A stretch of DNA of 64,000 nt from Pseudohongiella sp. O18. Its GTDB lineage: Bacteria > Pseudomonadota > Gammaproteobacteria > Pseudomonadales > Pseudohongiellaceae. The first letter of the stretch is position 1; every line of letters starts with the position of its first letter. Position numbers and translations under genes: made by a program. This document shows positions 1 to 64,000 of this stretch, in pieces. Location of the stretch: positions 1,426,001-1,490,000 of the forward strand of contig NZ_JAJSAR010000001.1 in NCBI RefSeq assembly GCF_021729085.1, read 5' to 3'. The notes beneath the pieces are model-generated. The model ran no database searches. It was not told where the DNA came from and saw nothing but the letters and a program-made list of their open reading frames with translations.

Positions 1-682
1 TTTCGCGATGGAACAGGAAGTCCGTGGCGCGCCACTGATCATCCAGCACTGCGCGGGCGCGATAGGCATTGATGACCTCTTCACTGACACCCTGGCCGCG
101 CAGCCAGCCACCGGAATGACTCTCTTTAAATACACCGCCTACAAAGCGGGAGCGATAGAACAGGCTGTCTGGTGCAACAGTGACATAGGCTGCGGTCAGG
201 CTGGGTGGCGCTGAAGCGGCTGCCAGGTTGGAGGTGATGCCGGGGGCGGAAGTACCAAAGATACCAATCTTGCCGTTGCTGAATGACTGGTCGGCAATCC
301 ATTCAACCGTGTCGTAGCCATCTTCAATGTCCGTTTCGAAGGGTCGGTTTTCACCTTCTGAGTCATAGCGGCCGCGCACATCCTGCGAGACCAGTGCGTA
401 ACCACGCTCATTGTAGGTGGCAGCGCTGCGGTCGGCGCCATCTTTGTCATAGGGGGTTCTTGTCAGCACCACCGGCCAGGGGCCATCGCCTTCTGGCAGG
501 TAGATGTTGGTTGCCAGATTAACGCCGTCGCGCATCGGGACCATGACAACGTCTTTGGTCTGGGCGAGGGCTGTCGTAGCAAATAAACCAATGGTATTGG
601 CGATCAGGAGCAGTACAAGAGTAAGTGCATGATTTTTAATGGCCTGCACATGTCTTTGGGCGTGGTGCTTGTTCTCAGGCAT
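1..682 (-). CDS. CocE/NonD-family (X-Pro dipeptidyl-peptidase S15-like) exported hydrolase, 3' part missing
   Basis: N-terminal 227 codons of a hydrolase whose C-terminus runs off the left edge. The ATG at 682 opens a signal peptide of about 40 residues ending in a T-A-L-A-Q type cleavage site, so the enzyme should be periplasmic or secreted. It then shows V-P-M-R-D-G-V, the Q-D-V-R-G-R motif typical of CocE/S15 proteins, and G-T-S-A-P-G, the nucleophile elbow with the expected catalytic Ser. The family hydrolyses esters or acyl-peptide bonds; the substrate cannot be read from this part. It lies downstream of pyp-pcl on the same strand with a 69-bp gap, so it could be read through from pcl, but a functional link to the photoreceptor is not implied. 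Confidence 0.85.
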   Translation of the reverse strand, partial: MPENKHHAQRHVQAIKNHALTLVLLLIANTIGLFATTALAQTKDVVMVPMRDGVNLATNIYLPEGDGPWPVVLTRTPYDKDGADRSAATYNERGYALVSQDVRGRYDSEGENRPFETDIEDGYDTVEWIADQSFSNGKIGIFGTSAPGITSNLAAASAPPSLTAAYVTVAPDSLFYRSRFVGGVFKESHSGGWLRGQGVSEEVINAYRARAVLDDQWRATDFLFHRE

Positions 683-751
683 GGGTGAGTCCTCAGTTAT
701 TTTTTCACCCATATTCCACTATTTTCATGGCAAAAAAAAGCCTGAGTGTGA

Positions 752-2056
752 TCAGGTCACAGTAAAAGCGGAGCGGAAAAGTCGTGTGCCCTCTATGCGT
801 GGGAAGCTTTCTGGCTGCCAACTGATGACCTTGCCCAGAGAAGAGCGCGGGAGACTGGCCCCGACAACTACCGATGCCGGTGGTGGCACATTGCCAAGAC
901 GTGCATTCATCCAGTCGTTGAACTGTTGGCACCACAGGGTGGATGGCTGCATCCTATGCTTGAGTGCCAGAAACATATGCAGTTGACGTTGACTGTCGGA
1001 GCCGCTGGTTTTGATCACTGCGGCGGCAACATCTGAATGTTGCTCCATGATCTCAGCAAGTGCCGATAGCTGCACATTATGGCCATTGATCTTGATGGCA
1101 GCATCCCGTCTTCCGAGCAGCTGGATTGTCTCGGGTCCGGTTTTGAGCAGATTGTCGTGCAGTTCGACCTCAAGATCAGACTGACAATGTTGTAATTTCC
1201 AGGTTTGAAGATCCTGCTGCAATTGCCAATATGGCAGAAGTTGGTAGTCGCTTCCATCCTGCGCGCGATAAGCAACACCAGCCGATTCGGTGCTGCCATA
1301 AATTTCAAGCAGACAGGACTGTGGAAATCTCTGACGAATCGCGCGGGCGATATCGGTCGGTAACGCCCCGGCAGAGCTGATACCGATAAAGCGGTCGGGG
1401 AGTTTCATGTCCAACTGCAGCAACAACTGCCAAAGGTCGGGTGTGCAAATCAACACATCACCGTCTTTGAGGGTTTTAACCCATGTGGTCGGCAGGGAGG
1501 CCGCAGGATGTACCCGATAAACAGGTAGCGACATGATGGCGGGCAGCAGCTGGCTCCAGATGAAGCCGTAGATATGATGAGAGGGCACCGTCGAGACCAA
1601 TCGTCCAGGTGCCACATCTAATCCATTAAGAACCTGCTCAAATGCCTGGCACTCTGTCAGAAGGTGGTCGACAGTGTGCAGAGTCATTGCCGGCGATCCG
1701 GTTGAACCAGATGAGTAGAAACCAATCTGCGAGTCATCGGCCTGCAGGCTGCGTTGCATGACTTCCAGCCAGCCCTGAAAGGATCGCCGGGCCAGCAGCA
1801 GGTCGGACAGGCCGGTGCGGTCAAGTCCGAGGCTGCCAGCGGCACGGCTCGCCATGCTGATCATATCCAGAGAGTTCATGGCGAACGAGCGCGGATCGTC
1901 CAGCAGGCTGGCGGGATCAAACTCTGGATCTGCCAGCAACTCAGACAGCCCGCGGCGCTGCAACACATCGCGCAGGAAATCCCGCAGCCAGCGTTGCAGC
2001 CCATCGCTGTCAGCGTTGGCGCCGCAGCCTGTGGAAGTGCGCCACCATACCGTCAC
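752..2056 (-). CDS. pcl: 4-coumarate-CoA ligase of the photoactive-yellow-protein activation type
   Basis: 434-residue AMP-forming acyl-CoA ligase. Visible motifs are the P-loop S-S-G-S-T-G-S (115-121), E-I-Y-G-S-T-E-S-A-G (251-260), the hinge G-R-R-D-A-A-I-K-I-N-G-H (315-326) and R-S-S-L-G-K with the probable catalytic Lys409. It is shorter than plant-type 4CL (about 540 aa) and resembles the subfamily found beside pyp genes, which makes p-coumaroyl-CoA for attachment to the PYP cysteine. The GTG start lies 2 bp after the pyp stop, so the two genes are almost certainly cotranscribed and translationally coupled. No tyrosine ammonia-lyase, which would make the p-coumarate, is in the window. 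The function is inferred from the neighbour and motifs; motif-level recognition is strong. Confidence 0.88.
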   Translation of the reverse strand: MTVWWRTSTGCGANADSDGLQRWLRDFLRDVLQRRGLSELLADPEFDPASLLDDPRSFAMNSLDMISMASRAAGSLGLDRTGLSDLLLARRSFQGWLEVMQRSLQADDSQIGFYSSGSTGSPAMTLHTVDHLLTECQAFEQVLNGLDVAPGRLVSTVPSHHIYGFIWSQLLPAIMSLPVYRVHPAASLPTTWVKTLKDGDVLICTPDLWQLLLQLDMKLPDRFIGISSAGALPTDIARAIRQRFPQSCLLEIYGSTESAGVAYRAQDGSDYQLLPYWQLQQDLQTWKLQHCQSDLEVELHDNLLKTGPETIQLLGRRDAAIKINGHNVQLSALAEIMEQHSDVAAAVIKTSGSDSQRQLHMFLALKHRMQPSTLWCQQFNDWMNARLGNVPPPASVVVGASLPRSSLGKVISWQPESFPRIEGTRLFRSAFTVT

Positions 2057-2058
2057 GG

Positions 2059-2439
2059 TCAGAGACGTTTAACGAAGATCCAGAAGCTGCCACCAACCAG
2101 AGCGGGTTTCATATGAACTTTTACTTTGGTGGGGGTCATCTGATAGTCGAAAGTGTACTCCAGCATCACGCTGCTGTGGTCTTTAACGACCTTGTCGAAT
2201 GCACCCTTGAATTTTGGTGTGTTGGTGCAGGGCGCAACATCGGTAAAGAAATTTTTACCGATTACCTGTGATGGCGTGCGTCCAGTGATAGCGCCTTCGG
2301 TCTGATTGTACTGAATGATTTTCCCGGTACTGTCCAGCTGGATGGCACCAAACGCAAGACCATCAATTTCGCTGCTGCTCATTGTGGCGAGTTTGTTTTC
2401 CAGGTCATTGGCGCCAAAATCGATTATTTCCAGAGACAT
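2059..2439 (-). CDS. pyp: photoactive yellow protein (blue-light PAS photoreceptor)
   Basis: 126-residue PAS-fold photoreceptor; Halorhodospira halophila PYP has 125. Every chromophore-pocket residue of that protein can be placed: Y44, E48, T52 and R54 (Y42, E46, T50, R52) and the chromophore-carrying C71 (C69) in D-V-A-P-C-T. The gating methionine M101 (M100) is in Y-Q-M-T-P-T-K-V. A one-residue deletion falls in the loop near residues 84-90. The protein should bind p-coumaric acid as a thioester, absorb blue light and run a trans-cis photocycle in the cytoplasm. It has no output domain, so it must signal through a partner. The start is preceded by AAGG 7-8 bp upstream. The gene is followed at 2 bp by its activating ligase. 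The output (taxis, biofilm, pigment) is unknown. Confidence 0.97.
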
Positions 2440-2507
2440 ACGACTTACCTTCTATGTATTGTTGATGGGCCTTGTACGCACTGGGGTGGGTGGGCAGATC
2501 ACCGGTG

Positions 2508-2524
2508 TACATTGTTTTACATTG
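2508..2524 (-). promoter_or_regulatory. possible operator: 7-bp direct repeat upstream of pyp
   Basis: TACATTG occurs twice separated by TTT, a 10-bp period, about 70-85 bp upstream of the pyp ATG. Two half-sites on the same DNA face fit a transcription-factor site, but no factor can be named and no clear -35/-10 pair was identified beside it. Confidence 0.3.
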
Positions 2525-2605
2525 GAGAGTGGGTTTTCACAGTCGAGTGCCCAGTGGCGCGATGCCTGTACCGGCTGGTTGGTGAATTAGGGAGACCAGG
2601 GACCT

Positions 2606-3712
2606 TCAGGGTGAGGGTTCGGCTGTTGGCTGCTCTGCAGACCCGATAGGCTCTTCGCGCCTTAGACGGACCGAACCAGGGTTGCGGCGTGCGTAGGCAA
2701 TCATCCAGCGCAGGGCCATCAGTTCAGCCTGCTCAATAGACTCCGGGTCCATTTGCTCGCGCAGCTGAGTCAGGTAGCGGGGGGCCTGCTCGTTGCCAAA
2801 CCGGTAGGAAATTTCATACCACATATGCCCGATGGTCAGATTCTGTTCCAATCCCAGGCCATCGGCATAAATGCGTCCCAGGAAAAGTTGTGCCAGCGAG
2901 TCGCCACGGTGGGCGGCTTCATTGAACCAGGTGTGTGCCTGTTCATAGTCGCGCGGCAATTGCTCATTATTGCCGGAGGAGTACAGCATGCCCAGTTGTG
3001 TCTGTGCATCGCGCATTCCCTGTTCGGCAGCCATGGCAAACAGGTCGCGGGCTTTGAGAACGTCGCGTTCCACCCCCTGACCGGCGGAATACATCATGGC
3101 GGCATTGTACTGTGCATCGGCACTGCCGTTTTCGGCTGCCATCTCAAACCATGTCAGTGCCACCACCGGGCTTGCCTCGGTTCCCATGCCAGACAGGTGC
3201 ATGACGCCCAGATTGTATTGTGCGTCGCGATGGCCCTGACGGGCCGCTTCCTGGTACCAGCGGATGGCTGCCTCGTAGTCGCGCGGTCTGCCCTGGCCGT
3301 AGAAGTTCATGGTGCCGACTGCGTACTGGCCGTCCGCGCTACCCTGTTCCGCAGCCTGGCGGTACCAGTAGTAGGCCTCGCGATAGTCCTGGGGTATGCC
3401 TTCGCCGCGATCGTACATCAGCCCGAGGTTAAACTGCGCCTGCACAATGCCCTGCTGGGCGGCCAGTGCGTATAACTGCATGGCGCGTTCGTGATCAACC
3501 TGGGTGCCGATTCCCTGGTGATACATCAGGCCCAGATTGAACTGCGCCAGAGCGTGCCCAATCATCGCGCCTTCTGTGAAGTTCTCAATGGCTGTGTCGT
3601 AGTCTTCATCCTGAAAGGCCTGAAGTCCGACATTAACATCGTAGGATTGAGCCTGAGCGCCGAGGCTGGCGCTAGCAAGTAGTATTGATATGACTAGAAG
3701 GATGATTCGCAT
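2606..3712 (-). CDS. exported Sel1-like repeat protein
   Basis: 368 residues if translation starts at the ATG at 3712, which opens a clean signal peptide (M-R-I-I-L-L-V-I then A-Q-A-Q-S). A TTG 13 codons upstream would spoil the signal. The rest is about seven Sel1-type repeats of roughly 36 residues, each with an A-Q-x-N-L-G-x-M-Y then W-(Y/F)-x-x-A-A-x-x-G pattern. These fold as alpha-solenoids and act as protein-protein scaffolds, here in the periplasm. The C-terminus (last 40 residues) is non-repeat and charged. It lies between a PaaK-like ligase and pyp on the same strand, with 166 bp before pyp, so it may be a separate unit. The partner is unknown. Confidence 0.85.
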   Translation of the reverse strand: MRIILLVISILLASASLGAQAQSYDVNVGLQAFQDEDYDTAIENFTEGAMIGHALAQFNLGLMYHQGIGTQVDHERAMQLYALAAQQGIVQAQFNLGLMYDRGEGIPQDYREAYYWYRQAAEQGSADGQYAVGTMNFYGQGRPRDYEAAIRWYQEAARQGHRDAQYNLGVMHLSGMGTEASPVVALTWFEMAAENGSADAQYNAAMMYSAGQGVERDVLKARDLFAMAAEQGMRDAQTQLGMLYSSGNNEQLPRDYEQAHTWFNEAAHRGDSLAQLFLGRIYADGLGLEQNLTIGHMWYEISYRFGNEQAPRYLTQLREQMDPESIEQAELMALRWMIAYARRNPGSVRLRREEPIGSAEQPTAEPSP

Positions 3713-3775
3713 ATCAGCGATTGTAGCTTGAAGCCCCTCCCAGTGAAACAACTGTCCGATAAAGCGGGGCCAAAA

Positions 3776-5110
3776 TCAGCCGGCCTGCCAGCCCTGGTCG
3801 ATTCTTATGAATTCCTGCCGTTTGCGCCCCTTGCCCCAGTCGATCTGTTGTTGGTCACGGATGTGCAGGGGAATGTCTGCCAGGCCATTACGTGTGAAAA
3901 TCTGCTGCAGTCTATGGAGCTCTTCCTGCGTCAGCGACCGGTCGGAGCTTACCAGTAGTTCCAGGTCGAGTCCCTGGTATTGCCGGATCTGGAACTGGCG
4001 GACGGCCTTTATGCGTCCAATCTCGTCACCCAGGAACGGCATGGGGATGCGCGTGCCGTTACTCAGCTCAATCATGTGTCGCTCGCGTCCCCACAGCTTG
4101 TCGATAACCGGCCATGCCAGCCCGCATCCGCAGGGTTCTCCCCATTGCGCGAGATCTCCCAGATCGTAGCGAATCAGCGGCATGACGGCATTTTGCAGAG
4201 AGGTGGCCAGCACGCGACCGGGCGTACCCGGTGGGCAGGGGTTAAGCTCGTCGTCGACAATTTCCAGCAGCACAGTCGGGCTGACCGCATGCAGCTTGCC
4301 GTGAGTTGGACATTCCAGGGCCAGCCAGCCAAGCTCCTCGCAGGAATAACGGTCGATTATCGGGGCGGCAAAGGCCTGCTGACAAAGCGCACGATCACGT
4401 GGGCTGATGCGCTCCCAGTGGGATAAAACCTGTTTAAGCGGGAGTGTGATGCCGCGTTGCAGCGCTCTGCCGGCAAGCTCTCCGGCCAGATTGGGGCTGC
4501 ACTTAACGTAGTCGGGCTGAAAAGTCTGCAGCCAGTCCAGATGGCCGTCCAGGGAATCCTGCTCTGCGGCGCGTACTTCGCTTTCTCCATGATATCCCAG
4601 TGCTGCGTGCATATTGCCCCAGGACTTTTGTCTGGCCGGTTTCATGCCTGTGCCGAGAACTGCAAAACGACGATTCGGGTCGCGTTGATGCCACTGGGTC
4701 TCCAGCCAGGAGATGGCTGAGTAAAGTGGCTGATAACGGCTGATATCTTTTTCAACGCGCACCGGCGTTCCCGTTGAGCCGGAGCTTTGGGCAATTTTGA
4801 TCTGCCGGGTCGGCATGTCTGGCCAGTGCGCGCGAAACTGCGCCGCGTCTACCTGCAGGTCATCCCGGCTTAGCGCCGGTAGCCGACTGAGGGTATCCAT
4901 CGCGTTTCCTGAGGGGCTGAATGCCGCCTGTTCCAGGCGCTGGCGCCAGGCTGGCGAATAGCGATGTGCGTGCACAAGTACGGCCATAAGCTGTTGCTGC
5001 TGGGCAGTACTGATAGCTGAGGTGCTGGCTGATTGCCATTGCTGCAGTTGCTCAACCAGATTCAGGATCTGAGTAACCGCAGGATGATAAAAGCGAATGG
5101 GCTGCAGCAT
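3776..5110 (-). CDS. PaaK-like (phenylacetate-CoA ligase family) adenylate-forming protein
   Basis: 444 residues with the ATP-binding S-S-G-S-T-G-T-P motif (109-116). The C-terminal half is PaaK-like: Y-S-C-E-E-L-G, then Y-D-L-G-D-L and a C-G-C pair. PaaK-family enzymes activate aryl or other carboxylic acids to acyl-adenylates and often on to CoA thioesters; many distant members act in polysaccharide or lipid modification. Canonical PaaK is of similar length, but the N-terminus here is divergent. It lies 63 bp upstream of the Sel1 gene on the same strand and about 2.7 kb from pcl. A role in aromatic acid activation beside pyp is conceivable but unproven. Confidence 0.72.
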   Translation of the reverse strand: MLQPIRFYHPAVTQILNLVEQLQQWQSASTSAISTAQQQQLMAVLVHAHRYSPAWRQRLEQAAFSPSGNAMDTLSRLPALSRDDLQVDAAQFRAHWPDMPTRQIKIAQSSGSTGTPVRVEKDISRYQPLYSAISWLETQWHQRDPNRRFAVLGTGMKPARQKSWGNMHAALGYHGESEVRAAEQDSLDGHLDWLQTFQPDYVKCSPNLAGELAGRALQRGITLPLKQVLSHWERISPRDRALCQQAFAAPIIDRYSCEELGWLALECPTHGKLHAVSPTVLLEIVDDELNPCPPGTPGRVLATSLQNAVMPLIRYDLGDLAQWGEPCGCGLAWPVIDKLWGRERHMIELSNGTRIPMPFLGDEIGRIKAVRQFQIRQYQGLDLELLVSSDRSLTQEELHRLQQIFTRNGLADIPLHIRDQQQIDWGKGRKRQEFIRIDQGWQAG

Positions 5111-5150
5111 GACAGGTGATTAAATCATTCTCCCTGTAGCTGAAGAAAAT

Positions 5151-5227
5151 TGGTCGGAGTGAGAGGATTTGAACCTCCGACCCCCGCCTCCCGAAGACGG
5201 TGCTCTACCAGGCTGAGCTACACTCCG
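5151..5227 (-). tRNA. tRNA-Pro (anticodon CGG)
   Basis: 77-nt cloverleaf including an encoded CCA. The acceptor stem CGGAGTG/CACTCCG pairs fully. The anticodon stem CCGTC/GGCGG encloses loop TTCGGGA, giving anticodon CGG (codon CCG). The T-arm has GGTTCAAATCC. Confidence 0.97.
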
Positions 5228-5347
5228 ATGGGTCATGCAATTTGGTACAGGTTTTTGCGCCTGACCGGGGCGCATAATATGTCAGAATCGTTGTCGTTTT
5301 CCAAGAGGGTTAATGGAAAATCCCGCCGTCTGACGGCTTGTTCCCGG

Positions 5348-5776
5348 TCAGCGGGCTGCGGATCTGTTATCAAAACTGTAGGCGCCCGCACCAGCGTTGA
5401 TAAGTACCAGCAGTCCGGCGGTGATGCCCATATTCTTAAAAAAGTTCTGGGTTTCGTGACTGCGCTGCAGACCTTCTTCCATTGTCCAGAAATCATGCAT
5501 GACCAGGCTGATGATAACTGTCATGCCAGCCAGCAGAAAGGCATAGAGTCTGACCTGGTAGCCCACAAAGAATGCAATGGCGCCGCTGACCTGAATGATG
5601 CCGGACAGAATCAGGAAGAACGGTATAAACACCATGCCGTGAGAAGCCATGTACTCGACATGCATATCATACTGGGTGAACTTCATCAGGCCAGGCAGCA
5701 GGAAATACACGCCCAGTATGATGCGTCCGGCAGGTGTAGCCAGCTTCTGAATGGTTTGTTGTGCGATATCCAGCAT
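5348..5776 (-). CDS. DoxX-family inner-membrane protein
   Basis: 142 residues. The start is placed at the ATG at 5776, which has AGGAG 7 bp upstream; the longer reading lacks this. Four hydrophobic segments (about residues 15-32, 48-66, 75-93 and 110-125) and the opening G-R-I-I-L-G-V-Y-F-L-x-P-G-L-x-K-F motif are typical of DoxX/DUF417-like small membrane proteins. Some members associate with terminal oxidases or redox stress, but the biochemical role is not settled. It stands alone between tRNA-Pro and the glucosylglycerate operon. Confidence 0.8.
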   Translation of the reverse strand: MLDIAQQTIQKLATPAGRIILGVYFLLPGLMKFTQYDMHVEYMASHGMVFIPFFLILSGIIQVSGAIAFFVGYQVRLYAFLLAGMTVIISLVMHDFWTMEEGLQRSHETQNFFKNMGITAGLLVLINAGAGAYSFDNRSAAR

Positions 5777-5855
5777 GGGCTGGCTCCTGTGCTCGAGTAA
5801 TATTAAGCACATCATACGCGAATAAGCTGACGTCCGATCACCGAAATACGCAATT

Positions 5856-7613
5856 CTATCGATTACTGAGCCAGACGCTTTGATAGGGCGCCAGAGTAAG
5901 CTGCGACTGATTGAGGGTGATGGGTGTGTCGCTGATCAGATCGCGCCAGTCATCCGTGTCAATCAGGTTAATGTCTGACAAAGAAATGGTCTGCTCAGTG
6001 TCTGACACATTGTTGAGTGCAAAAATACTCTGCTCGCGCTGCAGGCTTTGACGCCAGAACGCAAACACCGCGTCACCAAGGTGCAGCGTGAACTGTGTGG
6101 CATTAGGGTGGAAGGCCGGCTGTCCCTGGCGGATCTGTAACAGGTGTTTGAGCTGCTGGAGCACCTGGCTATGGTGGCTGTCCGGGTCGGCAAGGGCCGT
6201 ATTCAGGGCGTGTTGGGGCCAGCGGCGGCGATTGATATGGCGGTTGTGCTGTGTTCTCGCCACCCGCTCCAGATCATTGCCACTGCCTACCAGACTGTGA
6301 AAGTACAGGGCAGGAATACCTTCCAGAGCCAGCAGAATGGCATGTGCACAGATAAATCGCTGCAGGTGCCATTGATCGGGTCCCAGGTGACTGTTGGCAA
6401 TGGTGAAGGAGAGGGCATCCCACAGGCTGATATTCAGTTCATAGGGGCGGCGCGTCAGGCTGGAAGTGGCTCGCCAGGACACCAGTCCACCAGCTCTCTC
6501 TGTGGCGGTAATAAGATCGTGTATTTCCTCATCACTCAGCAGGCCTTCTGCCGGACGCAATCCGATACCGTCATGCGAGGCAATGAAGTTAAAGTAAAAG
6601 GTTCCCATCTGTGCCGGCGGCATGCTCATCAGCCAGTTTTTAAGGTGGCGGCAGTTGCCGTTCAGCAATGTGAACAGCAGCAGAGGTGGCAGGGAAAAAT
6701 TGTAAATGCTGTGCGCTTCGTTGGCATTGCCGAAGTAGCTCAGATTCTCCCGTTTTGGAATATTGGTTTCGGTAATGATGATGGCGTCGGGATTGGCGTT
6801 TTCGATAAGCGCACGTAGCAAGCGGACAATCTCATGTGTCTGTTCCAGGTTCAGACAGACGGTGCCAATTTCCTTCCAGATGAACGCAACAGCATCGAGC
6901 CTGAAAACACTGACCTTGCGATCCAGATACAGTCGAACAATGCGGACAAACTCCACAAGGACTTTAGGGTTGCTGAAATCAAAATCGACCTGATCATGAC
7001 CGAAGGTGCACCAGACATGTTTGAGGCCGTCTGCTGTTTCGGTCGGACGCAGCAGGTCGCTGGTTCGCGGGCGAATGACCTCGCTCAGATCCAGCTCCGG
7101 GCTGGCGCAGAAAAAGTAGTCCGCACCAGGATCAGTGCCAGCAACAAAATTCCTGAACCAGGGGTGTTCGGAAGAACAATGATTAATGACCAGGTCGGCC
7201 ATCAATCGGAAATGCGCAGCGATATCTTCTATGTCCTGCCAGGAGCCTACTGCAGCATCTACCTCTGTGTATTCCTTGACGGCGAAACCGTCATCGGAGC
7301 TCCATGGAAAAAACGGCAGAATGTGTACGCCGGTAATCGCTCCGCGCAGGTGCGTATCCAGGAAGCTGCGGAGTGCCTGCAATGGCGTATGGGGTGCCGG
7401 CGTATCCGCGTCCGGCAGCACATTGTCGGCGTAACAGATCAAATACGAGTCACGCTCGCTCCAGTGACCTGGTTGTCGCGCAGACTGGCTTGCTTCGGGG
7501 GGCAGCCGCATCTCTTCCAGCAGCTGGCGTGCCACAGCTTCGATCGCCTCTGACGATAGTTCGGCGTAAATATGCGTCAGGTGATTGACGACACGCTGAA
7601 ACAGATCTGTCAT
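5856..7613 (-). CDS. ggp: glucosylglycerate phosphorylase (GH13 subfamily 18 sugar phosphorylase)
   Basis: 585 residues of the sucrose-phosphorylase-like GH13_18 family. The likely catalytic set is visible: nucleophile D240 in V-F-R-L-D-A-V-A-F, acid/base E282 in I-T-E-T-N-I-P, and transition-state Asp348 in A-S-H-D-G-I-G. The T-E-T-N-x-P and S-H-D-G-I-G-x-R-P forms are those of glucosylglycerate phosphorylases, not sucrose phosphorylases. The reaction is glucosylglycerate + phosphate to alpha-glucose-1-phosphate + D-glycerate in the cytosol. Its start overlaps the end of gpgS by 4 bp (ATGA). Last in a four-gene operon that also contains glycerate kinase, it supplies the breakdown arm. Substrate assignment rests on the context plus the motifs. 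Confidence 0.85.
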   Translation of the reverse strand: MTDLFQRVVNHLTHIYAELSSEAIEAVARQLLEEMRLPPEASQSARQPGHWSERDSYLICYADNVLPDADTPAPHTPLQALRSFLDTHLRGAITGVHILPFFPWSSDDGFAVKEYTEVDAAVGSWQDIEDIAAHFRLMADLVINHCSSEHPWFRNFVAGTDPGADYFFCASPELDLSEVIRPRTSDLLRPTETADGLKHVWCTFGHDQVDFDFSNPKVLVEFVRIVRLYLDRKVSVFRLDAVAFIWKEIGTVCLNLEQTHEIVRLLRALIENANPDAIIITETNIPKRENLSYFGNANEAHSIYNFSLPPLLLFTLLNGNCRHLKNWLMSMPPAQMGTFYFNFIASHDGIGLRPAEGLLSDEEIHDLITATERAGGLVSWRATSSLTRRPYELNISLWDALSFTIANSHLGPDQWHLQRFICAHAILLALEGIPALYFHSLVGSGNDLERVARTQHNRHINRRRWPQHALNTALADPDSHHSQVLQQLKHLLQIRQGQPAFHPNATQFTLHLGDAVFAFWRQSLQREQSIFALNNVSDTEQTISLSDINLIDTDDWRDLISDTPITLNQSQLTLAPYQSVWLSNR

Positions 7614-8836
7614 TTATTGATGAACTCCTCTGTATCTGCATCCACTGCTGCCCGGATTTGCTCAAGAATATCAGGGACGGCGCTGCATACCCGATTCCAA
7701 CTGGGGATGAAGGGGGTTTCCATGGGATTATCGAGAAAGTAGTCACCAGCCTGTTTGATATTCTGGGCGAACAGTTCCACTGCCTGTTCTTCCTTGTGAA
7801 TGTCGAGTGTCAGGCCGTTGATCAGGGCGTCGTTGCGGTAGGTTTCAACAAAATCCAGCGCGATGCGAAAGTAGGTTGCCTTGAGTGTGCGAAAGGTCTC
7901 GCTGGACAGCACCACACCATTGGTCGCCAGTTTTCTGAAAATGGCTTTGGCAATATCAACAGACATTTTTGACAGACCGGCGGCGGCATTGTCGGCAGAC
8001 AGATCCTGATGTTTGTGATCGTAGATATCGGCAATATCGACCTGGCAGATGCGGTTGGTGGAATAGTTGCGATACATCTCGGACAGTATACCAATCTCCA
8101 GTCCCCAGTCGCTGGGGATGCGCAGGTCATGCACCACGTCCGTCCGGAATGAGAACTCACCCGCGAGTGGGTAGCGGAAGCTGTCCAGGTAGTCCAGATA
8201 GTCCAGAGAGCCAAGTACCTTTTTTAAGGCGCGCAGCAGTGGGGTCACCATCAGGCGGCATACCCGGCCATTGATCTTGCCGTCGGCGACGCGGGCGTAG
8301 TAGCCCTTGCAGAATTGATAGTTAAAACCCGGATTGGCTACCGGATAAATCAGTCGGGCGAGTAATTCTCTGGAGTAGGTAAGGATGTCACAGTCATGCA
8401 GGGCGATGGCCTGGCTTTTGCGAGACGCCAGTGTGTAACCCAGGCAGTACCAGACATTGCGGCCTTTGCCCGCTTCTGTTGGCGCCAGGCCCATCTCCTG
8501 CAGGCGCGCATCAATGGCGCGCAGCCTTGGGCCGTCATTCCAGAGTATTCGGTGATGCTGGGGCAGCCGCCCAAAGAATTCACCGGCATGCAGGTATTGC
8601 TCCTTGTCGGCGCGGTCGAGGCCTATCACAATCTGGCTGAGGTAAGGAACTTTCTGCAGCTCGTCGATGATATTGGGCAGCGCTGGGCCCTCCAGCTCGG
8701 AGAACAGTGATGGCAGAATCAGCGTCATCGGACGCATTTTTGAAAATACCTGCAGCTCGTATTCCAGCTCTGGCAACGGCCGGCGACTGAGATTGTGGAG
8801 CGTGGTCACAACGCCGTTTTGATGAAAATCTCCCAT
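7610..8836 (-). CDS. gpgS: glucosyl-3-phosphoglycerate synthase (GT81)
   Basis: 408 residues, the usual length for bacterial GpgS. A GT-A fold is indicated by L-P-S-L near residue 41 and the metal-binding D-C-D triad (148-150) in I-A-L-H-D-C-D-I-L. The G-x-x-x-N-V-W-Y-x-L-G segment before it is typical of GT81. The enzyme transfers glucose from an NDP-glucose to 3-phosphoglycerate, giving glucosyl-3-phosphoglycerate. It begins 4 bp after the phosphatase stop, whose final codons supply the AGGA ribosome site, and overlaps ggp by 4 bp, so the operon is tightly coupled. Confidence 0.9.
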   Translation of the reverse strand: MGDFHQNGVVTTLHNLSRRPLPELEYELQVFSKMRPMTLILPSLFSELEGPALPNIIDELQKVPYLSQIVIGLDRADKEQYLHAGEFFGRLPQHHRILWNDGPRLRAIDARLQEMGLAPTEAGKGRNVWYCLGYTLASRKSQAIALHDCDILTYSRELLARLIYPVANPGFNYQFCKGYYARVADGKINGRVCRLMVTPLLRALKKVLGSLDYLDYLDSFRYPLAGEFSFRTDVVHDLRIPSDWGLEIGILSEMYRNYSTNRICQVDIADIYDHKHQDLSADNAAAGLSKMSVDIAKAIFRKLATNGVVLSSETFRTLKATYFRIALDFVETYRNDALINGLTLDIHKEEQAVELFAQNIKQAGDYFLDNPMETPFIPSWNRVCSAVPDILEQIRAAVDADTEEFINK

Positions 8837-8840
8837 GCTT

Positions 8841-9716
8841 TTATCCTCGCTGTATATTACCTGGCTGAATCAGTTCGCTGATGCACTCCGCCCACCCGGC
8901 GGGTCCGGTCGACTGACTGATGCGTAAGTTTTTGATGTTGTTATGAGTTGGCAATGCGTGTGCTGGAGAGCGAATCAGCACGGGGTGATCGGCGGCCTGC
9001 AGCATGGCCAGATCATTGCCGCTATCGCCCAGTGCCACGGTTTCGAATGGTTTCTGGCAGATATCCCGGTAGCAGGCCGAAAGCGCCTGCAGTGCGCGCC
9101 CCTTATCGCTGGGTCCCAGCACATGAATAAAGCGTCCGCCCTGAAGCAGCGTCAGGCCCAGCGCGGCTACCTGCATTTTGAACCCGGCAAGCGCCGGCTC
9201 ACTGTCGCGCCAGATTAGCGGTTCGCTGTAGCGTCTTTGTTGTGCCTTTCGCGCCTGCTCTGTATTCAGTCCGGTCAGCTCGCAGACGGTGTCCACATCC
9301 GTCATGCTCAGTACCAGAAAGTCGAATGAGGATTGCAGCGGCATCAGTTGTTCGTGGATCGAGGCCAGATCGGCGCCCAACACACAAACAGACAATGACT
9401 GGTCGCCGTCCAGCGCTTCAATGCTTTGCCAGGTGGCGGAGCCCATTACCTGTCTGGCCTGTTCCGCAAAGGCCTGGTCAGGGAAGCAGATGGCGGAGCC
9501 GTTCTCGACAATGAAGGGGCAGTCCAGGTGCAGCTCGCTGGCCAGTGACTGACACTCTTCGATGGTTTTGCTGGTGTTGAAAATTACCGGAATCTGTTGC
9601 GCCTGCAGCTCTGCCAGCGTGCTGAGCGCGGCGTCCGCACTATAACTGTAATGGTCGATCAGTGTGCCATCCAGATCGGTGAATATCAGTAGCCCGGGGC
9701 GCTGCTCAATGTTCAC
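8841..9716 (-). CDS. gpgP: glucosyl-/mannosyl-3-phosphoglycerate phosphatase (HAD IIB)
   Basis: 291 residues from a GTG at 9716 that overlaps the end of the kinase gene by 11 bp and has a GGGG-type ribosome site; a longer reading would run further into the kinase. HAD motif I is F-T-D-L-D-G-T-L with nucleophile D14 and D16. Motif II sits in N-T-S-K-T, and G-D-S-G-N-D is near the C-terminus. These belong to the mannosyl-3-phosphoglycerate phosphatase group. Beside gpgS it should dephosphorylate glucosyl-3-phosphoglycerate to glucosylglycerate. The exact sugar preference is inferred from the neighbour. Confidence 0.87.
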   Translation of the reverse strand: MNIEQRPGLLIFTDLDGTLIDHYSYSADAALSTLAELQAQQIPVIFNTSKTIEECQSLASELHLDCPFIVENGSAICFPDQAFAEQARQVMGSATWQSIEALDGDQSLSVCVLGADLASIHEQLMPLQSSFDFLVLSMTDVDTVCELTGLNTEQARKAQQRRYSEPLIWRDSEPALAGFKMQVAALGLTLLQGGRFIHVLGPSDKGRALQALSACYRDICQKPFETVALGDSGNDLAMLQAADHPVLIRSPAHALPTHNNIKNLRISQSTGPAGWAECISELIQPGNIQRG

Positions 9717-10647
9717 GATACAACCCCGCTGTGATGCGATGATTCGTGTCCAGACTAAACACAACATCCGCTTTTGAAGGTAATGTAGACAGCGAGTGAG
9801 CCGTCAGCCGTTGATAGTGCGCGATAAAGCGGCTGATCTGTTCGGCATTCATCAGTCTCAGCTTTGGCGCCACGCTTGCCGATGTTGAATCAGCCAGGCG
9901 TCTGGCCAGCTCTTGTTCCTGATGCAGGCGCCAGGCAAACACACAGTCGAAATCAGGGGCTTTCACCATCACCAGCATGTCCAGCTGCCGAAACAGGATC
10001 TGGTAGTCAGCTGCCAGTGCCGCGTTGACGTAATGGCGCCACAGGCCACCCTGGTCTTCTGCGACCTCCAGTGAATTGACCGGTTCGGCAAGCTGCTCAT
10101 CTGACTGCGGGCCAAGGCCAATACACCAGCCCTCAAAGAGCACCACGGCGACTGGTTCTGTCAGCCGCTGCCAGTTCTCAGCGGCCACTACGTCGTCGAC
10201 TGCTTTATCGAATGCCGGCAACTGGACAGGCTGGCCGTGCTTGAGCCGGGTAATGGTATCCAATGCGAGCTTTGTGTCATGAGTGCCTGGCACGCCCCGT
10301 GTTACCAGCAGGGGATGCACAGACATGGCAAGGTCCTGCCGTGCGCGCCGTGACAGATAGAAATCATCCAGCGACAGTGCAGCAGTGGTTAAGCCATGAC
10401 ATTGTTCCAGTAGCATCTTGAGTGTCCGTGCCAGCGTGGTCTTACCTGTGCCTTGTGCACCATTTATGCCAATGCAGACTGAAGTTGCTGTTTTATGGTG
10501 CAGATTGGCGATGTGCTGAGCCAGTGGTACGAACCACGTCACGGCATCCTGGAGCCAGGTGTCGGGAAGATTTTCCTCAATCATGATCAACGTCAGCAGA
10601 TCTTCGGCCGATTGCTGGCTGCTGGTCTTTTCCGGTTCTGTGGCCAT
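9706..10647 (-). CDS. D-glycerate 3-kinase-like P-loop kinase
   Basis: 313 residues. The Walker A motif G-A-Q-G-T-G-K-T-T (63-71) is followed by S-L-D-D-F-Y and a G-V-P-G-T-H-D-T segment, as in plant-type glycerate 3-kinase (GLYK) and yeast/bacterial homologues. It would phosphorylate D-glycerate to 3-phosphoglycerate with ATP. In this operon the substrate would be the glycerate released by glucosylglycerate phosphorylase, and the product is the acceptor used by GpgS, which closes a cycle. It is the first gene of the operon; an NtrC-like palindrome lies 45 bp upstream of its ATG. Confidence 0.85.
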   Translation of the reverse strand: MATEPEKTSSQQSAEDLLTLIMIEENLPDTWLQDAVTWFVPLAQHIANLHHKTATSVCIGINGAQGTGKTTLARTLKMLLEQCHGLTTAALSLDDFYLSRRARQDLAMSVHPLLVTRGVPGTHDTKLALDTITRLKHGQPVQLPAFDKAVDDVVAAENWQRLTEPVAVVLFEGWCIGLGPQSDEQLAEPVNSLEVAEDQGGLWRHYVNAALAADYQILFRQLDMLVMVKAPDFDCVFAWRLHQEQELARRLADSTSASVAPKLRLMNAEQISRFIAHYQRLTAHSLSTLPSKADVVFSLDTNHRITAGLYREH

Positions 10648-10956
10648 GATTGTCTCCCTGACGCCCTTGCGTGGATCGCCTGAAGGTGGGTTGCACCATA
10701 TTGGTGCGCCAAATCAGGTGCCTTCCTCTGATGCGCTGCGAGCCGTCCCCCGCTGCTGGCAGGCCCAGTTTAGGATGCGGTGCAATGAAGCCGTCGGCTC
10801 TATGTCTTAGCCAGCCAGCGCTGTGTTAAGCTTGCCGTTCTCTCAGGCGGTCAGCCTGCCGGTCTGCTATCGAGGTTCCGGGGGCTGATAAAAACGTCAC
10901 TTGATCACTTACGCATTCAATAACATTAAATAGATAAAGCAAACTCCGGTCCAGTT
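10648..10956. other. 309-bp divergent intergenic region
   Basis: Separates the glucosylglycerate operon (minus) from the DnaT-like gene (plus). It holds the NtrC-like palindrome at 10692-10708. I see no convincing sigma-70 promoter, small ORF or terminator in the rest. The last 50 bp before the plus-strand ATG are AT-rich and may hold its promoter. Confidence 0.5.
10692..10708. promoter_or_regulatory. NtrC-like palindrome
   Basis: TGCACC-N5-GGTGCG. The inner core GCACC-N5-GGTGC is a perfect match to the enterobacterial NtrC (NRI) site. It is centred about 53 bp upstream of the glycerate-kinase ATG. A weak -24/-12-like element (AGGCAC-N5-TTGGC on the minus strand, about 10710-10725) lacks the -12 GC, so a sigma-54 promoter is not established. 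Confidence 0.45.
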
Positions 10957-12102
10957 ATGCAGTCTTCGCTGATTCCCGAACGTCCACTGATCGTGTCACC
11001 GACGCTGGCCGCCACTATTGGTCTGGAAGAGGCCGTGCTGCTGCACGTGCTGAGCGAACAGCTGAGTTTTCATGGTGCGCAGCGGCGCGATGGCTTGAGC
11101 TGGGTGGAGCTTGGGCAACAGGACCTGCTCGACCTGATGCCGTTCTGGGCCTGGATTGATATCAAGCGGATACAGCAAAGCCTGCAGGAACTGGGCCTGC
11201 TGTTGATAGATGCCGGCACCTCGCGCGGGGACAGCTGGTTTTTCGCGATCAACCAGAAAGAGTCTGCCAGCCAGTCGGTGCGAGGCAGTTCAGCGCCTGC
11301 ACCCGTCACTACTCCTGCGCCCCGGTCGACGCCTGATCAGCCCGGCAGGGCCAGCTATATTGCTGCAGACTGGCAGCCGGATCACGAATGGCTGGTGCTG
11401 TGTGGTCAACATGGCGTACCTGAAGATTTCGCTCGATCGCTGGTGCCCGGGTTTGTGATGTACTGGCGAGACCGAGGTCAATCGCGCTTTTCCTGGGGTA
11501 ATGTGTTCTACAAGCATGTGCTGCAAAAGTGGCGCGAAGATCAGAGCCGACGCAGCGCGGGTTCTCTGGAAACACCGATGTCCTCACGCTGGCGCCCGGG
11601 TGAAGAAGCAATAGCCATACTGGTCAATGCCGGTATCAGTGAGGCCTTCATTGAGGACGCCATTCCCGAATTTGTTCTATACTGGCGTGAACGCGGCGAG
11701 CAGGACGGTGCCTGGAATACGCGATTTATTGGCCATATCCGCCGGCAATGGGCGCGGTACCAGGCCTCGGTGGAGCACGATGGTGTGCCGCGGCCGATTC
11801 CGGAAGGCTGGCAGCCCAGCGAGGAAGTGTTTGATGTGCTGCGCCTGGCCGAGATTGATGAGCAGTTTGCGCGCGACAAGATACCGGAGTTTGTTCTCTA
11901 CTGGCGTGATGCGGGCCAGGTTCAGGCTTCCTGGAACACTAAATTCCTGCAATTCATCAAATTCGCCTGGGCGCGGCGACCTGAAGCGATCGGGACAGGA
12001 GTGATTCAATCCCATGCAAGAGATCAACAAACTGTTGAGCGAGATCGACACGGACTCGAAGCCGCATTCCGGCGCTTCACAGACCGAAGCTGGGCAGAAT
12101 GA
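10957..12102 (+). CDS. DnaT-like replication protein with three tandem DnaT ssDNA-binding domains
   Basis: 381 residues. Residues 1-100 form a winged-helix-like N-terminal region, then a P/T-rich linker (110-135). Three copies of a 54-residue module follow at about 139-192, 212-266 and 285-338. Each has W-x-P-x-x-E, (V/I)-P-x-F-V-x-Y-W-R, W-x-x-x-F and a closing W, the signature of the DnaT C-terminal domain that binds ssDNA and primosome partners. E. coli DnaT has one such domain. Its last 89 bp overlap the next gene, a lambda-P-like protein, so they are probably made together. The likely role is primosome or DnaB-helicase loading at restart or initiation; a remnant of a mobile replication module is possible. 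Confidence 0.83.
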   Translation: MQSSLIPERPLIVSPTLAATIGLEEAVLLHVLSEQLSFHGAQRRDGLSWVELGQQDLLDLMPFWAWIDIKRIQQSLQELGLLLIDAGTSRGDSWFFAINQKESASQSVRGSSAPAPVTTPAPRSTPDQPGRASYIAADWQPDHEWLVLCGQHGVPEDFARSLVPGFVMYWRDRGQSRFSWGNVFYKHVLQKWREDQSRRSAGSLETPMSSRWRPGEEAIAILVNAGISEAFIEDAIPEFVLYWRERGEQDGAWNTRFIGHIRRQWARYQASVEHDGVPRPIPEGWQPSEEVFDVLRLAEIDEQFARDKIPEFVLYWRDAGQVQASWNTKFLQFIKFAWARRPEAIGTGVIQSHARDQQTVERDRHGLEAAFRRFTDRSWAE

Positions 12103-12691
12103 GCGGCGTCAGCAGCGCGAGCCCAATTCTCCTGATCTGATCGATGCGATCAATCAGATATTTGCAGAGTTTGAACTGGCATATCACAACCAGTATCACA
12201 AGGCTTACGGTGATTCCGATCGCCTGGTACTGACCAAAAAATACTGGTTGGAGTGTCTGGCAGATTTGCATCCCAGGCAATTGGTCGCGGCCGCCCGACA
12301 ACTGGTCAAAACTCAGGATTTTCTGCCAACGATTTCCGCTGTCCGTCGTGCCTGCGAGCGTGGTTATGAACTGTTCGGCCTGCCATCAACACGTGATGCC
12401 TATATCGAAGCATGTCGCGCGCCAGCGCCCAAGTCAGCTTACCAGTGGAGTCACCCGGCCGTGTATCGCGCTGGCAAAGCTACAGACTGGTTTTTGCTGG
12501 CTTCTGAACCAGAAGAAAAGGTTTTTCCGGTTTTCTCCCGTTACTATCAACAGCTGTGTGATCGGGTGTTGCGAGGCGAAAAACTGGATGATCCAGTTCC
12601 CCCAGCGCTTGGCAGCAGCCCGGATAAGCCTTTGAGTTTTGCCGAGAGGGAGCGTCGACTGGCGGCACTCCGCGACAAACTGGACGTGTAG
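12014..12691 (+). CDS. lambda P-like replication protein (putative helicase loader)
   Basis: 225 residues. The central part (about 38-125), with a Y-W-L-x-x-L segment and an F-L-P-T-I-S-x-V-R-R-A-C stretch, resembles replication protein P-type helicase loaders from lambdoid phages and their chromosomal homologues. No Walker motif is present, so it is not a DnaC ATPase. The ATG lies 89 bp inside the DnaT-like gene in another frame, indicating translational coupling. Together they look like a helicase-loading pair. No terminase, capsid, integrase or other phage gene is nearby. The family call is by pattern and needs a profile search. Confidence 0.6.
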   Translation: MQEINKLLSEIDTDSKPHSGASQTEAGQNERRQQREPNSPDLIDAINQIFAEFELAYHNQYHKAYGDSDRLVLTKKYWLECLADLHPRQLVAAARQLVKTQDFLPTISAVRRACERGYELFGLPSTRDAYIEACRAPAPKSAYQWSHPAVYRAGKATDWFLLASEPEEKVFPVFSRYYQQLCDRVLRGEKLDDPVPPALGSSPDKPLSFAERERRLAALRDKLDV

Positions 12692-12696
12692 ACGTC

Positions 12697-13053
12697 TCAG
12701 CTCAGCAGGTGCAGTTCTCGCTCGAGCAGGCTGGTATCACCAGTATTCAGCTCCACCAGGCGGCGCAGGTGGGTCATGCTGTCGACATCGATGTAATCGC
12801 AGGCCAGCCCCACGTGGTCACCCCGGTGATTGGCGACATGAGTGACCATGCAGATCTGCACGTCACCACCCAGATGAATCACTACATCAACAGGCTCATC
12901 GTCATTCAGGGTTTGATCGGGAAGCAGTTGCACAAGCGCGCCGCGCAGTGACAGATCCACCAGCTGAACGATAAAGTCCCGTCCTGGCTGACTCACAATG
13001 GTTTCAGCGTCAAAAAAGACGCGGGTAAACGCGCGTTGCTGCTCTTCTGTCAT
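12697..13053 (-). CDS. PilZ-domain protein
   Basis: 118 residues from the ATG at 13053; a TTG 7 codons upstream is an alternative. The c-di-GMP-binding signature is complete: R7-x-x-x-R11 (R-A-F-T-R) and D33-L-S-L-R-G38 (D/N-x-S-x-x-G), followed by a beta-barrel pattern. It is a stand-alone PilZ adaptor, so it should bind c-di-GMP and act on a partner such as a motility or secretion component. It is convergent with the lambda-P-like gene (5 bp apart) and downstream of the 17-bp repeat array. Confidence 0.85.
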   Translation of the reverse strand: MTEEQQRAFTRVFFDAETIVSQPGRDFIVQLVDLSLRGALVQLLPDQTLNDDEPVDVVIHLGGDVQICMVTHVANHRGDHVGLACDYIDVDSMTHLRRLVELNTGDTSLLERELHLLS

Positions 13054-13171
13054 TTTGCTGGGCTGTCCTGTCAACTGCTGTCAGGCCCTGACCCTGCACC
13101 GCTGGCGATGCATTGTCAGGGAGGTGTTGACTGATTATCGGCATCCCTGCCATAAAGTTGAGCTGATCTTT

Positions 13172-13290
13172 GCCCTTTGGGTATTTATGCCCTTTGGGTA
13201 TTTATGCCCTTTGGGTATTTATGCCCCCCGGGTATTTATGCCCTGCGGGTATTTATGCCTCCCGGGTATTTATGCCCCCGGGGCAGTTAT
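13172..13290. repeat. seven tandem 17-bp repeats with variable hairpin cores
   Basis: Seven head-to-tail copies of a 17-bp unit, consensus GCCCNNNGGGTATTTAT, at 13172, 13189, 13206, 13223, 13240, 13257 and 13274. The first three are identical (core CCC-TTT-GGG). Later cores are CCC-CCC-GGG, CCC-TGC-GGG, CCT-CCC-GGG and CCC-CCG-GGG, and the last unit ends GCAGTTAT. Cores are short inverted repeats while TATTTAT is fixed. The array begins at the ettA stop codon (TAA at 13287-13289 lies in the last unit) and runs toward the PilZ gene. 17 is not a multiple of 3, so overlapping reading frames are not coding. Confidence 0.95.
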
Positions 13291-14954
13291 GCCAGTTTAC
13301 GGTACTTGATACGGGTTGGTTGCGCTTCGGTACCCAGTCGCTTCTTGCGGTCGGCTTCATAGTCGGTGTAGTTACCGTCGTGGAAAACCACCTGACTGTC
13401 ACCTTCAAACGCCAGTATGTGGGTGCAGATACGGTCCAGGAACCAGCGGTCGTGCGACACGACTATCACAGTGCCCGGGAAGTTTAGCAGGCCTTCCTCC
13501 AGTGCACGCAGTGTTTCCACATCCAGGTCGTTGGTCGGTTCGTCGAGCAGCAGCACGTTGGCGCCGCGTTTGAGCAGTTTGGCCAGGTGGACACGGTTGC
13601 GCTCACCGCCAGACAGTTCCTTGATGTATTTCTGCTGATCACTGCCCTTGAAGTTGAAGCGTCCCACATAGGCGCGTGACGGCACTTCGTAGCGGCCGAT
13701 CTGCAGAATGTCCTGGCCCTCGGACAACTCTTCCCAGACAGTTTTGCTGTCGTCCAGCGAGTCACGGCTCTGATCAACATAAGCCATGTCCACTGTGTCG
13801 CCCAGCTCAATGCTGCCGCTGTCTGGCTGCTCGACGCCGGTGAGCATGCGCAGGAAGGTGGTTTTACCTGCGCCGTTGCCGCCGATAATGCCAACGATGC
13901 CGCCTTTTGGCACAGCAAATGACAGATTGTCTATCAGCAGTCGGTCACCAAAGCCCTTGGTCAGATTGTTGACCTCAATGACCTTGTCGCCCAGGCGCGG
14001 GCCTGGCGGAATGTAGAGTTCAGTGGTTTCATTACGCTTCTGGAACTCCTGCGAGTTCAGCTCTTCAAAGCGTGCCAGGCGGGCCTTGCTCTTGGCCTGA
14101 CGTCCTTTCGGGTTGTTGCGCACCCATTCCAGTTCTGAGCGAATGGTTTTCTCGCGGGCGGCTTCCTGTTTGGCCTCGATTTCCAGGCGTTTTTCCTTGG
14201 CCTCCAGCCAGTTGGTGTAATTGCCCTCGTAGGGAATGCCGTGCCCGCGGTCCAGTTCCAGAATCCAGCCGGCCGCATTATCCAGGAAGTAGCGGTCGTG
14301 CGTGATCGCAACCACGGTACCGGGGAATTCAACGAGGAAGCGTTCCAGCCAGGCCACACTCTCGGCGTCCAGGTGGTTGGTCGGTTCGTCCAGCAGCAGC
14401 ATGTCCGGGTTGGACAGCAACAGACGGCAGAGAGCGACACGGCGTTTCTCACCACCAGACAGTTTGGTGACATCGGCATCCCAGGGTGGCAGACGCAATG
14501 CGTCGGCGGCGCGATCCAGCGTGCGCTCAATGTCCCAGCCATTCGAGGCATCAATGGCATTCTGCAGCTCGCCCTGGCGCTCGAGCAGTTCGTTCATCTC
14601 TTCATCGCTCATTGGCTCTGCAAAACGGTCGCTGATGGCGTTGAACTCTTCCAGCAGCTTGATGACCTCGCCCATGCCTTCTTCGACATTGCCGCGCACA
14701 TCTTTTTCAGGATTCAGTTGCGGCTCCTGAGGCAGGTAACCGACATTGATGCCCGATTGCGCTCGCGCCTCGCCGTTATACTCCTTGTCTACGCCCGCCA
14801 TGATGCGCAGCAGCGTGGATTTACCGGAGCCATTAAGGCCCAGGACGCCAATTTTTGCGCCTGGAAAAAACGACAGGGAAATGTCTTTGAGAATCTCTTT
14901 TTTGGGCGGTACAACCTTGCCTACGCGGTGCATGGTGTAAACGAACTGTGCCAT
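13287..14954 (-). CDS. ettA: EttA, ABC-F energy-dependent translational throttle
   Basis: 555 residues, as in E. coli EttA. Two ABC modules are present: Walker [10 protein letters not shown] and G-G-N-G-A-G-K-T-T, signatures L-S-G-G-E-K-R-R and L-S-G-G-E-R-N-R, and D-E-P-T-N-(H/D)-L-D Walker B motifs. A K/R/E-rich linker separates them. No membrane segment is present. EttA binds the ribosomal E site and gates the first translocation according to the ATP/ADP ratio. It is monocistronic here; its stop codon is inside the 17-bp repeat array. Confidence 0.95.
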
Positions 14955-15104
14955 AACGGGGTTTATCTCCGGGGCTTTAACAAGTTGAAGAATTTTACGG
15001 AGCGCGCCTGAGTTGAGGGCGCCTGATCAATGCGCGAATTCTAGCACGGAGCGGCGCGGTATTGGGGATAAGGCGCAGATGAAGTGTTGTGATCGGGTGC
15101 AGAC

Positions 15105-15755
15105 TCAGGTCGCTGGTGTAGTGCGGAGAGTCTGCATAAATCCGAGCAGTGTTTCCTTGGCTTCGGCGGCAGTGCGCTCGCTGTCCTCGGACATCACCAC
15201 TGCGTGAACTGCCTCCATGACGGCGCCCAGCAGCATCTGTGCGGTCAGATCCGTGGAATTGCAGCACAATTGCCCTTCGTCTTTCAGTTTGCCGAGTATG
15301 CCGCGCACCAGGCCGAAACCGTAGCGAAGTTCGATGCTGCGCCATTCGCGCATGCCGATCACATTGGGGGCATCACTGAACAGGATGCGATGCACACCTG
15401 CATCCGCGCACAGTGCGAACGTCATGTGCATGGCCGTCTCCAGTTGCTCCCAGCCACTCATATCGTCGCTCAAAGCTGCGCTTATGCGATCCAGAATTTC
15501 CTGCTCGATGCTTTCTGCAACCGCCTGAAACAGGCCCTTTTTGTTGCCGAAATGATGGTACAGAGCGCCGGTAGTCACTTGCGCTTCCTGCACGATGACA
15601 TCCAGAGGGGCTTCGGCAAAACCATACTGGCTGAAGGCAGCCCGGCCTGCACGGATCATGGCGTCTCTGGTCGCCCGTGCATTGGCTTCGCGACGACTGC
15701 TGGAGGAGAGCTCAGCAGCGGCAAATGGGGCAGTCGACTGAGGTTCTGTCGGCAT
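15105..15755 (-). CDS. TetR/AcrR-family transcriptional regulator
   Basis: 216 residues from the ATG at 15755. An upstream in-frame extension to 15830 is unlikely because it would add a non-TetR segment and cover the promoter. The N-terminal HTH (about 30-72) includes V-T-T-G-A-L-Y-H-H-F-G-N-K-K-G-L-F, a canonical TetR recognition helix region. The C-terminal ligand domain has no recognisable effector motif. It is divergent from an exported alpha/beta hydrolase, with two matching palindromes in between, so it probably represses that gene and possibly itself. Confidence 0.93.
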   Translation of the reverse strand: MPTEPQSTAPFAAAELSSSSRREANARATRDAMIRAGRAAFSQYGFAEAPLDVIVQEAQVTTGALYHHFGNKKGLFQAVAESIEQEILDRISAALSDDMSGWEQLETAMHMTFALCADAGVHRILFSDAPNVIGMREWRSIELRYGFGLVRGILGKLKDEGQLCCNSTDLTAQMLLGAVMEAVHAVVMSEDSERTAAEAKETLLGFMQTLRTTPAT

Positions 15756-15823
15756 GGTTACTTGGATTCTCCCGGTAATTACCTGCGCATTATACGCACA
15801 CCCACAGTCTGTCATAAAAGCAG

Positions 15824-15853
15824 TTGACATAAAATAATTATGTTGCGTAATCT
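15824..15853 (+). promoter_or_regulatory. sigma-70-like promoter for the alpha/beta hydrolase gene
   Basis: TTGACA at 15824-15829 and TAATCT at 15848-15853 with an 18-bp spacer. It points to the hydrolase start at 15938. The spacer is occupied by one of the two palindromic operator candidates. Confidence 0.6.
15827..15843. promoter_or_regulatory. TetR operator candidate 1
   Basis: Palindrome ACATAA-N5-TTATGT lying between the -35 and -10 elements. It matches the second site at 15863-15879 in arms and spacing. Confidence 0.6.
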
Positions 15854-15862
15854 AAATATGTA

Positions 15863-15879
15863 GCATAACGTAATTATGT
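15863..15879. promoter_or_regulatory. TetR operator candidate 2
   Basis: Palindrome GCATAA-N5-TTATGT just downstream of the predicted transcription start, 36 bp centre-to-centre from site 1. The pair fits repression by the divergent TetR protein. Confidence 0.6.
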
Positions 15880-15937
15880 TATTTGGCTTTGGCGCGATTC
15901 TTGGGCGCCACGACAACATCATTCAGGGGGGGGAGTT

Positions 15938-16984
15938 ATGAAATTGATCACGCGTTTGTCAGGCATCTGCCTGCTTCTGGCGCTGTCGCTGTCTTCGTGT
16001 ACAGGCATGGCAGGGAACGACGCCAGGCGTTTTGACTGGTGGGAGTCATCACGCCAGTATGTTGAGACTGAATTTGGGCGTATCGCTGTTGTTGAGCGAG
16101 GCAGGGGGCCGGTAGCCGTTTATTTGCACGGTTTCCCGTTGAATGCCTGGCACTGGCGGAACCAGCTGGAGGATTTGTCAGATATTCGCCGCGGTATTGC
16201 GATTGACTTGATGGGACTGGGTTATACCGAGATCGCAGCCGATCAGGATCTGCGCTTCTCCACGCAGGCCGACATGGTGCTGGCAACGCTGGATGCCATG
16301 GGTGTGCGTGAGTTCGACCTGATTGGAAACGACAGTGGCGGCGGCATCGCGCAGCTGATTGTCGCAAAAGCACCGAATCGGGTGCGCTCGCTGGTGATCA
16401 GCAACGCTGACGTGCATGACAACTGGCCACCGCAGGCCCTTAGCACCGTGCATGACCTGGCTACCCAGGGGCAGATGGACGATGTACTGCAGGCTTACAT
16501 GCATGATGTCGACAGCGCCCGCAACGGACTAGCTGCGCTGGTCTATGAAGATCCGCAATACGTTACGGCGGCGCTTTTGACGACTTACACTGAGCCGTTG
16601 CTGCGAACGGCCACGTCCCGTGAGGCGGTCAATCGCTACATTGCATCGCAGGACAATTCAGAGACAGTCGCTATTAAACCTCAACTGGAAGCTTATGACA
16701 GGCCCACGCTTATTATGTGGGGCACAGATGACGTCTTCTTTGATGTGGAATGGGCGTACTGGCTGCAGTCGACAATACCGGGCACCTACGCAGTTGTGGA
16801 AATGCCGGGCGCCCGGCTGTTCCTGTCGGAGGAGCGCGCTGAGGACGTCAATATCCTGCTGCGCGCGCACTTCAAACACCTTGACGTTGATCGGTCAGGG
16901 CTGGGGCCTGAAATCATTTCGGGACAGTCCATGCCCGATCTGCGGGCCAGGCAGCGGCCCAATGACTGGATGTCTCGCTGGTGA
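15938..16984 (+). CDS. exported alpha/beta hydrolase (epoxide hydrolase / haloalkane dehalogenase group), probable lipoprotein
   Basis: 348 residues. The signal peptide ends in L-S-S-C with a possible lipidation Cys21. The fold motifs are H-G-F-P (64-67, oxyanion) and G-N-D-S-G-G, which puts Asp132 at the nucleophile position, as in epoxide hydrolases and dehalogenases rather than Ser esterases. Acid D264/D265 lies in G-T-D-D. Where a catalytic His is expected (P-G-x-x-H-F) the sequence reads P-G-A-R-L-F (Leu294), so the triad looks incomplete or the His comes from elsewhere. Divergent from a TetR regulator and probably induced through it. Substrate unknown. Confidence 0.82.
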   Translation: MKLITRLSGICLLLALSLSSCTGMAGNDARRFDWWESSRQYVETEFGRIAVVERGRGPVAVYLHGFPLNAWHWRNQLEDLSDIRRGIAIDLMGLGYTEIAADQDLRFSTQADMVLATLDAMGVREFDLIGNDSGGGIAQLIVAKAPNRVRSLVISNADVHDNWPPQALSTVHDLATQGQMDDVLQAYMHDVDSARNGLAALVYEDPQYVTAALLTTYTEPLLRTATSREAVNRYIASQDNSETVAIKPQLEAYDRPTLIMWGTDDVFFDVEWAYWLQSTIPGTYAVVEMPGARLFLSEERAEDVNILLRAHFKHLDVDRSGLGPEIISGQSMPDLRARQRPNDWMSRW

Positions 16985-17129
16985 GTATGGCGGCGGAGGC
17001 TCAGCTCAGAACCGACTATACGAGTCTTCGCCGCTTCGCGCAGTATACCGGAGCGGAATTTCCGGATGCTGATACGCTCCAGATCATGTAAAATGCGCCT
17101 CCAGTCATATTCCAGTCACGGGGAAACGC

Positions 17130-18389
17130 ATGTTTGACACCAGCATGACCATCAAAGATTTCGATCCTGAGCTGCACGCAGCGATTGAGGGTGAGCGTCA
17201 GCGCCAGGAAGAGCATATCGAGCTGATTGCCTCTGAGAACTATACCAGCCCTCGCGTCATGGAGGCTCAGGGCAGCGTACTGACCAACAAGTATGCCGAA
17301 GGGTATCCAGGCAAGCGCTATTACGGTGGCTGTGAGTTTGTTGATGATGTGGAAACGCTGGCTATTGATCGCGCCAAGGAACTGTTCGGTGCCGATTATG
17401 CCAACGTGCAGCCGCATTCCGGTTCACAGGCCAATGCCGCTGTGTACATGGCGCTGCTGAAGCCGGGCGATACCGTACTGGGCATGAGCCTGGCGCATGG
17501 TGGTCACCTGACTCATGGTGCCAGCGTCAGCTTCTCCGGTCGCATCTACAATGCCGTGCAGTACGGTATCAACGAAGAAACCGGCGAAATCGACTACGAA
17601 CAGGTAGAAGCGCTGGCCGTTGAACACCGTCCCAAAATGATCGTAGCCGGTTTTTCTGCCTACTCCCGAGTCATTGACTGGCTCAAGTTCCGCGCAATCG
17701 CCGACAAGGTGGGCGCATACCTGCTGGTAGACATGGCTCATATCGCCGGTCTGGTAGCTGCAGGCGTATACCCAAGTCCGGTCAAGATTGCTGACGTGAC
17801 CACCACCACTACCCACAAAACACTGGGTGGGCCGCGCGGTGGCATCATTCTCGCCAAGGCGAACCCGGAGCTGGAAAAGAAGCTGAATTTTGCCGTTTTC
17901 CCGGAAAGCCAGGGTGGCCCTTTGATGCATGTGATCGCCGGTAAGGCGGTGTGCTTCAAGGAAGCGATGAGCAAGGAATTCAAGGAGTACCAGAAGCAGG
18001 TGGTCGCCAATGCACAGACCATGGCTGAAGGATTCATCAAGCGAGGCTTCGAGGTGGTTTCTGGTGGTACTGATGATCACCTGTTCCTGCTCAGCCTGGT
18101 CAAACAGGACATCACTGGAAAAGACGCGGATGCCGCTCTTGGTCGCGCTTACATTACCGTCAACAAGAATGCGGTTCCCAACGATCCACGTCCGCCATTC
18201 GTGACCAGTGGTCTGCGCATAGGTTCGCCGGCAGTCACTCGTCGTGGCATGAAGGAAAAAGAAGTCGCAGAACTGACTGAATGGATGTGCGACATTCTGG
18301 ACGACATCGAGAACGAGTCGGTGATAGACACGGTACGCGAGAAGGTCAAGGCGCTGTGTGCGCGCTTCCCGGTGTACAAAAGCGCTTAA
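17130..18389 (+). CDS. glyA: serine hydroxymethyltransferase
   Basis: 419 residues, normal length. The PLP-binding lysine is K230 in [29 protein letters not shown] and H-S-G-S-Q-A-N are all present. It converts serine + tetrahydrofolate to glycine + 5,10-methylene-THF in the cytosol. A GGGG ribosome site precedes the ATG. It starts the plus-strand block glyA-nrdR-rib, with only 23 bp before nrdR. Confidence 0.98.
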
Positions 18390-18412
18390 GCGCACACTAG
18401 AGACTGACAAGC

Positions 18413-18865
18413 ATGCACTGTCCATTTTGTGGTGCGCTGGATACCAAGGTAATCGACTCACGCCTGGTCGCCGAGGGCGATCAGGTGCGGCGTCGTCGCG
18501 AATGCATCACCTGTGCCGAGCGTTTCACAACCTATGAGACAGCCGAGCTGGTCATGCCTCGCATCATCAAACAGAATGGCAATCGTGAGCCTTTTGATGA
18601 AGCGAAACTGTATTCCGGCCTGATGCGGGCGCTGGAAAAAAGACCGGTCAGTATAGAAAGTGTTGAGTCGGCCGTGAATCGCATCAAGCATCACATCCGC
18701 GCTACCGGCGAACGGGAAGTTCCCTCGCGTATGGTAGGCGAAGAAGTCATGAAAGAGCTGCGACAGCTGGATGAAGTTGCCTTTGTGCGATTTGCATCGG
18801 TGTATCGCAGTTTCAAGGATCTCAACGAATTCCGTGCCGAAATCGACCGGCTGTCCAACGAATAA
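18413..18865 (+). CDS. nrdR: NrdR, ribonucleotide reductase regulator
   Basis: 150 residues. The zinc ribbon has C3, C6, C31 and C34 (C-P-F-C and C-I-T-C) and the R-R-R-R-E-C stretch, followed by an ATP-cone domain starting at M-P-R-I-I-K. NrdR represses nrd genes in response to dATP/ATP. Lying upstream of ribD is the common gammaproteobacterial arrangement. Confidence 0.98.
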
Positions 18866-18919
18866 TACCAACCAGTTTTTTAAGCCCTGCGGCCCGGACG
18901 AATAGGTGGAGCTAACACT

Positions 18920-20056
18920 GTGACGCCCGAATATTACATGCAGCGCGCCATTGAACTGGCGCAGTCCGTTCTGACGGCGACTCCCAACCCGCGGGTTGGC
19001 TGCGTGATTGTGCGCGACGGAAAAATAGTGGGTGAGGGCTGTCACGAACGTGTGGGTACGCCGCATGCTGAAGCCCATGCACTGAACGCAGCCGGCGAGC
19101 TGGCGCACGGCGCCACCGTGTATGTGACGCTGGAACCCTGTGCTCATATGGGCCGTACACCGCCTTGTTCTGATGCGCTGATAGACGCCGGCGTCAGTGA
19201 GGTCTACTACGGTGTACAGGATCCCAATCCGCAAGTGTCGGGTCTGGGTCTGCAGAAGCTGCGCGATGCCGGTGTCACGGTCCACGGGCCGCTATTGGAA
19301 GAGGCATGCAGTGCACTCAACCTAGGATTCATGAAACGCATGCGCAGCGGCTTGCCTTGGGTGCGCTGTAAAATGGCCATGAGCCTGGATGGACGCACCG
19401 CCATGGCTTCGGGCGAGAGCAAATGGATTACCGGTGCCGGTGCCCGCGCCGATGTACAGTTGATGCGGGCGGCCAGCTGCGCCATTGTGACGGGCGTCAA
19501 CACTGTGCTCAGTGACGACCCCAGCCTGAACCTGCGGCTTGAGCAGATCCCGGAAGGGGAAGCGGGCGAGGTGCAGGCAGACAGGCAGCCGCTGCGTGTG
19601 GTGATCGATTCGTCGTTACGGACCCCGCCGGATTCGCGCATCATTTCGCTGCCGGGTAATATGCTGTTTCTGACGGGTAAACCGCATGCCCAGCAGCTGG
19701 CGCGCTTCAACAACAGCAGTGCGCAGATACGCCAGCTGTCGCAGTTGCCAGGCGGTCGTGTCAATCTGCTCGATGCAATGCAGACGCTTGCGCAGGAATA
19801 CGCCTGCAATGAGGTCATGCTGGAGGCCGGTCCCACTCTGAGTGGCGCCATGGTGCAGGCAGGACTGGTAGACGAGGTTGTCATCTATGTGGGCGCGCGA
19901 TTCCTGGGCAGTGATGCCCTGCCGCTGTTCCACTTGCCAGGCATCAGCCGCATGCAGGATCACATAGCCCTGAAAATCACCGATGTTAAACAGATTGCCG
20001 ATGACTGTCGTATAACCGCACGCCTGACCACGGGCAGCAGTGACGCTCAGCGCTGA
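18920..20056 (+). CDS. ribD: RibD, bifunctional pyrimidine deaminase/reductase
   Basis: 378 residues from a GTG. The N-terminal deaminase domain has H49-A-E51 and the zinc cysteines C74 and C83 in P-C-A-H-M-G-R-T-P-P-C. The C-terminal reductase domain starts near 145 (W-V-R-C-K-M-A-M-S-L-D-G-R). It carries out the second and third steps of riboflavin synthesis. The 3' end runs to within 13 bp of the ribE ATG. Confidence 0.97.
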   Translation: MTPEYYMQRAIELAQSVLTATPNPRVGCVIVRDGKIVGEGCHERVGTPHAEAHALNAAGELAHGATVYVTLEPCAHMGRTPPCSDALIDAGVSEVYYGVQDPNPQVSGLGLQKLRDAGVTVHGPLLEEACSALNLGFMKRMRSGLPWVRCKMAMSLDGRTAMASGESKWITGAGARADVQLMRAASCAIVTGVNTVLSDDPSLNLRLEQIPEGEAGEVQADRQPLRVVIDSSLRTPPDSRIISLPGNMLFLTGKPHAQQLARFNNSSAQIRQLSQLPGGRVNLLDAMQTLAQEYACNEVMLEAGPTLSGAMVQAGLVDEVVIYVGARFLGSDALPLFHLPGISRMQDHIALKITDVKQIADDCRITARLTTGSSDAQR

Positions 20057-20069
20057 TACAGGACAAACC

Positions 20070-20741
20070 ATGTTTACCGGAATCATAGAAGCAGTCGGCC
20101 ACATTGCAGAATTGAAATTGCGCGGCAAAGAGTGGCGCCTGAAGGTGAGCTGTTCTTCGCTGGATATGTCGGATGTGCAACTGGGTGACAGTATTGCTGT
20201 CAATGGCTGCTGCCTGACTGTGACGGAGTTTGATGGCAGCAGTTTTTGCGCTGACGTGTCTAATGAAACACTCAGCCTGACCAGCTTTCAGAATTTGAAA
20301 GTGGGTTCCAAAGTGAACCTGGAAAAAGCCCTGATGCCGAAGAGCCGCCTCGGTGGTCATCTGGTCAGTGGTCATGTTGACGGCCTGGGTGAACTGCTAG
20401 AGCAGCATGAGGATGGGGGTAGCTGGCGCCTGGTGTTCCGGGTGCCGGACGAGCTGGCAAAATACATCGCCCAGAAGGGATCAATCTGCATCGACGGGGC
20501 CAGTTTGACCGTCAATACTGTGGATGGGGCCTGCTTCGGTGTTAATATCATCCCCCACACGCAGCAGGCCACGATCATTCATACATACCGGCCGGGTCAG
20601 CGCGTCAATATCGAGGTCGACCAGATCGCCCGGTATCTGGAGCGATTAATGCTCGGTGAGCGGGCAGCTCAGGGACGGCACGACAAGCAGGCCGGCGGCA
20701 TCACGGCAGAGTTTCTGAGCAGTCACGGTTTTGACCGCTGA
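20070..20741 (+). CDS. ribE: riboflavin synthase, alpha chain
   Basis: 223 residues from the ATG at 20070, the invariant M-F-T-G-I-I-E start; an upstream ATG at 20040 would overlap ribD and add ten non-conserved residues. Two homologous lumazine-binding halves are visible, each with a (G/D)-S-I-(A/C)-(V/I)-(N/D)-G segment. It dismutates two lumazine molecules to riboflavin. It follows ribD directly. Confidence 0.96.
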   Translation: MFTGIIEAVGHIAELKLRGKEWRLKVSCSSLDMSDVQLGDSIAVNGCCLTVTEFDGSSFCADVSNETLSLTSFQNLKVGSKVNLEKALMPKSRLGGHLVSGHVDGLGELLEQHEDGGSWRLVFRVPDELAKYIAQKGSICIDGASLTVNTVDGACFGVNIIPHTQQATIIHTYRPGQRVNIEVDQIARYLERLMLGERAAQGRHDKQAGGITAEFLSSHGFDR

Positions 20742-20804
20742 CAGAAACTGCAGAAAATTGAATTGAATCGACTGTAAATCCAGCGAGTGTAAGCAGCGGA
20801 GATT

Positions 20805-21926
20805 ATGAAACTCAATACTGTTCAAGAACTGATCGACGATATCCGACAGGGCAAAATGGTCATTCTGATGGATGACGAGGATCGCGAAAATGAAGGCGAT
20901 CTGATTATTGCAGCTGAAAGAGTGCGGGCTGAAGATATCAACTTCATGGCCAAAAATGCACGTGGACTGGTGTGTCTGACTCTCACGCGTGAGCGCTGTG
21001 AGCAGTTGGATCTGTCTTTGATGGTGTCGAAAAACAACACGCCATACAACACCAATTTTACAGCGTCGATTGAGGCAGCCACTGGTGTCACCACGGGTAT
21101 TTCCGCGGCCGATCGAGCCCGCACCATTCAGGTTGCAGTGGCGCGCGACGCCAGGCCAGAAGATATCGTTCAGCCTGGCCACGTATTCCCCATCATGGCG
21201 CAGCCAGGTGGTGTCCTGCGTCGCGCCGGCCATACCGAGGCGGGTTGTGATCTGGCGCGCCTGGCCGGCTTTACACCGGCAGCCGCCATCGTGGAAATAA
21301 TGAACGAAGACGGCACCATGGCACGGCGTCCGGACCTTGAGATATTTGCAGAACAGCATGGACTCAAGATCGGCACCATCGTTGATCTGATTCACTATCG
21401 TATCGCCAACGAGCACACTGTCAGCCGCCGACAGAGTCACCAGGTTGTGACCGAGCACGGTGAGTTCACGCTGCATACTTTTGATGACACCATTTCTGGT
21501 GGAACGCATCTGGCTTTCACCATGGGTGATATAGTCAAGGATGACCCGACACTGGTGCGAGTGCATATTGCCAGCACACTGCGTGATGTATGTGATGTGA
21601 TCGTGCCGGGTGCCACCAGTTGGTCATTCAGCCGTGCGCTGGCAAGAATCGCTGAAGAAGGCAAGGGCGTCGCGGTACTGCTGTCCGGTGACGACTACGA
21701 TGAAGATATCAATGAAAGTATTGCCGGTGTGCTGGGCGAAAAGAAAGTGATCCCCCGTCGCCATCGCCATGGTGGCAGTGATGTGACGATTGGTACCGGT
21801 TCACAGATTCTTCGTGAACTGGGAGTGGGCAAGATGCGACTGCTGAGTTACCCGGCGAAGTTTAATGCCGTCACCGGATTCGATTTGGAAGTGGTTGAGT
21901 TTGTCCAGTTTGATGAACCAGCCTGA
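20805..21926 (+). CDS. ribBA: RibBA-type protein: active DHBP synthase fused to a degenerate GTP cyclohydrolase II domain
   Basis: 373 residues. The N-terminal 200 are a complete 3,4-dihydroxy-2-butanone-4-phosphate synthase (D-D-E-D-R-E-N-E-G-D and H-T-E-A-G-C-D motifs). The C-terminal half is GCHII-like but the zinc motif C-x10-C-x-C is lost: V-H-I-A-S-T-L-R-D-V-C-D-V has only one of the cysteines. It therefore should not hydrolyse GTP. An intact ribA is 2.5 kb downstream, as in many proteobacteria. It supplies the four-carbon precursor for RibH. Confidence 0.95.
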   Translation: MKLNTVQELIDDIRQGKMVILMDDEDRENEGDLIIAAERVRAEDINFMAKNARGLVCLTLTRERCEQLDLSLMVSKNNTPYNTNFTASIEAATGVTTGISAADRARTIQVAVARDARPEDIVQPGHVFPIMAQPGGVLRRAGHTEAGCDLARLAGFTPAAAIVEIMNEDGTMARRPDLEIFAEQHGLKIGTIVDLIHYRIANEHTVSRRQSHQVVTEHGEFTLHTFDDTISGGTHLAFTMGDIVKDDPTLVRVHIASTLRDVCDVIVPGATSWSFSRALARIAEEGKGVAVLLSGDDYDEDINESIAGVLGEKKVIPRRHRHGGSDVTIGTGSQILRELGVGKMRLLSYPAKFNAVTGFDLEVVEFVQFDEPA

Positions 21927-21948
21927 CTGACTTTACAGAGGAAAAAAC

Positions 21949-22425
21949 ATGAGTGAGATTCGTCGTATTGAGGGTGACTTTGTAAGCGGTTCTGGCCGTT
22001 ACATCATTATTGCATCGCGATTTAACAGCTTTATCGTTGAGAAGCTGATCGATGGCGCAGTCGATACACTGGTGCGTCACGGTGTTGATAAGGAAAACAT
22101 CAGTATCGTCATGGCGCCAGGCGCCTACGAGCTGCCAGTACTGGCCAAGCACGTAGTTGCCAACCGTCCCTGCGATGCAGTGATCGCGCTGGGTGCAGTG
22201 ATCCGCGGAGGCACGCCGCATTTTGACTATGTGGCAGGTGAGTGCGTCAAGGGCCTGAGCCAGGTCAGTCTGGATTCTGGTGTTCCGGTAGCATTTGGTG
22301 TTCTGACTGTTGATACAATCGAGCAGGCTATTGAACGTGCTGGTACCAAAGCTGGAAACAAAGGCGCCGAGGCTGCCATGGGTGCCATCGAAATGGTCAG
22401 CGTGCTCGGCAAGTTGGGAGCCTGA
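21949..22425 (+). CDS. ribH: 6,7-dimethyl-8-ribityllumazine synthase
   Basis: 158 residues, typical length. Substrate-site motifs are R-F-N-S-F-I, P-G-A-Y-E-L-P and [12 protein letters not shown] with the catalytic His. It condenses the RibB and RibD products. A GAGGAAAAAAC ribosome site is well placed. It is 3 bp from nusB. Confidence 0.97.
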
Positions 22426-22428
22426 TAC

Positions 22429-22944
22429 GTGATCGATATTCCGGGAACCAGTGGCTCTTTGCCAGATGATGCCGTACCGGCCGAAAACGGCGGGGCTGGC
22501 AAAAAGGCGAAAGAGAAAAAATTGACCGATCGCCAGAAGGCGCGCCGCATGTTGCTGCAGGCGCTGTATCAATGGCAGATAGCCCGAGCACCAGTCAATG
22601 AGATCGTTGCAGAGTTCCTGGTGTACTATCAGGGCAAGATTGATCGCGAGTTCTTCAAGGAAGTGTTCCCTGCTGTCATATCGCATGTCGACGAGCTTGA
22701 TGCCATGATGCAGCCGCTGCTGGACCGTGAGTTAAAGTCACTGGACCCGGTGGAGATTTCATTGTTGCGTCTGGGGCTGTACGAACTGGCACACCGCATT
22801 GATGTGCCCTATAAGGTGGTGATCAACGAGTCGGTTGAGCTCGCCAAGGTATTCGGTGCGACCGACGGCCACAAGTACATCAATGGGGTTCTCGACCGCG
22901 CATCAAAAGAACTGAGAGCGTTGGAGCGCCGTGGCGCTGACTGA
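22429..22944 (+). CDS. nusB: transcription antitermination factor NusB
   Basis: 171 residues from GTG, longer than E. coli NusB (139) because of a G/K-rich N-terminal extension of about 35 residues. The core starts at R-Q-K-A-R-R-M-L-L-Q-A-L-Y-Q-W and ends with F-G-A-T-D-G-H-K-Y-I-N-G-V-L-D. It binds boxA with NusE for rRNA antitermination. It overlaps thiL by 14 bp. Confidence 0.96.
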   Translation: MIDIPGTSGSLPDDAVPAENGGAGKKAKEKKLTDRQKARRMLLQALYQWQIARAPVNEIVAEFLVYYQGKIDREFFKEVFPAVISHVDELDAMMQPLLDRELKSLDPVEISLLRLGLYELAHRIDVPYKVVINESVELAKVFGATDGHKYINGVLDRASKELRALERRGAD

Positions 22945-23935
22945 ATTCGACATTATCCGGCAGTTTTTCATGTCGGAGTCTTTTGCGGCGGATCATCCGC
23001 ATCTGGTCAAGGGGCCGGGCGATGATGCCGCCATCCTGTCATTGCCTGACGATCATGATCTGCTTGTGTCGGTTGATACACTGAACGAGTCTGTTCATTT
23101 TCTGCCAGACGCCGAACCCTCACTTCTGGCCGCGCGTTGCCTGGCCGTCAATGTGAGTGACCTGGCAGCCATGGGGGCCTCGCCACTTGGTTTCACGCTC
23201 GCATTGAGCCTGCCGCAGGTCAGCGTAAGCTGGTTGCAGGCGTTCAGCGAAGGCCTGGCGCAGGCAGCGCGGGACGCAGACTGTCCGTTGATAGGAGGTG
23301 ATACCACACGTGGGCCTCTGTCGATCACGATTCAGGTGCACGGTATAGTGCCCAGAGGGCAGGCTCTGTTACGCTCCGGGGCGAGCGCCGGCGATGCTGT
23401 CTATGTTACCGGAACTCTTGGTGATGCGGCGGCTGCACTGTGGTGGATGCAGGGTGATTCGCGCTTCGCGGCACAGGGAATGAATAGTTCAGAGGAACAG
23501 CACCTGCTGGAAGCGTTCTATCAGCCAGCCAGTCGTATTGCGGTAGGTAAAGCGCTGCGGGGCATTGCCTCAGCCGCTCTGGATCTTTCAGACGGTCTGG
23601 CTTCGGATCTGCGTCACATTCTGAAAGCCAGCAGTGTATCTGGCGCTCTAATAGAGTCCGGACATCTGCCAGTTTCCGAGGTATTGAAGCAGCGCGTCAG
23701 CCGTTCGCATCAAATCGAGCTGGCCATGGGTGGAGGTGATGACTACGAATTGTGTGTCTGCATCCCGCCCGCCCGAATCAGGGAGGCAGAGGCGGCTGTA
23801 GCTGCTCTGCAGGTGCCGTTTACCCGAATCGGCCAGCTTAGTAATGACCCGGAGATGATGGTGATCGCCAGCGATGGCAGTATCATGGATCTGAAGGCGA
23901 CCGGGTATCATCATTTTCAGTCACACTCGAGCTGA
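22931..23935 (+). CDS. thiL: thiamine-monophosphate kinase
   Basis: 334 residues from a GTG inside the nusB 3' end. Motifs: E-F-D-I-I near the start, K-G-P-G-D-D-A-A, V-N-V-S-D-L-A-A-M-G-A and G-G-D-T-T-R-G. It phosphorylates thiamine monophosphate to the diphosphate. The nusB-thiL-pgpA order is conserved in gammaproteobacteria. Confidence 0.96.
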   Translation: MALTEFDIIRQFFMSESFAADHPHLVKGPGDDAAILSLPDDHDLLVSVDTLNESVHFLPDAEPSLLAARCLAVNVSDLAAMGASPLGFTLALSLPQVSVSWLQAFSEGLAQAARDADCPLIGGDTTRGPLSITIQVHGIVPRGQALLRSGASAGDAVYVTGTLGDAAAALWWMQGDSRFAAQGMNSSEEQHLLEAFYQPASRIAVGKALRGIASAALDLSDGLASDLRHILKASSVSGALIESGHLPVSEVLKQRVSRSHQIELAMGGGDDYELCVCIPPARIREAEAAVAALQVPFTRIGQLSNDPEMMVIASDGSIMDLKATGYHHFQSHSS

Positions 23936-23952
23936 GGCACAGGAAGTCTCTT

Positions 23953-24429
23953 ATGGCAGCAACACCTGCATCCGTCTGGCGCAACCCCGTACACTTTCTG
24001 GCCTTTGGGCTGGGCAGCGGGGCCGCGCCAGTGGCGCCCGGAACGTTTGGCACCCTGGCTGCAGTGCTTATCTATCTGGCGCTGCCGTCGATGGGCTGGA
24101 TGTGGTATTTGTTGATGCTGCTGCTGACCTTTGTGGCAGGCATCTGGTTATGTGGTAAAACAGCGGACGACATTGGCGTCCATGACCATGGCGGTATCGT
24201 CTGGGATGAGTTTGTCGGCCTGTGGCTGACGATGTTTCTGGCGCCACCTGGCTGGGTCTGGCTGGTACTGGGATTTGTGCTCTTCAGGATTTTTGATGTG
24301 CTGAAGCCCTGGCCGATTCGCTGGTTGGACAGACGCGTGGCGGGCGGCTTTGGCATAATGATTGACGATATACTGGCAGGCATTTTTGCACTGCTGTGTC
24401 TGCAGATTGCCGCTGCATTTTTTGCGTAA
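23953..24429 (+). CDS. pgpA: phosphatidylglycerophosphatase A
   Basis: 158 residues, inner membrane. [14 protein letters not shown] and V-W-D-E-F-V-G are the family motifs, with about four hydrophobic helices. It dephosphorylates phosphatidylglycerophosphate to phosphatidylglycerol. It lies 17 bp after thiL. Confidence 0.96.
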
Positions 24430-24440
24430 GGGGAATTCGA

Positions 24441-25031
24441 GTGAGAGTCAAGTTTGTTGCTTCTGCCAGGTTGCCGACTGAACACGGGGAGTTCAGTATC
24501 CATGGTTTTCAGGATATGGTGACAAGCAAAGAGCACGTGGTGCTGACGATGGGTGATCTGAGCACTGATGAGCCGGTGATCAGCCGGGTGCACTCAGAGT
24601 GCCTGACCGGTGATGCCCTGTTCAGCATGCGTTGCGACTGTGGGCCGCAGCTTGAGTTTGCAATGAAAAAAATTGCCGAGCATGGGCGCGGCATGATTCT
24701 CTACCTGCGTCAGGAGGGCCGTGGCATCGGTCTGCTGAATAAGCTGAAGGCCTACTCACTGCAGGATAAGGGCGCGGATACCGTTGAAGCCAATGTGCAG
24801 CTCGGTTTCGAACCTGATGCGCGCGAGTATGATGTCTGCAAACCGATGCTGGACCACTTCGGCGTCTCACAGGTCAGACTGTTGACCAATAATCCGCGCA
24901 AAGTCGACGCATTGACCGAGCAGGGTATAGTAGTGGTTGACCGCATACCAATAGAGACAGGACTTAATCGCCACAACGAAAGCTATCTGGCAGTCAAAGT
25001 CAATAAGATGGGACACCTGATACGCAAGTAG
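24441..25031 (+). CDS. ribA: GTP cyclohydrolase II
   Basis: 196 residues from a GTG at 24441 with AAGGGG upstream; the longer reading would start inside pgpA. The zinc site is intact: C54, C65 and C67 in [10 protein letters not shown] and R-C-D-C-G-P-Q, followed by [10 protein letters not shown]. It catalyses the committed step of riboflavin synthesis and complements the inactive domain of RibBA. It ends the plus-strand block, tail-to-tail with the BtuF-like gene. Confidence 0.97.
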
Positions 25032-25054
25032 CGCGATGCGTCAGCGTGCAGCTG

Positions 25055-25924
25055 TCATCTGGCCTTGTCGATATGCTGACACATCAAGTCCAGTCCCTGC
25101 AGTGCTCTGAGGCTGTGCCGTTGAACCAGATCCGGGGGGATAGCATACAGGTGGTCATTTGCTACTGCCGGCAACTGTGACCAGCGTCGCCAGTCCTCAA
25201 GCCAGGCTGGAGAGTTTTCATCCGATCCACTGGCGATGATCACTTCCGGTTCTTTTAATAACACGTCTTCCAGATTGACCTTTGGGCCCGTGCCCAGCTC
25301 GCGGAATACGTTCCGACCGCCGCAGACTTCGATCATGTCACTGATCAGTTCGCTGCCGCCGACAGTCACCAGCGGCCGATCCCAGACCTGATAAAACACA
25401 TCAACAAGCCTGTCATCGGCATAACGCCGGCTAGTGGCATCGAGCTGCTCGATAAAGTCCTCGGCCAGCGCATTGGCCCTGGTCTCGGTACCAGTGAGAA
25501 CTCCAAGGCGTTGCAGATGTGAGGCAATACTGCGCAATGACTCAGGTTCTGCCGTGTAAACGGTAAACCCGAGCTCCTGCAGTCTTTGCAGTGCGCTGCG
25601 TGGATTGCCAGAGCGCCACGCGACGATAAGGTCCGGTTGCAATGCAACGATCTGTTCCATGTCCAGCATGTCAAAGCGACCCACGACAGGCAGATCATTG
25701 GCAGCTGGCGGGTAATTGCTGAAATCCATGACGCCCACGATGCGGTCTCCCGCGCCCAGGCTGAACACCAGCTCGGTCATTGATGGTGCCAGGGTAATAA
25801 TACGCTGTGCAGGAGCCTGCAGCGTCACTGACTGATTATTGTCGTCAGTAACAACCAGCGTCTGGGCGGGCGCAGAGATGCTCAGCAGAAACAACAGCAG
25901 CGCGCCCTGTAGTCTGACCAACAT
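25055..25924 (-). CDS. btuF: BtuF-like cobalamin (or Fe-siderophore) ABC transporter substrate-binding protein
   Basis: 289 residues from the ATG at 25924, which gives a signal peptide cleaved after A-P-A-Q. A longer reading overlaps cobO. It is a type III periplasmic binding protein: R-I-I-T-L-A-P-S-M-T-E-L, V-G-V-M-D-F-S-N-Y-P-P and a long connecting helix. The adjacent cobO, 10 bp upstream, supports a cobalamin ligand. No permease or ATPase gene is in the window, so the transporter would have to come from elsewhere. Confidence 0.8.
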   Translation of the reverse strand: MLVRLQGALLLFLLSISAPAQTLVVTDDNNQSVTLQAPAQRIITLAPSMTELVFSLGAGDRIVGVMDFSNYPPAANDLPVVGRFDMLDMEQIVALQPDLIVAWRSGNPRSALQRLQELGFTVYTAEPESLRSIASHLQRLGVLTGTETRANALAEDFIEQLDATSRRYADDRLVDVFYQVWDRPLVTVGGSELISDMIEVCGGRNVFRELGTGPKVNLEDVLLKEPEVIIASGSDENSPAWLEDWRRWSQLPAVANDHLYAIPPDLVQRHSLRALQGLDLMCQHIDKAR

Positions 25925-25934
25925 AAGCGGCAAC

Positions 25935-26543
25935 TTAATAATCGATACCTTTCTGGACTTTGACACCGGCGTTAAAGGCATGTTTTACATCCGTGACTTC
26001 GCTGACAGTATCAGCCATGTCGATCAGCGCTTTGCTGGCATTGCGCCCAGTGATGATTACGTGCTGGTCGGCCGGGCGGTCACGCAAGGCCTGAATAACC
26101 TCGTCGGCTGGCAGGTAACCATAAGTAAGCATGTAGGTCAGTTCATCCAGCACAACGACCTGAACTTCAGGGTCGCGCAACAGACGTGCTGCGTGCTCCC
26201 AGGTCGCTGTCGCTGCTGCGATATCTGACTCGCGATCCTGGGTTTCCCAGGTAAATCCGGTATTCATTACGTGAAATTCAACCAGCGGATGATCAGCAAA
26301 CAGGCGGTGCTCGCCGCAATCCCACTGACCTTTGATGAACTGCACCACGCCACAGCGCAGGCCATGCCCAACGCTGCGAGCCAGCATGCCAAACGCCGAA
26401 GAGCTTTTGCCTTTACCATTGCCTGTCAGGACCAGTAGCAGTCCCTTGTCGACTGTCGCAGCAGCAATGCGTTGATCAACATGTTCTTTTTTGCGCTGCA
26501 TGGCTTTTTTGTGTCGGGCATTGCGATCGTCAGTGGCAGTCAT
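25935..26543 (-). CDS. cobO: cob(I)yrinic acid a,c-diamide adenosyltransferase
   Basis: 202 residues, BtuR/CobO family. The P-loop is T-G-N-G-K-G-K-S-S-S-A, with V-V-L-D-E-L-T-Y-M-L and R-P-A-D-Q-H-V-I-I-T-G-R-N following. It adenosylates corrinoids in coenzyme B12 synthesis or salvage. Likely cotranscribed with the BtuF-like gene; 32 bp from dxs upstream. Confidence 0.95.
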   Translation of the reverse strand: MTATDDRNARHKKAMQRKKEHVDQRIAAATVDKGLLLVLTGNGKGKSSSAFGMLARSVGHGLRCGVVQFIKGQWDCGEHRLFADHPLVEFHVMNTGFTWETQDRESDIAAATATWEHAARLLRDPEVQVVVLDELTYMLTYGYLPADEVIQALRDRPADQHVIITGRNASKALIDMADTVSEVTDVKHAFNAGVKVQKGIDY

Positions 26544-26575
26544 GGTCAGATTGATTCCATTAGGTTGCGGACAGG

Positions 26576-28492
26576 TCAGACTGCCTGAGAGTGAATTTTG
26601 CAGCGGGTCAGCTTGTCTCTGACTGCGGCGACAATACCGTCACGATCAAGGCCCACCGATGCCAGCATATCTGGCACGCGGCCGTGCGGCAGGAATGTGT
26701 CGGGCAGACCCATGTTCAGAATCGGTGTTCTGAAATTCTGGTTCAGCAGGTGCTCATTGACCGCGGAGCCGGCGCCGCCAGCCACAGCGTTCTCTTCGAT
26801 GGTCACCAGCAATGAATGCTGCTGTGCCATACGGTCGATCAGCTCTGTGTCCAGGGGTTTGATGAAACGCATATCAACTACGGTGGCATCCAGTGCCTCG
26901 GCTGCATCCAGAGCCGGCTTCAACATGGTGCCAAAGGCAAGCAATGCTACGGTATTGCCTTTGCGTCGCACCACGGCCTTGCCGATTGGCAGTTCAGTCA
27001 TGTCCGACGCAATGCTTGCGCCAGGACCTTTGCCGCGCGCGTACCGCACTGCCGCAGGACCCTTGTGCTGATGACCGGTATACAGCATCTGGCGGCACTC
27101 GTTCTCATCACTGGGCGCCATGATCACCATGTTGGGTATACAGCGCAGATAAGACAGATCAAAGCTGCCAGCATGCGTCGGGCCGTCTTCGCCAACCAGA
27201 CCAGCCCGGTCGATTGCAAAAAGCACGTCCAGATTCTGGATGGCGACATCGTGAATCAACTGGTCGTAGGCGCGTTGCAGAAAAGTGGAGTAGATGGCCA
27301 CAACCGGCTTGAGACCGTCGCAGGCCATGCCGGCGGCAAACGTGACAGCATGCTGTTCGGCGATTGCCACATCAAAAAAGCGTTCAGGGTACTGGTCAGC
27401 AAACTCGTCCATGCCTGAGCCGGCACTCATGGCGGGTGTAATCGCAATCAGTTTTTCATCCTGCTGTGCCATGTCGCACAACCACTGGCCAAAAACCTGT
27501 GAGTAGGTCGGCGTTTTGGGTTCGCTGGTTGGGCGCTTGGGCTTGGCTTCGATTTTGCTGAGGGCGTGCATGCCGAACGGATCGTTTTCAGATGCGGTAT
27601 AACCCTTGCCTTTCTGTGTGACGATGTGCAGCAGCTGCGGTCCGCGCAGCTGTTTTATATTGCCCAGCACTTCGATGAGGCGTTCTGTATCGTGGCCATC
27701 TACAAGTCCAATGTAGTTGAACCCGATTTCTTCAAACAGTGTGCCGGGTGACACCATGCCTTTCATGTATTCCTCTGCCCGATGCGCTGCCTTGAGTGCC
27801 GGAGGAATCTTCGACAGCATTTTTTTGCTGCCGGTACGAATAAAGTTGTATGGCTTGCTGGCCCACATGCGCGCGAAGTAGCTGGACAGGCCGCCGACAT
27901 TACGTGAGATAGACATGTTGTTGTCGTTAAGAATGACAAGCACATTGTCGTCCAGCTCGCCGGCATGGTTCAGCGCTTCAAAGGCCATACCTGCGGTCAT
28001 TGCGCCATCACCGATGACCGCGATTACGTGCCGCTCGGCTTCCTGGCGCCGGGCGGCAATCATCATGCCCAGTGCGGCGCTGATGGATGTGCTGGAATGC
28101 CCGACACCAAAGCAGTCGTAGTCACTTTCGGTACGGCAGGGGAAGGCTGCCAGGCCACCAGGCTGGCGCATGGTCAGCATCCGTTCGCGGCGCCCGGTGA
28201 GTATCTTGTGCGGGTAGGACTGATGACCCACATCCCAGATCAGCCGGTCCTCTGGAGTGTCAAACACGTAGTGCAGGGCGATGGTCAGTTCGACCACACC
28301 CAGCCCTGCGCCGAAATGCCCACCAGTCTGTCCTACCGAATACAGCAGGAAGTTGCGTAGTTCGCGTGCCAGATCCGGAAAATCGGCGGGATCCATGGTC
28401 TTGAGGTCAGCGGGTGAGCTGATCTGGTCCAGCAGTGGCGTGTCCGGACGGCTGAGAGGGATTTCGGTTAACATTTGGTCATGAGCCTGCAT
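26576..28492 (-). CDS. dxs: 1-deoxy-D-xylulose-5-phosphate synthase
   Basis: 638 residues. The thiamine-diphosphate motif is G161-D-G163 to N189-D-N191 (G-D-G-A-M-T-A-G and L-N-D-N-N-M-S). [10 protein letters not shown] and the transketolase pyrimidine-binding domain from about 325 are present. First step of the MEP isoprenoid pathway. It follows ispA and xseB in the usual xseB-ispA-dxs operon. Confidence 0.98.
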
Positions 28493-28513
28493 TTAATTGG
28501 ATCAGATGTCAAT

Positions 28514-29416
28514 TCAGTACGCTCGCTGAGTGACATAGTCAGCAATCGAGCTGAGCATGGTGGTGTCGCCCGGAATCGGGCTTAAGGCGTCCTTGGCCGC
28601 CTGAATCAGGGCGGTTGCCTTTTCCCTGGCACCATCCAGCCCCAGCAGGCTGACATAAGTGGGTTTGTTCAGAGCGATATCAGCACCCTGTTTCTTGCCC
28701 AGTGTGCCGGTTTCGGCGACGACATCAAGCACGTCATCGTGCACCTGAAACGCCAGTCCGATGTTGCGGGCATAGACCTGCAGAGCTTCCATTATCTGAG
28801 GTGCCCGGCAGCCAGCGCTAAGCGCGCCCAGCTCTACGCTGGCGCAGATCAGTGCCCCGGTTTTCAGGCGGTGCATTGTCTCCAGTTCGGTCTGGGTCAG
28901 CTGTCGTCCCACCGCGCCCGTATCCAGCGCCTGGCCCGCAATCATTCCATAGCAGCCACTGGCTGCCGTCAGGATATTGATCATGTTCACCACGGTGACC
29001 GGATCACTGCCTTTGTGTTCACTGAGAATCTGTATGGCCAGGCTTTGCAGGGCATCGCCCGCGAGGATGGCTGTGGCCTCGTCATAAGCCTTGTGCAGTG
29101 TGGGTTTGCCGCGGCGCAGGTCATCGTTGTCCATGGCGGGCAGGTCGTCGTGAATCAGCGAGTAGCAATGCATCATCTCTACGGCGCAGGCTGCGTCATC
29201 AGCGGCTGACATGGGTGCGCCGAGCGCGTTGGCAGCGGCGTAGGCAAGGCACGGGCGTATGCGCTTGCCACCCAGCAATGTGCTGTAGCGCATTGCTTCC
29301 ACCAGGCGGGGCGGCATGGCGGTAAGCGCGGCCAGGCGGTTTTCCATCTGCTGGTCACAGCGTTCACGGCACTGCTTCAAAAAGGAGTTCAGTTGATTGG
29401 CTGCTGGAGTGCTCAT
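28514..29416 (-). CDS. ispA: farnesyl diphosphate synthase (short-chain polyprenyl synthase)
   Basis: 300 residues from the ATG at 29416; the longer reading overlaps xseB. The first Asp-rich motif is D90-D91-x4-D96 in I-H-D-D-L-P-A-M-D-N-D-D. The second is V-H-D-D-V-L-D. It elongates IPP/DMAPP to FPP. It begins 2 bp after xseB. Confidence 0.96.
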   Translation of the reverse strand: MSTPAANQLNSFLKQCRERCDQQMENRLAALTAMPPRLVEAMRYSTLLGGKRIRPCLAYAAANALGAPMSAADDAACAVEMMHCYSLIHDDLPAMDNDDLRRGKPTLHKAYDEATAILAGDALQSLAIQILSEHKGSDPVTVVNMINILTAASGCYGMIAGQALDTGAVGRQLTQTELETMHRLKTGALICASVELGALSAGCRAPQIMEALQVYARNIGLAFQVHDDVLDVVAETGTLGKKQGADIALNKPTYVSLLGLDGAREKATALIQAAKDALSPIPGDTTMLSSIADYVTQRAY

Positions 29417-29418
29417 TC

Positions 29419-29679
29419 TCAGTCCCGGGTCTCCACTGCATCGTTGTTGGCAGTGGCCAGCGGCTCCAGCTTGACTGGATCGGCATCGGGGTTGGTTAAT
29501 ACCTGCACTCGCAGCTCGGCCTGCTGCAAAGCCTGCTGGCACTCACGTGTCAGTCGGATGCCTTTTTCGAAAGCGGCCAGTGAGTCTTCGAGCCCCATGT
29601 TCCCTTCTTCCATCTGGTTGACCAGTGTTTCCAGTTCGGCCAGGGTCTGCTCAAAAGCCAGGGGTTTTTGGTCCGACAT
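29419..29679 (-). CDS. xseB: exodeoxyribonuclease VII small subunit
   Basis: 86 residues from the ATG at 29679 with AGGAG upstream. F-E-Q-T-L-A-E-L-E-x-L-V and [11 protein letters not shown] form the conserved coiled-coil of XseB. It pairs with XseA, which is not in the window. First gene of xseB-ispA-dxs. Confidence 0.95.
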
Positions 29680-29824
29680 CACGGGCTCCTTTGCGCTTAA
29701 AGCTGCCAATTATCGGCGCTACGCAAGGCGAAGGCAATCGCCAGCCGCTGCGCCAATCATACGCCTGTCACAAACTCTCCATACACTTGTCACATCTCGG
29801 GACAGATGAATTGGAAATTTGACT

Positions 29825-30904
29825 ATGAGCCGCATATTGTACGGTGTTTCGGGTGAAGGATCAGGACATTCGTCGCGGGCCATGGAAATCGGCCGTCACC
29901 TGCTCGCCGAAGGGCATCAACTCAAGATGGTGACCTATGATCGTGGGCTGAAAGCGCTTGCCGGTGAATTTGACTGTTTTGCTATCGAAGGGCTACACAT
30001 TGTCAGTGATGATAATCGTGTGCGGCCATTAAAGACAGTCTGGAATAACCTGCGCCGCGCGCCGCGTGCAGTGCGCCGCCTGGTAACATTGCGCCGAATG
30101 ATCCGCGAGTTTCAGCCGGATGTGGTGCTGACTGATTTTGAACCGACCAGCGCCTGGCTGGCATGGTTCTTCGATCTGCCTCTGATCAGTCTGGATAATC
30201 AGCACCGTATGCGGTACATGAGCTATGAGTCACCGCCGGGGCTGTCCTGGTCACGCCGCATCACAGAGACCATCATCAAGCTGATGATTCCTGCGCCTGA
30301 TGCCGCGCTGGCCACCACCTATTTCTTCGGCGAGCCGCGCAATGACCGGACCTTTCTGTTTCCGCCAATCCTGCGCCGTGAAGTTCTTGAATGTCGGCCC
30401 TACCAGGGCGGTCACCATCTGGTATACGTAACCAGTGAATTCACTTCTCTGTTGGGTCTGCTGCGCCAGTTCCCGGAACACCAGTTTATTGTCTACGGCA
30501 GCAGTCAGCAGGGCGAGGATGCCAACCTGACATTCAGGCCGTTCAGTGTTGATGGTTTTCTGCGCGACCTGGAGTCGTGCCAGTCAGTGATCGCGACAGC
30601 CGGCTTCACGCTGATCAGTGAGGCGCTTTATCTTGGCAAACCTTATCTCGCGCTGCCAATGCAGGGGCAGTTTGAGCAACAACTGAATGCCTTCTGCCTT
30701 GAGCAGCTAGGTTATGGCATGAGTGCTGCGCCGGCTGGCGTGCGTCAGCTGGCACGCTTCTTTGACAATCTGCCGGCACTGAGCGAGTCCGCGCAGCGTT
30801 ATGCGGACAGCCAACAGATAACTGATGTGGCACAGGCCAACCTGGGTATTCGCACGAAACTGGACGAACTGCTCGGTCAGAGGCTTCAACAGCTCCATCG
30901 TTGA
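29825..30904 (+). CDS. MJ1255/VC2487-type glycosyltransferase
   Basis: 359 residues from the ATG at 29825; a TTG two codons earlier is possible. It has a GT-B shape: the N-terminal G-V-S-G-E-G-S-G-H-S-S-R-A loop is the MJ1255 family hallmark, and the C-terminal domain has A-T-A-G-F-T-L-I-S-E-A-L-Y-L-G-K-P, an MurG/UDP-GT-like acceptor/donor region. The sugar and acceptor are unknown. It is divergent from xseB. An unrelated two-TM protein follows after 64 bp. Confidence 0.82.
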   Translation: MSRILYGVSGEGSGHSSRAMEIGRHLLAEGHQLKMVTYDRGLKALAGEFDCFAIEGLHIVSDDNRVRPLKTVWNNLRRAPRAVRRLVTLRRMIREFQPDVVLTDFEPTSAWLAWFFDLPLISLDNQHRMRYMSYESPPGLSWSRRITETIIKLMIPAPDAALATTYFFGEPRNDRTFLFPPILRREVLECRPYQGGHHLVYVTSEFTSLLGLLRQFPEHQFIVYGSSQQGEDANLTFRPFSVDGFLRDLESCQSVIATAGFTLISEALYLGKPYLALPMQGQFEQQLNAFCLEQLGYGMSAAPAGVRQLARFFDNLPALSESAQRYADSQQITDVAQANLGIRTKLDELLGQRLQQLHR

Positions 30905-30968
30905 CCACTTCGGCAGTGCGCAGTATGCTGGCGCTCCTGTCAATCGGGGTCAATTTGCCGGCATATTC

Positions 30969-31772
30969 ATGGACAATAAAAACGATAATCGTCTCAAAGA
31001 CAGTCTGCGCGGTTTTGATCGTCAGGACTGGCGTATTCAGTTCGGACTGGTCGTCACACTCATCTGGTTGTTGCTCGGCACCCTGTACATGACCGTCAAT
31101 GTTGGCTGGTCACGTTTCGCCACCTTACCGATCGAAGATATGGGCAGTTTTCTGGAAGGGGCGTTCGCACCGCTGGCCTTCCTCTGGCTGGTCATTGGTC
31201 TGTTTATTCAACAATCCATTCAGGCGCAGAACAACCGCGAGCTTTATCACAGCAATATCGTTTCTGCCCGGCAGGCGGAAGCTCTGGCAGCCAATGAGAA
31301 AAATGCCCGCCAGGAAACTTTTTTCAAGATCGCTGATAATACCCGGAGACAATTGGGCGGCATTTCCGGTCTCTTGCTCCAGTCCTGCAAGGGCCCCGCG
31401 GGTGACGGCTCGTTAAGCGAAGCTGAAATGATGGAAATGTGGCATCATTTCGCGACAGGCGACTTCGAGGTGTTCTCGCGCCGATTCCTGATCCTTGCCG
31501 GACGTGGCGAAAACATGGGGCCACTGTTTTATGGCACCCAGATTCGCACCACCCATACCGAGAATTTCATCGTGAACTTTGACCGATTGCTGAAGCTGGC
31601 GCGTGATTGTGATGTCAACAATATCATCACCGATGCCCAGCTGCATTCTGCCCACGGCCTGCTAAGCTCGCGAATGAGAGAGTTGCATCCCCGCATAAAG
31701 TTCCGTCGCTATGAATTGACGCGGACCAGCGACTACCTCGGCCAGATCATGAAGAACAGCCAGGAAGCGTAA
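30969..31772 (+). CDS. two-TM membrane protein of unknown function
   Basis: 267 residues from the ATG at 30969; the upstream extension overlaps the glycosyltransferase. Two hydrophobic helices (about 22-44 and 58-80) are followed by a 185-residue cytoplasmic part with predicted long helices. No domain recognised. The stop codon abuts the ATG of the 2OG dioxygenase, so the two are likely coupled. Confidence 0.75.
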   Translation: MDNKNDNRLKDSLRGFDRQDWRIQFGLVVTLIWLLLGTLYMTVNVGWSRFATLPIEDMGSFLEGAFAPLAFLWLVIGLFIQQSIQAQNNRELYHSNIVSARQAEALAANEKNARQETFFKIADNTRRQLGGISGLLLQSCKGPAGDGSLSEAEMMEMWHHFATGDFEVFSRRFLILAGRGENMGPLFYGTQIRTTHTENFIVNFDRLLKLARDCDVNNIITDAQLHSAHGLLSSRMRELHPRIKFRRYELTRTSDYLGQIMKNSQEA

Positions 31773-32462
31773 ATGTCCGCATTGATTAATGAAGTGGTCG
31801 GCAACGAAGCGTTGCTGGCCGAACAGCTCGTGTTTGAACAGATTGCTGCTGACCTGGTCAGTCAATCCTGGTCTGTGGTGCTGGATGGCTTGCCTCCGGC
31901 GGTCGCGCAGCCTCTGTTTCAGCAGGTGCGCGATCTGAATGACAGCGACTTTGACCCGGCAGGTATTGGCCGCAGCCAGGACCATGTGCACAACAGCTTT
32001 GTGCGGCGTGACCAGGTGCGCTGGATTGATGGCGCAACCATGGCGGAGCAAGTCTGGCTGGATTGGGCGCAACGCCTTCAGACCTATCTGAATCGACGAC
32101 TGTTTCTGGGTCTGTTTTCTTTCGAATCGCATTTTGCCCATTATGGCCCCGGTGACTTCTACAAAAAGCATCTGGACGCATTCCGTCCGAATGGTCTGGA
32201 GCGTGGTGCGCGTAGAGAATTGTCTCTCGTCACCTATCTTAACCCGGGCTGGGAGTCCAGCGATGGCGGGGAGCTGGCCATTTACGATGCCGCTGGTGAG
32301 CAGGTCGTGCGACGTGTGTCGCCGGTTTACGGCACGGTTGTTGTCTTCTTGAGCACTGAGGTCCCGCACGAGGTATTGCCTGCGATGCGCGATCGTTACA
32401 GCCTGGCTGGATGGTTCCGCGTTAACGGCAGCGTTGCCGACCGTCCTGATCCGCCGCAGTAA
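31773..32462 (+). CDS. 2-oxoglutarate-Fe(II) dioxygenase (SM-20/P4H type)
   Basis: 229 residues. The iron triad is H133-x-D135 (K-K-H-L-D) and H199 (V-P-H-E-V). R206 or R208 in R-D-R-Y-S-L-A-G-W-F can bind 2-oxoglutarate. This resembles prolyl-hydroxylase-like SM-20 proteins, which hydroxylate protein or small-molecule substrates in the cytosol. No substrate can be named. It starts immediately after the stop of the two-TM protein. Confidence 0.88.
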   Translation: MSALINEVVGNEALLAEQLVFEQIAADLVSQSWSVVLDGLPPAVAQPLFQQVRDLNDSDFDPAGIGRSQDHVHNSFVRRDQVRWIDGATMAEQVWLDWAQRLQTYLNRRLFLGLFSFESHFAHYGPGDFYKKHLDAFRPNGLERGARRELSLVTYLNPGWESSDGGELAIYDAAGEQVVRRVSPVYGTVVVFLSTEVPHEVLPAMRDRYSLAGWFRVNGSVADRPDPPQ

Positions 32463-32694
32463 GCAATTTTCCTGGCCTCATACAGGACGTTTGTGTCGGT
32501 CATGTCGTAGCACGCTGCGAGATGTCAGGACTCTTGCGACCAGTGGTGGTATTGCTGCGATCAGTCCTCACTGTAACCCACTCATTCCTGCAGGGCTCCA
32601 TGTTAGCTTATGGATGGTCATTTCTGAGCGCAAAGTTCAGCGATGGTACCAATCCACAACGTGTGAAAAATCTCACCGCTTTAAGGAGTTGTAT

Positions 32695-33075
32695 ATGTTA
32701 CAGATGAAGCGTCGCGCTATCGTCACGTCAGTCAGTGCTATTGCTCTGCTCACCAGCTTTCTGGTCCCTGTTGCTTACGCTGATGTAAGTGGCGACTGGA
32801 ATTTTGCAGTTGAAATTGCCGATGTGGGCAGTGGCAATGCCAGCGTCACCATGCAGGAGGCTGCAGATGGGTCCATTACTGGCACCTACTCAGGGCAGCT
32901 TGGAAACACCGATTTTACCGGCAGCTCAGAGGGCGACAACTTTGAGTTTGTGTTGACCAGCCAGATGGGCTCAGTCACTTACTCAGGGGAACAATTGCCC
33001 GATGGCACGCTGGCCGGCAAATTGAACCTCGGCGGCATGGGTGAGGGGACATTTACGGCGACCCGTAAAGAGTAG
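32695..33075 (+). CDS. small exported beta-rich protein of unknown function
   Basis: 126 residues from the ATG at 32695 (AAGGAG 6 bp upstream). A signal peptide of about 30 residues ends in A-Y-A. The mature part alternates G-T-Y-S-G, F-T-G-S and V-T-Y-S-G turns, like a small beta-barrel of about eight strands. Not recognised as a named family. The 232 bp upstream hold no other gene. Confidence 0.75.
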   Translation: MLQMKRRAIVTSVSAIALLTSFLVPVAYADVSGDWNFAVEIADVGSGNASVTMQEAADGSITGTYSGQLGNTDFTGSSEGDNFEFVLTSQMGSVTYSGEQLPDGTLAGKLNLGGMGEGTFTATRKE

Positions 33076-33205
33076 CAACCGACGGGATTGACCGGGTCCC
33101 TGACCGAGCTTTGCACCCATCCCCCTGCGGTAAGCTGCCGACATGCTTGACAGCAAAAAATCGAAGTGTTTATATCGGCTGATTACACGGGGGAGGTGAA
33201 AAACC

Positions 33206-34141
33206 ATGCTTAACGGGTTCAAAAAATTACAATTATTATCCGCAGCAGTGGCCGTCAGCGTTATGGCTTGTGCTCCACAGGAGTCGCAATCGCCTGGCGC
33301 GACACAGTCAGGGACCAATACCGCAGCTGCTCAGGGCAGCGCTGCCGAGAGCGGCATCCCGCGCACGCCGGATGGCAAGCCGGATCTCAACGGCATCTGG
33401 CAGGTGCTTTCCAATGCCAACGTCAACCTGGAGCCAGCACCACCACAATCCGCTTTTGCGATGGTGCCAGGTGATTTTGTGCCGGTTCCAGCACCTGAAG
33501 TAGTTGCAATGGGCGCAGTTGGCGCGGTTCCGGCCAGTCAGGGCGTCATTACCACTAATGATGGTTACATTCCCTACAAGCCGGAAGCACTGGCGCAACG
33601 TGATGAAAACCGCGAGAACTGGCTGCAGCGCGATCCCGAGATCAAATGCTTCATGCCAGGTGTGCCGCGGGCTACTTACCTGCCTCACCCTTTTCAGATT
33701 TTTCAGAGTGACAGTGCGTTCTTCATCGCTTATTCGTTTGCGGGCGCTGTTCGAAATGTCTATCTGGAAGATCCCGGTGAGCCGCCGATTGACTCCTGGA
33801 TGGGGCAGTCCTATGGCTATTGGGAAGGCGATACCTTTGTCGTGGAAGTCTCCGGACTGATCGATCAGACCTGGTACGACCGCGCCGGCAACTATCGTTC
33901 CTGGGAATCCAAGGTAACAGAGCGTTACACGATGGTTGATGAAAATGTGATTCAATACGAAGCAACCATCGAAGATCCGCAACTGTACACAGAGCCATGG
34001 ACCATCGCCATGCCGCTGTACCGTCGACTTGAACAGGACTTTGAGCTGCCGCAATTCAAGTGTGTGGAGTTCGTGGAAGAATTGATGTTCGGGCGCTTCC
34101 GTAAAGGCCGTCCGATTGAAGAAATGGTGATGCCGTTCTGA
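33206..34141 (+). CDS. exported protein, R-T-P-x-G-K-P-D family (paralogue 1), probable lipoprotein
   Basis: 311 residues. The signal ends V-M-A-C, a possible lipobox (Cys22). The mature N-terminus is R-T-P-D-G-K-P-D-L-N-G-I-W; later come I-P-Y, C-F-M-P-G and W-M-G-Q-S-Y-G-Y-W-E-G-D-T-F-V-V-E, then a Y-E-x-x-x-x-D-P block. The same pattern recurs in the protein at 37430-38479, so they are paralogues. The family is common as hypothetical proteins in marine and soil bacteria; no function is known to me. Confidence 0.8.
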   Translation: MLNGFKKLQLLSAAVAVSVMACAPQESQSPGATQSGTNTAAAQGSAAESGIPRTPDGKPDLNGIWQVLSNANVNLEPAPPQSAFAMVPGDFVPVPAPEVVAMGAVGAVPASQGVITTNDGYIPYKPEALAQRDENRENWLQRDPEIKCFMPGVPRATYLPHPFQIFQSDSAFFIAYSFAGAVRNVYLEDPGEPPIDSWMGQSYGYWEGDTFVVEVSGLIDQTWYDRAGNYRSWESKVTERYTMVDENVIQYEATIEDPQLYTEPWTIAMPLYRRLEQDFELPQFKCVEFVEELMFGRFRKGRPIEEMVMPF

Positions 34142-34393
34142 TTACTGGGCCCGCGGGTTCTGAATGAATCGGAAGCTGTGGGCACAGTCGTTAAGCAAAG
34201 GTTCAGTCATCGTAGGACATACTGACGGAAAGCTGATGGGTCGGAAGCCTGCATGGAAGAGGCAAGTGGCCATTAAAGGCAAATGAGACGGACAGCCATC
34301 AATAATCGTCAGGCAGATCAGATTAAACTGGTACTGGTCTGTTATAAACGTTAATATTTTAGCCATGAAGCTAAATAAATAGGGGTGATTATC

Positions 34394-34843
34394 ATGAAAA
34401 TGAAACTGCTTGTAGCTGCTGTGGCGGTCGTCGGTGGCGTTGCTGCTATGAGTGTGAAGACACCAGCAACTGCTCACCACGCGTTCTCAGCTGAATTTGA
34501 CGCCAACCTTCCTGTTGCGTTGCGTGGTCCGATCACACGTGTTGAGTGGATCAACCCTCACTCCTGGATTCACCTGCGCCACACCAACGATGATGGTTCT
34601 GAGCAGGCATGGATGGCAGAGGGCGGCACGCCCAACACATTGCTGCGTCGCGGTATTACCCGCAACTCCCTGGAAATCGGCACCGAGATTGTTGTGACTG
34701 GCTACCAGAGTAAAGACCAGCTGTGTACACCGGCATGCCGCGCCAATGGCCGCGACATTACCTTCCCTGATGGCCGCAAGCTGTTCATGGGATCCTCAGG
34801 TATTGGTGCACCGGACGACGGGTCTGACCCGACCGAACAGTAA
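34394..34843 (+). CDS. DUF6152-like exported protein
   Basis: 149 residues from the ATG at 34394 (AGGGG upstream). A signal peptide ends A-T-A-H-H-A-F. The mature part has R-G-P-I-T-R-V-E-W-I-N-P-H-S-W-I and two Cys in L-C-T-P-A-C, an OB-like small domain typical of DUF6152 proteins. These often lie near the R-T-P-x-G-K-P-D proteins, as here (250 bp downstream of paralogue 1). Role unknown. Confidence 0.78.
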   Translation: MKMKLLVAAVAVVGGVAAMSVKTPATAHHAFSAEFDANLPVALRGPITRVEWINPHSWIHLRHTNDDGSEQAWMAEGGTPNTLLRRGITRNSLEIGTEIVVTGYQSKDQLCTPACRANGRDITFPDGRKLFMGSSGIGAPDDGSDPTEQ

Positions 34844-34917
34844 CACCGACCTTATGGCCAGCCAGGTTCTTTGATCCTGGCTGAGTTGTTAGAGGGCAGC
34901 CAGTGGCTGCCAAAAGA

Positions 34918-34964
34918 AGCGTCTGACATTCCGGTTGATCCGGATCAATCAGGCGCTTTTTTTT
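34918..34964 (+). terminator. rho-independent terminator
   Basis: AGCGTCTGA/TCAGGCGCT stem of 9 bp (one G-T) enclosing a second self-complementary segment (TTGATCCGGATCAA), followed by eight T. It lies 75 bp after the DUF6152-like gene. A further hairpin GGCAGCC-N3-GGCTGCC lies just before it at about 34895. Confidence 0.85.
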
Positions 34965-35050
34965 GTCTGTTAATCTGGCCTGGAGATGAGACAGTGAGTT
35001 TTGGCAGGAGTGCTTATGATGGGCGTAAAAGGGAAACAGGAGCGTATCGA

Positions 35051-35491
35051 ATGAGCAAAAGCAAAAGCAGTAAAACGCTTTCATTGTTGCTGGGAGCAGG
35101 CGCCATGGCTGCGGCTGTTGCTGGCCTGGTGCAGGCGCAGGCGCCGTCGATGGAGCAGGCACAGGCGACAGCCAGCATGGCGGATTTCATGACGCGTATT
35201 GTGCAGCCAACTTCTGACGCGGTGTTTTATATTTCCCGAACGCCACCGGCAGATGATGCAGCCTGGCGTGAGCTGGAGAACAAGACTCTGATGCTGGCCG
35301 AGTCTGCCAACCTGCTGCTGATCGCCGGCTATCGGCAGGACACTGAGCAGTGGCTGCAGGATTCGCTATTGATGCGGGACGCGTCAGTGCGTGCCTGGCA
35401 GGCGGCGCAGGCACGTGACCTTGATGCGCTGGTCGAACTCAATAACGACCTGTATACGTCCTGTGAAAACTGCCATATGGCGACGCGCTAG
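35051..35491 (+). CDS. cytochrome c'-like exported haem protein
   Basis: 146 residues from the ATG at 35051 (AGGAG upstream). Signal peptide to V-Q-A-Q-A. The only haem motif is C138-E-N-C141-H142 at the extreme C-terminus, preceded by helical sequence, the layout of class II (c'/c556) cytochromes. It should be periplasmic and bind one haem c. It resembles the lipoprotein at 36731-37246. Convergent with the next gene. Confidence 0.8.
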   Translation: MSKSKSSKTLSLLLGAGAMAAAVAGLVQAQAPSMEQAQATASMADFMTRIVQPTSDAVFYISRTPPADDAAWRELENKTLMLAESANLLLIAGYRQDTEQWLQDSLLMRDASVRAWQAAQARDLDALVELNNDLYTSCENCHMATR

Positions 35492-35496
35492 CGGTC

Positions 35497-36039
35497 TTAC
35501 AGCACCGGTTGCAGTTCGCGATCCATGCTGCTGCCACCACGATACTCGGTGGCGTGAATGTAAAAGCCTGAGGTTTTGAGAGTCAGCGTGACGGTCTCGA
35601 AACCCCGGTTTTCCCAGAACCAGCCGTGCATGCCATTAAACGCGGCCTCGTACATGCCCTGGTCAGAGCTGGCATTGCCCTGCAGATAACTCTCATCATA
35701 GTTTTCCACGGTGATGTTGTCGGCATGCATGTCAAAGTAGAGCTCGCCCTCGGCTTCCCAGCTGAATACCAGAGCCTGACCAAGATCCATCAGGTACTTG
35801 TATTCCAGAGACTGAAATGGCTCCAGAATAAATTCCACTTCGTCACTCTTGTGAATTTCGAGCTGACTGTGCAGAGCGTCTGCTGTGGTGTTGGACATGG
35901 TGTCCAGGCCCAGCAGCGCCCCTGTGCGCAGCGGGTCGCGGCCAAACTCGGCTGGCAGTATGACGGCCAGAAACAGCAATAGAGCGCCAAAAAAGGCGCT
36001 GCTGATTGCCACGGCCAGTCGTTTGCGGTCATCGCTCAT
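35497..36039 (-). CDS. single-TM protein of unknown function
   Basis: 180 residues from the ATG at 36039 (AGGAG upstream). One N-terminal TM (about 10-30), then a soluble domain with aromatic/acidic stretches: F-S-W-E-A-E-G-E-L-Y-F-D-M-H-A-D and W-F-W-E-N-R-G. It lies 14 bp after the HupE-like gene on the same strand, so probably the third gene of that operon. Family not recognised. Confidence 0.75.
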   Translation of the reverse strand: MSDDRKRLAVAISSAFFGALLLFLAVILPAEFGRDPLRTGALLGLDTMSNTTADALHSQLEIHKSDEVEFILEPFQSLEYKYLMDLGQALVFSWEAEGELYFDMHADNITVENYDESYLQGNASSDQGMYEAAFNGMHGWFWENRGFETVTLTLKTSGFYIHATEYRGGSSMDRELQPVL

Positions 36040-36053
36040 GGAATGTACTCCTG

Positions 36054-36731
36054 TCAGGCGGCGAGCTGCCAGGCTGCCAATTGATAAAACATCAAAAGGA
36101 AGCCTGCAGTCATCAATAAGGTGTTGCTCAGGAAGGCCTGGCGCTGGAAAGACGGGTGCTGGCGCCACAGCATGAACACGATGAAAATCATGAACAGCGC
36201 GATCATCTGGCCAATTTCCACACCAAGGTTAAAACTTATCAGGTTGACTAGCAGACCCTCGGGCGCCAGTTGCAGTTCCTGCAGACTGGATGCCAGCCCA
36301 AAGCCGTGAAAGAGGCCGAAAACAAACACGGCTGCACGTGTGTCTGGCTTCCAGCGACCCAGGGCCTGAAACGCACCCATATTCTCCAGCGCCTTGTAAA
36401 CCACAGACAACGCAATAATGGCATCTATGAAATAGGCATTGATGGCGATGTCACCGAGTACGCCTATTATCAATGTGATGCTGTGGCCCGCAGCAAAAAG
36501 CGTTACATACTTGATGACATCAAGTGCGCGACTGAGGAAAAAGATGACACCGGCCAGAAACAGCAAATGGTCGTAACCGGTAACCATGTGCTTGGCGCCA
36601 AGGTAGATGAATGGCCCTGGCGCGGCTCCGGCATTACTGGCAACAAAGCTGGCGTCGCCGCCGGCAATATTATGGGCGATAGCCAGGGCTGGAAGCAGAC
36701 AGATTATGGACAGTACAGTTCGTGTCAGCAT
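36054..36731 (-). CDS. HupE/UreJ-like membrane protein
   Basis: 225 residues: cleavable-looking signal (1-19), then about six TM helices. Family histidine motifs are visible: G-Y-D-H-L-L-F-L, A-G-H-S-I-T-L and F-G-L-F-H-G-F-G-L-A-S. HupE/UreJ homologues are linked to nickel transport in hydrogenase and urease clusters, but neither is here, so the cargo is uncertain. It overlaps the end of the cytochrome gene by one base. Probably the middle gene of a three-gene unit. Confidence 0.85.
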   Translation of the reverse strand: MLTRTVLSIICLLPALAIAHNIAGGDASFVASNAGAAPGPFIYLGAKHMVTGYDHLLFLAGVIFFLSRALDVIKYVTLFAAGHSITLIIGVLGDIAINAYFIDAIIALSVVYKALENMGAFQALGRWKPDTRAAVFVFGLFHGFGLASSLQELQLAPEGLLVNLISFNLGVEIGQMIALFMIFIVFMLWRQHPSFQRQAFLSNTLLMTAGFLLMFYQLAAWQLAA

Positions 36732-37246
36732 TACTGCGAAAGACTGGACGGTGCGAATCGGCCTGCGATATCCGGACTGTAGGACTGGTGGCAGGCGGTA
36801 CAGACGCTGTACAGCTGTGCACCGGTCTGAAAAAACTCTTCTTCATTTTGCTGTTCGGCTGCCTGCATCATGTTCAGGCCCACGGTGCTCATCGCTTTGG
36901 AATAAGTCGCCCAACTGTCATTGTCAACGGCGCGACCCGGTAACATCAGGGTATTGCCGATCTCTACAATCAAGGCGGCTCGCTCTTCAGCCTGATGCCA
37001 GCCCTCGTCAGTGGTCGGGTAGAGTTCGTAATAACCTTCAATTTCGTCATCAATCCAGCCTGCCGAGCGCCACAGCGAGTCTGCGACCGGTTCCAGGACG
37101 TGCGCCATCAGCTCCGGCATGCTCAGGGTCAGTGTGTATTCCGGGCCTGCTGCTGATTCGCTTGCGGAATCGCTGTCGCTGCCACAGGCAGCCAGTCCGG
37201 CGGCAAATATCAACACCGCAAAAAATCTCAGGATTCCTGTCATCAT
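36731..37246 (-). CDS. cytochrome c'-like lipoprotein
   Basis: 171 residues. Signal with lipobox L-A-A-C, then an S/D-rich linker and a helical domain ending in C149-T-A-C152-H153. Single C-terminal haem, as in c'-type cytochromes. Its layout matches the protein at 35051-35491 (divergent pair around the HupE-like gene). Lipid anchoring would keep it in the periplasm at a membrane. Electron partner unknown. Confidence 0.82.
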   Translation of the reverse strand: MMTGILRFFAVLIFAAGLAACGSDSDSASESAAGPEYTLTLSMPELMAHVLEPVADSLWRSAGWIDDEIEGYYELYPTTDEGWHQAEERAALIVEIGNTLMLPGRAVDNDSWATYSKAMSTVGLNMMQAAEQQNEEEFFQTGAQLYSVCTACHQSYSPDIAGRFAPSSLSQ

Positions 37247-37429
37247 TGACTCCCCGGTTGGTCGGAAAAGCTGGTAACACTCAGCTATGCTTGGATGTCC
37301 CGATTATGACACATCCCGCCAGTCACGTTACACAGTTTGTCCTGGCAAGCCGTGACTATGACTTGATTCAAATCAACGGCTGGTCTACCTTCACTCCCAT
37401 AATAACGAAAACAGTACGCCACAGGACGC

Positions 37430-38479
37430 ATGCCCATGACTCGTTTTAACACCCTCAACGCCACTATCATTAATTCAGTGACGCCCTGTCGAAGCCTGCT
37501 GGCAGCACTTTTGCTTGCCGGTCCCTTGCTCGGGAACGCAGCAGAAAACACCGCGCCGGGCTATGAACCGCCGCGAACGCCTTCAGGTAAACCTGACTTT
37601 CAGGGGGTCTGGACCAATGCCTCGATTACCACCCTGCAGCGTGCAGGCCGTTACGATGAGCTGGTTATCCCTGAGGATCAGCTGGCTGCGGTCACGGCAG
37701 CGCATCCGCAGAATGTGCGCCAGGCAACAGACGACAATCTGCAGGCAGGCGAGCTGCTGGACGGGTCTGACCTTGCCATGGGGCGCGGCTACAACGCGTT
37801 CTGGATTGATCCGGGTAGCAGTTTTGGCCGGGTGCGCGGAGAATACCGAAGCTCCTGGATCATCGATCCGCCGGATGGTCGAATTCCCTATTCCGAGCAG
37901 GGCCAGCAGCTGAGGAGCGAATTCCGGGAAAAATTCAGCAGCAATGATGGTCCCGAGGGCCGTGCGCTGGGCGAACGTTGTCTGATTGGTTTTGGAGGCA
38001 CCGGCGGCCCACCGATGCTGAACGTTCTTTACAATAACCATTACCGTTTTGTGCAGACCGATGACTATCTGATGATCATGGTCGAGATGAACCAGGATGC
38101 CAGAATTATCCCCATCGGTGGCGAGCATCGCCCGCCCGAGCTGCAGCAATGGCTGGGAGACTCGATTGGCTGGTGGGAAGGCGATACGCTGGTCGTTGAG
38201 ACAGTGAGCCTGCACCCCCAACAGGCCGGCAGCGGCCAGGTCAATCTGTCAGACGAGGGTAAAGTCATTGAGCGATTCACCCGTTACTCCGAAGATCAGA
38301 TTCTGTACGAATTTGAGGTTGATGACCCGGTCTATTACACGCAGGTCTGGCGCGGCGAGATGAGTTTTAATGCCAGTGATGACCGCATTTATGAATATGC
38401 CTGTCATGAGGGCAACTACGGCCTGCCTGGTATCCTGATGGGTGCGCGGCGCGAGGAGGCGGACGCGGCAGCCCAGTAA
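37430..38479 (+). CDS. exported protein, R-T-P-x-G-K-P-D family (paralogue 2)
   Basis: 349 residues with a long signal peptide (to about residue 37). Mature motifs are R-T-P-S-G-K-P-D-F-Q-G-V-W, R-I-P-Y, R-C-L-I-G and W-L-G-D-S-I-G-W-W-E-G-D-T-L-V-V-E, then Y-E-F-E-V-D-D-P-V-Y-Y-T-Q-V-W, matching the protein at 33206-34141. Not a lipoprotein here. Function unknown. It lies 115 bp before the Fur-controlled fbpABC genes, but the Fur box belongs to fbpA. Confidence 0.8.
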   Translation: MPMTRFNTLNATIINSVTPCRSLLAALLLAGPLLGNAAENTAPGYEPPRTPSGKPDFQGVWTNASITTLQRAGRYDELVIPEDQLAAVTAAHPQNVRQATDDNLQAGELLDGSDLAMGRGYNAFWIDPGSSFGRVRGEYRSSWIIDPPDGRIPYSEQGQQLRSEFREKFSSNDGPEGRALGERCLIGFGGTGGPPMLNVLYNNHYRFVQTDDYLMIMVEMNQDARIIPIGGEHRPPELQQWLGDSIGWWEGDTLVVETVSLHPQQAGSGQVNLSDEGKVIERFTRYSEDQILYEFEVDDPVYYTQVWRGEMSFNASDDRIYEYACHEGNYGLPGILMGARREEADAAAQ

Positions 38480-38547
38480 AAGCTGTCAGCGCAAGAATAA
38501 TTGCATCGGGATAGCACAAAAGCGCATTCGGTGATTGCAAATGTAAA

Positions 38548-38562
38548 TGAGAGAAATTATCA
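38548..38562. promoter_or_regulatory. Fur box of fbpABC
   Basis: TGAGAGAAATTATCA matches the 7-1-7 Fur consensus (TGATAATnATTATCA) at 11 of 15 positions; one half-site is perfect. It lies 32 bp upstream of the fbpA ATG and predicts repression by Fe(II)-Fur. Confidence 0.7.
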
Positions 38563-38594
38563 TTTGCTAAAGATATTACCAATTACCGGAGGTT

Positions 38595-39632
38595 ATGATG
38601 CGTTCACTGAAGAAGGTGCTGTTATCGTCAACTGTCGCTATGACTGCGCTGGCAGGCTTGCTGACAGCATCGGCGCAGGCGGCCGAGGTTAATGTCTATT
38701 CGGCGCGTGAAGAAAACCTGATCAAACCGATTCTGGATCGATTCTCCGAACAGACCGGCATCCAGGTGAACCTCATCACGGCAGGTGCTGATGAACTGAC
38801 AACACGTATGGAGCTTGAGGGCGTCAACTCGCCAGCAGACCTGCTGTTGACTGTTGATGTGGGTCGTCTGCACCGCGCCAAGGAAATGGGCCTGTTGCAG
38901 CCAGTTGAGTCTGACGTGCTGGAACAACGTGTACCTTCGCAGTATCGTGATTCTGAAGGTTACTGGTACGCAGCATCACTGCGCTCACGTGTCATTGTGT
39001 ACGATAAAGATCGCGTCGATCCTGCTGAACTGTCGACCTACGAAGCGCTGGCTGACCCCAAGTGGCGCAACAGCATCTGCATTCGTTCCTCATCCAATAT
39101 TTACAACCAGTCCCTGGCTGCATCCATGGTCGCGCATGATGGCGTAGCGGCGACCGAAGAATGGGCGCGCGGTATTGTTGCCAACATGGCACGTCCGCCC
39201 CAGGGTGGCGACCGTGACCAGATTGCTGCTGTAGCCATTGGTCAGTGCCAGCTGGCGGTAGTCAACACTTACTACCTGGCCGGCATGATCAATGCGACCA
39301 GCGAAGATCAGCGTGAACAGGCTGCCCAGGTATCCGTGTTCTGGCCAAATCAGGATGGCCGCGGCGCTCACATCAACATCAGTGGCGTTGCTCTCAGTCA
39401 GCATGCGCCGAACCGTGAAGAAGCGGTTCAGTTGATGGAGTTCCTGGTCAGTGACGAAGCACAGACCTGGTATGCCGAAGCCAACAATGAATACCCTGTT
39501 CGTGAAGATGTCCCCGTCAGCGATACGCTGGCAGCCTGGGGTGAATTCAAGGCAGACGATCTTGCCCTGGACCAGCTGGGTGTTCATAATGCCGAAGCCG
39601 TGCGACTGATGGACAGAGCCGGCTGGAGGTAA
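38595..39632 (+). CDS. fbpA: iron(III) ABC transporter substrate-binding protein
   Basis: 345 residues. Signal peptide to S-A-Q-A-A, then E-V-N-V-Y-S-A-R-E-E, the FbpA/FutA opening. V-N-T-Y-Y-L has the paired tyrosines that coordinate ferric iron. Periplasmic. GGAGG precedes tandem ATGs (38595, 38598). First gene of fbpABC behind a Fur box. Confidence 0.93.
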   Translation: MMRSLKKVLLSSTVAMTALAGLLTASAQAAEVNVYSAREENLIKPILDRFSEQTGIQVNLITAGADELTTRMELEGVNSPADLLLTVDVGRLHRAKEMGLLQPVESDVLEQRVPSQYRDSEGYWYAASLRSRVIVYDKDRVDPAELSTYEALADPKWRNSICIRSSSNIYNQSLAASMVAHDGVAATEEWARGIVANMARPPQGGDRDQIAAVAIGQCQLAVVNTYYLAGMINATSEDQREQAAQVSVFWPNQDGRGAHINISGVALSQHAPNREEAVQLMEFLVSDEAQTWYAEANNEYPVREDVPVSDTLAAWGEFKADDLALDQLGVHNAEAVRLMDRAGWR

Positions 39633-39652
39633 CTGACCGCTAAGGCCCCATT

Positions 39653-41329
39653 TTGACTGGCAAGACATTGCATACTCAACAAGGTCGTGGACGAAGCGCA
39701 CTGATTAGTATCATTGCGCTTTGTTTGCTTTTAAGCCTGCCGATTTTTACCGTTCTCTGGTCCATAGGCGCAGACAGCGATGGCGTCTGGCAACATCTGG
39801 CTGACACGCTGTTGTGGTCCTATATAGGTCAGTCTCTCACCTTGATGACCGGGGTTGGGCTGCTGGTACTGGTGCTGGGCGTGGTGCCGGCCTGGCTGGT
39901 CACCATGACGCGTTTTCCTGGCAGTCGGGTGCTGGAGTGGGCGCTGATCCTGCCGCTTGCCATGCCAGCCTATATCATCGCCTACACCTATACGGGCATG
40001 CTGGATGTCACCGGTCCGGTTCAGGGGTTTATCCGCGAAACCTTTGATCTGCGCTTCGGTGATTACTGGTTTCCGCAGGTTCGCTCATTGAGCGGTGCCA
40101 TTGTGATGCTGGCGCTGGTTCTGTATCCCTACGTTTACCTGTTGTCACGCATGGCGTTTCTGGAGCAGTCTGTCTGCGTGCTGGAAGTCTCGCGCACGCT
40201 GGGCGCAAGCCCCTGGCGGTCCTTCTCCAGGGTGGCTGTGCCGCTGGCGCGACCGGCCATTGTTGCGGGACTGGCGCTGGTGCTCATGGAGACACTGGCC
40301 GACTATGGCACGGTGCAGTATTTTGGTCTGTCGACTTTTACCACCGGCATATTCCGGACCTGGTTTGGTATGGGCAGCTCCACGGCGGCCGCGCAGCTGT
40401 CAGCCGTTCTGATGCTGTTCATTCTGGTATTGATCGTCACTGAACAATGGTCGCGCAACAAGGCACGTTTCCATCACACAAGTAGCAAGTACTCACAATT
40501 GCACCCTAAGCGTCTGGCTGGCTGGCAGAGCATGGCAGCCATGCTGTTCTGTGCATTGCCGGTGCTGTGCGGCTTTCTGATCCCTTTCCTGCAGTTGTCC
40601 TGGTGGGCCTGGGATACCCGCGATCTGGTCAATTTCGGGGATTTCAGCAATCTGCTTTTCAACAGTCTGCGCCTTGCTCTGGTGGCGGCACTGATCACGC
40701 TGGGGCTGGGACTGGGTATCAGCTATGCGAAGCGCCTGCAGCCTGGCATGCCAATGCGGACCGCTGTTCGTGTGCTGAGTCTGGGGTATGCAATCCCCGG
40801 CACAGTGATTGCGGTTGGTGTGCTGATCCCCTTCACTTTTTTTGATAATACTCTCGACGGCTGGATGCGCGGGCAGTTCGACTTTTCCACAGGGCTGCTG
40901 TTAAGTGGCACGCTGGGGGCCGTGATGTTTGCCTACACGGTGCGATTCCTGCCGGTATCAATGAATACGCTGGATGCCGGCCTTGGCAAAATAAAACCAA
41001 CCATGGACGATGTGGGCCGTTCCATGGGGCTGGGCAACTGGCAGATGCTGCGACGCGTGCATATTCCCATGCTGCGCGGCAGCCTGTTGACTGCGGCGCT
41101 GCTGGTGTTTGTGGATGTCCTCAAAGAGCTGCCCGCGACCTTGATTCTGCGGCCGTTCAACTTTAATACACTGGCCATTCGCACCTACGAGCTGGCCAAC
41201 CAGGAACGTCTGACTGAGGCCGCCGCGTCGGCCCTGATGATCGTTCTGGCTGGCATCATTCCTGTTATCATCATCAGTCTATCCATTTCAGCATCAAGAC
41301 CGGGCCATGACTCACGCATTGCAGATTGA
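39653..41329 (+). CDS. fbpB: iron(III) ABC transporter permease (two fused domains)
   Basis: 558 residues and about 12 TM helices: two permease halves in one chain. Each half carries an EAA-like loop: E-V-S-R-T-L-G-A-S-P-W and D-V-G-R-S-M-G-L-G-N-W. The start is a TTG at 39653 with AAGG 7 bp upstream; the next ATG is 64 codons in and would delete the first TM. It overlaps fbpC by 23 bp. Confidence 0.93.
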   Translation: MTGKTLHTQQGRGRSALISIIALCLLLSLPIFTVLWSIGADSDGVWQHLADTLLWSYIGQSLTLMTGVGLLVLVLGVVPAWLVTMTRFPGSRVLEWALILPLAMPAYIIAYTYTGMLDVTGPVQGFIRETFDLRFGDYWFPQVRSLSGAIVMLALVLYPYVYLLSRMAFLEQSVCVLEVSRTLGASPWRSFSRVAVPLARPAIVAGLALVLMETLADYGTVQYFGLSTFTTGIFRTWFGMGSSTAAAQLSAVLMLFILVLIVTEQWSRNKARFHHTSSKYSQLHPKRLAGWQSMAAMLFCALPVLCGFLIPFLQLSWWAWDTRDLVNFGDFSNLLFNSLRLALVAALITLGLGLGISYAKRLQPGMPMRTAVRVLSLGYAIPGTVIAVGVLIPFTFFDNTLDGWMRGQFDFSTGLLLSGTLGAVMFAYTVRFLPVSMNTLDAGLGKIKPTMDDVGRSMGLGNWQMLRRVHIPMLRGSLLTAALLVFVDVLKELPATLILRPFNFNTLAIRTYELANQERLTEAAASALMIVLAGIIPVIIISLSISASRPGHDSRIAD

Positions 41330-42353
41330 CACTATTTCGGTGGCGTTGCAGAACACGCCAATTGTCCATGACATCAGCCTGCAACTGGCGCAGGGTGATA
41401 TCGGCTGTCTGCTGGGGCCCAGTGGCTGTGGCAAGACGACCTTGCTGCGCGCCATCGCTGGCTTTGAGCCGGTCACGCAGGGCAGCATTCAGATTGCCGG
41501 ACAGCTGGTGAGCAAACCCGGCAGCCAGATGCCCGTCGAGAAGCGTCAGGTTGGTATGGTGTTTCAGGACTACGCGCTTTTTCCCCATCTGAGTGTGGAG
41601 GACAACATCGCCTTCGGTCTGACTGGCTGGAAAGCCGCTGACAAACTGGCCAGGGTGCAGGAGCTGGCCCGCATGCTGCACATTGAGGAGCTGCTGGGTG
41701 CCTATCCCCATCGCCTGTCAGGTGGCCAGCAGCAGCGCGTCGCCATCGCTCGCGCCATGGCGCCGCGGCCGCGCATTCTGTTGCTGGATGAGCCGTTTGC
41801 GAGTCTGGACGTCGAGTTGCGCGAAGACATTGCGCGTGAGATTCGTGAGGTGCTCAAACAGGACGGCATCACCAGTATTCTGGTGAGTCACAATCAACTT
41901 GAAGCCTTTGCCATGGCTGATGAAATTGGCGTCATGCGAGCCGGGCGGCTGTTGCAGTGGAGCACCGCATTCGAACTTTATCATGAGCCGCGAAATGCCT
42001 ACGTGGCTGATTTCGTCGGTGAGGGTGTATTCCTGCCCGGGACGGTCATTGATACCCTCAGTGTGAGTACTGAACTTGGGGTGCTAACAACACATGAGCC
42101 GATTGCACACAAAGCGGGTGACCTGGTATCAGTGCTGATCCGCCCTGACGACGTAGTACATGACGACAACAGTAAAGAAACTGCCCGGGTACTGAAAAAG
42201 GTATTCCGTGGGGCCGACTTTATGTACTCGCTGGCACTGCCCAGTGGCGCTAAGGTGCTAAGCCTGGTGCCCAGTCATCATGCCCATCCGGTGGGCAGTG
42301 ATATTGGCATTAAGGTGGAGATGGATCACCTGGTGGTGTTTCCAATCGATTAA
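41307..42353 (+). CDS. fbpC: iron(III) ABC transporter ATPase
   Basis: 348 residues. Walker A G-P-S-G-C-G-K-T-T (37-45), signature L-S-G-G-Q-Q-Q-R and D-E-P-F-A-S-L-D Walker B. A C-terminal TOBE-like domain (about 240-348) is present. It energises iron uptake with fbpAB. It is tail-to-tail with the VC0807-like gene, overlapping 4 bp. Confidence 0.93.
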   Translation: MTHALQIDTISVALQNTPIVHDISLQLAQGDIGCLLGPSGCGKTTLLRAIAGFEPVTQGSIQIAGQLVSKPGSQMPVEKRQVGMVFQDYALFPHLSVEDNIAFGLTGWKAADKLARVQELARMLHIEELLGAYPHRLSGGQQQRVAIARAMAPRPRILLLDEPFASLDVELREDIAREIREVLKQDGITSILVSHNQLEAFAMADEIGVMRAGRLLQWSTAFELYHEPRNAYVADFVGEGVFLPGTVIDTLSVSTELGVLTTHEPIAHKAGDLVSVLIRPDDVVHDDNSKETARVLKKVFRGADFMYSLALPSGAKVLSLVPSHHAHPVGSDIGIKVEMDHLVVFPID

Positions 42354-43084
42354 TTGTTGTCTACCAGAAAGGTTTCCAGTTTCTGATCGGTAAGCCTGTG
42401 GATCTGTGAAAACACAAACCAGATCGCGATCATCAGGACGATCATGCTGGGAATCGCAATGACCGGGTAGCTGAGTGCTGTCATGCGACCCAGCTCTGCG
42501 CTGAACTCGCTGGTGCCAGGTGGGCTCACCAGAATAACTCGCGCCAGAATGTAGTTCAGCGCCGAAGACAGGAAAAAAGACCCCGCCACAATCATTGAGG
42601 CCTGCGCCAGACGGCGTTCGAACACTTCCGTATTGCCCTTTGCTGCCAGCGCATCATACAGCGCTTGAACACGGATCAACTGTGCGTTCAGTATCAAGGT
42701 CTTGACCAGCGGGAAGCGTGTCCGCTGGCTGATCAGTACTGCGAGCCCGATGATTCCGGGAATGGCTGCTTCCTTGATCGCAATGTACTGTGGATCAAGT
42801 TGCAGCAGACTGATGCCGCCGGTCAGAAAAACACTGACGACACCAAGTACCGAAAATGGATTGATCTTGCCGGACTCCCGCAGATCCCACAGGCCATAAA
42901 GGATGGGGAAGGCCAGTGCCACAACAATGCTCAGACTCGGCCCAAGGCTGTCTTCACCATTAAAACGGCTGAGAATGACGACCGGGATGATGATGTTGAA
43001 TGCAAGATTGCCGAGAAATCCGCCACGTGGTTTCTTTGGCTGCTGCTCGGGACTTGGCTGATCTGTGGTCGTGCCCTGGGTCAT
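42350..43084 (-). CDS. VC0807-like inner-membrane protein
   Basis: 244 residues, P/Q-rich N-terminus then about six TM helices. A family known by the Vibrio name VC0807; function unknown. It is convergent with fbpC and 41 bp from tRNA-Met upstream. Confidence 0.75.
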   Translation of the reverse strand: MTQGTTTDQPSPEQQPKKPRGGFLGNLAFNIIIPVVILSRFNGEDSLGPSLSIVVALAFPILYGLWDLRESGKINPFSVLGVVSVFLTGGISLLQLDPQYIAIKEAAIPGIIGLAVLISQRTRFPLVKTLILNAQLIRVQALYDALAAKGNTEVFERRLAQASMIVAGSFFLSSALNYILARVILVSPPGTSEFSAELGRMTALSYPVIAIPSMIVLMIAIWFVFSQIHRLTDQKLETFLVDNN

Positions 43085-43125
43085 AGTCGGAGTCCGTTTT
43101 TTGGGCCGCAGGGGGAGAAAAAGAG

Positions 43126-43202
43126 TGGTAGCTACGGGTGGACTTGAACCACCGACCCCAGCATTATGAATGCTGTGCTCTAACCAGCTGAGCTACGTAG
43201 CC
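43126..43202 (-). tRNA. elongator tRNA-Met (anticodon CAT)
   Basis: 77-nt cloverleaf with encoded CCA. The anticodon stem CAGCA/TGCTG encloses loop TTCATAA. Very close to E. coli elongator Met tRNA in the acceptor and D-arm (GGCTACG, TAGCTCAG). The first acceptor pair reads G1-U72 instead of G-C. Confidence 0.95.
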
Positions 43203-43264
43203 ACATCGAGGACGCGCATTTTGTCTATTTCAAGGGCCTTTGTCAAGAACCTGATATACGCGAC

Positions 43265-44356
43265 TTAAACATTGAAGCGGAAGTGAATCACATCACCATC
43301 GTGGACAATGTATTCCTTGCCTTCCAGTCGCCATTTGCCGGCATCCTTGGCGCCCTGTTCACCTTTAAAGGCAACATAGTCGTCGTAGGCGATGACCTCG
43401 GCGCGGATAAACCCACGTTCGAAATCGGTATGAATGGCGGCAGCTGCGCGGGGAGCCGTGGCACCCTGTTTGATGGTCCAGGCACGCACTTCCTTGGGTC
43501 CGGCGGTGAAATAGGTCTGCAGGCCCAGCAGGCTGTAACCGGCACGGATAACGCGATCAAGTCCTGGCTCTTCCATGCCCAGATCCTGCAGGAATTCGAG
43601 CTTTTCGTCGTCTTCCAGCTCCGCAATTTCCGCTTCCAGTTTGTTGCAGATCGGCACGAGTACGGCACCTTCGGCTTCTGCCACAGCGCGGACTTTATCC
43701 AGATGGGGATTGTTCTCGAATCCATCTTCGTCAACGTTGGCGATGTACATGGTTGGTTTGACAGTCAGCAGATGCAGCGAATACAGATCTGCCAGTTCTT
43801 CCTTGCTCAGGCCCATGCTGCGAACCGGTTGAGCGCCATCCAGGTGTTGTTTAACCTTTTCGAACAGGGCAATCTGTCGCACCGCGTCCTTGTCACCGCC
43901 CTTGGCGATGCGGCCCAGTCGCAGAATACCTTTTTCCACTGACTCCAGGTCGGCCAGTGCCAGCTCGGTATTGATGGTCTCAATGTCCGCTACCGGGTTG
44001 ATGGTGTCAGCGACATGGACGATATTGCTGTCTTCAAAGCAGCGCACGACATGTGCAATCGCGTCAGTCTCACGAATGTTGGCAAGAAACTGGTTACCCA
44101 GGCCTTCGCCTTTGGAGGCGCCGGCAACCAGTCCGGCGATGTCCACAAACTCCATGCTGGTGGGAATGGTCTTTTGCGGTTGAACGATGTCTGCCAGCAC
44201 GTCAAGTCGCGGATCTGGCATGGGTACAATGCCTGAATTGGGTTCAATGGTGCAGAACGGAAAATTCTCTGCAGCAATACCCGCTTTGGTAAGCGCGTTG
44301 AACAGTGTTGATTTTCCGACGTTTGGCAGGCCAACGATGCCGCATTTAAAACCCAT
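43265..44356 (-). CDS. ychF: ribosome-associated ATPase YchF (Obg family)
   Basis: 363 residues, exact family length. G1 is [11 protein letters not shown], with D-I-A-G-L-V switch 2 and the N-K-L-E-type G4 that gives ATP preference. A C-terminal TGS domain includes [11 protein letters not shown]. It is thought to act in translation and stress. pth lies 27 bp upstream. Confidence 0.98.
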
Positions 44357-44383
44357 GGGTGTATATCCTGTAAAGTGTGATGT

Positions 44384-44989
44384 CTATTGGCTGTCTGCAA
44401 CAGGGCTCTGACTGTGCAGGGTCTGCATTGCCTGATTCCACTGTCCGTTAACCAGTTGGGGCAGAACCTTGAGAGCCTGATCAATATCGTGTTCTATCTG
44501 TATGGTGTCGTCTTTGCCGGGATCGCTAAGCACATAATTGGCAACTTTGTTTTTGTCGCCAGGGTGGCCCACGCCGATACGTAGACGTTTGAAATCATTT
44601 GCTCCACCAAGCGCGCTGATGATATCGCGCATGCCATTGTGCCCGCCATGACCACCGCCCGATTTCAGACGGGTTGTGCCGACAGGGAAATCTATCTCAT
44701 CGTAAGCGACCAGCATCTGCTGTGGCTGGATATCGAAGTAATGACAGAGACTGGCCACGGACAGGCCGCTGCGATTCATGAAGGTGGTAGGGAATAACAG
44801 TCGGACATCGTTTCCTTCAATGGTGACACGTGCCACATTCCCATGAAAACGTGCTTCGGGACGGAGTTCGCCGTGGTAGCGTCGACAGATCTCATCCAGA
44901 AACCAGACGCCCACATTGTGGCGGTTAAAGCGATATTGCGGGCCCGGATTTCCCAGGCCCACAATCAATTTGAGCGTGTCAGTGCTCAT
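44384..44989 (-). CDS. pth: peptidyl-tRNA hydrolase
   Basis: 201 residues. G-L-G-N-P-G-P-Q-Y-R-F-N-R-H-N-V-G carries the catalytic His; T-F-M-N-R-S-G and G-G-G-H-G-G-H-N-G-M-R-D follow. It recycles peptidyl-tRNA. Operon rplY-pth-ychF. Confidence 0.98.
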   Translation of the reverse strand: MSTDTLKLIVGLGNPGPQYRFNRHNVGVWFLDEICRRYHGELRPEARFHGNVARVTIEGNDVRLLFPTTFMNRSGLSVASLCHYFDIQPQQMLVAYDEIDFPVGTTRLKSGGGHGGHNGMRDIISALGGANDFKRLRIGVGHPGDKNKVANYVLSDPGKDDTIQIEHDIDQALKVLPQLVNGQWNQAMQTLHSQSPVADSQ

Positions 44990-45000
44990 GGCAGGAGAGA

Positions 45001-45633
45001 TTACTCCTCGCCGGACTCTTCGTCGTCAGACTCTTCGTCCTGCGCACCGCCACGAGGCGGCTGAACAGTAACAACGGCGTGGTCAGCATCGGCGCCGTGC
45101 GTCAGGTCTACGCTGCTGACGCCTTTCGGGAAGTCAATCTGGGAGATGTGGATGGCTTCGCCCACACCCAGGTTGGCCACGTCGATTTCCAGGTACTCTG
45201 GCAGGTCTTTGGGCAGACACACGATTTCAAGTTCAGTGATGGTACGCAGCAGGCTGCCACCACCCAGTTTCACGCCTTTACACTTCTCTTCGTTCAGAAC
45301 GTGTACAGGTACTTTCACGTGAATGGTCTGCTTGGCGCTGACGCGCTGGAAGTCTGCGTGCATCAGGCGCGGCTTGGCCGGGTGACGCTGCAGGTCCTTG
45401 ATAACGACCTGTTCTTTTTTGCCATCCACGTGAAGTGTGATGATGTGCGCAAAGAACGCTTCGTTGGTGGTGGCCTTCAGCAGATCCTTGTGAGGAATCG
45501 AAATCGACTGCGGCTTTTTGTTGCCGCCGTAGATGATGGCCGGTACTTCGTCAGCCAGGCGACGCAGGCGGCGGCTCGCACCTTTCCCCAGGTCGTCTCT
45601 GGCAGTTGCATTCAGATCAAACTCATTGGACAT
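45001..45633 (-). CDS. rplY: ribosomal protein bL25, CTC type
   Basis: 210 residues: N-terminal 5S-rRNA-binding L25 domain (F-D-L-N-A-T-x-R-x-D-L-G-K-G-A-S-R-R-L-R) and a C-terminal TL5/CTC domain with an acidic tail. Longer than the 94-aa E. coli form, as in Pseudomonas. It precedes pth and follows prs. Confidence 0.97.
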   Translation of the reverse strand: MSNEFDLNATARDDLGKGASRRLRRLADEVPAIIYGGNKKPQSISIPHKDLLKATTNEAFFAHIITLHVDGKKEQVVIKDLQRHPAKPRLMHADFQRVSAKQTIHVKVPVHVLNEEKCKGVKLGGGSLLRTITELEIVCLPKDLPEYLEIDVANLGVGEAIHISQIDFPKGVSSVDLTHGADADHAVVTVQPPRGGAQDEESDDEESGEE

Positions 45634-45696
45634 GATGTCCCTCCAGTTTCAAATAACGCCTGCTTTGCTTGCGACCAGCGCCGCAGACGTGTCAGT

Positions 45697-45729
45697 AAAA
45701 GAGTGTCGGGAAAACTGCTCCTGACACTC
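45697..45729 (-). terminator. terminator-like hairpin after prs
   Basis: On the minus strand GAGTGTC and GACACTC form a 7-bp stem with a 15-nt loop followed by TTTT, just after the prs stop at 45739 and before rplY. The long loop and short T-run make it moderate; it may allow read-through. Confidence 0.5.
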
Positions 45730-45738
45730 CGGTTAAAA

Positions 45739-46695
45739 TCAGATTTCAGCGCTGTCAAACATGGCACTGATGGATTCTTCATTGCTGACGCGTCGGATAG
45801 ACTCGGCCAGCAGGCGCGCCATGCTCAATTGGCGAACTTTCTTGCACTTCTTGATCTCGTCGCTCAGCGGGATGGTGTCAGTAACCACCAGCGTATCCAG
45901 CGTCGAGTTGGCAATATTTTCGGCCGCTTTGCCGGACAGGACCGGGTGTGTACAGTACGCCACAACTTTGGTTGCTCCGTGCTCTTTCAGAGCGGCAGCA
46001 GCTTTGCACAGGGTGCCAGCCGTATCAACCATGTCGTCCACGATCAGGCAGGTACGGTTTTTCACTTCACCGATAATGTGCATGACCTGGGCTTCGTTGG
46101 CCTGTGGGCGACGTTTGTCGATAATCGCCAGATCCACGTTCAACTGCTTGGCCACCGCGCGTGCACGCACAACACCACCGATGTCTGGTGATACCACAGT
46201 CAGGTTTTCATAATTCTGACGAACGATGTCTTCGGTCAGTACCGGCGATCCATACACGTTGTCCACTGGAATGCTGAAGAAGCCCTGGATCTGTTCGGCA
46301 TGCAGATCAACTGTCAGCACGCGATTGATGCCAACCGCAGAAATCATGTCAGCAACCACTTTGGCACTGATAGCCACGCGCGCTGAGCGAACGCGACGAT
46401 CCTGACGGGCATAGCCGAAATACGGAATCACGGCAGTGATGCGGTTGGCTGAGGCGCGGTGCATGGCATCAGCGGTCAGCAGAAGTTCCATCAGGCTGTC
46501 ATTGGTAGGTGCACAGGTGGACTGAATGATAAAAACGTCCTTGCCTCGTACGTTTTCCTTGATTTCGACCGCCACTTCGCCGTCGCTGAACTTGCCAATA
46601 TCGGCATCACCCAGCGGAATACCGATATAGCGGGCAATTTTCTCTGCCAGCACCGGGTTCGCATTGCCGGTGAAAACCATCAAGTTGTTTGCCAT
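45739..46695 (-). CDS. prs: ribose-phosphate pyrophosphokinase
   Basis: 318 residues from the ATG at 46695; the in-frame extension to 46740 is not conserved. [15 protein letters not shown] and the PRPP loop [10 protein letters not shown] are present. It makes PRPP for nucleotide, His and Trp synthesis. tRNA-Gln lies about 210 bp upstream. Confidence 0.98.
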
Positions 46696-46907
46696 GAGTT
46701 GAGTACCTTCAGACTTGCTGCGGGCGGGGCTCCGGTTCATGAGCTGCTTGGTCTTGAACAGTGACTGTTTGATAACGCTGCCCGTCCGGATAGTTTCTGT
46801 TCGTCATTGCTGGCGGCCGATGACTGCCTGGACGCTCTGCTCGTTCAATCAGAAAATCCGCACCGCATCGACCCAGGGGGTGATGCATGTGCGGATTTCC
46901 GGGGATT

Positions 46908-46983
46908 TGGCTGGGGTGGCTGGACTCGAACCAACGCATGCAAGGATCAAAACCTTGTGCCTTACCAACTTGGCGACACCCCA
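46908..46983 (-). tRNA. tRNA-Gln (anticodon TTG)
   Basis: 76-nt cloverleaf with encoded CCA. Acceptor TGGGGTG/CACCCCA, anticodon stem CAAGG/CCTTG with loop TTTTGAT. It stands between ispE and prs, as in Pseudomonas. Confidence 0.97.
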
Positions 46984-47012
46984 GTGATAGTTGGCTATTT
47001 TAAGCCACTTTC

Positions 47013-47900
47013 CTATTGCACGTCCAGTTGCGAGGCCAGAGCCTGGTCGACTGGAGACTGGTTCAGTCCTTGAGCCACAAAGCCGCTGGCGCGTTTTAAA
47101 GCCGGCAAATCAATGTGTTCCAGTTCGTGCAATACTTTTTTGGCGTCAGCTTCTGTCCTGAATGATGCAAAAACACTGGCGCCTGTTCCTGTCATCCTGG
47201 CGGGGGCGAATTGAGCGAGCCAATTCAGCGCCTCATCCACCTCGGGATACAGGTTTCTGACCAGTGTTTCGCAGTCGTTTCGGGACTGCCCTGCCAGAAA
47301 GGCGCACATTTTGATGGGTGACGTGTCTCGTGTCAATTGCTCATGTGAAAAAATTCTGCCGGTAGTGACGTGGCAGTCGGGAGTGATCACCAGGTAAGTC
47401 GCTGCAGGCAATGAAATGGGCGTGAGGTGCTCGCCGACACCTTCTGCCCAGGCACTGTTGCCGTGGACAAAAACCGGGACGTCAGCTCCCAGCGCCAGGC
47501 CAATGCTGGCCAATTGCTGTTTATCCATGCCGAGTTTCCACAGGGCATTCAGTGCCAGCAGTGTGCTCGCGGCATCGCTGCTGCCACCACCCAGCCCCCC
47601 GCCGGCAGGCAGGCGCTTGTCCAGATAGATGTCGGCGCCAAGCGGACAGCCGCTGTCGGACTGAAGGGCGCGCGCGGCGCGAAGCACCAGATTGTCGTCG
47701 CTGATCAGCCCGGATCTGTTGCAGTCCAGTCTCAGCTTGCCGTCGCGGCGCGGCCTCAAGTGCAGCGTGTCGCCGTGATCGAGTATCTGGAACACCGTCT
47801 GCAGATTGTGATAACCGTCAGCGCGGCGACCTGTGATGTGAAGAAACAGATTAAGTTTGGCCGGCGCAGGGACCACCAGTGTTGCAGTGGCTGAGCTCAT
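47013..47900 (-). CDS. ispE: 4-diphosphocytidyl-2-C-methyl-D-erythritol kinase
   Basis: 295 residues of the GHMP family: [11 protein letters not shown] and the ATP loop [18 protein letters not shown] pathway step 4. It overlaps lolB by 4 bp (ATGA). Confidence 0.97.
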
Positions 47901-48526
47901 GAGTCTTGTTGCGTCACTATCAGTGGCTCGTCACCTGGCAGCGACCAGTCCAGGCGGTAGAGGTCGAGGCGCAGCGGCGACTTCTGTATGCGAATGCGGG
48001 TTGGCAAGGTTTCGGTGCCAAAGTTTGTGTAGCCCATGTAGTTGATCTGCCAGCCGCTTTGCTGAAACTGCAGCAGCTGGCTGGTCTCACCAAAGCTGAG
48101 ATCGTGAGCTTCGCCGGGTGCCGGGATTCCCCGGATCCAGTAGTTGAGCTCGGTGACGGGTAACTCATAACCGATCTGCTGATACAGCAGCTCTTCCGGC
48201 GAATCGGTAATGACCGGGTCTTCGCCCTGTTGTTCAATCCGCACGTAGCCGGGTTGTCCGTTGATCTCGGTAGCACCAATATTAAACGTGCCCCACAGGT
48301 TGATACGGTACCGCTCTTCGTCCTGTTGCCAGCGAATCCGGGAAGAGTGTGCCTCCTCAGCGTCGCGCACATTAATGCTGCCGGTAAACTCCCAGCGCTC
48401 GATTTGCTGCAGAACCTGCTGGCGCTGCGCCCACTCCGGATTGACGGGTGCATCGATACGCGGTGTGCTCTGGCAGGATGCAAGCACAAGCAGGCATGTA
48501 AGCGACAGGCAGGCGCGTTGCATCAT
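47897..48526 (-). CDS. lolB: outer-membrane lipoprotein insertase LolB
   Basis: 209 residues. Lipobox L-V-L-A-S-C-Q; then [11 protein letters not shown] and Y-R-I-N-L-W-G-T-F, typical of LolB's half-barrel. It inserts lipoproteins into the outer membrane. Its ATG overlaps the TPR gene stop by one base. Confidence 0.95.
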
Positions 48527-50295
48527 CAGGATGTTTCTCCGGGCGAATCCCCAGTGAGGCGCTCCATGGCGTCCAGCACATGCTCGCTGTCAGGGTCGGC
48601 ATCCAGCGCCTGTTCCCAGATCAACAGGGCTTCTGCTTCTTTACCGGTTACCCACAAAACCTCGCCCAGATGGGCGGCCACTTCAGGGTCAGGAAACGCA
48701 GCATAGGCGCGCTGCAGGTTGTACAGTGCGTCGTCCAGATACCCGAGCTTGAACTGCACCCAGCCCAGGCTGTCGATGATGGCCGGGTCATCGGGTGAAA
48801 TATCAATGGCGCGCTCGATCAGCTCCAGCGCCTCCTGATAGCGATCGGTCCTGACCGTCAGTGAGTACCCGAGGTGGTTCAGGGCTCGTGCATCGTTGGG
48901 GTTGATGGCAATGATGCGCTGCAGATCACGTTCGGCAGCTTCCTGGCGTCCGGCGCGCTCGTGCAGCAGGGTGCGTGCGAACAGCAGATCGACATTCTGT
49001 GGATGATCCAGCAGTGCCTGGTCAAGCACCGTCAATGCCCGCTCGTGATGTCCGGCATTAATAAGGGCTTCGGCGAGCAGAGCCGGATACGCGGGCGCCA
49101 GTGCGGCGTCCCGCGCGCTCATTTGTGCCACCCAGGCCTCAGCTTCGTCGAACTGCTCGAGATCTACCTGCAATCGCAGGGCTTCACGCTGGGCGTTCAG
49201 AAAGGCGTTGGAACGCCGCTGGACCTGCTGGTAGTGGAACAGCGCCTGTTCAAGCTCGTCTCGAGCCTCCAGAACATAGCCAAGATAGTAGTGTGCTTCA
49301 TTCTGCCGGTACCCGGAGCGTAACAGGTCACGCAGCTGGGCTTCGGCCAGCGTCAACTGATCAATTTCCAGGTTGATCAGGATCAGCGAATACAGTGTTT
49401 CCATATCGCCGGGTTCGCGCCGCAGCAGTTCGGTAAACTGAATCGAAGCTGGTTCAAGTTTTTCGTTCTGCACCAGCAGCTGTGCGTAGCTGTAACGCAG
49501 CAGCCGGTGCTCCGGATAGCGCTCGACGTACTCCGCCAGCAGCGCTTCGGCCGCCTCAACCTGGCCGCTGTTCTGAAGCAGCTGTGCTTCTATAAGCACG
49601 GTTCTTGGGTTGTCGCCGTAGCGCTGGCGGGCCACATCAAGGATGGCGCGGGCGCTGTCGGTATCGCCGCTCTGGTCGTGCAGCTGTGCCAGGGCGTAAT
49701 AAACGGAGGGTTCGTCCGGGTGCCGTGTATTGATGGCCTGCAGTCGTTCAATGATGACCTGGCGTTGACGGTCTTCCAGATTGGCAGTGCGCGCTGACAG
49801 CGCCGTGAAATCGACCTGGCCACCTAGCGCCATAACCTGTTCGAAATGTGGCAGGGCTCTTACGAACAGACCCTGCTCCATGAACTGGTAGCCAATGATC
49901 AAATGCGGGTCCATGGCGTCAGGTTCAATCGCCAGCCACTGGTCAGCCAGATTGGACAGTGCCTGCGCATTGCCCAGTGCTGATGCATACTCTACGGCAC
50001 GCCGGATGATGCCCGGGTCCTGTGTTTCCAGTGCCAGTCGATAATATCCCTCGGCCGCGCCAGCCATGTCACCGCGCAGACCACGGAATTCGCTGAGCAG
50101 TGCCAGCTCCAGCTGCTCCTGGGTAAAATTACCGTACTCGATGGGTGGCTCAGGTGCAGCCTGCACAGGGGCCTTAACCGCCTGTTCGGAAGGCTCTGGT
50201 GCTTGTGGCTCAGCATCTGGTGGCGCAGGATTGCTGGCGCATGCGGCCAAAAGCGGCAGGCTGAGATAGAACAGTCTTGGTAAAATTTTTATCAT
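48526..50295 (-). CDS. TPR-rich lipoprotein (PA4667-like)
   Basis: 589 residues. Signal with lipobox L-L-A-A-C, a P/E/A-rich linker, then about a dozen TPR units to the end (A-L-N-H-L-G-Y-S-L, D-S-L-G-W-V-Q-F-K-L-G among the most regular). It probably sits in the outer membrane facing the periplasm as a scaffold. Cotranscribed with lolB-ispE in Pseudomonas-like genomes. The exact role is unproven. Confidence 0.85.
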   Translation of the reverse strand: MIKILPRLFYLSLPLLAACASNPAPPDAEPQAPEPSEQAVKAPVQAAPEPPIEYGNFTQEQLELALLSEFRGLRGDMAGAAEGYYRLALETQDPGIIRRAVEYASALGNAQALSNLADQWLAIEPDAMDPHLIIGYQFMEQGLFVRALPHFEQVMALGGQVDFTALSARTANLEDRQRQVIIERLQAINTRHPDEPSVYYALAQLHDQSGDTDSARAILDVARQRYGDNPRTVLIEAQLLQNSGQVEAAEALLAEYVERYPEHRLLRYSYAQLLVQNEKLEPASIQFTELLRREPGDMETLYSLILINLEIDQLTLAEAQLRDLLRSGYRQNEAHYYLGYVLEARDELEQALFHYQQVQRRSNAFLNAQREALRLQVDLEQFDEAEAWVAQMSARDAALAPAYPALLAEALINAGHHERALTVLDQALLDHPQNVDLLFARTLLHERAGRQEAAERDLQRIIAINPNDARALNHLGYSLTVRTDRYQEALELIERAIDISPDDPAIIDSLGWVQFKLGYLDDALYNLQRAYAAFPDPEVAAHLGEVLWVTGKEAEALLIWEQALDADPDSEHVLDAMERLTGDSPGETS

Positions 50296-50426
50296 AATAT
50301 CCGGTCATGGGTGTGCCAGGGCACGCCCGGATTGTAGCAACAGTTATAATTCAACACTACACTGAAGACCGGGCGGGCCCCATAATACGTGCGTTGCCTG
50401 CTCTTTGTGGCCAAATTCCCACTCCA

Positions 50427-50451
50427 GAACGGGCAAACGCCCCCGTTTTTT
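50427..50451 (+). promoter_or_regulatory. hairpin with T-run in the hemA upstream region
   Basis: AACGGG and CCCGTT form a stem of six pairs with an eight-base loop; the T-run at 50446-50451 overlaps its 3' side. A TAAGAT at 50453 could be the hemA -10. It could be an attenuator-like leader element or chance. Confidence 0.3.
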
Positions 50452-50487
50452 AGTAAGATAGCGCACTTTTTCGACTCAAGGCTCAGT

Positions 50488-51789
50488 ATGGCGCTGGTTC
50501 TGCTCGGCATCAATCACAACACGGCCAATGTGACACTTCGTGAGAAGGTGGCATTCCCACCTGAAAAAATGGCGGACGCCATGCAGGGCGTGCGGTCCTT
50601 GCAGCATGTGTCTGAAGCTGTGATTGTGTCCACCTGTAACCGGACCGAGCTGTATATAGATGTTGATATAGAGGGCGACCAGGAGCAGGAGTTCAGCCCC
50701 GAACGCATGCAACAGGAACAGCAGAAGCTGTTGCAGTGGCTGAGCGACTACCACGGAATTGATGCCACGGAGCTGGGCACCTGCAGTTATTTTCACTGGC
50801 GTGAGGACGTGATCCGCCATTTGATGCGGGTCGCCTGCGGACTCGATTCCATGGTGCTCGGCGAGCCCCAGATTCTGGGTCAGATCAAATCCGCGTTTGC
50901 AGTTGCCAAAGATCTTGGCGCGGCCGGCTCCGATCTCGGCAAGGCCTTTCAGGAAGCGTTCTCCATTGCCAAGGAAGTGCGAACCGATACCGCCATTGGC
51001 GAGAACCCGGTTTCAGTTGCCTACGCGGCTGTCACTCTGGCGGAGCAGATATTCTCTGAATTGCGCAGCCTGAATGCACTGCTGATTGGTGCGGGCCATA
51101 CCATTGAGCTGGTGGCGCGCCATCTGATTGAGCGTGGCGTCAAACGAATCGTGATTGCCAACCGGACTCTGGAAAATGCGGTCAAACTGGGAGACAAGTT
51201 TGGTGCGCGCGGCGTCCTGCTGTCGGATATTCCGGCGGAGTTGGAGCATGCGGATATCATCGTTTCCTCGACCAACAGCCAGTTGCCATTGCTCGGTAAA
51301 GGCGCTGTCGAACGGGCGCTGAAGAGCCGCCGACACAAGCCCATGCTGCTGGTCGACCTGGCCGTTCCGCGCGATATCGAACCTGAAGTGGGGCAGATCA
51401 GTGATGCCTATCTATATAGCGTTGACGATATCCGCGACGTGATTGAGGACGGGGTGAAGAGTCGCGCACAGGCGGCCGAGCAGGCCAGCGCCATCATTGA
51501 GCGTGGTGTAGAAGAGTATCTGCGGCAATTAAGAGCCCTGAACGCTGTAGCCACCTTGCGGGCATTTCGCGGCCAGGCTGATGCAATTCGTCAGGCAGAG
51601 CTTGAGAAGGCCAGGCGTTCGCTGGAGAAGGGTGTTGATGCCGAGCAGGTGCTGGAGTCTCTGGCGCGGGGTTTGACCAACAAACTTATCCATACACCCA
51701 GTGTGCAAATGAAAAAAGCCAGCGCCGAAGGACGCGACGAGGTCGTGCGTCTGGTGCAGGAGCTGTATCAATTGGGAGATGAGTCATGA
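50488..51789 (+). CDS. hemA: glutamyl-tRNA reductase
   Basis: 433 residues from the ATG at 50488; the upstream reading is not conserved. The catalytic Cys50 is in [15 protein letters not shown] domain and a C-terminal dimerisation helix follow. First step of C5 haem synthesis. It overlaps prfA by 4 bp. Confidence 0.98.
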
Positions 51790-52868
51790 AAGAGTCCATC
51801 TTTCAGAAACTGGAACATTTAGCGGAGCGCTACCAGGAGCTGCAGGCGCTGCTCAGTGATGCCGAGACGATCGCCGATCAGGAGCGTTTTCGCAAACTGT
51901 CGCGCGAGTTCGCAGACCTTGAACCGATCGCCCAGGAGTTTGAGCGCTACCGCACGGCGCAGCAGGATATGTCGCAGGCGCAGGATATGATGCGCGACAG
52001 TGACCCGGACATGCGTGCCATGGCTGAAGAAGAGTATTTCAAGCTGAAAGAGTCTCTGCAAGAGCTTGAGCTTTCACTTCAGAAGCTGCTTTTGCCCAAG
52101 GATGAGCGTGACACGATGGATGTGTTTCTGGAGGTGCGCGCTGGCACAGGTGGCGACGAAGCAGCCATCTTTGCTGGTGATCTGTTCAGAATGTATTCCC
52201 TGTATGCGGAATCCAAAGGCTGGCGCATCGAGATTCTGAGCGAGCGCCCTGGTGAACATGGCGGTTACAAGGAAATCATTACCCGTGTGGCCGGCAAGAA
52301 TGTCTATGGACACCTGAAATTCGAATCCGGTGCGCACCGTGTGCAGCGAGTACCCGAGACCGAGACACAGGGACGTATTCATACCTCTGCCTGCACGGTT
52401 GCGATTCTGCCCGCTGGCGATGAGATGGAAGAGATCGAGCTGAACAAGGCGGATCTGCGCATTGATACCTTCCGTGCCAGTGGTGCCGGTGGTCAGCACG
52501 TCAACAAGACCGACTCAGCCATTCGCATTACCCATATCCCGACTGGTATCGTGGTCGAGTGTCAGGATGAACGCTCGCAGCACAAGAATCGTGCGCGCGC
52601 CATGTCCCTGCTCAGCGCACGGCTCAATGACATGCAGCAGGCAGCTGCCGACAAGGAGCAGTCCGATACCCGTCGCCTGCTGGTGGGATCTGGCGATCGT
52701 TCCGAGCGGATCCGTACCTATAACTATCCCCAGGGGCGAGTCACCGATCACCGTATCAACCTGACCTTGTACAAGCTGTCAGAAGTGCTGTCTGGTGATC
52801 TCGATGCGGTGATTCAGCCGCTGATCAATGAATACCAGGCCGATCAACTGGCGGAGCTGGCGGCCTGA
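51786..52868 (+). CDS. prfA: peptide chain release factor 1
   Basis: 360 residues. G235-G-Q237 in S-G-A-G-G-Q-H-V-N. The codon-recognition tripeptide is P190-E-T192 where E. coli has P-A-T, still the P-x-T of RF1. It reads UAA and UAG. prmC follows at 2 bp and methylates the GGQ Gln. Confidence 0.98.
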
Positions 52869-52870
52869 CC

Positions 52871-53722
52871 GTGGCCACACTCTCCGTCGGCCAGTTGCTC
52901 AGGCAGACGGCCGCCCGGCTGACGCAATCAGGCTCGCCGCAACTGGATGCCGAGCTGTTGCTGGCGCAGGTCATGGGTGTCAGTCGCTCCGGCGTACTGG
53001 CGCGCCTGCGCGATCCAGTTCAGCCCGGGATTCAGGATGCCTATGAGGAACTGATTGCCCGCCGCGAGCGGGGCGAACCGGTGGCCTATCTGCTTGGTCG
53101 CCAGGGGTTCTGGAGTCTGGAGCTGGATGTCACGCCGGATGTGCTGATACCCAGACCCGAGACCGAGCTATTGGTGGAAAGCTGTCTGGAGATTGCAGGG
53201 CCTGACGTCGCAGACTTTGCTATCGCCGATCTGGGTACCGGGTCGGGTGCGATTGCCCTGGCTCTGGCGGCAGAGCGTCCCGCCTGGCGGGTCTATGCCA
53301 CTGATCGCAGTGAGGCGGCGCTGGCAGTCGCAACCGCCAATGCCCGTCGATTGTCATTGTCCGATCGAATCGAGTTTCGTCAGGGGGACTGGTGCGCGGC
53401 GCTGCCCGATGGGCTTGAACTCGACATTCTTGTCAGTAATCCGCCTTATATTGACCCGGAGGATCCGCATCTGAGCCAGGGCGCGCTGCCTTTTGAGCCC
53501 CTGTCAGCACTGCGTTCAGATGAGCAGGGCTTGCGTGATATTCGTTTTATAGTGCAGCAGTCGCTGGCCGTGCTGAAGCCGGCCGGCTGGCTTCTGCTTG
53601 AACATGGGTATAATCAGGGCGCCGCCGTGCGACAGTTGCTGGAGCACCATAAATTTAATCAAGTGCGGACCGTTCAGGACCTTGCGGGTCTGGATCGGGT
53701 GACGCTGGGGTGTCGATCATGA
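52871..53722 (+). CDS. prmC: release-factor glutamine methyltransferase
   Basis: 283 residues from GTG. The SAM-binding D-L-G-T-G-S-G-A-I-A-L and the N190-P-P-Y193 catalytic motif are intact; I-P-R-P-E-T-E-L precedes them. It methylates RF1/RF2. It overlaps the moeB ATG by 4 bp. Confidence 0.97.
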   Translation: MATLSVGQLLRQTAARLTQSGSPQLDAELLLAQVMGVSRSGVLARLRDPVQPGIQDAYEELIARRERGEPVAYLLGRQGFWSLELDVTPDVLIPRPETELLVESCLEIAGPDVADFAIADLGTGSGAIALALAAERPAWRVYATDRSEAALAVATANARRLSLSDRIEFRQGDWCAALPDGLELDILVSNPPYIDPEDPHLSQGALPFEPLSALRSDEQGLRDIRFIVQQSLAVLKPAGWLLLEHGYNQGAAVRQLLEHHKFNQVRTVQDLAGLDRVTLGCRS

Positions 53723-54474
53723 ATGACGAACAGCTGCTACGCTATAGTCGGCAGATCATGCTGCCAAATATGGATATCGCCGGTCAGCAGCGGCTGCTGG
53801 ATGCAAGCGTGCTTATTGTGGGAATGGGCGGGCTGGGCAGTCCGGTTGCCATGTATCTGGCCGCTGCTGGCGTCGGCAAACTCGTGCTGGTCGATGATGA
53901 CGAGGTAGAGCTCAGTAATCTGCAGCGCCAGATCGCACACACCACTGATCGCATTGGGCAAACAAAAGTGGCCTCCGCGCAGCAGACGCTGCAGGCGCTT
54001 AACCCGGAAGTCCAGATTGAGACACTGACGACACGGCTGGATGCGCATACCCTGCAGGCGCAGATCGACCGAGGCATCGACCTGATTGTGGATGCCTGTG
54101 ATAATTTCGCCACACGTTTCATGATCAACCGGGCCTGTGTGCAAAATAAACTGCCTCTGGTGTCTGGCGCCGCCATTCGGCTGGAAGGGCAGGTTGCCGT
54201 GTTTGATACACGGCGCGAGCACAGTCCCTGCTATCAATGCCTGTACCGTGAGGGCGGTGATGACGAGCAGATGAGCTGCGCCCGTAATGGTGTTCTGTCG
54301 CCAGTCGTGGGCATTATCGGCACGATGCAGGCACTGGAGGCAATAAAAGTGATTGCCGGCATAGGTCAGGACTTGTGCGGTAAGTTGCTGATTTTTGATG
54401 CCATTGACAGTCAATGGCGGACGTTGAAGTTACCACGCGATCCCGCCTGCGCGGTGTGCGCAGTGCGTGCTTGA
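53719..54474 (+). CDS. moeB: MoeB/ThiF-family adenylyltransferase
   Basis: 251 residues from the ATG at 53719. The nucleotide loop is G-M-G-G-L-G (35-40), followed by D-D-D-E-V-E-L-S-N-L-Q-R-Q. Two C-x-x-C pairs (C-Y-Q-C and C-A-V-C) form the zinc site. It activates MoaD (or a ThiS-like protein) by adenylation. The hemA-prfA-prmC-moeB order points to MoeB. Confidence 0.93.
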   Translation: MNDEQLLRYSRQIMLPNMDIAGQQRLLDASVLIVGMGGLGSPVAMYLAAAGVGKLVLVDDDEVELSNLQRQIAHTTDRIGQTKVASAQQTLQALNPEVQIETLTTRLDAHTLQAQIDRGIDLIVDACDNFATRFMINRACVQNKLPLVSGAAIRLEGQVAVFDTRREHSPCYQCLYREGGDDEQMSCARNGVLSPVVGIIGTMQALEAIKVIAGIGQDLCGKLLIFDAIDSQWRTLKLPRDPACAVCAVRA

Positions 54475-54540
54475 TGCTGCAAATGCTCAGGCGCTATGAT
54501 GCGGGCCATATTTCGAATTTAGAAGACAGGCTGCTAATAC

Positions 54541-56316
54541 ATGCAAACAAAAGATTCAGACCAGAGTAATCCCGATGCTCCGAACCAGGAAGCACAAGAT
54601 CAGGTAAACCAGGAGCAGCAAGACCAGACGCAAAACAAGCAGGAACAACAGGACCCAGTGCAGGCAGGCCAGGAGCCGCATAGCAGCGAGCAGCAAGACC
54701 CTTCGCAGGAAAGCCAGCAAGCAGCGCCGCAGCAGCAGAATGCCTCCGAACCGGAACAGCCGGCGGACGAGCAGCCTGTTGAGGACAGCCAGAGTGCAGA
54801 AGCTGCCAGAGTCGAGTCTGACAATAGCCCGGTGGCTGAACAGCAGCCAGCACCAGAGCCTGAGACTGCACAGGAGCCAGCCACAGAGTTGGATCAGCAG
54901 CAGAAATCTGTAGCGGAGTCTGAAGGTATGCTGGCGACAACTGAGCAGTCAGCAACAGAAGAAGAATCAGGCGAGGGGCAGCCCGGCTCTGAATCAACAG
55001 CATCTGATGCGCCAACAACGCCGGAGACGCCCGCAAAACAGCCTGCCCCCAAAGTACAATTCAGCAGTTTTGATCTGGCAGAACCACTTGCCAAAGCCAT
55101 TAGCGATCTTGGTTTTGAGTATTGCACGCCTATCCAGGCCCAGAGTCTGCGCTATACACTGGTTGGTTATGACGTGACGGGCAAGGCCCAGACAGGCACC
55201 GGCAAAACAGCGGCATTCCTGATCACGCTGATCAATGACATGCTTAAGAATCCGATTACCGAACAGCGCTATGCCGGAGAACCAAGGGCACTGGTGCTGG
55301 CGCCGACGCGGGAGCTGGTCATTCAGATCGCCAATGATGCGACTGATCTATGCAAACACAGTGACCTGCGCGTCGTCACCCTTGTAGGTGGTGAGGATTA
55401 TCAGAAACAGTTGCGGGCGGTCGACAAACGCCCCGTCGATATTGTGGTAGCGACGCCCGGCCGTCTGATCGATTTTCTGCAGAATGAACATCTGTATCTC
55501 GGGCTGGTTGAGCTGCTGGTTATTGATGAGGCCGATCGCATGCTGGATATGGGTTTTATCCCGCAGGTTCGCAACATCGTGGCGCGCACCCCGCACAAAG
55601 ACTGCCGTCAGACCCTGCTGTTCAGTGCGACCTTTACGCCAGAAATTCTGGAACTGACGTCGCGCTGGGCCATGGATCCGGTGATGATCGAAATCGAGCC
55701 CGAGCGTGTTGCCACTGACACGGTCGAGCAGATCGTCTATCTGGTCACCAGCGACGACAAATACAAACTGCTTTACAACCTGATCGGCCTGCAGGGATCC
55801 GAGAAAGTGATTGTGTTTAGTAATCGTCGCGACCAGGTGCGCAAGCTGGCTGACAATCTGCACCGCAACGGTGTCAGTTGTGGGTTATTGTCCGGTGAAA
55901 TTGCGCAGAAAAAACGTGTAAAAACCCTGGAAGATTTTCGTGAAGGCAAGTTAAAGGTGCTGGTAGCGACGGACGTGGCAGGCCGTGGTCTGCACATTGA
56001 TGATGTGACGCATGTCATCAATTACACACTGCCGGAGGAAGCGGAGGACTACGTTCACCGCATCGGCAGAACCGGTCGGGCTGGTGCTACCGGTACGTCT
56101 ATCAGTTTTGCCTGCGAGGAAGATTCCTTCCTGCTGCCAAATATCGAATCTAAGCTGGGTCAGAAACTGCCTTGCGTTCACCCCGACAGTCGCTTGCTCA
56201 CCGATCCACCGGCTTTCACGCGGGAGTCCAAGTTCAAGGATGAGTCCAAACCAGCTGGACGCGGCGGGCGCGGTGGCAAGCCGTCCGGTGGCGGACGCCC
56301 GCGGCCGCGCCGCTAG
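54541..56316 (+). CDS. DEAD-box RNA helicase (RhlB-like) with a long disordered N-terminus
   Basis: 591 residues. 1-170 are low-complexity, rich in Q, E, S and P with almost no hydrophobic core. The helicase proper starts at F-S-S-F-D-L-A: Q-motif, Walker A A-Q-T-G-T-G-K-T (216-223), [19 protein letters not shown] and H-R-I-G-R-T-G-R. The C-terminus is G/R-rich. RhlB unwinds RNA in the degradosome. The acidic tail on the N side is unusual. Confidence 0.9.
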
Positions 56317-56325
56317 ATCTGAGGG

Positions 56326-56670
56326 TTATGCGCCGCGACGGGCGCCATGTGACTCGAGAATTTCCATGTAGGGCGCAGCACGACGATGCTGCGCCAGATG
56401 GTCCAGAAACGTGGCGCCACTTTCCAGCGTGACATTGATGTCGTGGCCTGCTTCGACAAAGAAAGGAACGAAGCGGGTGAATTGCTCGGGCAGCATACCG
56501 CGGTAGGCTTTGAGCAGGATGTGGTAATCAGCCGGCACGCCCTCGGGTGGCTCCAGGCTCAAGAAAGCCTTGATGCGCTCATCTGACCATTCTTCATTGC
56601 GAGTGGCAGGCTGAGTGCGTTCTTTCCCGGTTTTTTTCTCTTCAATCATGGTGTCATCCGTTTGGCTCAC
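56326..56670 (-). CDS. PA4642-like protein
   Basis: 114 residues; the ATG at 56670 or the one 7 codons in could be used. The conserved block is W-S-D-E-R-I-K-A-F-L and Y-x-x-L-L-K-A-Y-R-G-M. Small cytosolic protein known only by the Pseudomonas locus name. Convergent with the helicase. Confidence 0.8.
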   Translation of the reverse strand: MSQTDDTMIEEKKTGKERTQPATRNEEWSDERIKAFLSLEPPEGVPADYHILLKAYRGMLPEQFTRFVPFFVEAGHDINVTLESGATFLDHLAQHRRAAPYMEILESHGARRGA

Positions 56671-56715
56671 CCCAGGCAGTCCGGCTAGGTGCCGTGACTG
56701 TCAGGAGAGATGGGC

Positions 56716-58149
56716 TTATTCGCTGAGCTTCTTGCGCAGCAGTTCGTTCAATTGAGCAGGATTGGCCTTGCCTTTGGAAATCTTCATGGCCTGGCCAACA
56801 AAGTATCCAAACACTGCTTCCTTACCGCCTTTGTATTGTGCGACCTGATCCGGGTTGGCGGCGATCACATCATCCACCAGCTTTTCGATGGCACCTGTGT
56901 CCGTGACCTGCTTCAACCCGCGAGACTCAATAATCTGGTCGACATCAGTTTCGCCTTCGGTCAGCGCTTCAAACACGGTCTTGGCGATCTTGCCGGAGAT
57001 GGTGTTGTCCTTGATTCGGCTGATCAACGTGCCCAGCTGGGTCGGCGTGACCGGACTCTGCTGGATATCAAGATCCTGCTTGTTCAACAGCCCCAGCAGG
57101 TCGACGGTCACCCAGTTGGCTGACAGCTTGGCGTCTCCGCACAGCTGCGCTACCTGTTCAAAGTAATCGGCCATGGCACGGCTGCTGGTCAATACATCGG
57201 CATCATACTCGCTAAGGCCGTACTGCTTAACAAAGCGGCTGCAGCGCGCGTCTGGCAGCTCTGGCATGGTCGCACGCACGGCATCAATATACGCATCATC
57301 GATCACGACAGGCAGCAGATCCGGCTCGGGGAAGTAACGGTAGTCGTTGGCGACTTCCTTGCTGCGCATCGAGCGGGTCTCGTCACGATCGGAGTCGTAC
57401 AGGCGGGTCTCCTGAATGACACGGCCGCCATCTTCGATCAGGTCAATCTGGCGCTGAACTTCGTGATTGATGGCTTTTTCGACAAAGCGGAACGAGTTGA
57501 TGTTTTTGATCTCGGTACGTGTGCCAAATTCTGTCGCACCCTTGCGGCGTACCGATACGTTGGCGTCACAGCGCATGGAGCCCTGAGACATATTGCCGTC
57601 GGAGATGCCGAGATAGAGAATGATGGAGTGCAGTTTCTTCAGATAGGCAACCGCCTCTTTGGCGTTGCGCAGATCAGGCTCCGATACTATTTCCAGCAGC
57701 GGTGTTCCCGCCCGGTTAAGGTCGATACCGGACATGCCCTGAAAATCTTCATGCAAGGATTTACCTGCATCTTCTTCGATGTGGGCGCGGGTAATGCCAA
57801 TGACCTTTTCTGAGCCATCATCCATCACAATACGCAGGCTGCCTTTGCCAACGGTTGGGTGATCCAGCTGACTGATCTGATAGCCTTTGGGCAGATCGGG
57901 GTAGAAGTAATTCTTGCGGTCGAATACCGAGCGCTTGCCGATTTCTGCGTCTACTGCCAGGCCGAATGACACAGCCATCCGCAGAACTTCCTCGTTCATG
58001 ACCGGTAGCGTGCCCGGCAGCGCCAGGTCGTATATATTGGCCTGGGTATTCGGTTCTGCACCAAATGCAGTGCTGCTGCCGGAAAACAGTTTGCTGGCAG
58101 TTGCCAGCTGCACGTGCACTTCAAGACCGATGACGGTTTCCCAACTCAT
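56716..58149 (-). CDS. gatB: Asp/Glu-tRNA amidotransferase subunit B
   Basis: 477 residues. [10 protein letters not shown] at the start and a C-terminal YqeY-like helical domain. With gatCA it converts Asp-tRNA(Asn) and/or Glu-tRNA(Gln). It overlaps gatA by one base. Confidence 0.98.
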
Positions 58150-59600
58150 TATTTAACCTCCGGTCGGCGCTGATGCCAGTCTGTGTTCAACTGGAACTGA
58201 TGGGCGACATTCAGCAGGCGTGCCTCTGAAAACGCCGGTCCGACCAACTGCATGCCAATAGGCAATCCCTGCAGCATACCTGCTGGCAGGGACATGCCAG
58301 GGATGCCGGCCAGGTTGACGGCGATCGTGTAGATGTCTTCCAGATACATGGTGACCGGATCGGCATTTTTCTCACCAAGTTTGAAGGCCGTGTGGGGTGA
58401 GGTCGGTCCCAGGATGACGTCTACAGACTTGAAGGCTTCATCAAAATCCTGCTTGATCAAGCGGCGGATTTTCTGCGCCTTCTTGTAATAGGCATCATAG
58501 TAACCTGCAGACAGTGCGTAAGTGCCCACCATGATGCGACGTTTGACTTCGTCACCAAAGCCTTCGCTGCGGCTGCGCTTGTACAGGTCTTCAAGGTTCG
58601 CCGGGTTTTCGGCGCGATGGCCAAAGCGCACGCCGTCATAACGCGACAGGTTTGCTGAAGCCTCTGCAGGTGCCACGACGTAATACGCAGGCACCGACAG
58701 GTGATTGTGCGGCAGATCAACCTCGGTCACGCTGGCGCCGAGGCTTTCCAGTACTTTGATCGCATCCTGCAGAATGGTCTGCACAGCTGGGTTCAGGTCA
58801 GCGGTGAAGTGGTCACGAGGCAGGCCGATGCGCAGACCTTTCAGCGACTGCTGCAGATGCGCCGTGAAATCTTCGGCCGGATGGTCCAGGCTGGTGGAGT
58901 CACGTGAGTCCAGTCCGGCAATGGCGTTCATCATCAGCGCTGCGTCTTCTGCGCTTTTGCTTAGCGGACCAGCCTGGTCAAGACTGGAGGCAAACGCGAT
59001 CATGCCAAAGCGGGATACTCGTCCGTAGGTTGGTTTCAAACCTGTAATGCCGCAGAAAGATGCAGGCTGGCGAATTGATCCGCCGGTGTCGGTGCCGGTG
59101 GCGATGGCACACAGATCAGCGGCAACCGCGGCGGCGGAGCCGCCCGATGATCCGCCGGGTACACGGCTGCTGTCCCAGGGGTTGCGAACCGGTCCGTAGT
59201 AACTGGTCTCGTTGGATGAACCCATCGCAAATTCATCCATGTTGGTTTTACCCAGCGTGACAGCGCCGGCCTGCTGGAGACGTTCAACAACGCTGGCATC
59301 GTAGGGCGACACAAAATTGTGCAGCATGCGCGAGCCGCAGGTTGTCAGCACGTCGCGCGTACAGAAGATGTCCTTGTGCGCAATGGGTATGCCGGTGAAA
59401 GGAGTACCATTGCCAGCGGCGCGCTGTTTGTCAGCGTCGGCCGCCTGTTTCAGTGCCTGCTCTTTGCACACGGTGATGTAGGCATTGAGATCCGGATTCA
59501 ATTTTTCGATGCGATCCAGATAGGCCTGAGTCAGTTCAACGCTGGAAACGTCTTTGCGATCCAGGGCTGCGCTCAGCTCTGCTACAGTTTTGCTTAACAT
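58149..59600 (-). CDS. gatA: Asp/Glu-tRNA amidotransferase subunit A
   Basis: 483 residues. The amidase-signature triad is K76, S151, S175 in I-A-H-K-D, G-G-S-S-G-G-S and T-G-G-S-I-R-Q. It releases ammonia from glutamine. Operon gatC-gatA-gatB. Confidence 0.98.
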
Positions 59601-59626
59601 GAAAGGGTGATCCTTGCTCGTTGGCT

Positions 59627-59914
59627 TTACTCAATGACTTTGGGAACCAGGTACAGACCATTCTCTGTGGCAGGTGCGATCTGCTGCAGTCGATCCCGCT
59701 GATTGGTCTCGGTCACCTGGTCCGGCCGCAGCCGCTGGGTGGCATCGAACGGGTGCGCCATCGGAGTGACGGCGCTGGTGTCGATGCTTTGCATCTGGTC
59801 GATCATGGTGAGAATGTTGGAGATGCGACTGGTCACTTCATCGATGTCGGGCTGTTTGATTTGCAGTCTTGCCAGATGTGCAATTTTTTCCACATCAGTG
59901 TTGTCCAAAGCCAT
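59627..59914 (-). CDS. gatC: Asp/Glu-tRNA amidotransferase subunit C
   Basis: 95 residues, normal length. [10 protein letters not shown] and the [10 protein letters not shown] tail. Stabilises GatAB. First gene of gatCAB, divergent from mreB. Confidence 0.97.
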
Positions 59915-61276
<1,362 letters not shown>

Positions 61277-61298
61277 TTGACAGACAGAGGTTCTGGCT

Positions 61299-62465
61299 AT
61301 TAAACCCTTATTCACAAAAGGTGTATCGCTTGAATACCGCCTGGTAGCGTTTGTTCTGCTGGCGGTATTGGTCATGTTTGCGGATCGGCGCTACGACTAT
61401 CTGGATAGATTCCGTTTTACCGTCGCCTATCTGAGTACACCCATCTACTGGGTTGCTGATATCCCCACCCGTGTTTCGCTGTGGATCGATGATGTTTTCG
61501 TTTCGCAGCGGGATCTGATCGAAGAAAATGCCCAACTGCGCCAGGAACTGCTGTTTGCCCAGCGTGAACTGCAATTGCTGGCGGGCCTGGCTAGCGAAAA
61601 CAGCCGTCTGCGTGATCTGCAGGCAGCATCGCAGACCGTGCAGGGGCGAGCAGTCACCGCTGAAATCATCAATGTATCCAACGACCCTGGCGCGCGGCGT
61701 GTACTGATCAACCGTGGCGCCCATAATGGCGTGTTCGAGGGTCAGGCTGTGCTGGATGCTCATGGTCTGATGGGCCAGGTGGTAGAAGTGCTGCCTTTTA
61801 CCAGCTGGGTCCTCCTGATCACCGACTCCCGCCATGGCACACCAGTTCAGGTAAATCGCAATGGTGAACGCGCCATAGCCCGCGGCAGCCGCAGTGATGT
61901 GGCCGGCCTGGAACTGGAATTTGTTCCTGATACAGCTGATATTGTGGTGGGTGACCTGTTGGTCAGCTCCGGACTGGGGCAGCGTTTCCCTAAAGACTAT
62001 CCGGTGGCCGAAGTCACCAGTGTTGTTCATGACCCGGGTCAGGCGTTTGCCGTCATCAGGGCCCGCCCGCTGGCGCAGATGGACAGAACACGGCATGTGA
62101 TGCTGGTGATTCCCGACGACGAGGTGATCAGTAGCGTGCCAGTTCCGGATGATTTTCTGGGCGCGGGCCCCGGTGAACTGCCGGTCACCGAAGAGGTGTC
62201 AGAGCCCACAGTCAGCACGAATTCAGGCAACGATATCGAGGCTGAGCGTGACACTGTGCCAGACGATAATGCCCTGCTGGTGCGGGATGCGGATGAGCAG
62301 GAAACAGATATGCCAACTGCCGGCCAGCAAAGTGCCGATACAGAAGCTGCTGTGACCGACAGTGTGAATACAGAAGGTACAGAAACAGCAGTTGAAAGCG
62401 CAGAGGCCGATGAAACAGTGATGCCTGAGGAAGACGGGCCCGGACCAGGGGAGGATCTGCCATGA
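61299..62465 (+). CDS. mreC: rod-shape protein MreC, start probably ATT
   Basis: 388 residues if read from ATT at 61299. In frame, after a TGA at 61278, there is no ATG, GTG or TTG until the TTG at 61368, which would cut away half of the single TM anchor. Reading from ATT gives I-K-P-L-F-T-K-G-V-S-L, collinear with the usual M-K-P-(I/L)-F start. AGAGG lies 8 bp before it. A coiled coil (60-100) and the two-beta-barrel core follow. The last 110 residues are an acidic, repeat-free tail longer than in E. coli. It binds MreB and PBP2. Confidence 0.85.
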   Translation: MKPLFTKGVSLEYRLVAFVLLAVLVMFADRRYDYLDRFRFTVAYLSTPIYWVADIPTRVSLWIDDVFVSQRDLIEENAQLRQELLFAQRELQLLAGLASENSRLRDLQAASQTVQGRAVTAEIINVSNDPGARRVLINRGAHNGVFEGQAVLDAHGLMGQVVEVLPFTSWVLLITDSRHGTPVQVNRNGERAIARGSRSDVAGLELEFVPDTADIVVGDLLVSSGLGQRFPKDYPVAEVTSVVHDPGQAFAVIRARPLAQMDRTRHVMLVIPDDEVISSVPVPDDFLGAGPGELPVTEEVSEPTVSTNSGNDIEAERDTVPDDNALLVRDADEQETDMPTAGQQSADTEAAVTDSVNTEGTETAVESAEADETVMPEEDGPGPGEDLP

Positions 62466-62950
62466 CGCCAAGAGCTAATGGAATCTGGGTGATCATCCTG
62501 AGTTTTCTGGTCGCCTATCTGCTGGAGATCGTCCCGTTCCCCGAATGGGCCATGCATTACCGGCCTGCCTGGGTGGCCATGGTACTGATTTACTGGGTGA
62601 TGGCCATCCCGTACCGGGTTGGCATCGCGACCGCCTGGTTTGCCGGGGCGTTTCTGGACATTCTGGAAGGGTCCCTGCTTGGCATGAACGCACTGACCTT
62701 TGCGCTGCTTGCATACATCACACTGAGCCTGCATCAACGGCTGCGCATGTTCTCCGCCCTGCAGCAAAGCGGCATGATTCTGGCACTTGTCGGCCTGAGC
62801 ATGATGCTGAGCTACTGGATCAAAATAGGACTTGAGGAATCCAGCGAAGGCAGCCTGCTGTTCCTGCTCGGAGCCCTGTCCAGTGCTTTCATCTGGCCGT
62901 GGCTGTTTGTAATGCTGCGGCACCTGCGACGTGGTTTTGATGTCCACTAG
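62462..62950 (+). CDS. mreD: rod-shape protein MreD
   Basis: 162 residues, five to six TM helices. Overlaps mreC by 4 bp (ATGA) and maf by 11. Integral partner of MreC. Typical length and position. Confidence 0.95.
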   Translation: MTPRANGIWVIILSFLVAYLLEIVPFPEWAMHYRPAWVAMVLIYWVMAIPYRVGIATAWFAGAFLDILEGSLLGMNALTFALLAYITLSLHQRLRMFSALQQSGMILALVGLSMMLSYWIKIGLEESSEGSLLFLLGALSSAFIWPWLFVMLRHLRRGFDVH

Positions 62951-63605
62951 CCCCAACAACGCATTGTCAGAGGACGGGCTGGTCGACCTTGTTCTGGCAT
63001 CGGCCTCGCCGCGTCGCCGCCAGCTGCTGGAGCAACTCGGCGTGAAGTTTCGGGTGCTGGCTGCCGACATCGACGAAACTGCACTTGCCGGTGAATCTCC
63101 GACAGACTATGTATCCCGGCTGGCTCGCCAGAAAGCGTCGGCTGTTGCCGCATTACTGGCAGATGGCGCCGAAGCGGAGACGCATCTGCCTGTCATGGGG
63201 GCTGATACTATTGTTGTGCTGGGCCAGCGATTGCTGGGCAAGCCGGTTGACGGGGCGGATGCGGCACAAATGCTGGGCAGCCTGGCCGGGCGCGAGCATC
63301 AGGTTATTACCGCAGTCTGCCTGATGGACAGAGAGCGTCACAATATTGCGGTGGTCAGCACGGATGTAGCCTTCAGGGCAATGAGCGGAGACGACATCGA
63401 GGCCTATGTGGCGACGGGCGAACCCTTTGGCAAGGCCGGTGCCTACGCGATACAGGGCCTGGCAGCGGCGTTTGTGGAGCGTCTGTGCGGTAGTTACACG
63501 GGCGTGGTCGGCCTGCCGCTGTATGAGACTTCCCAGTTGCTCGCTGACTACGCAGTGCCTACTGAATTGAATCGCCACACCCTGCGCAGTCAAGCTCGCA
63601 GCTGA
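62940..63605 (+). CDS. maf: Maf-type nucleoside triphosphate pyrophosphatase
   Basis: 221 residues from the ATG at 62940. L-A-S-A-S-P-R-R-R-Q-L-L-E and G-A-D-T-I-V-V-L are the Maf signatures; G-K-A-G-A-Y-A-I-Q-G follows. It hydrolyses non-canonical or T/U-type NTPs (YhdE group). Between mreD and rng, as in Pseudomonas. Confidence 0.95.
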   Translation: MSTSPNNALSEDGLVDLVLASASPRRRQLLEQLGVKFRVLAADIDETALAGESPTDYVSRLARQKASAVAALLADGAEAETHLPVMGADTIVVLGQRLLGKPVDGADAAQMLGSLAGREHQVITAVCLMDRERHNIAVVSTDVAFRAMSGDDIEAYVATGEPFGKAGAYAIQGLAAAFVERLCGSYTGVVGLPLYETSQLLADYAVPTELNRHTLRSQARS

Positions 63606-63621
63606 GTTGCGGAGACGGATC

Positions 63622-64000
63622 TTGAGTGAAGAAATATTAATCAACGTAACGCCCCGGGAGACCCGGCTGGCGCTCATCGAAAACGGTCTGTTGCAGGAAA
63701 TATTTCTGGAGCGCCGCAGTCGCAGTGGTTTTGTCGGAGATATCTACCTCGGCAAGGTTGTGCGTGTCATGCCAGGCATGGAGGCGGCGTTTGTTGATAT
63801 CGGACTGGAGCGGGCCGCATTTCTTCACAATGCTGATATCGCCCCGATTGGTGCCGATGGGCTTGAGGTACGCGAAGAACACCCGGTTGCCATTCAGGCA
63901 CACTTGCATGAAGGACAGATGATTGTTGTCCAGGTAGCCAAAGACCCCATAGGCACCAAAGGTGCCAGGCTGACAACGCATCTGACCCTGCCATCACGCC
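63622..64000 (+). CDS. rng: ribonuclease G, 5' part
   Basis: 126 codons, cut by the right edge. TTG start at 63622 with GGAG 7 bp upstream; S-E-E-I-L-I-N-V-T-P-R-E-T-R and the S1 domain F-V-G-D-I-Y-L-G-K-V-V-R-V-M-P-G-M are typical of RNase G. It matures 16S and 23S rRNA ends. It closes the mreBCD-maf-rng unit. Confidence 0.96.
   Translation, partial: MSEEILINVTPRETRLALIENGLLQEIFLERRSRSGFVGDIYLGKVVRVMPGMEAAFVDIGLERAAFLHNADIAPIGADGLEVREEHPVAIQAHLHEGQMIVVQVAKDPIGTKGARLTTHLTLPSR

Follow-up and report, generated by a model that had tools for sequence, protein, structure and literature searches.

The photoactive yellow protein (PYP) model system was isolated in 1985. Two questions about it bear on the present case: how apo-PYP is loaded with its thioester in the cell, and where p-coumarate comes from in bacteria that have no tyrosine ammonia-lyase (TAL). 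In the Halorhodospira halophila operon (pyp-pCL-TAL; PMC12826048) the gene for a single-domain PYP is followed directly by the ligase gene and TAL. Operons with pyp and pCL and no TAL have been reported already (PMC12826048, PMC9664959): of the 113 pyp operons predicted in PMC12826048, 7 have TAL and 42 have pCL, that paper naming both a TAL elsewhere and uptake as explanations, and TAL adjoins at least 10% of functional pyp genes according to PMC9664959. These counts cover operons or gene neighbourhoods, whereas the analysis described here covers a whole genome and its genus, most pyp-bearing members of which have no enzyme of the lyase family. A term search of the main texts of both papers did not find Pseudohongiella named. 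What is new here is the absence of the lyase at the level of the whole genome and of the genus, a closed TAL site, and a carrier-like domain in the ligase.

The window, a stretch of 64,000 nucleotides from Pseudohongiella sp. O18 (G000; 3.47 Mb in 4 contigs, 99.99% complete), contains a pyp-pcl pair (Table 1). As in H. halophila (PMC12826048), the PYP is a single-domain protein with the same pocket, and pcl is the next gene downstream; here no TAL follows. The PYP scored 181.4 bits with TIGR02373 (photoactive yellow protein), above the equivalog cut-off of 143.05, and is 63.7% identical over 124 aa to PDB 2kx6. The original prediction, which had listed the pocket residues as complete, agrees with the alignment: Y44, E48, T52, R54, C71 and M101 correspond to Y42, E46, T50, R52, C69 and M100 of the solved PYP, and all six are constant across the 11 PYPs of the genus. 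The pairing with a chromophore-ligase-like gene was likewise borne out, TIGR02372 being the best model for pcl; the prediction did not mention a carrier-protein-like N-terminal domain of the ligase. The 2-bp gap between the genes is there (TGA-CC-GTG junction), but "fused" does not describe them: they are two adjacent ORFs.

Table 1. Coordinates of the pyp-pcl locus and its neighbours in the window.
Feature	Position	Strand	Remarks
CocE/NonD (S15) hydrolase	2..712	-	next gene downstream of pcl; runs off the window
pcl, pCL-type adenylate-forming ligase	752..2056	-	434 aa; GTG start, 2 bp after pyp
pcl shortened adenylation domain	752..1747	-	P-loop YSSGSTGSP; A10-type Lys409 (codon 830-832)
pcl carrier-protein-like N-terminal domain	1748..2056	-	aa 1-103
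Ser62, putative phosphopantetheine site	1871-1873 (codon)	-	N-terminus of second long helix
pyp, photoactive yellow protein	2059..2439	-	126 aa; ATG start, AGAAGG upstream
Chromophore Cys71 of pyp	2227-2229 (codon)	-	
Sel1-repeat protein	2606..3751	-	upstream of pyp; syntenic landmark
PaaK/FlxY-like adenylating enzyme	3776-5110	-	444 aa; upstream of Sel1 gene

Among 32 aligned PYPs only that of genus member G001 (L036) carries His in place of the Tyr98 of the solved PYP, a change that might shift the photocycle. Genome G013 contains, besides a normal pyp, a second, distant PYP/PAS-like match on contig C6 (L039; 31% identity, residues 13-116). Four extra matches below the cut-off in a phylum-wide PYP search (E<=1e-15), three in frames of at least 900 aa and one in a frame of 185 aa, were kept out of the counts.

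Of 18,950 NCBIfam models, TIGR02372 (4-coumarate--CoA ligase) fitted the pcl product best, yet its score of 208.6 bits falls short of the 334.7 bits set as the equivalog cut-off. That cut-off was passed by only three of ten other PYP-operon ligases scored. Because of this score the protein is called pCL-type, as one taken to work like pCL, and is not filed as an equivalog. Both the adenylation P-loop and the catalytic Lys were found in this neighbour of pyp, and its product may be active on p-coumarate. The window ligase is 90% identical to that of locus L001, 41-47% to those of six other genus loci, and 28% to that of L015, where the PYP is 95.2% identical to the solved PYP. The L015 ligase also has an N-terminal carrier-like domain; the window ligase differs from it in lying under the TIGR02372 cut-off and in the replacement of the Asp of the DSL motif.

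The first approximately 100 residues of the pcl product look like an acyl or peptidyl carrier protein. Ser occupies the phosphopantetheine position in 28 of 28 aligned ligases, 11 from the genus and 17 from outside it; the latter are 24-31% identical to the window ligase, yet all of them keep Ser62. For this set 32 other loci were examined. L020 and L001-L008 were duplicates and unused, a pcl-like ORF was not found at the loci of G334, SAR324, SpiroGSL and Acidisphaera, and a truncated ligase ORF from G201 (320 aa, Ser kept) was excluded.

Comparison of the 28 N-termini with carrier proteins by hhalign gave a probability of 87.3, an E-value of 3.8e-6 and a score of 35.7 with the Ser in register, a register favoured by the anchoring of the carrier picks on an acidic/Asn-Ser-hydrophobic motif. 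The carrier set was drawn from 30 PF00550 loci, which gave 25 picks; seven were discarded by eye (six that seemed to be read in a wrong frame, plus L148, correctly framed but off-centre), leaving 18, of which 14 were distinct. Before the seven were discarded the probability was 42 and the E-value 2.6e-4. The N-termini of the 17 non-genus ligases scored 34.7, against a maximum of 12.5 among 50 shuffles of them. The Pfam model PF00550 did not match the window protein and weakly matched 4 of the 28 N-termini (best E 1.1e-4). In the predicted structure the domain is all-helical and Ser62 opens a long helix, which is consistent with a carrier fold.

The domain could instead be a structural relic or a divergent adenylation N-terminus, the enzyme just making p-coumaroyl-CoA as its family name says. 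We give this a sizeable chance, though one short of even: the Asp of DSL is replaced in all 11 genus ligases, Foldseek with the isolated domain returned no match, 49 of the 50 matches listed in the full-length structure comparison begin at residue 1 of the model, and the pCL reaction is given as transfer to CoA in PMC12826048. A relic, however, fits poorly with a Ser kept at such low identity, with the helical fold and with the in-register profile alignment, and the genus has a candidate NRPS carrier, L148 (GGSSL), in which the residue before the Ser is likewise not Asp. On the carrier reading, Ser62 would be pantetheinylated. No description of a carrier-like domain in pCL was found in the literature searched. 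The domain is common to the 28 aligned PYP-operon ligases, and on the carrier reading the loading mechanism would hinge on one residue, S62.

The closest folds to the full-length model in the PDB include DltA, PigI and PltF. Like the proposed pcl product, these are stand-alone adenylation enzymes serving carriers (PigI with PigG, PltF with PltL). Unlike them, pcl has a shortened adenylation domain with the carrier-like domain fused to its N-terminal side, and the acyl group would finally be passed to the Cys of a photoreceptor.

With respect to the precursor, the original prediction had noted the lack of a TAL near the pair, with which we agree, and had proposed that p-coumarate is either made elsewhere in the genome or taken up. 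The first of these, by way of a TAL/HAL homologue, was not upheld: a search of the whole G000 genome with PF00221 (aromatic ammonia-lyase) gave 0 matches, while the same search was positive for 17 of the 56 genomes in the set of relatives (G000 counted) and for 5 of 14 control genomes. In the Pseudohongiella-like genus, pyp and pcl were both found in 11 of 15 genomes (G000 counted) and both missing in 4, two of which are only 72% and 85% complete. Given this joint presence or absence in 15/15 genomes, PYP is the only visible use for pcl. PF00221 was matched in three of the 15 (G003, G008 and G013), all with pyp, and 8 of the 11 pyp-bearing genomes had no candidate. The original prediction had not noted that the lyase is missing across most of the genus.

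The lyases of G003 and G013 are TAL-type, with His-Leu at motif 1, as we read it, and NQD at motif 2; the best solved match of the G013 enzyme was 2o6y, which we take to be the Rhodobacter sphaeroides TAL. The G008 lyase (L105, 8742-10307) is FHGCG-type with NQD, and its best solved matches come from the same set. No NCBIfam model passed its cut-off for either the G013 or the G008 protein. PMC3992019 describes His at motif 1 in TALs, and Glu (HAL) or Gln (TAL/PAL) at motif 2; it also describes a proven TAL, FlxA, in which motif 1 is HAL-like and motif 2 TAL/PAL-like, and warns that the substrate of a lyase is not settled by sequence alone. The G008 gene, with its TAL/PAL-type motif 2, lies near a hybrid histidine kinase gene, and a scan of 10 surrounding ORFs showed no ketosynthase. 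The PYP-bearing genomes G303, G423 and G342 have comparable lyases of the F/Y-HGCG type.

Outside the genus the lyase family was found in 20 of 22 genomes with a PYP match. This sample comprised 15 of 25 PYP loci (left out were the 8 loci of the genus itself, one locus from another strain of a species already represented, and a 46-residue fragment), 6 of 65 genomes with matches from another search (the five others that passed the PYP cut-off and the highest-scoring one beneath it) and G039. Judged from motif 2, a TAL/PAL-type lyase was present in 15 of these genomes, only the HAL type in 5 (one a fragment) and none in 2. NQD and NQED were both missing from lyases L081, L101 and L102, and L095 and L096 are incomplete; for the genomes concerned, the class was taken from a further copy or fragment. 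The two genomes with no lyase were G334, whose PYP match is under the cut-off, and G436, a MAG whose pyp contig is labelled coverage 0.5. Genomes of one genus are not independent, and the contrast between the genus and the other genomes is therefore given as counts without a p-value.

The position of the TAL gene could be compared among genus members. In G013 it lies between a PA0069-type radical SAM gene and xth, and in G003 it also precedes xth, the radical SAM gene not being found upstream in the stretch examined. In G000, G007, G008, G009 and G011 the site is closed, the radical SAM gene being separated from xth by 34-44 nt that hold no TAL; in the other genus genomes of that search a radical SAM gene beside xth was unmatched. 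In a tree built on the PYP, Sel1 and Xth proteins of 10 genomes, G003 and G007 came out as sisters (0.99), joined by G011 (0.83), with G013 outside. Vertical inheritance of TAL would imply two or more losses of the gene, with pyp and pcl retained; the alternative is transfer of TAL into G003 and G013. TAL-bearing G003 and its TAL-less sister G007 offer a natural contrast for the dependence of a receptor on a neighbour's metabolite.

The absence of PF00221 from G000, the rarity of the lyase in the genus and the closed TAL site together make external p-coumarate, from plant or algal material, the leading reading and the likely source. p-Coumaric acid given off by algae as they age acts as a cue for other marine bacteria (PMC9873259, PMC7497051). 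A PF07519 protein was found in 3 of 12 genus genomes searched (G000, G001 and G011) and in neither of the lyase-bearing G003 and G008, both part of that search. By eye, the N-terminus of the G000 protein resembles a signal peptide; the protein has no NCBIfam match, and its best PDB matches are MHETase and feruloyl esterase B. Its link to p-coumarate supply is suggestive only, since other TAL-less members have no PF07519 protein.

An in-cell route with no PF00221 enzyme, in which for instance 4-hydroxyphenylpyruvate is reduced and dehydrated or a lyase with a different fold acts promiscuously, is unlikely. It would account for the retention of pyp and pcl in the eight genus genomes with no lyase match, and a photoreceptor fed by scavenging only would often stand empty; against it, apart from AcpP a single carrier-protein gene was found in G000, and this belongs to a cluster with no ketosynthase in 20 ORFs scanned. 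We know of no aerobic route to p-coumarate independent of PF00221 enzymes.

Two related candidates were also rejected: an aryl-polyene route to a p-coumaroyl thioester, because those 20 ORFs of L192 and L193, part of the ORFs there, held no ketosynthase, and catabolism by p-hydroxycinnamoyl-CoA hydratase/lyase, which passed the cut-off in 0 of 18 genomes, with generic relatives only. The L192 cluster (9089-15541; G000 contig C3, approximately 87-94 kb) encodes an AMP-ligase, a small ACP, a lipid-A-type acyltransferase, HlyD and a C39-peptidase ABC exporter; genes for an AurF-type N-oxygenase and an enoyl-CoA hydratase run divergently. In Chitinophaga, flexirubin starters are made by FlxA and FlxY, a TAL producing p-coumarate and a ligase then activating it (PMC3992019); G000 differs in having no PF00221 match, and its FlxY-like protein scores 79 bits against a cut-off of 520.

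Under the external-source reading, p-coumarate or a close analogue would enter the cell, probably from decaying algal or plant material, perhaps freed by the apparently secreted tannase/feruloyl-esterase-family hydrolase. The pcl product would adenylate it, and a phosphopantetheine arm on Ser62 of the carrier-like domain would pick up the acyl group, either in cis or in trans; CoA could serve as acceptor instead. The thioester would then be exchanged onto Cys71 of PYP, and the resulting holo-PYP would sense blue light. That all of this holds together, namely a working PYP system whose precursor comes from outside and not from a known aromatic ammonia-lyase, with pcl loading Cys71 through the arm or CoA, seems to us an even call. 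A bolder version, in which PYP is an AND-gate for blue light and the p-coumarate cue of dying algae and the loader a self-charging carrier-adenylation enzyme passing its pantetheine thioester straight to the photoreceptor Cys, is speculative and unlikely; if true, the receptor would be built only when p-coumarate of a neighbour, for example senescing algae, is present. To our knowledge, no carrier domain handing a thioester to a photoreceptor has been described.

Substitution rates (NG86) were compared for G000 against L001 and among L003, L006 and L007. In four pairs each, dN/dS was 0.03-0.04 for pyp and 0.19-0.39 for pcl. S15 gave 0.03-0.08 in two pairs, and Sel1 0.02-0.10. All are rough values, most dS being near or above 1 outside the closest pair. 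The pcl gene is constrained but fast-changing, the fastest of the genes compared (0.02-0.10 for pyp, S15, Sel1 and a 408-aa gene). The retention of the pair in 11/15 genomes together with the low dN/dS argues that pyp-pcl is not there by chance. A decaying operon that makes no holo-PYP would explain the missing precursor enzyme and the fast evolution of pcl; it is very improbable, as the pcl frames are open, with no internal stops, in all 11 pyp-bearing genomes, dN/dS is well under 1, and the pair is present or absent jointly. The pace of pcl, the altered P-loop in the ligases of G002, G005, G011 and G014, and the His98 of the G001 PYP could also mean that the ligase loads another aryl acid (ferulate, caffeate or a cinnamate analogue), giving a spectrally shifted PYP, but with the six pocket residues constant in the 11 genus PYPs this is quite unlikely. 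Acceleration of pcl due to loss of TAL was not a clean explanation: the pcl of TAL-bearing G013 is no closer to that of G003 than to that of TAL-less G007 (69%).

The neighbouring genes were also considered as partners. The Sel1 gene is probably not a PYP partner; it was matched in 15/15 genus genomes, including the 4 with no pyp. No remnant of pyp or pcl was seen beside it in those four (L173, L174, L176 and L181; approximately 1.5 kb per side). In one of them, G012 (L176), a 293-aa ORF, lipoprotein-like by eye, lies between Sel1 and S15, the place taken elsewhere by pyp-pcl. The S15 hydrolase was rejected as a coumaroyl esterase, its linkage being loose: 6 of 8 loci had it in the vicinity of pyp, the distance differing between them.

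The PaaK/FlxY-like gene is identical in G000 and L001, with no synonymous change, where the other genes compared have dS of 0.16-0.46, and was unmatched in the other six genus loci compared; it looks recently acquired or converted. Further upstream, sucrose-phosphorylase-like, glycosyltransferase-like and HAD-phosphatase-like genes, read by eye from the ORF letters, stand in a row (5856-9767, minus strand), an arrangement that suggests synthesis of a compatible solute (glycerate-sugar).
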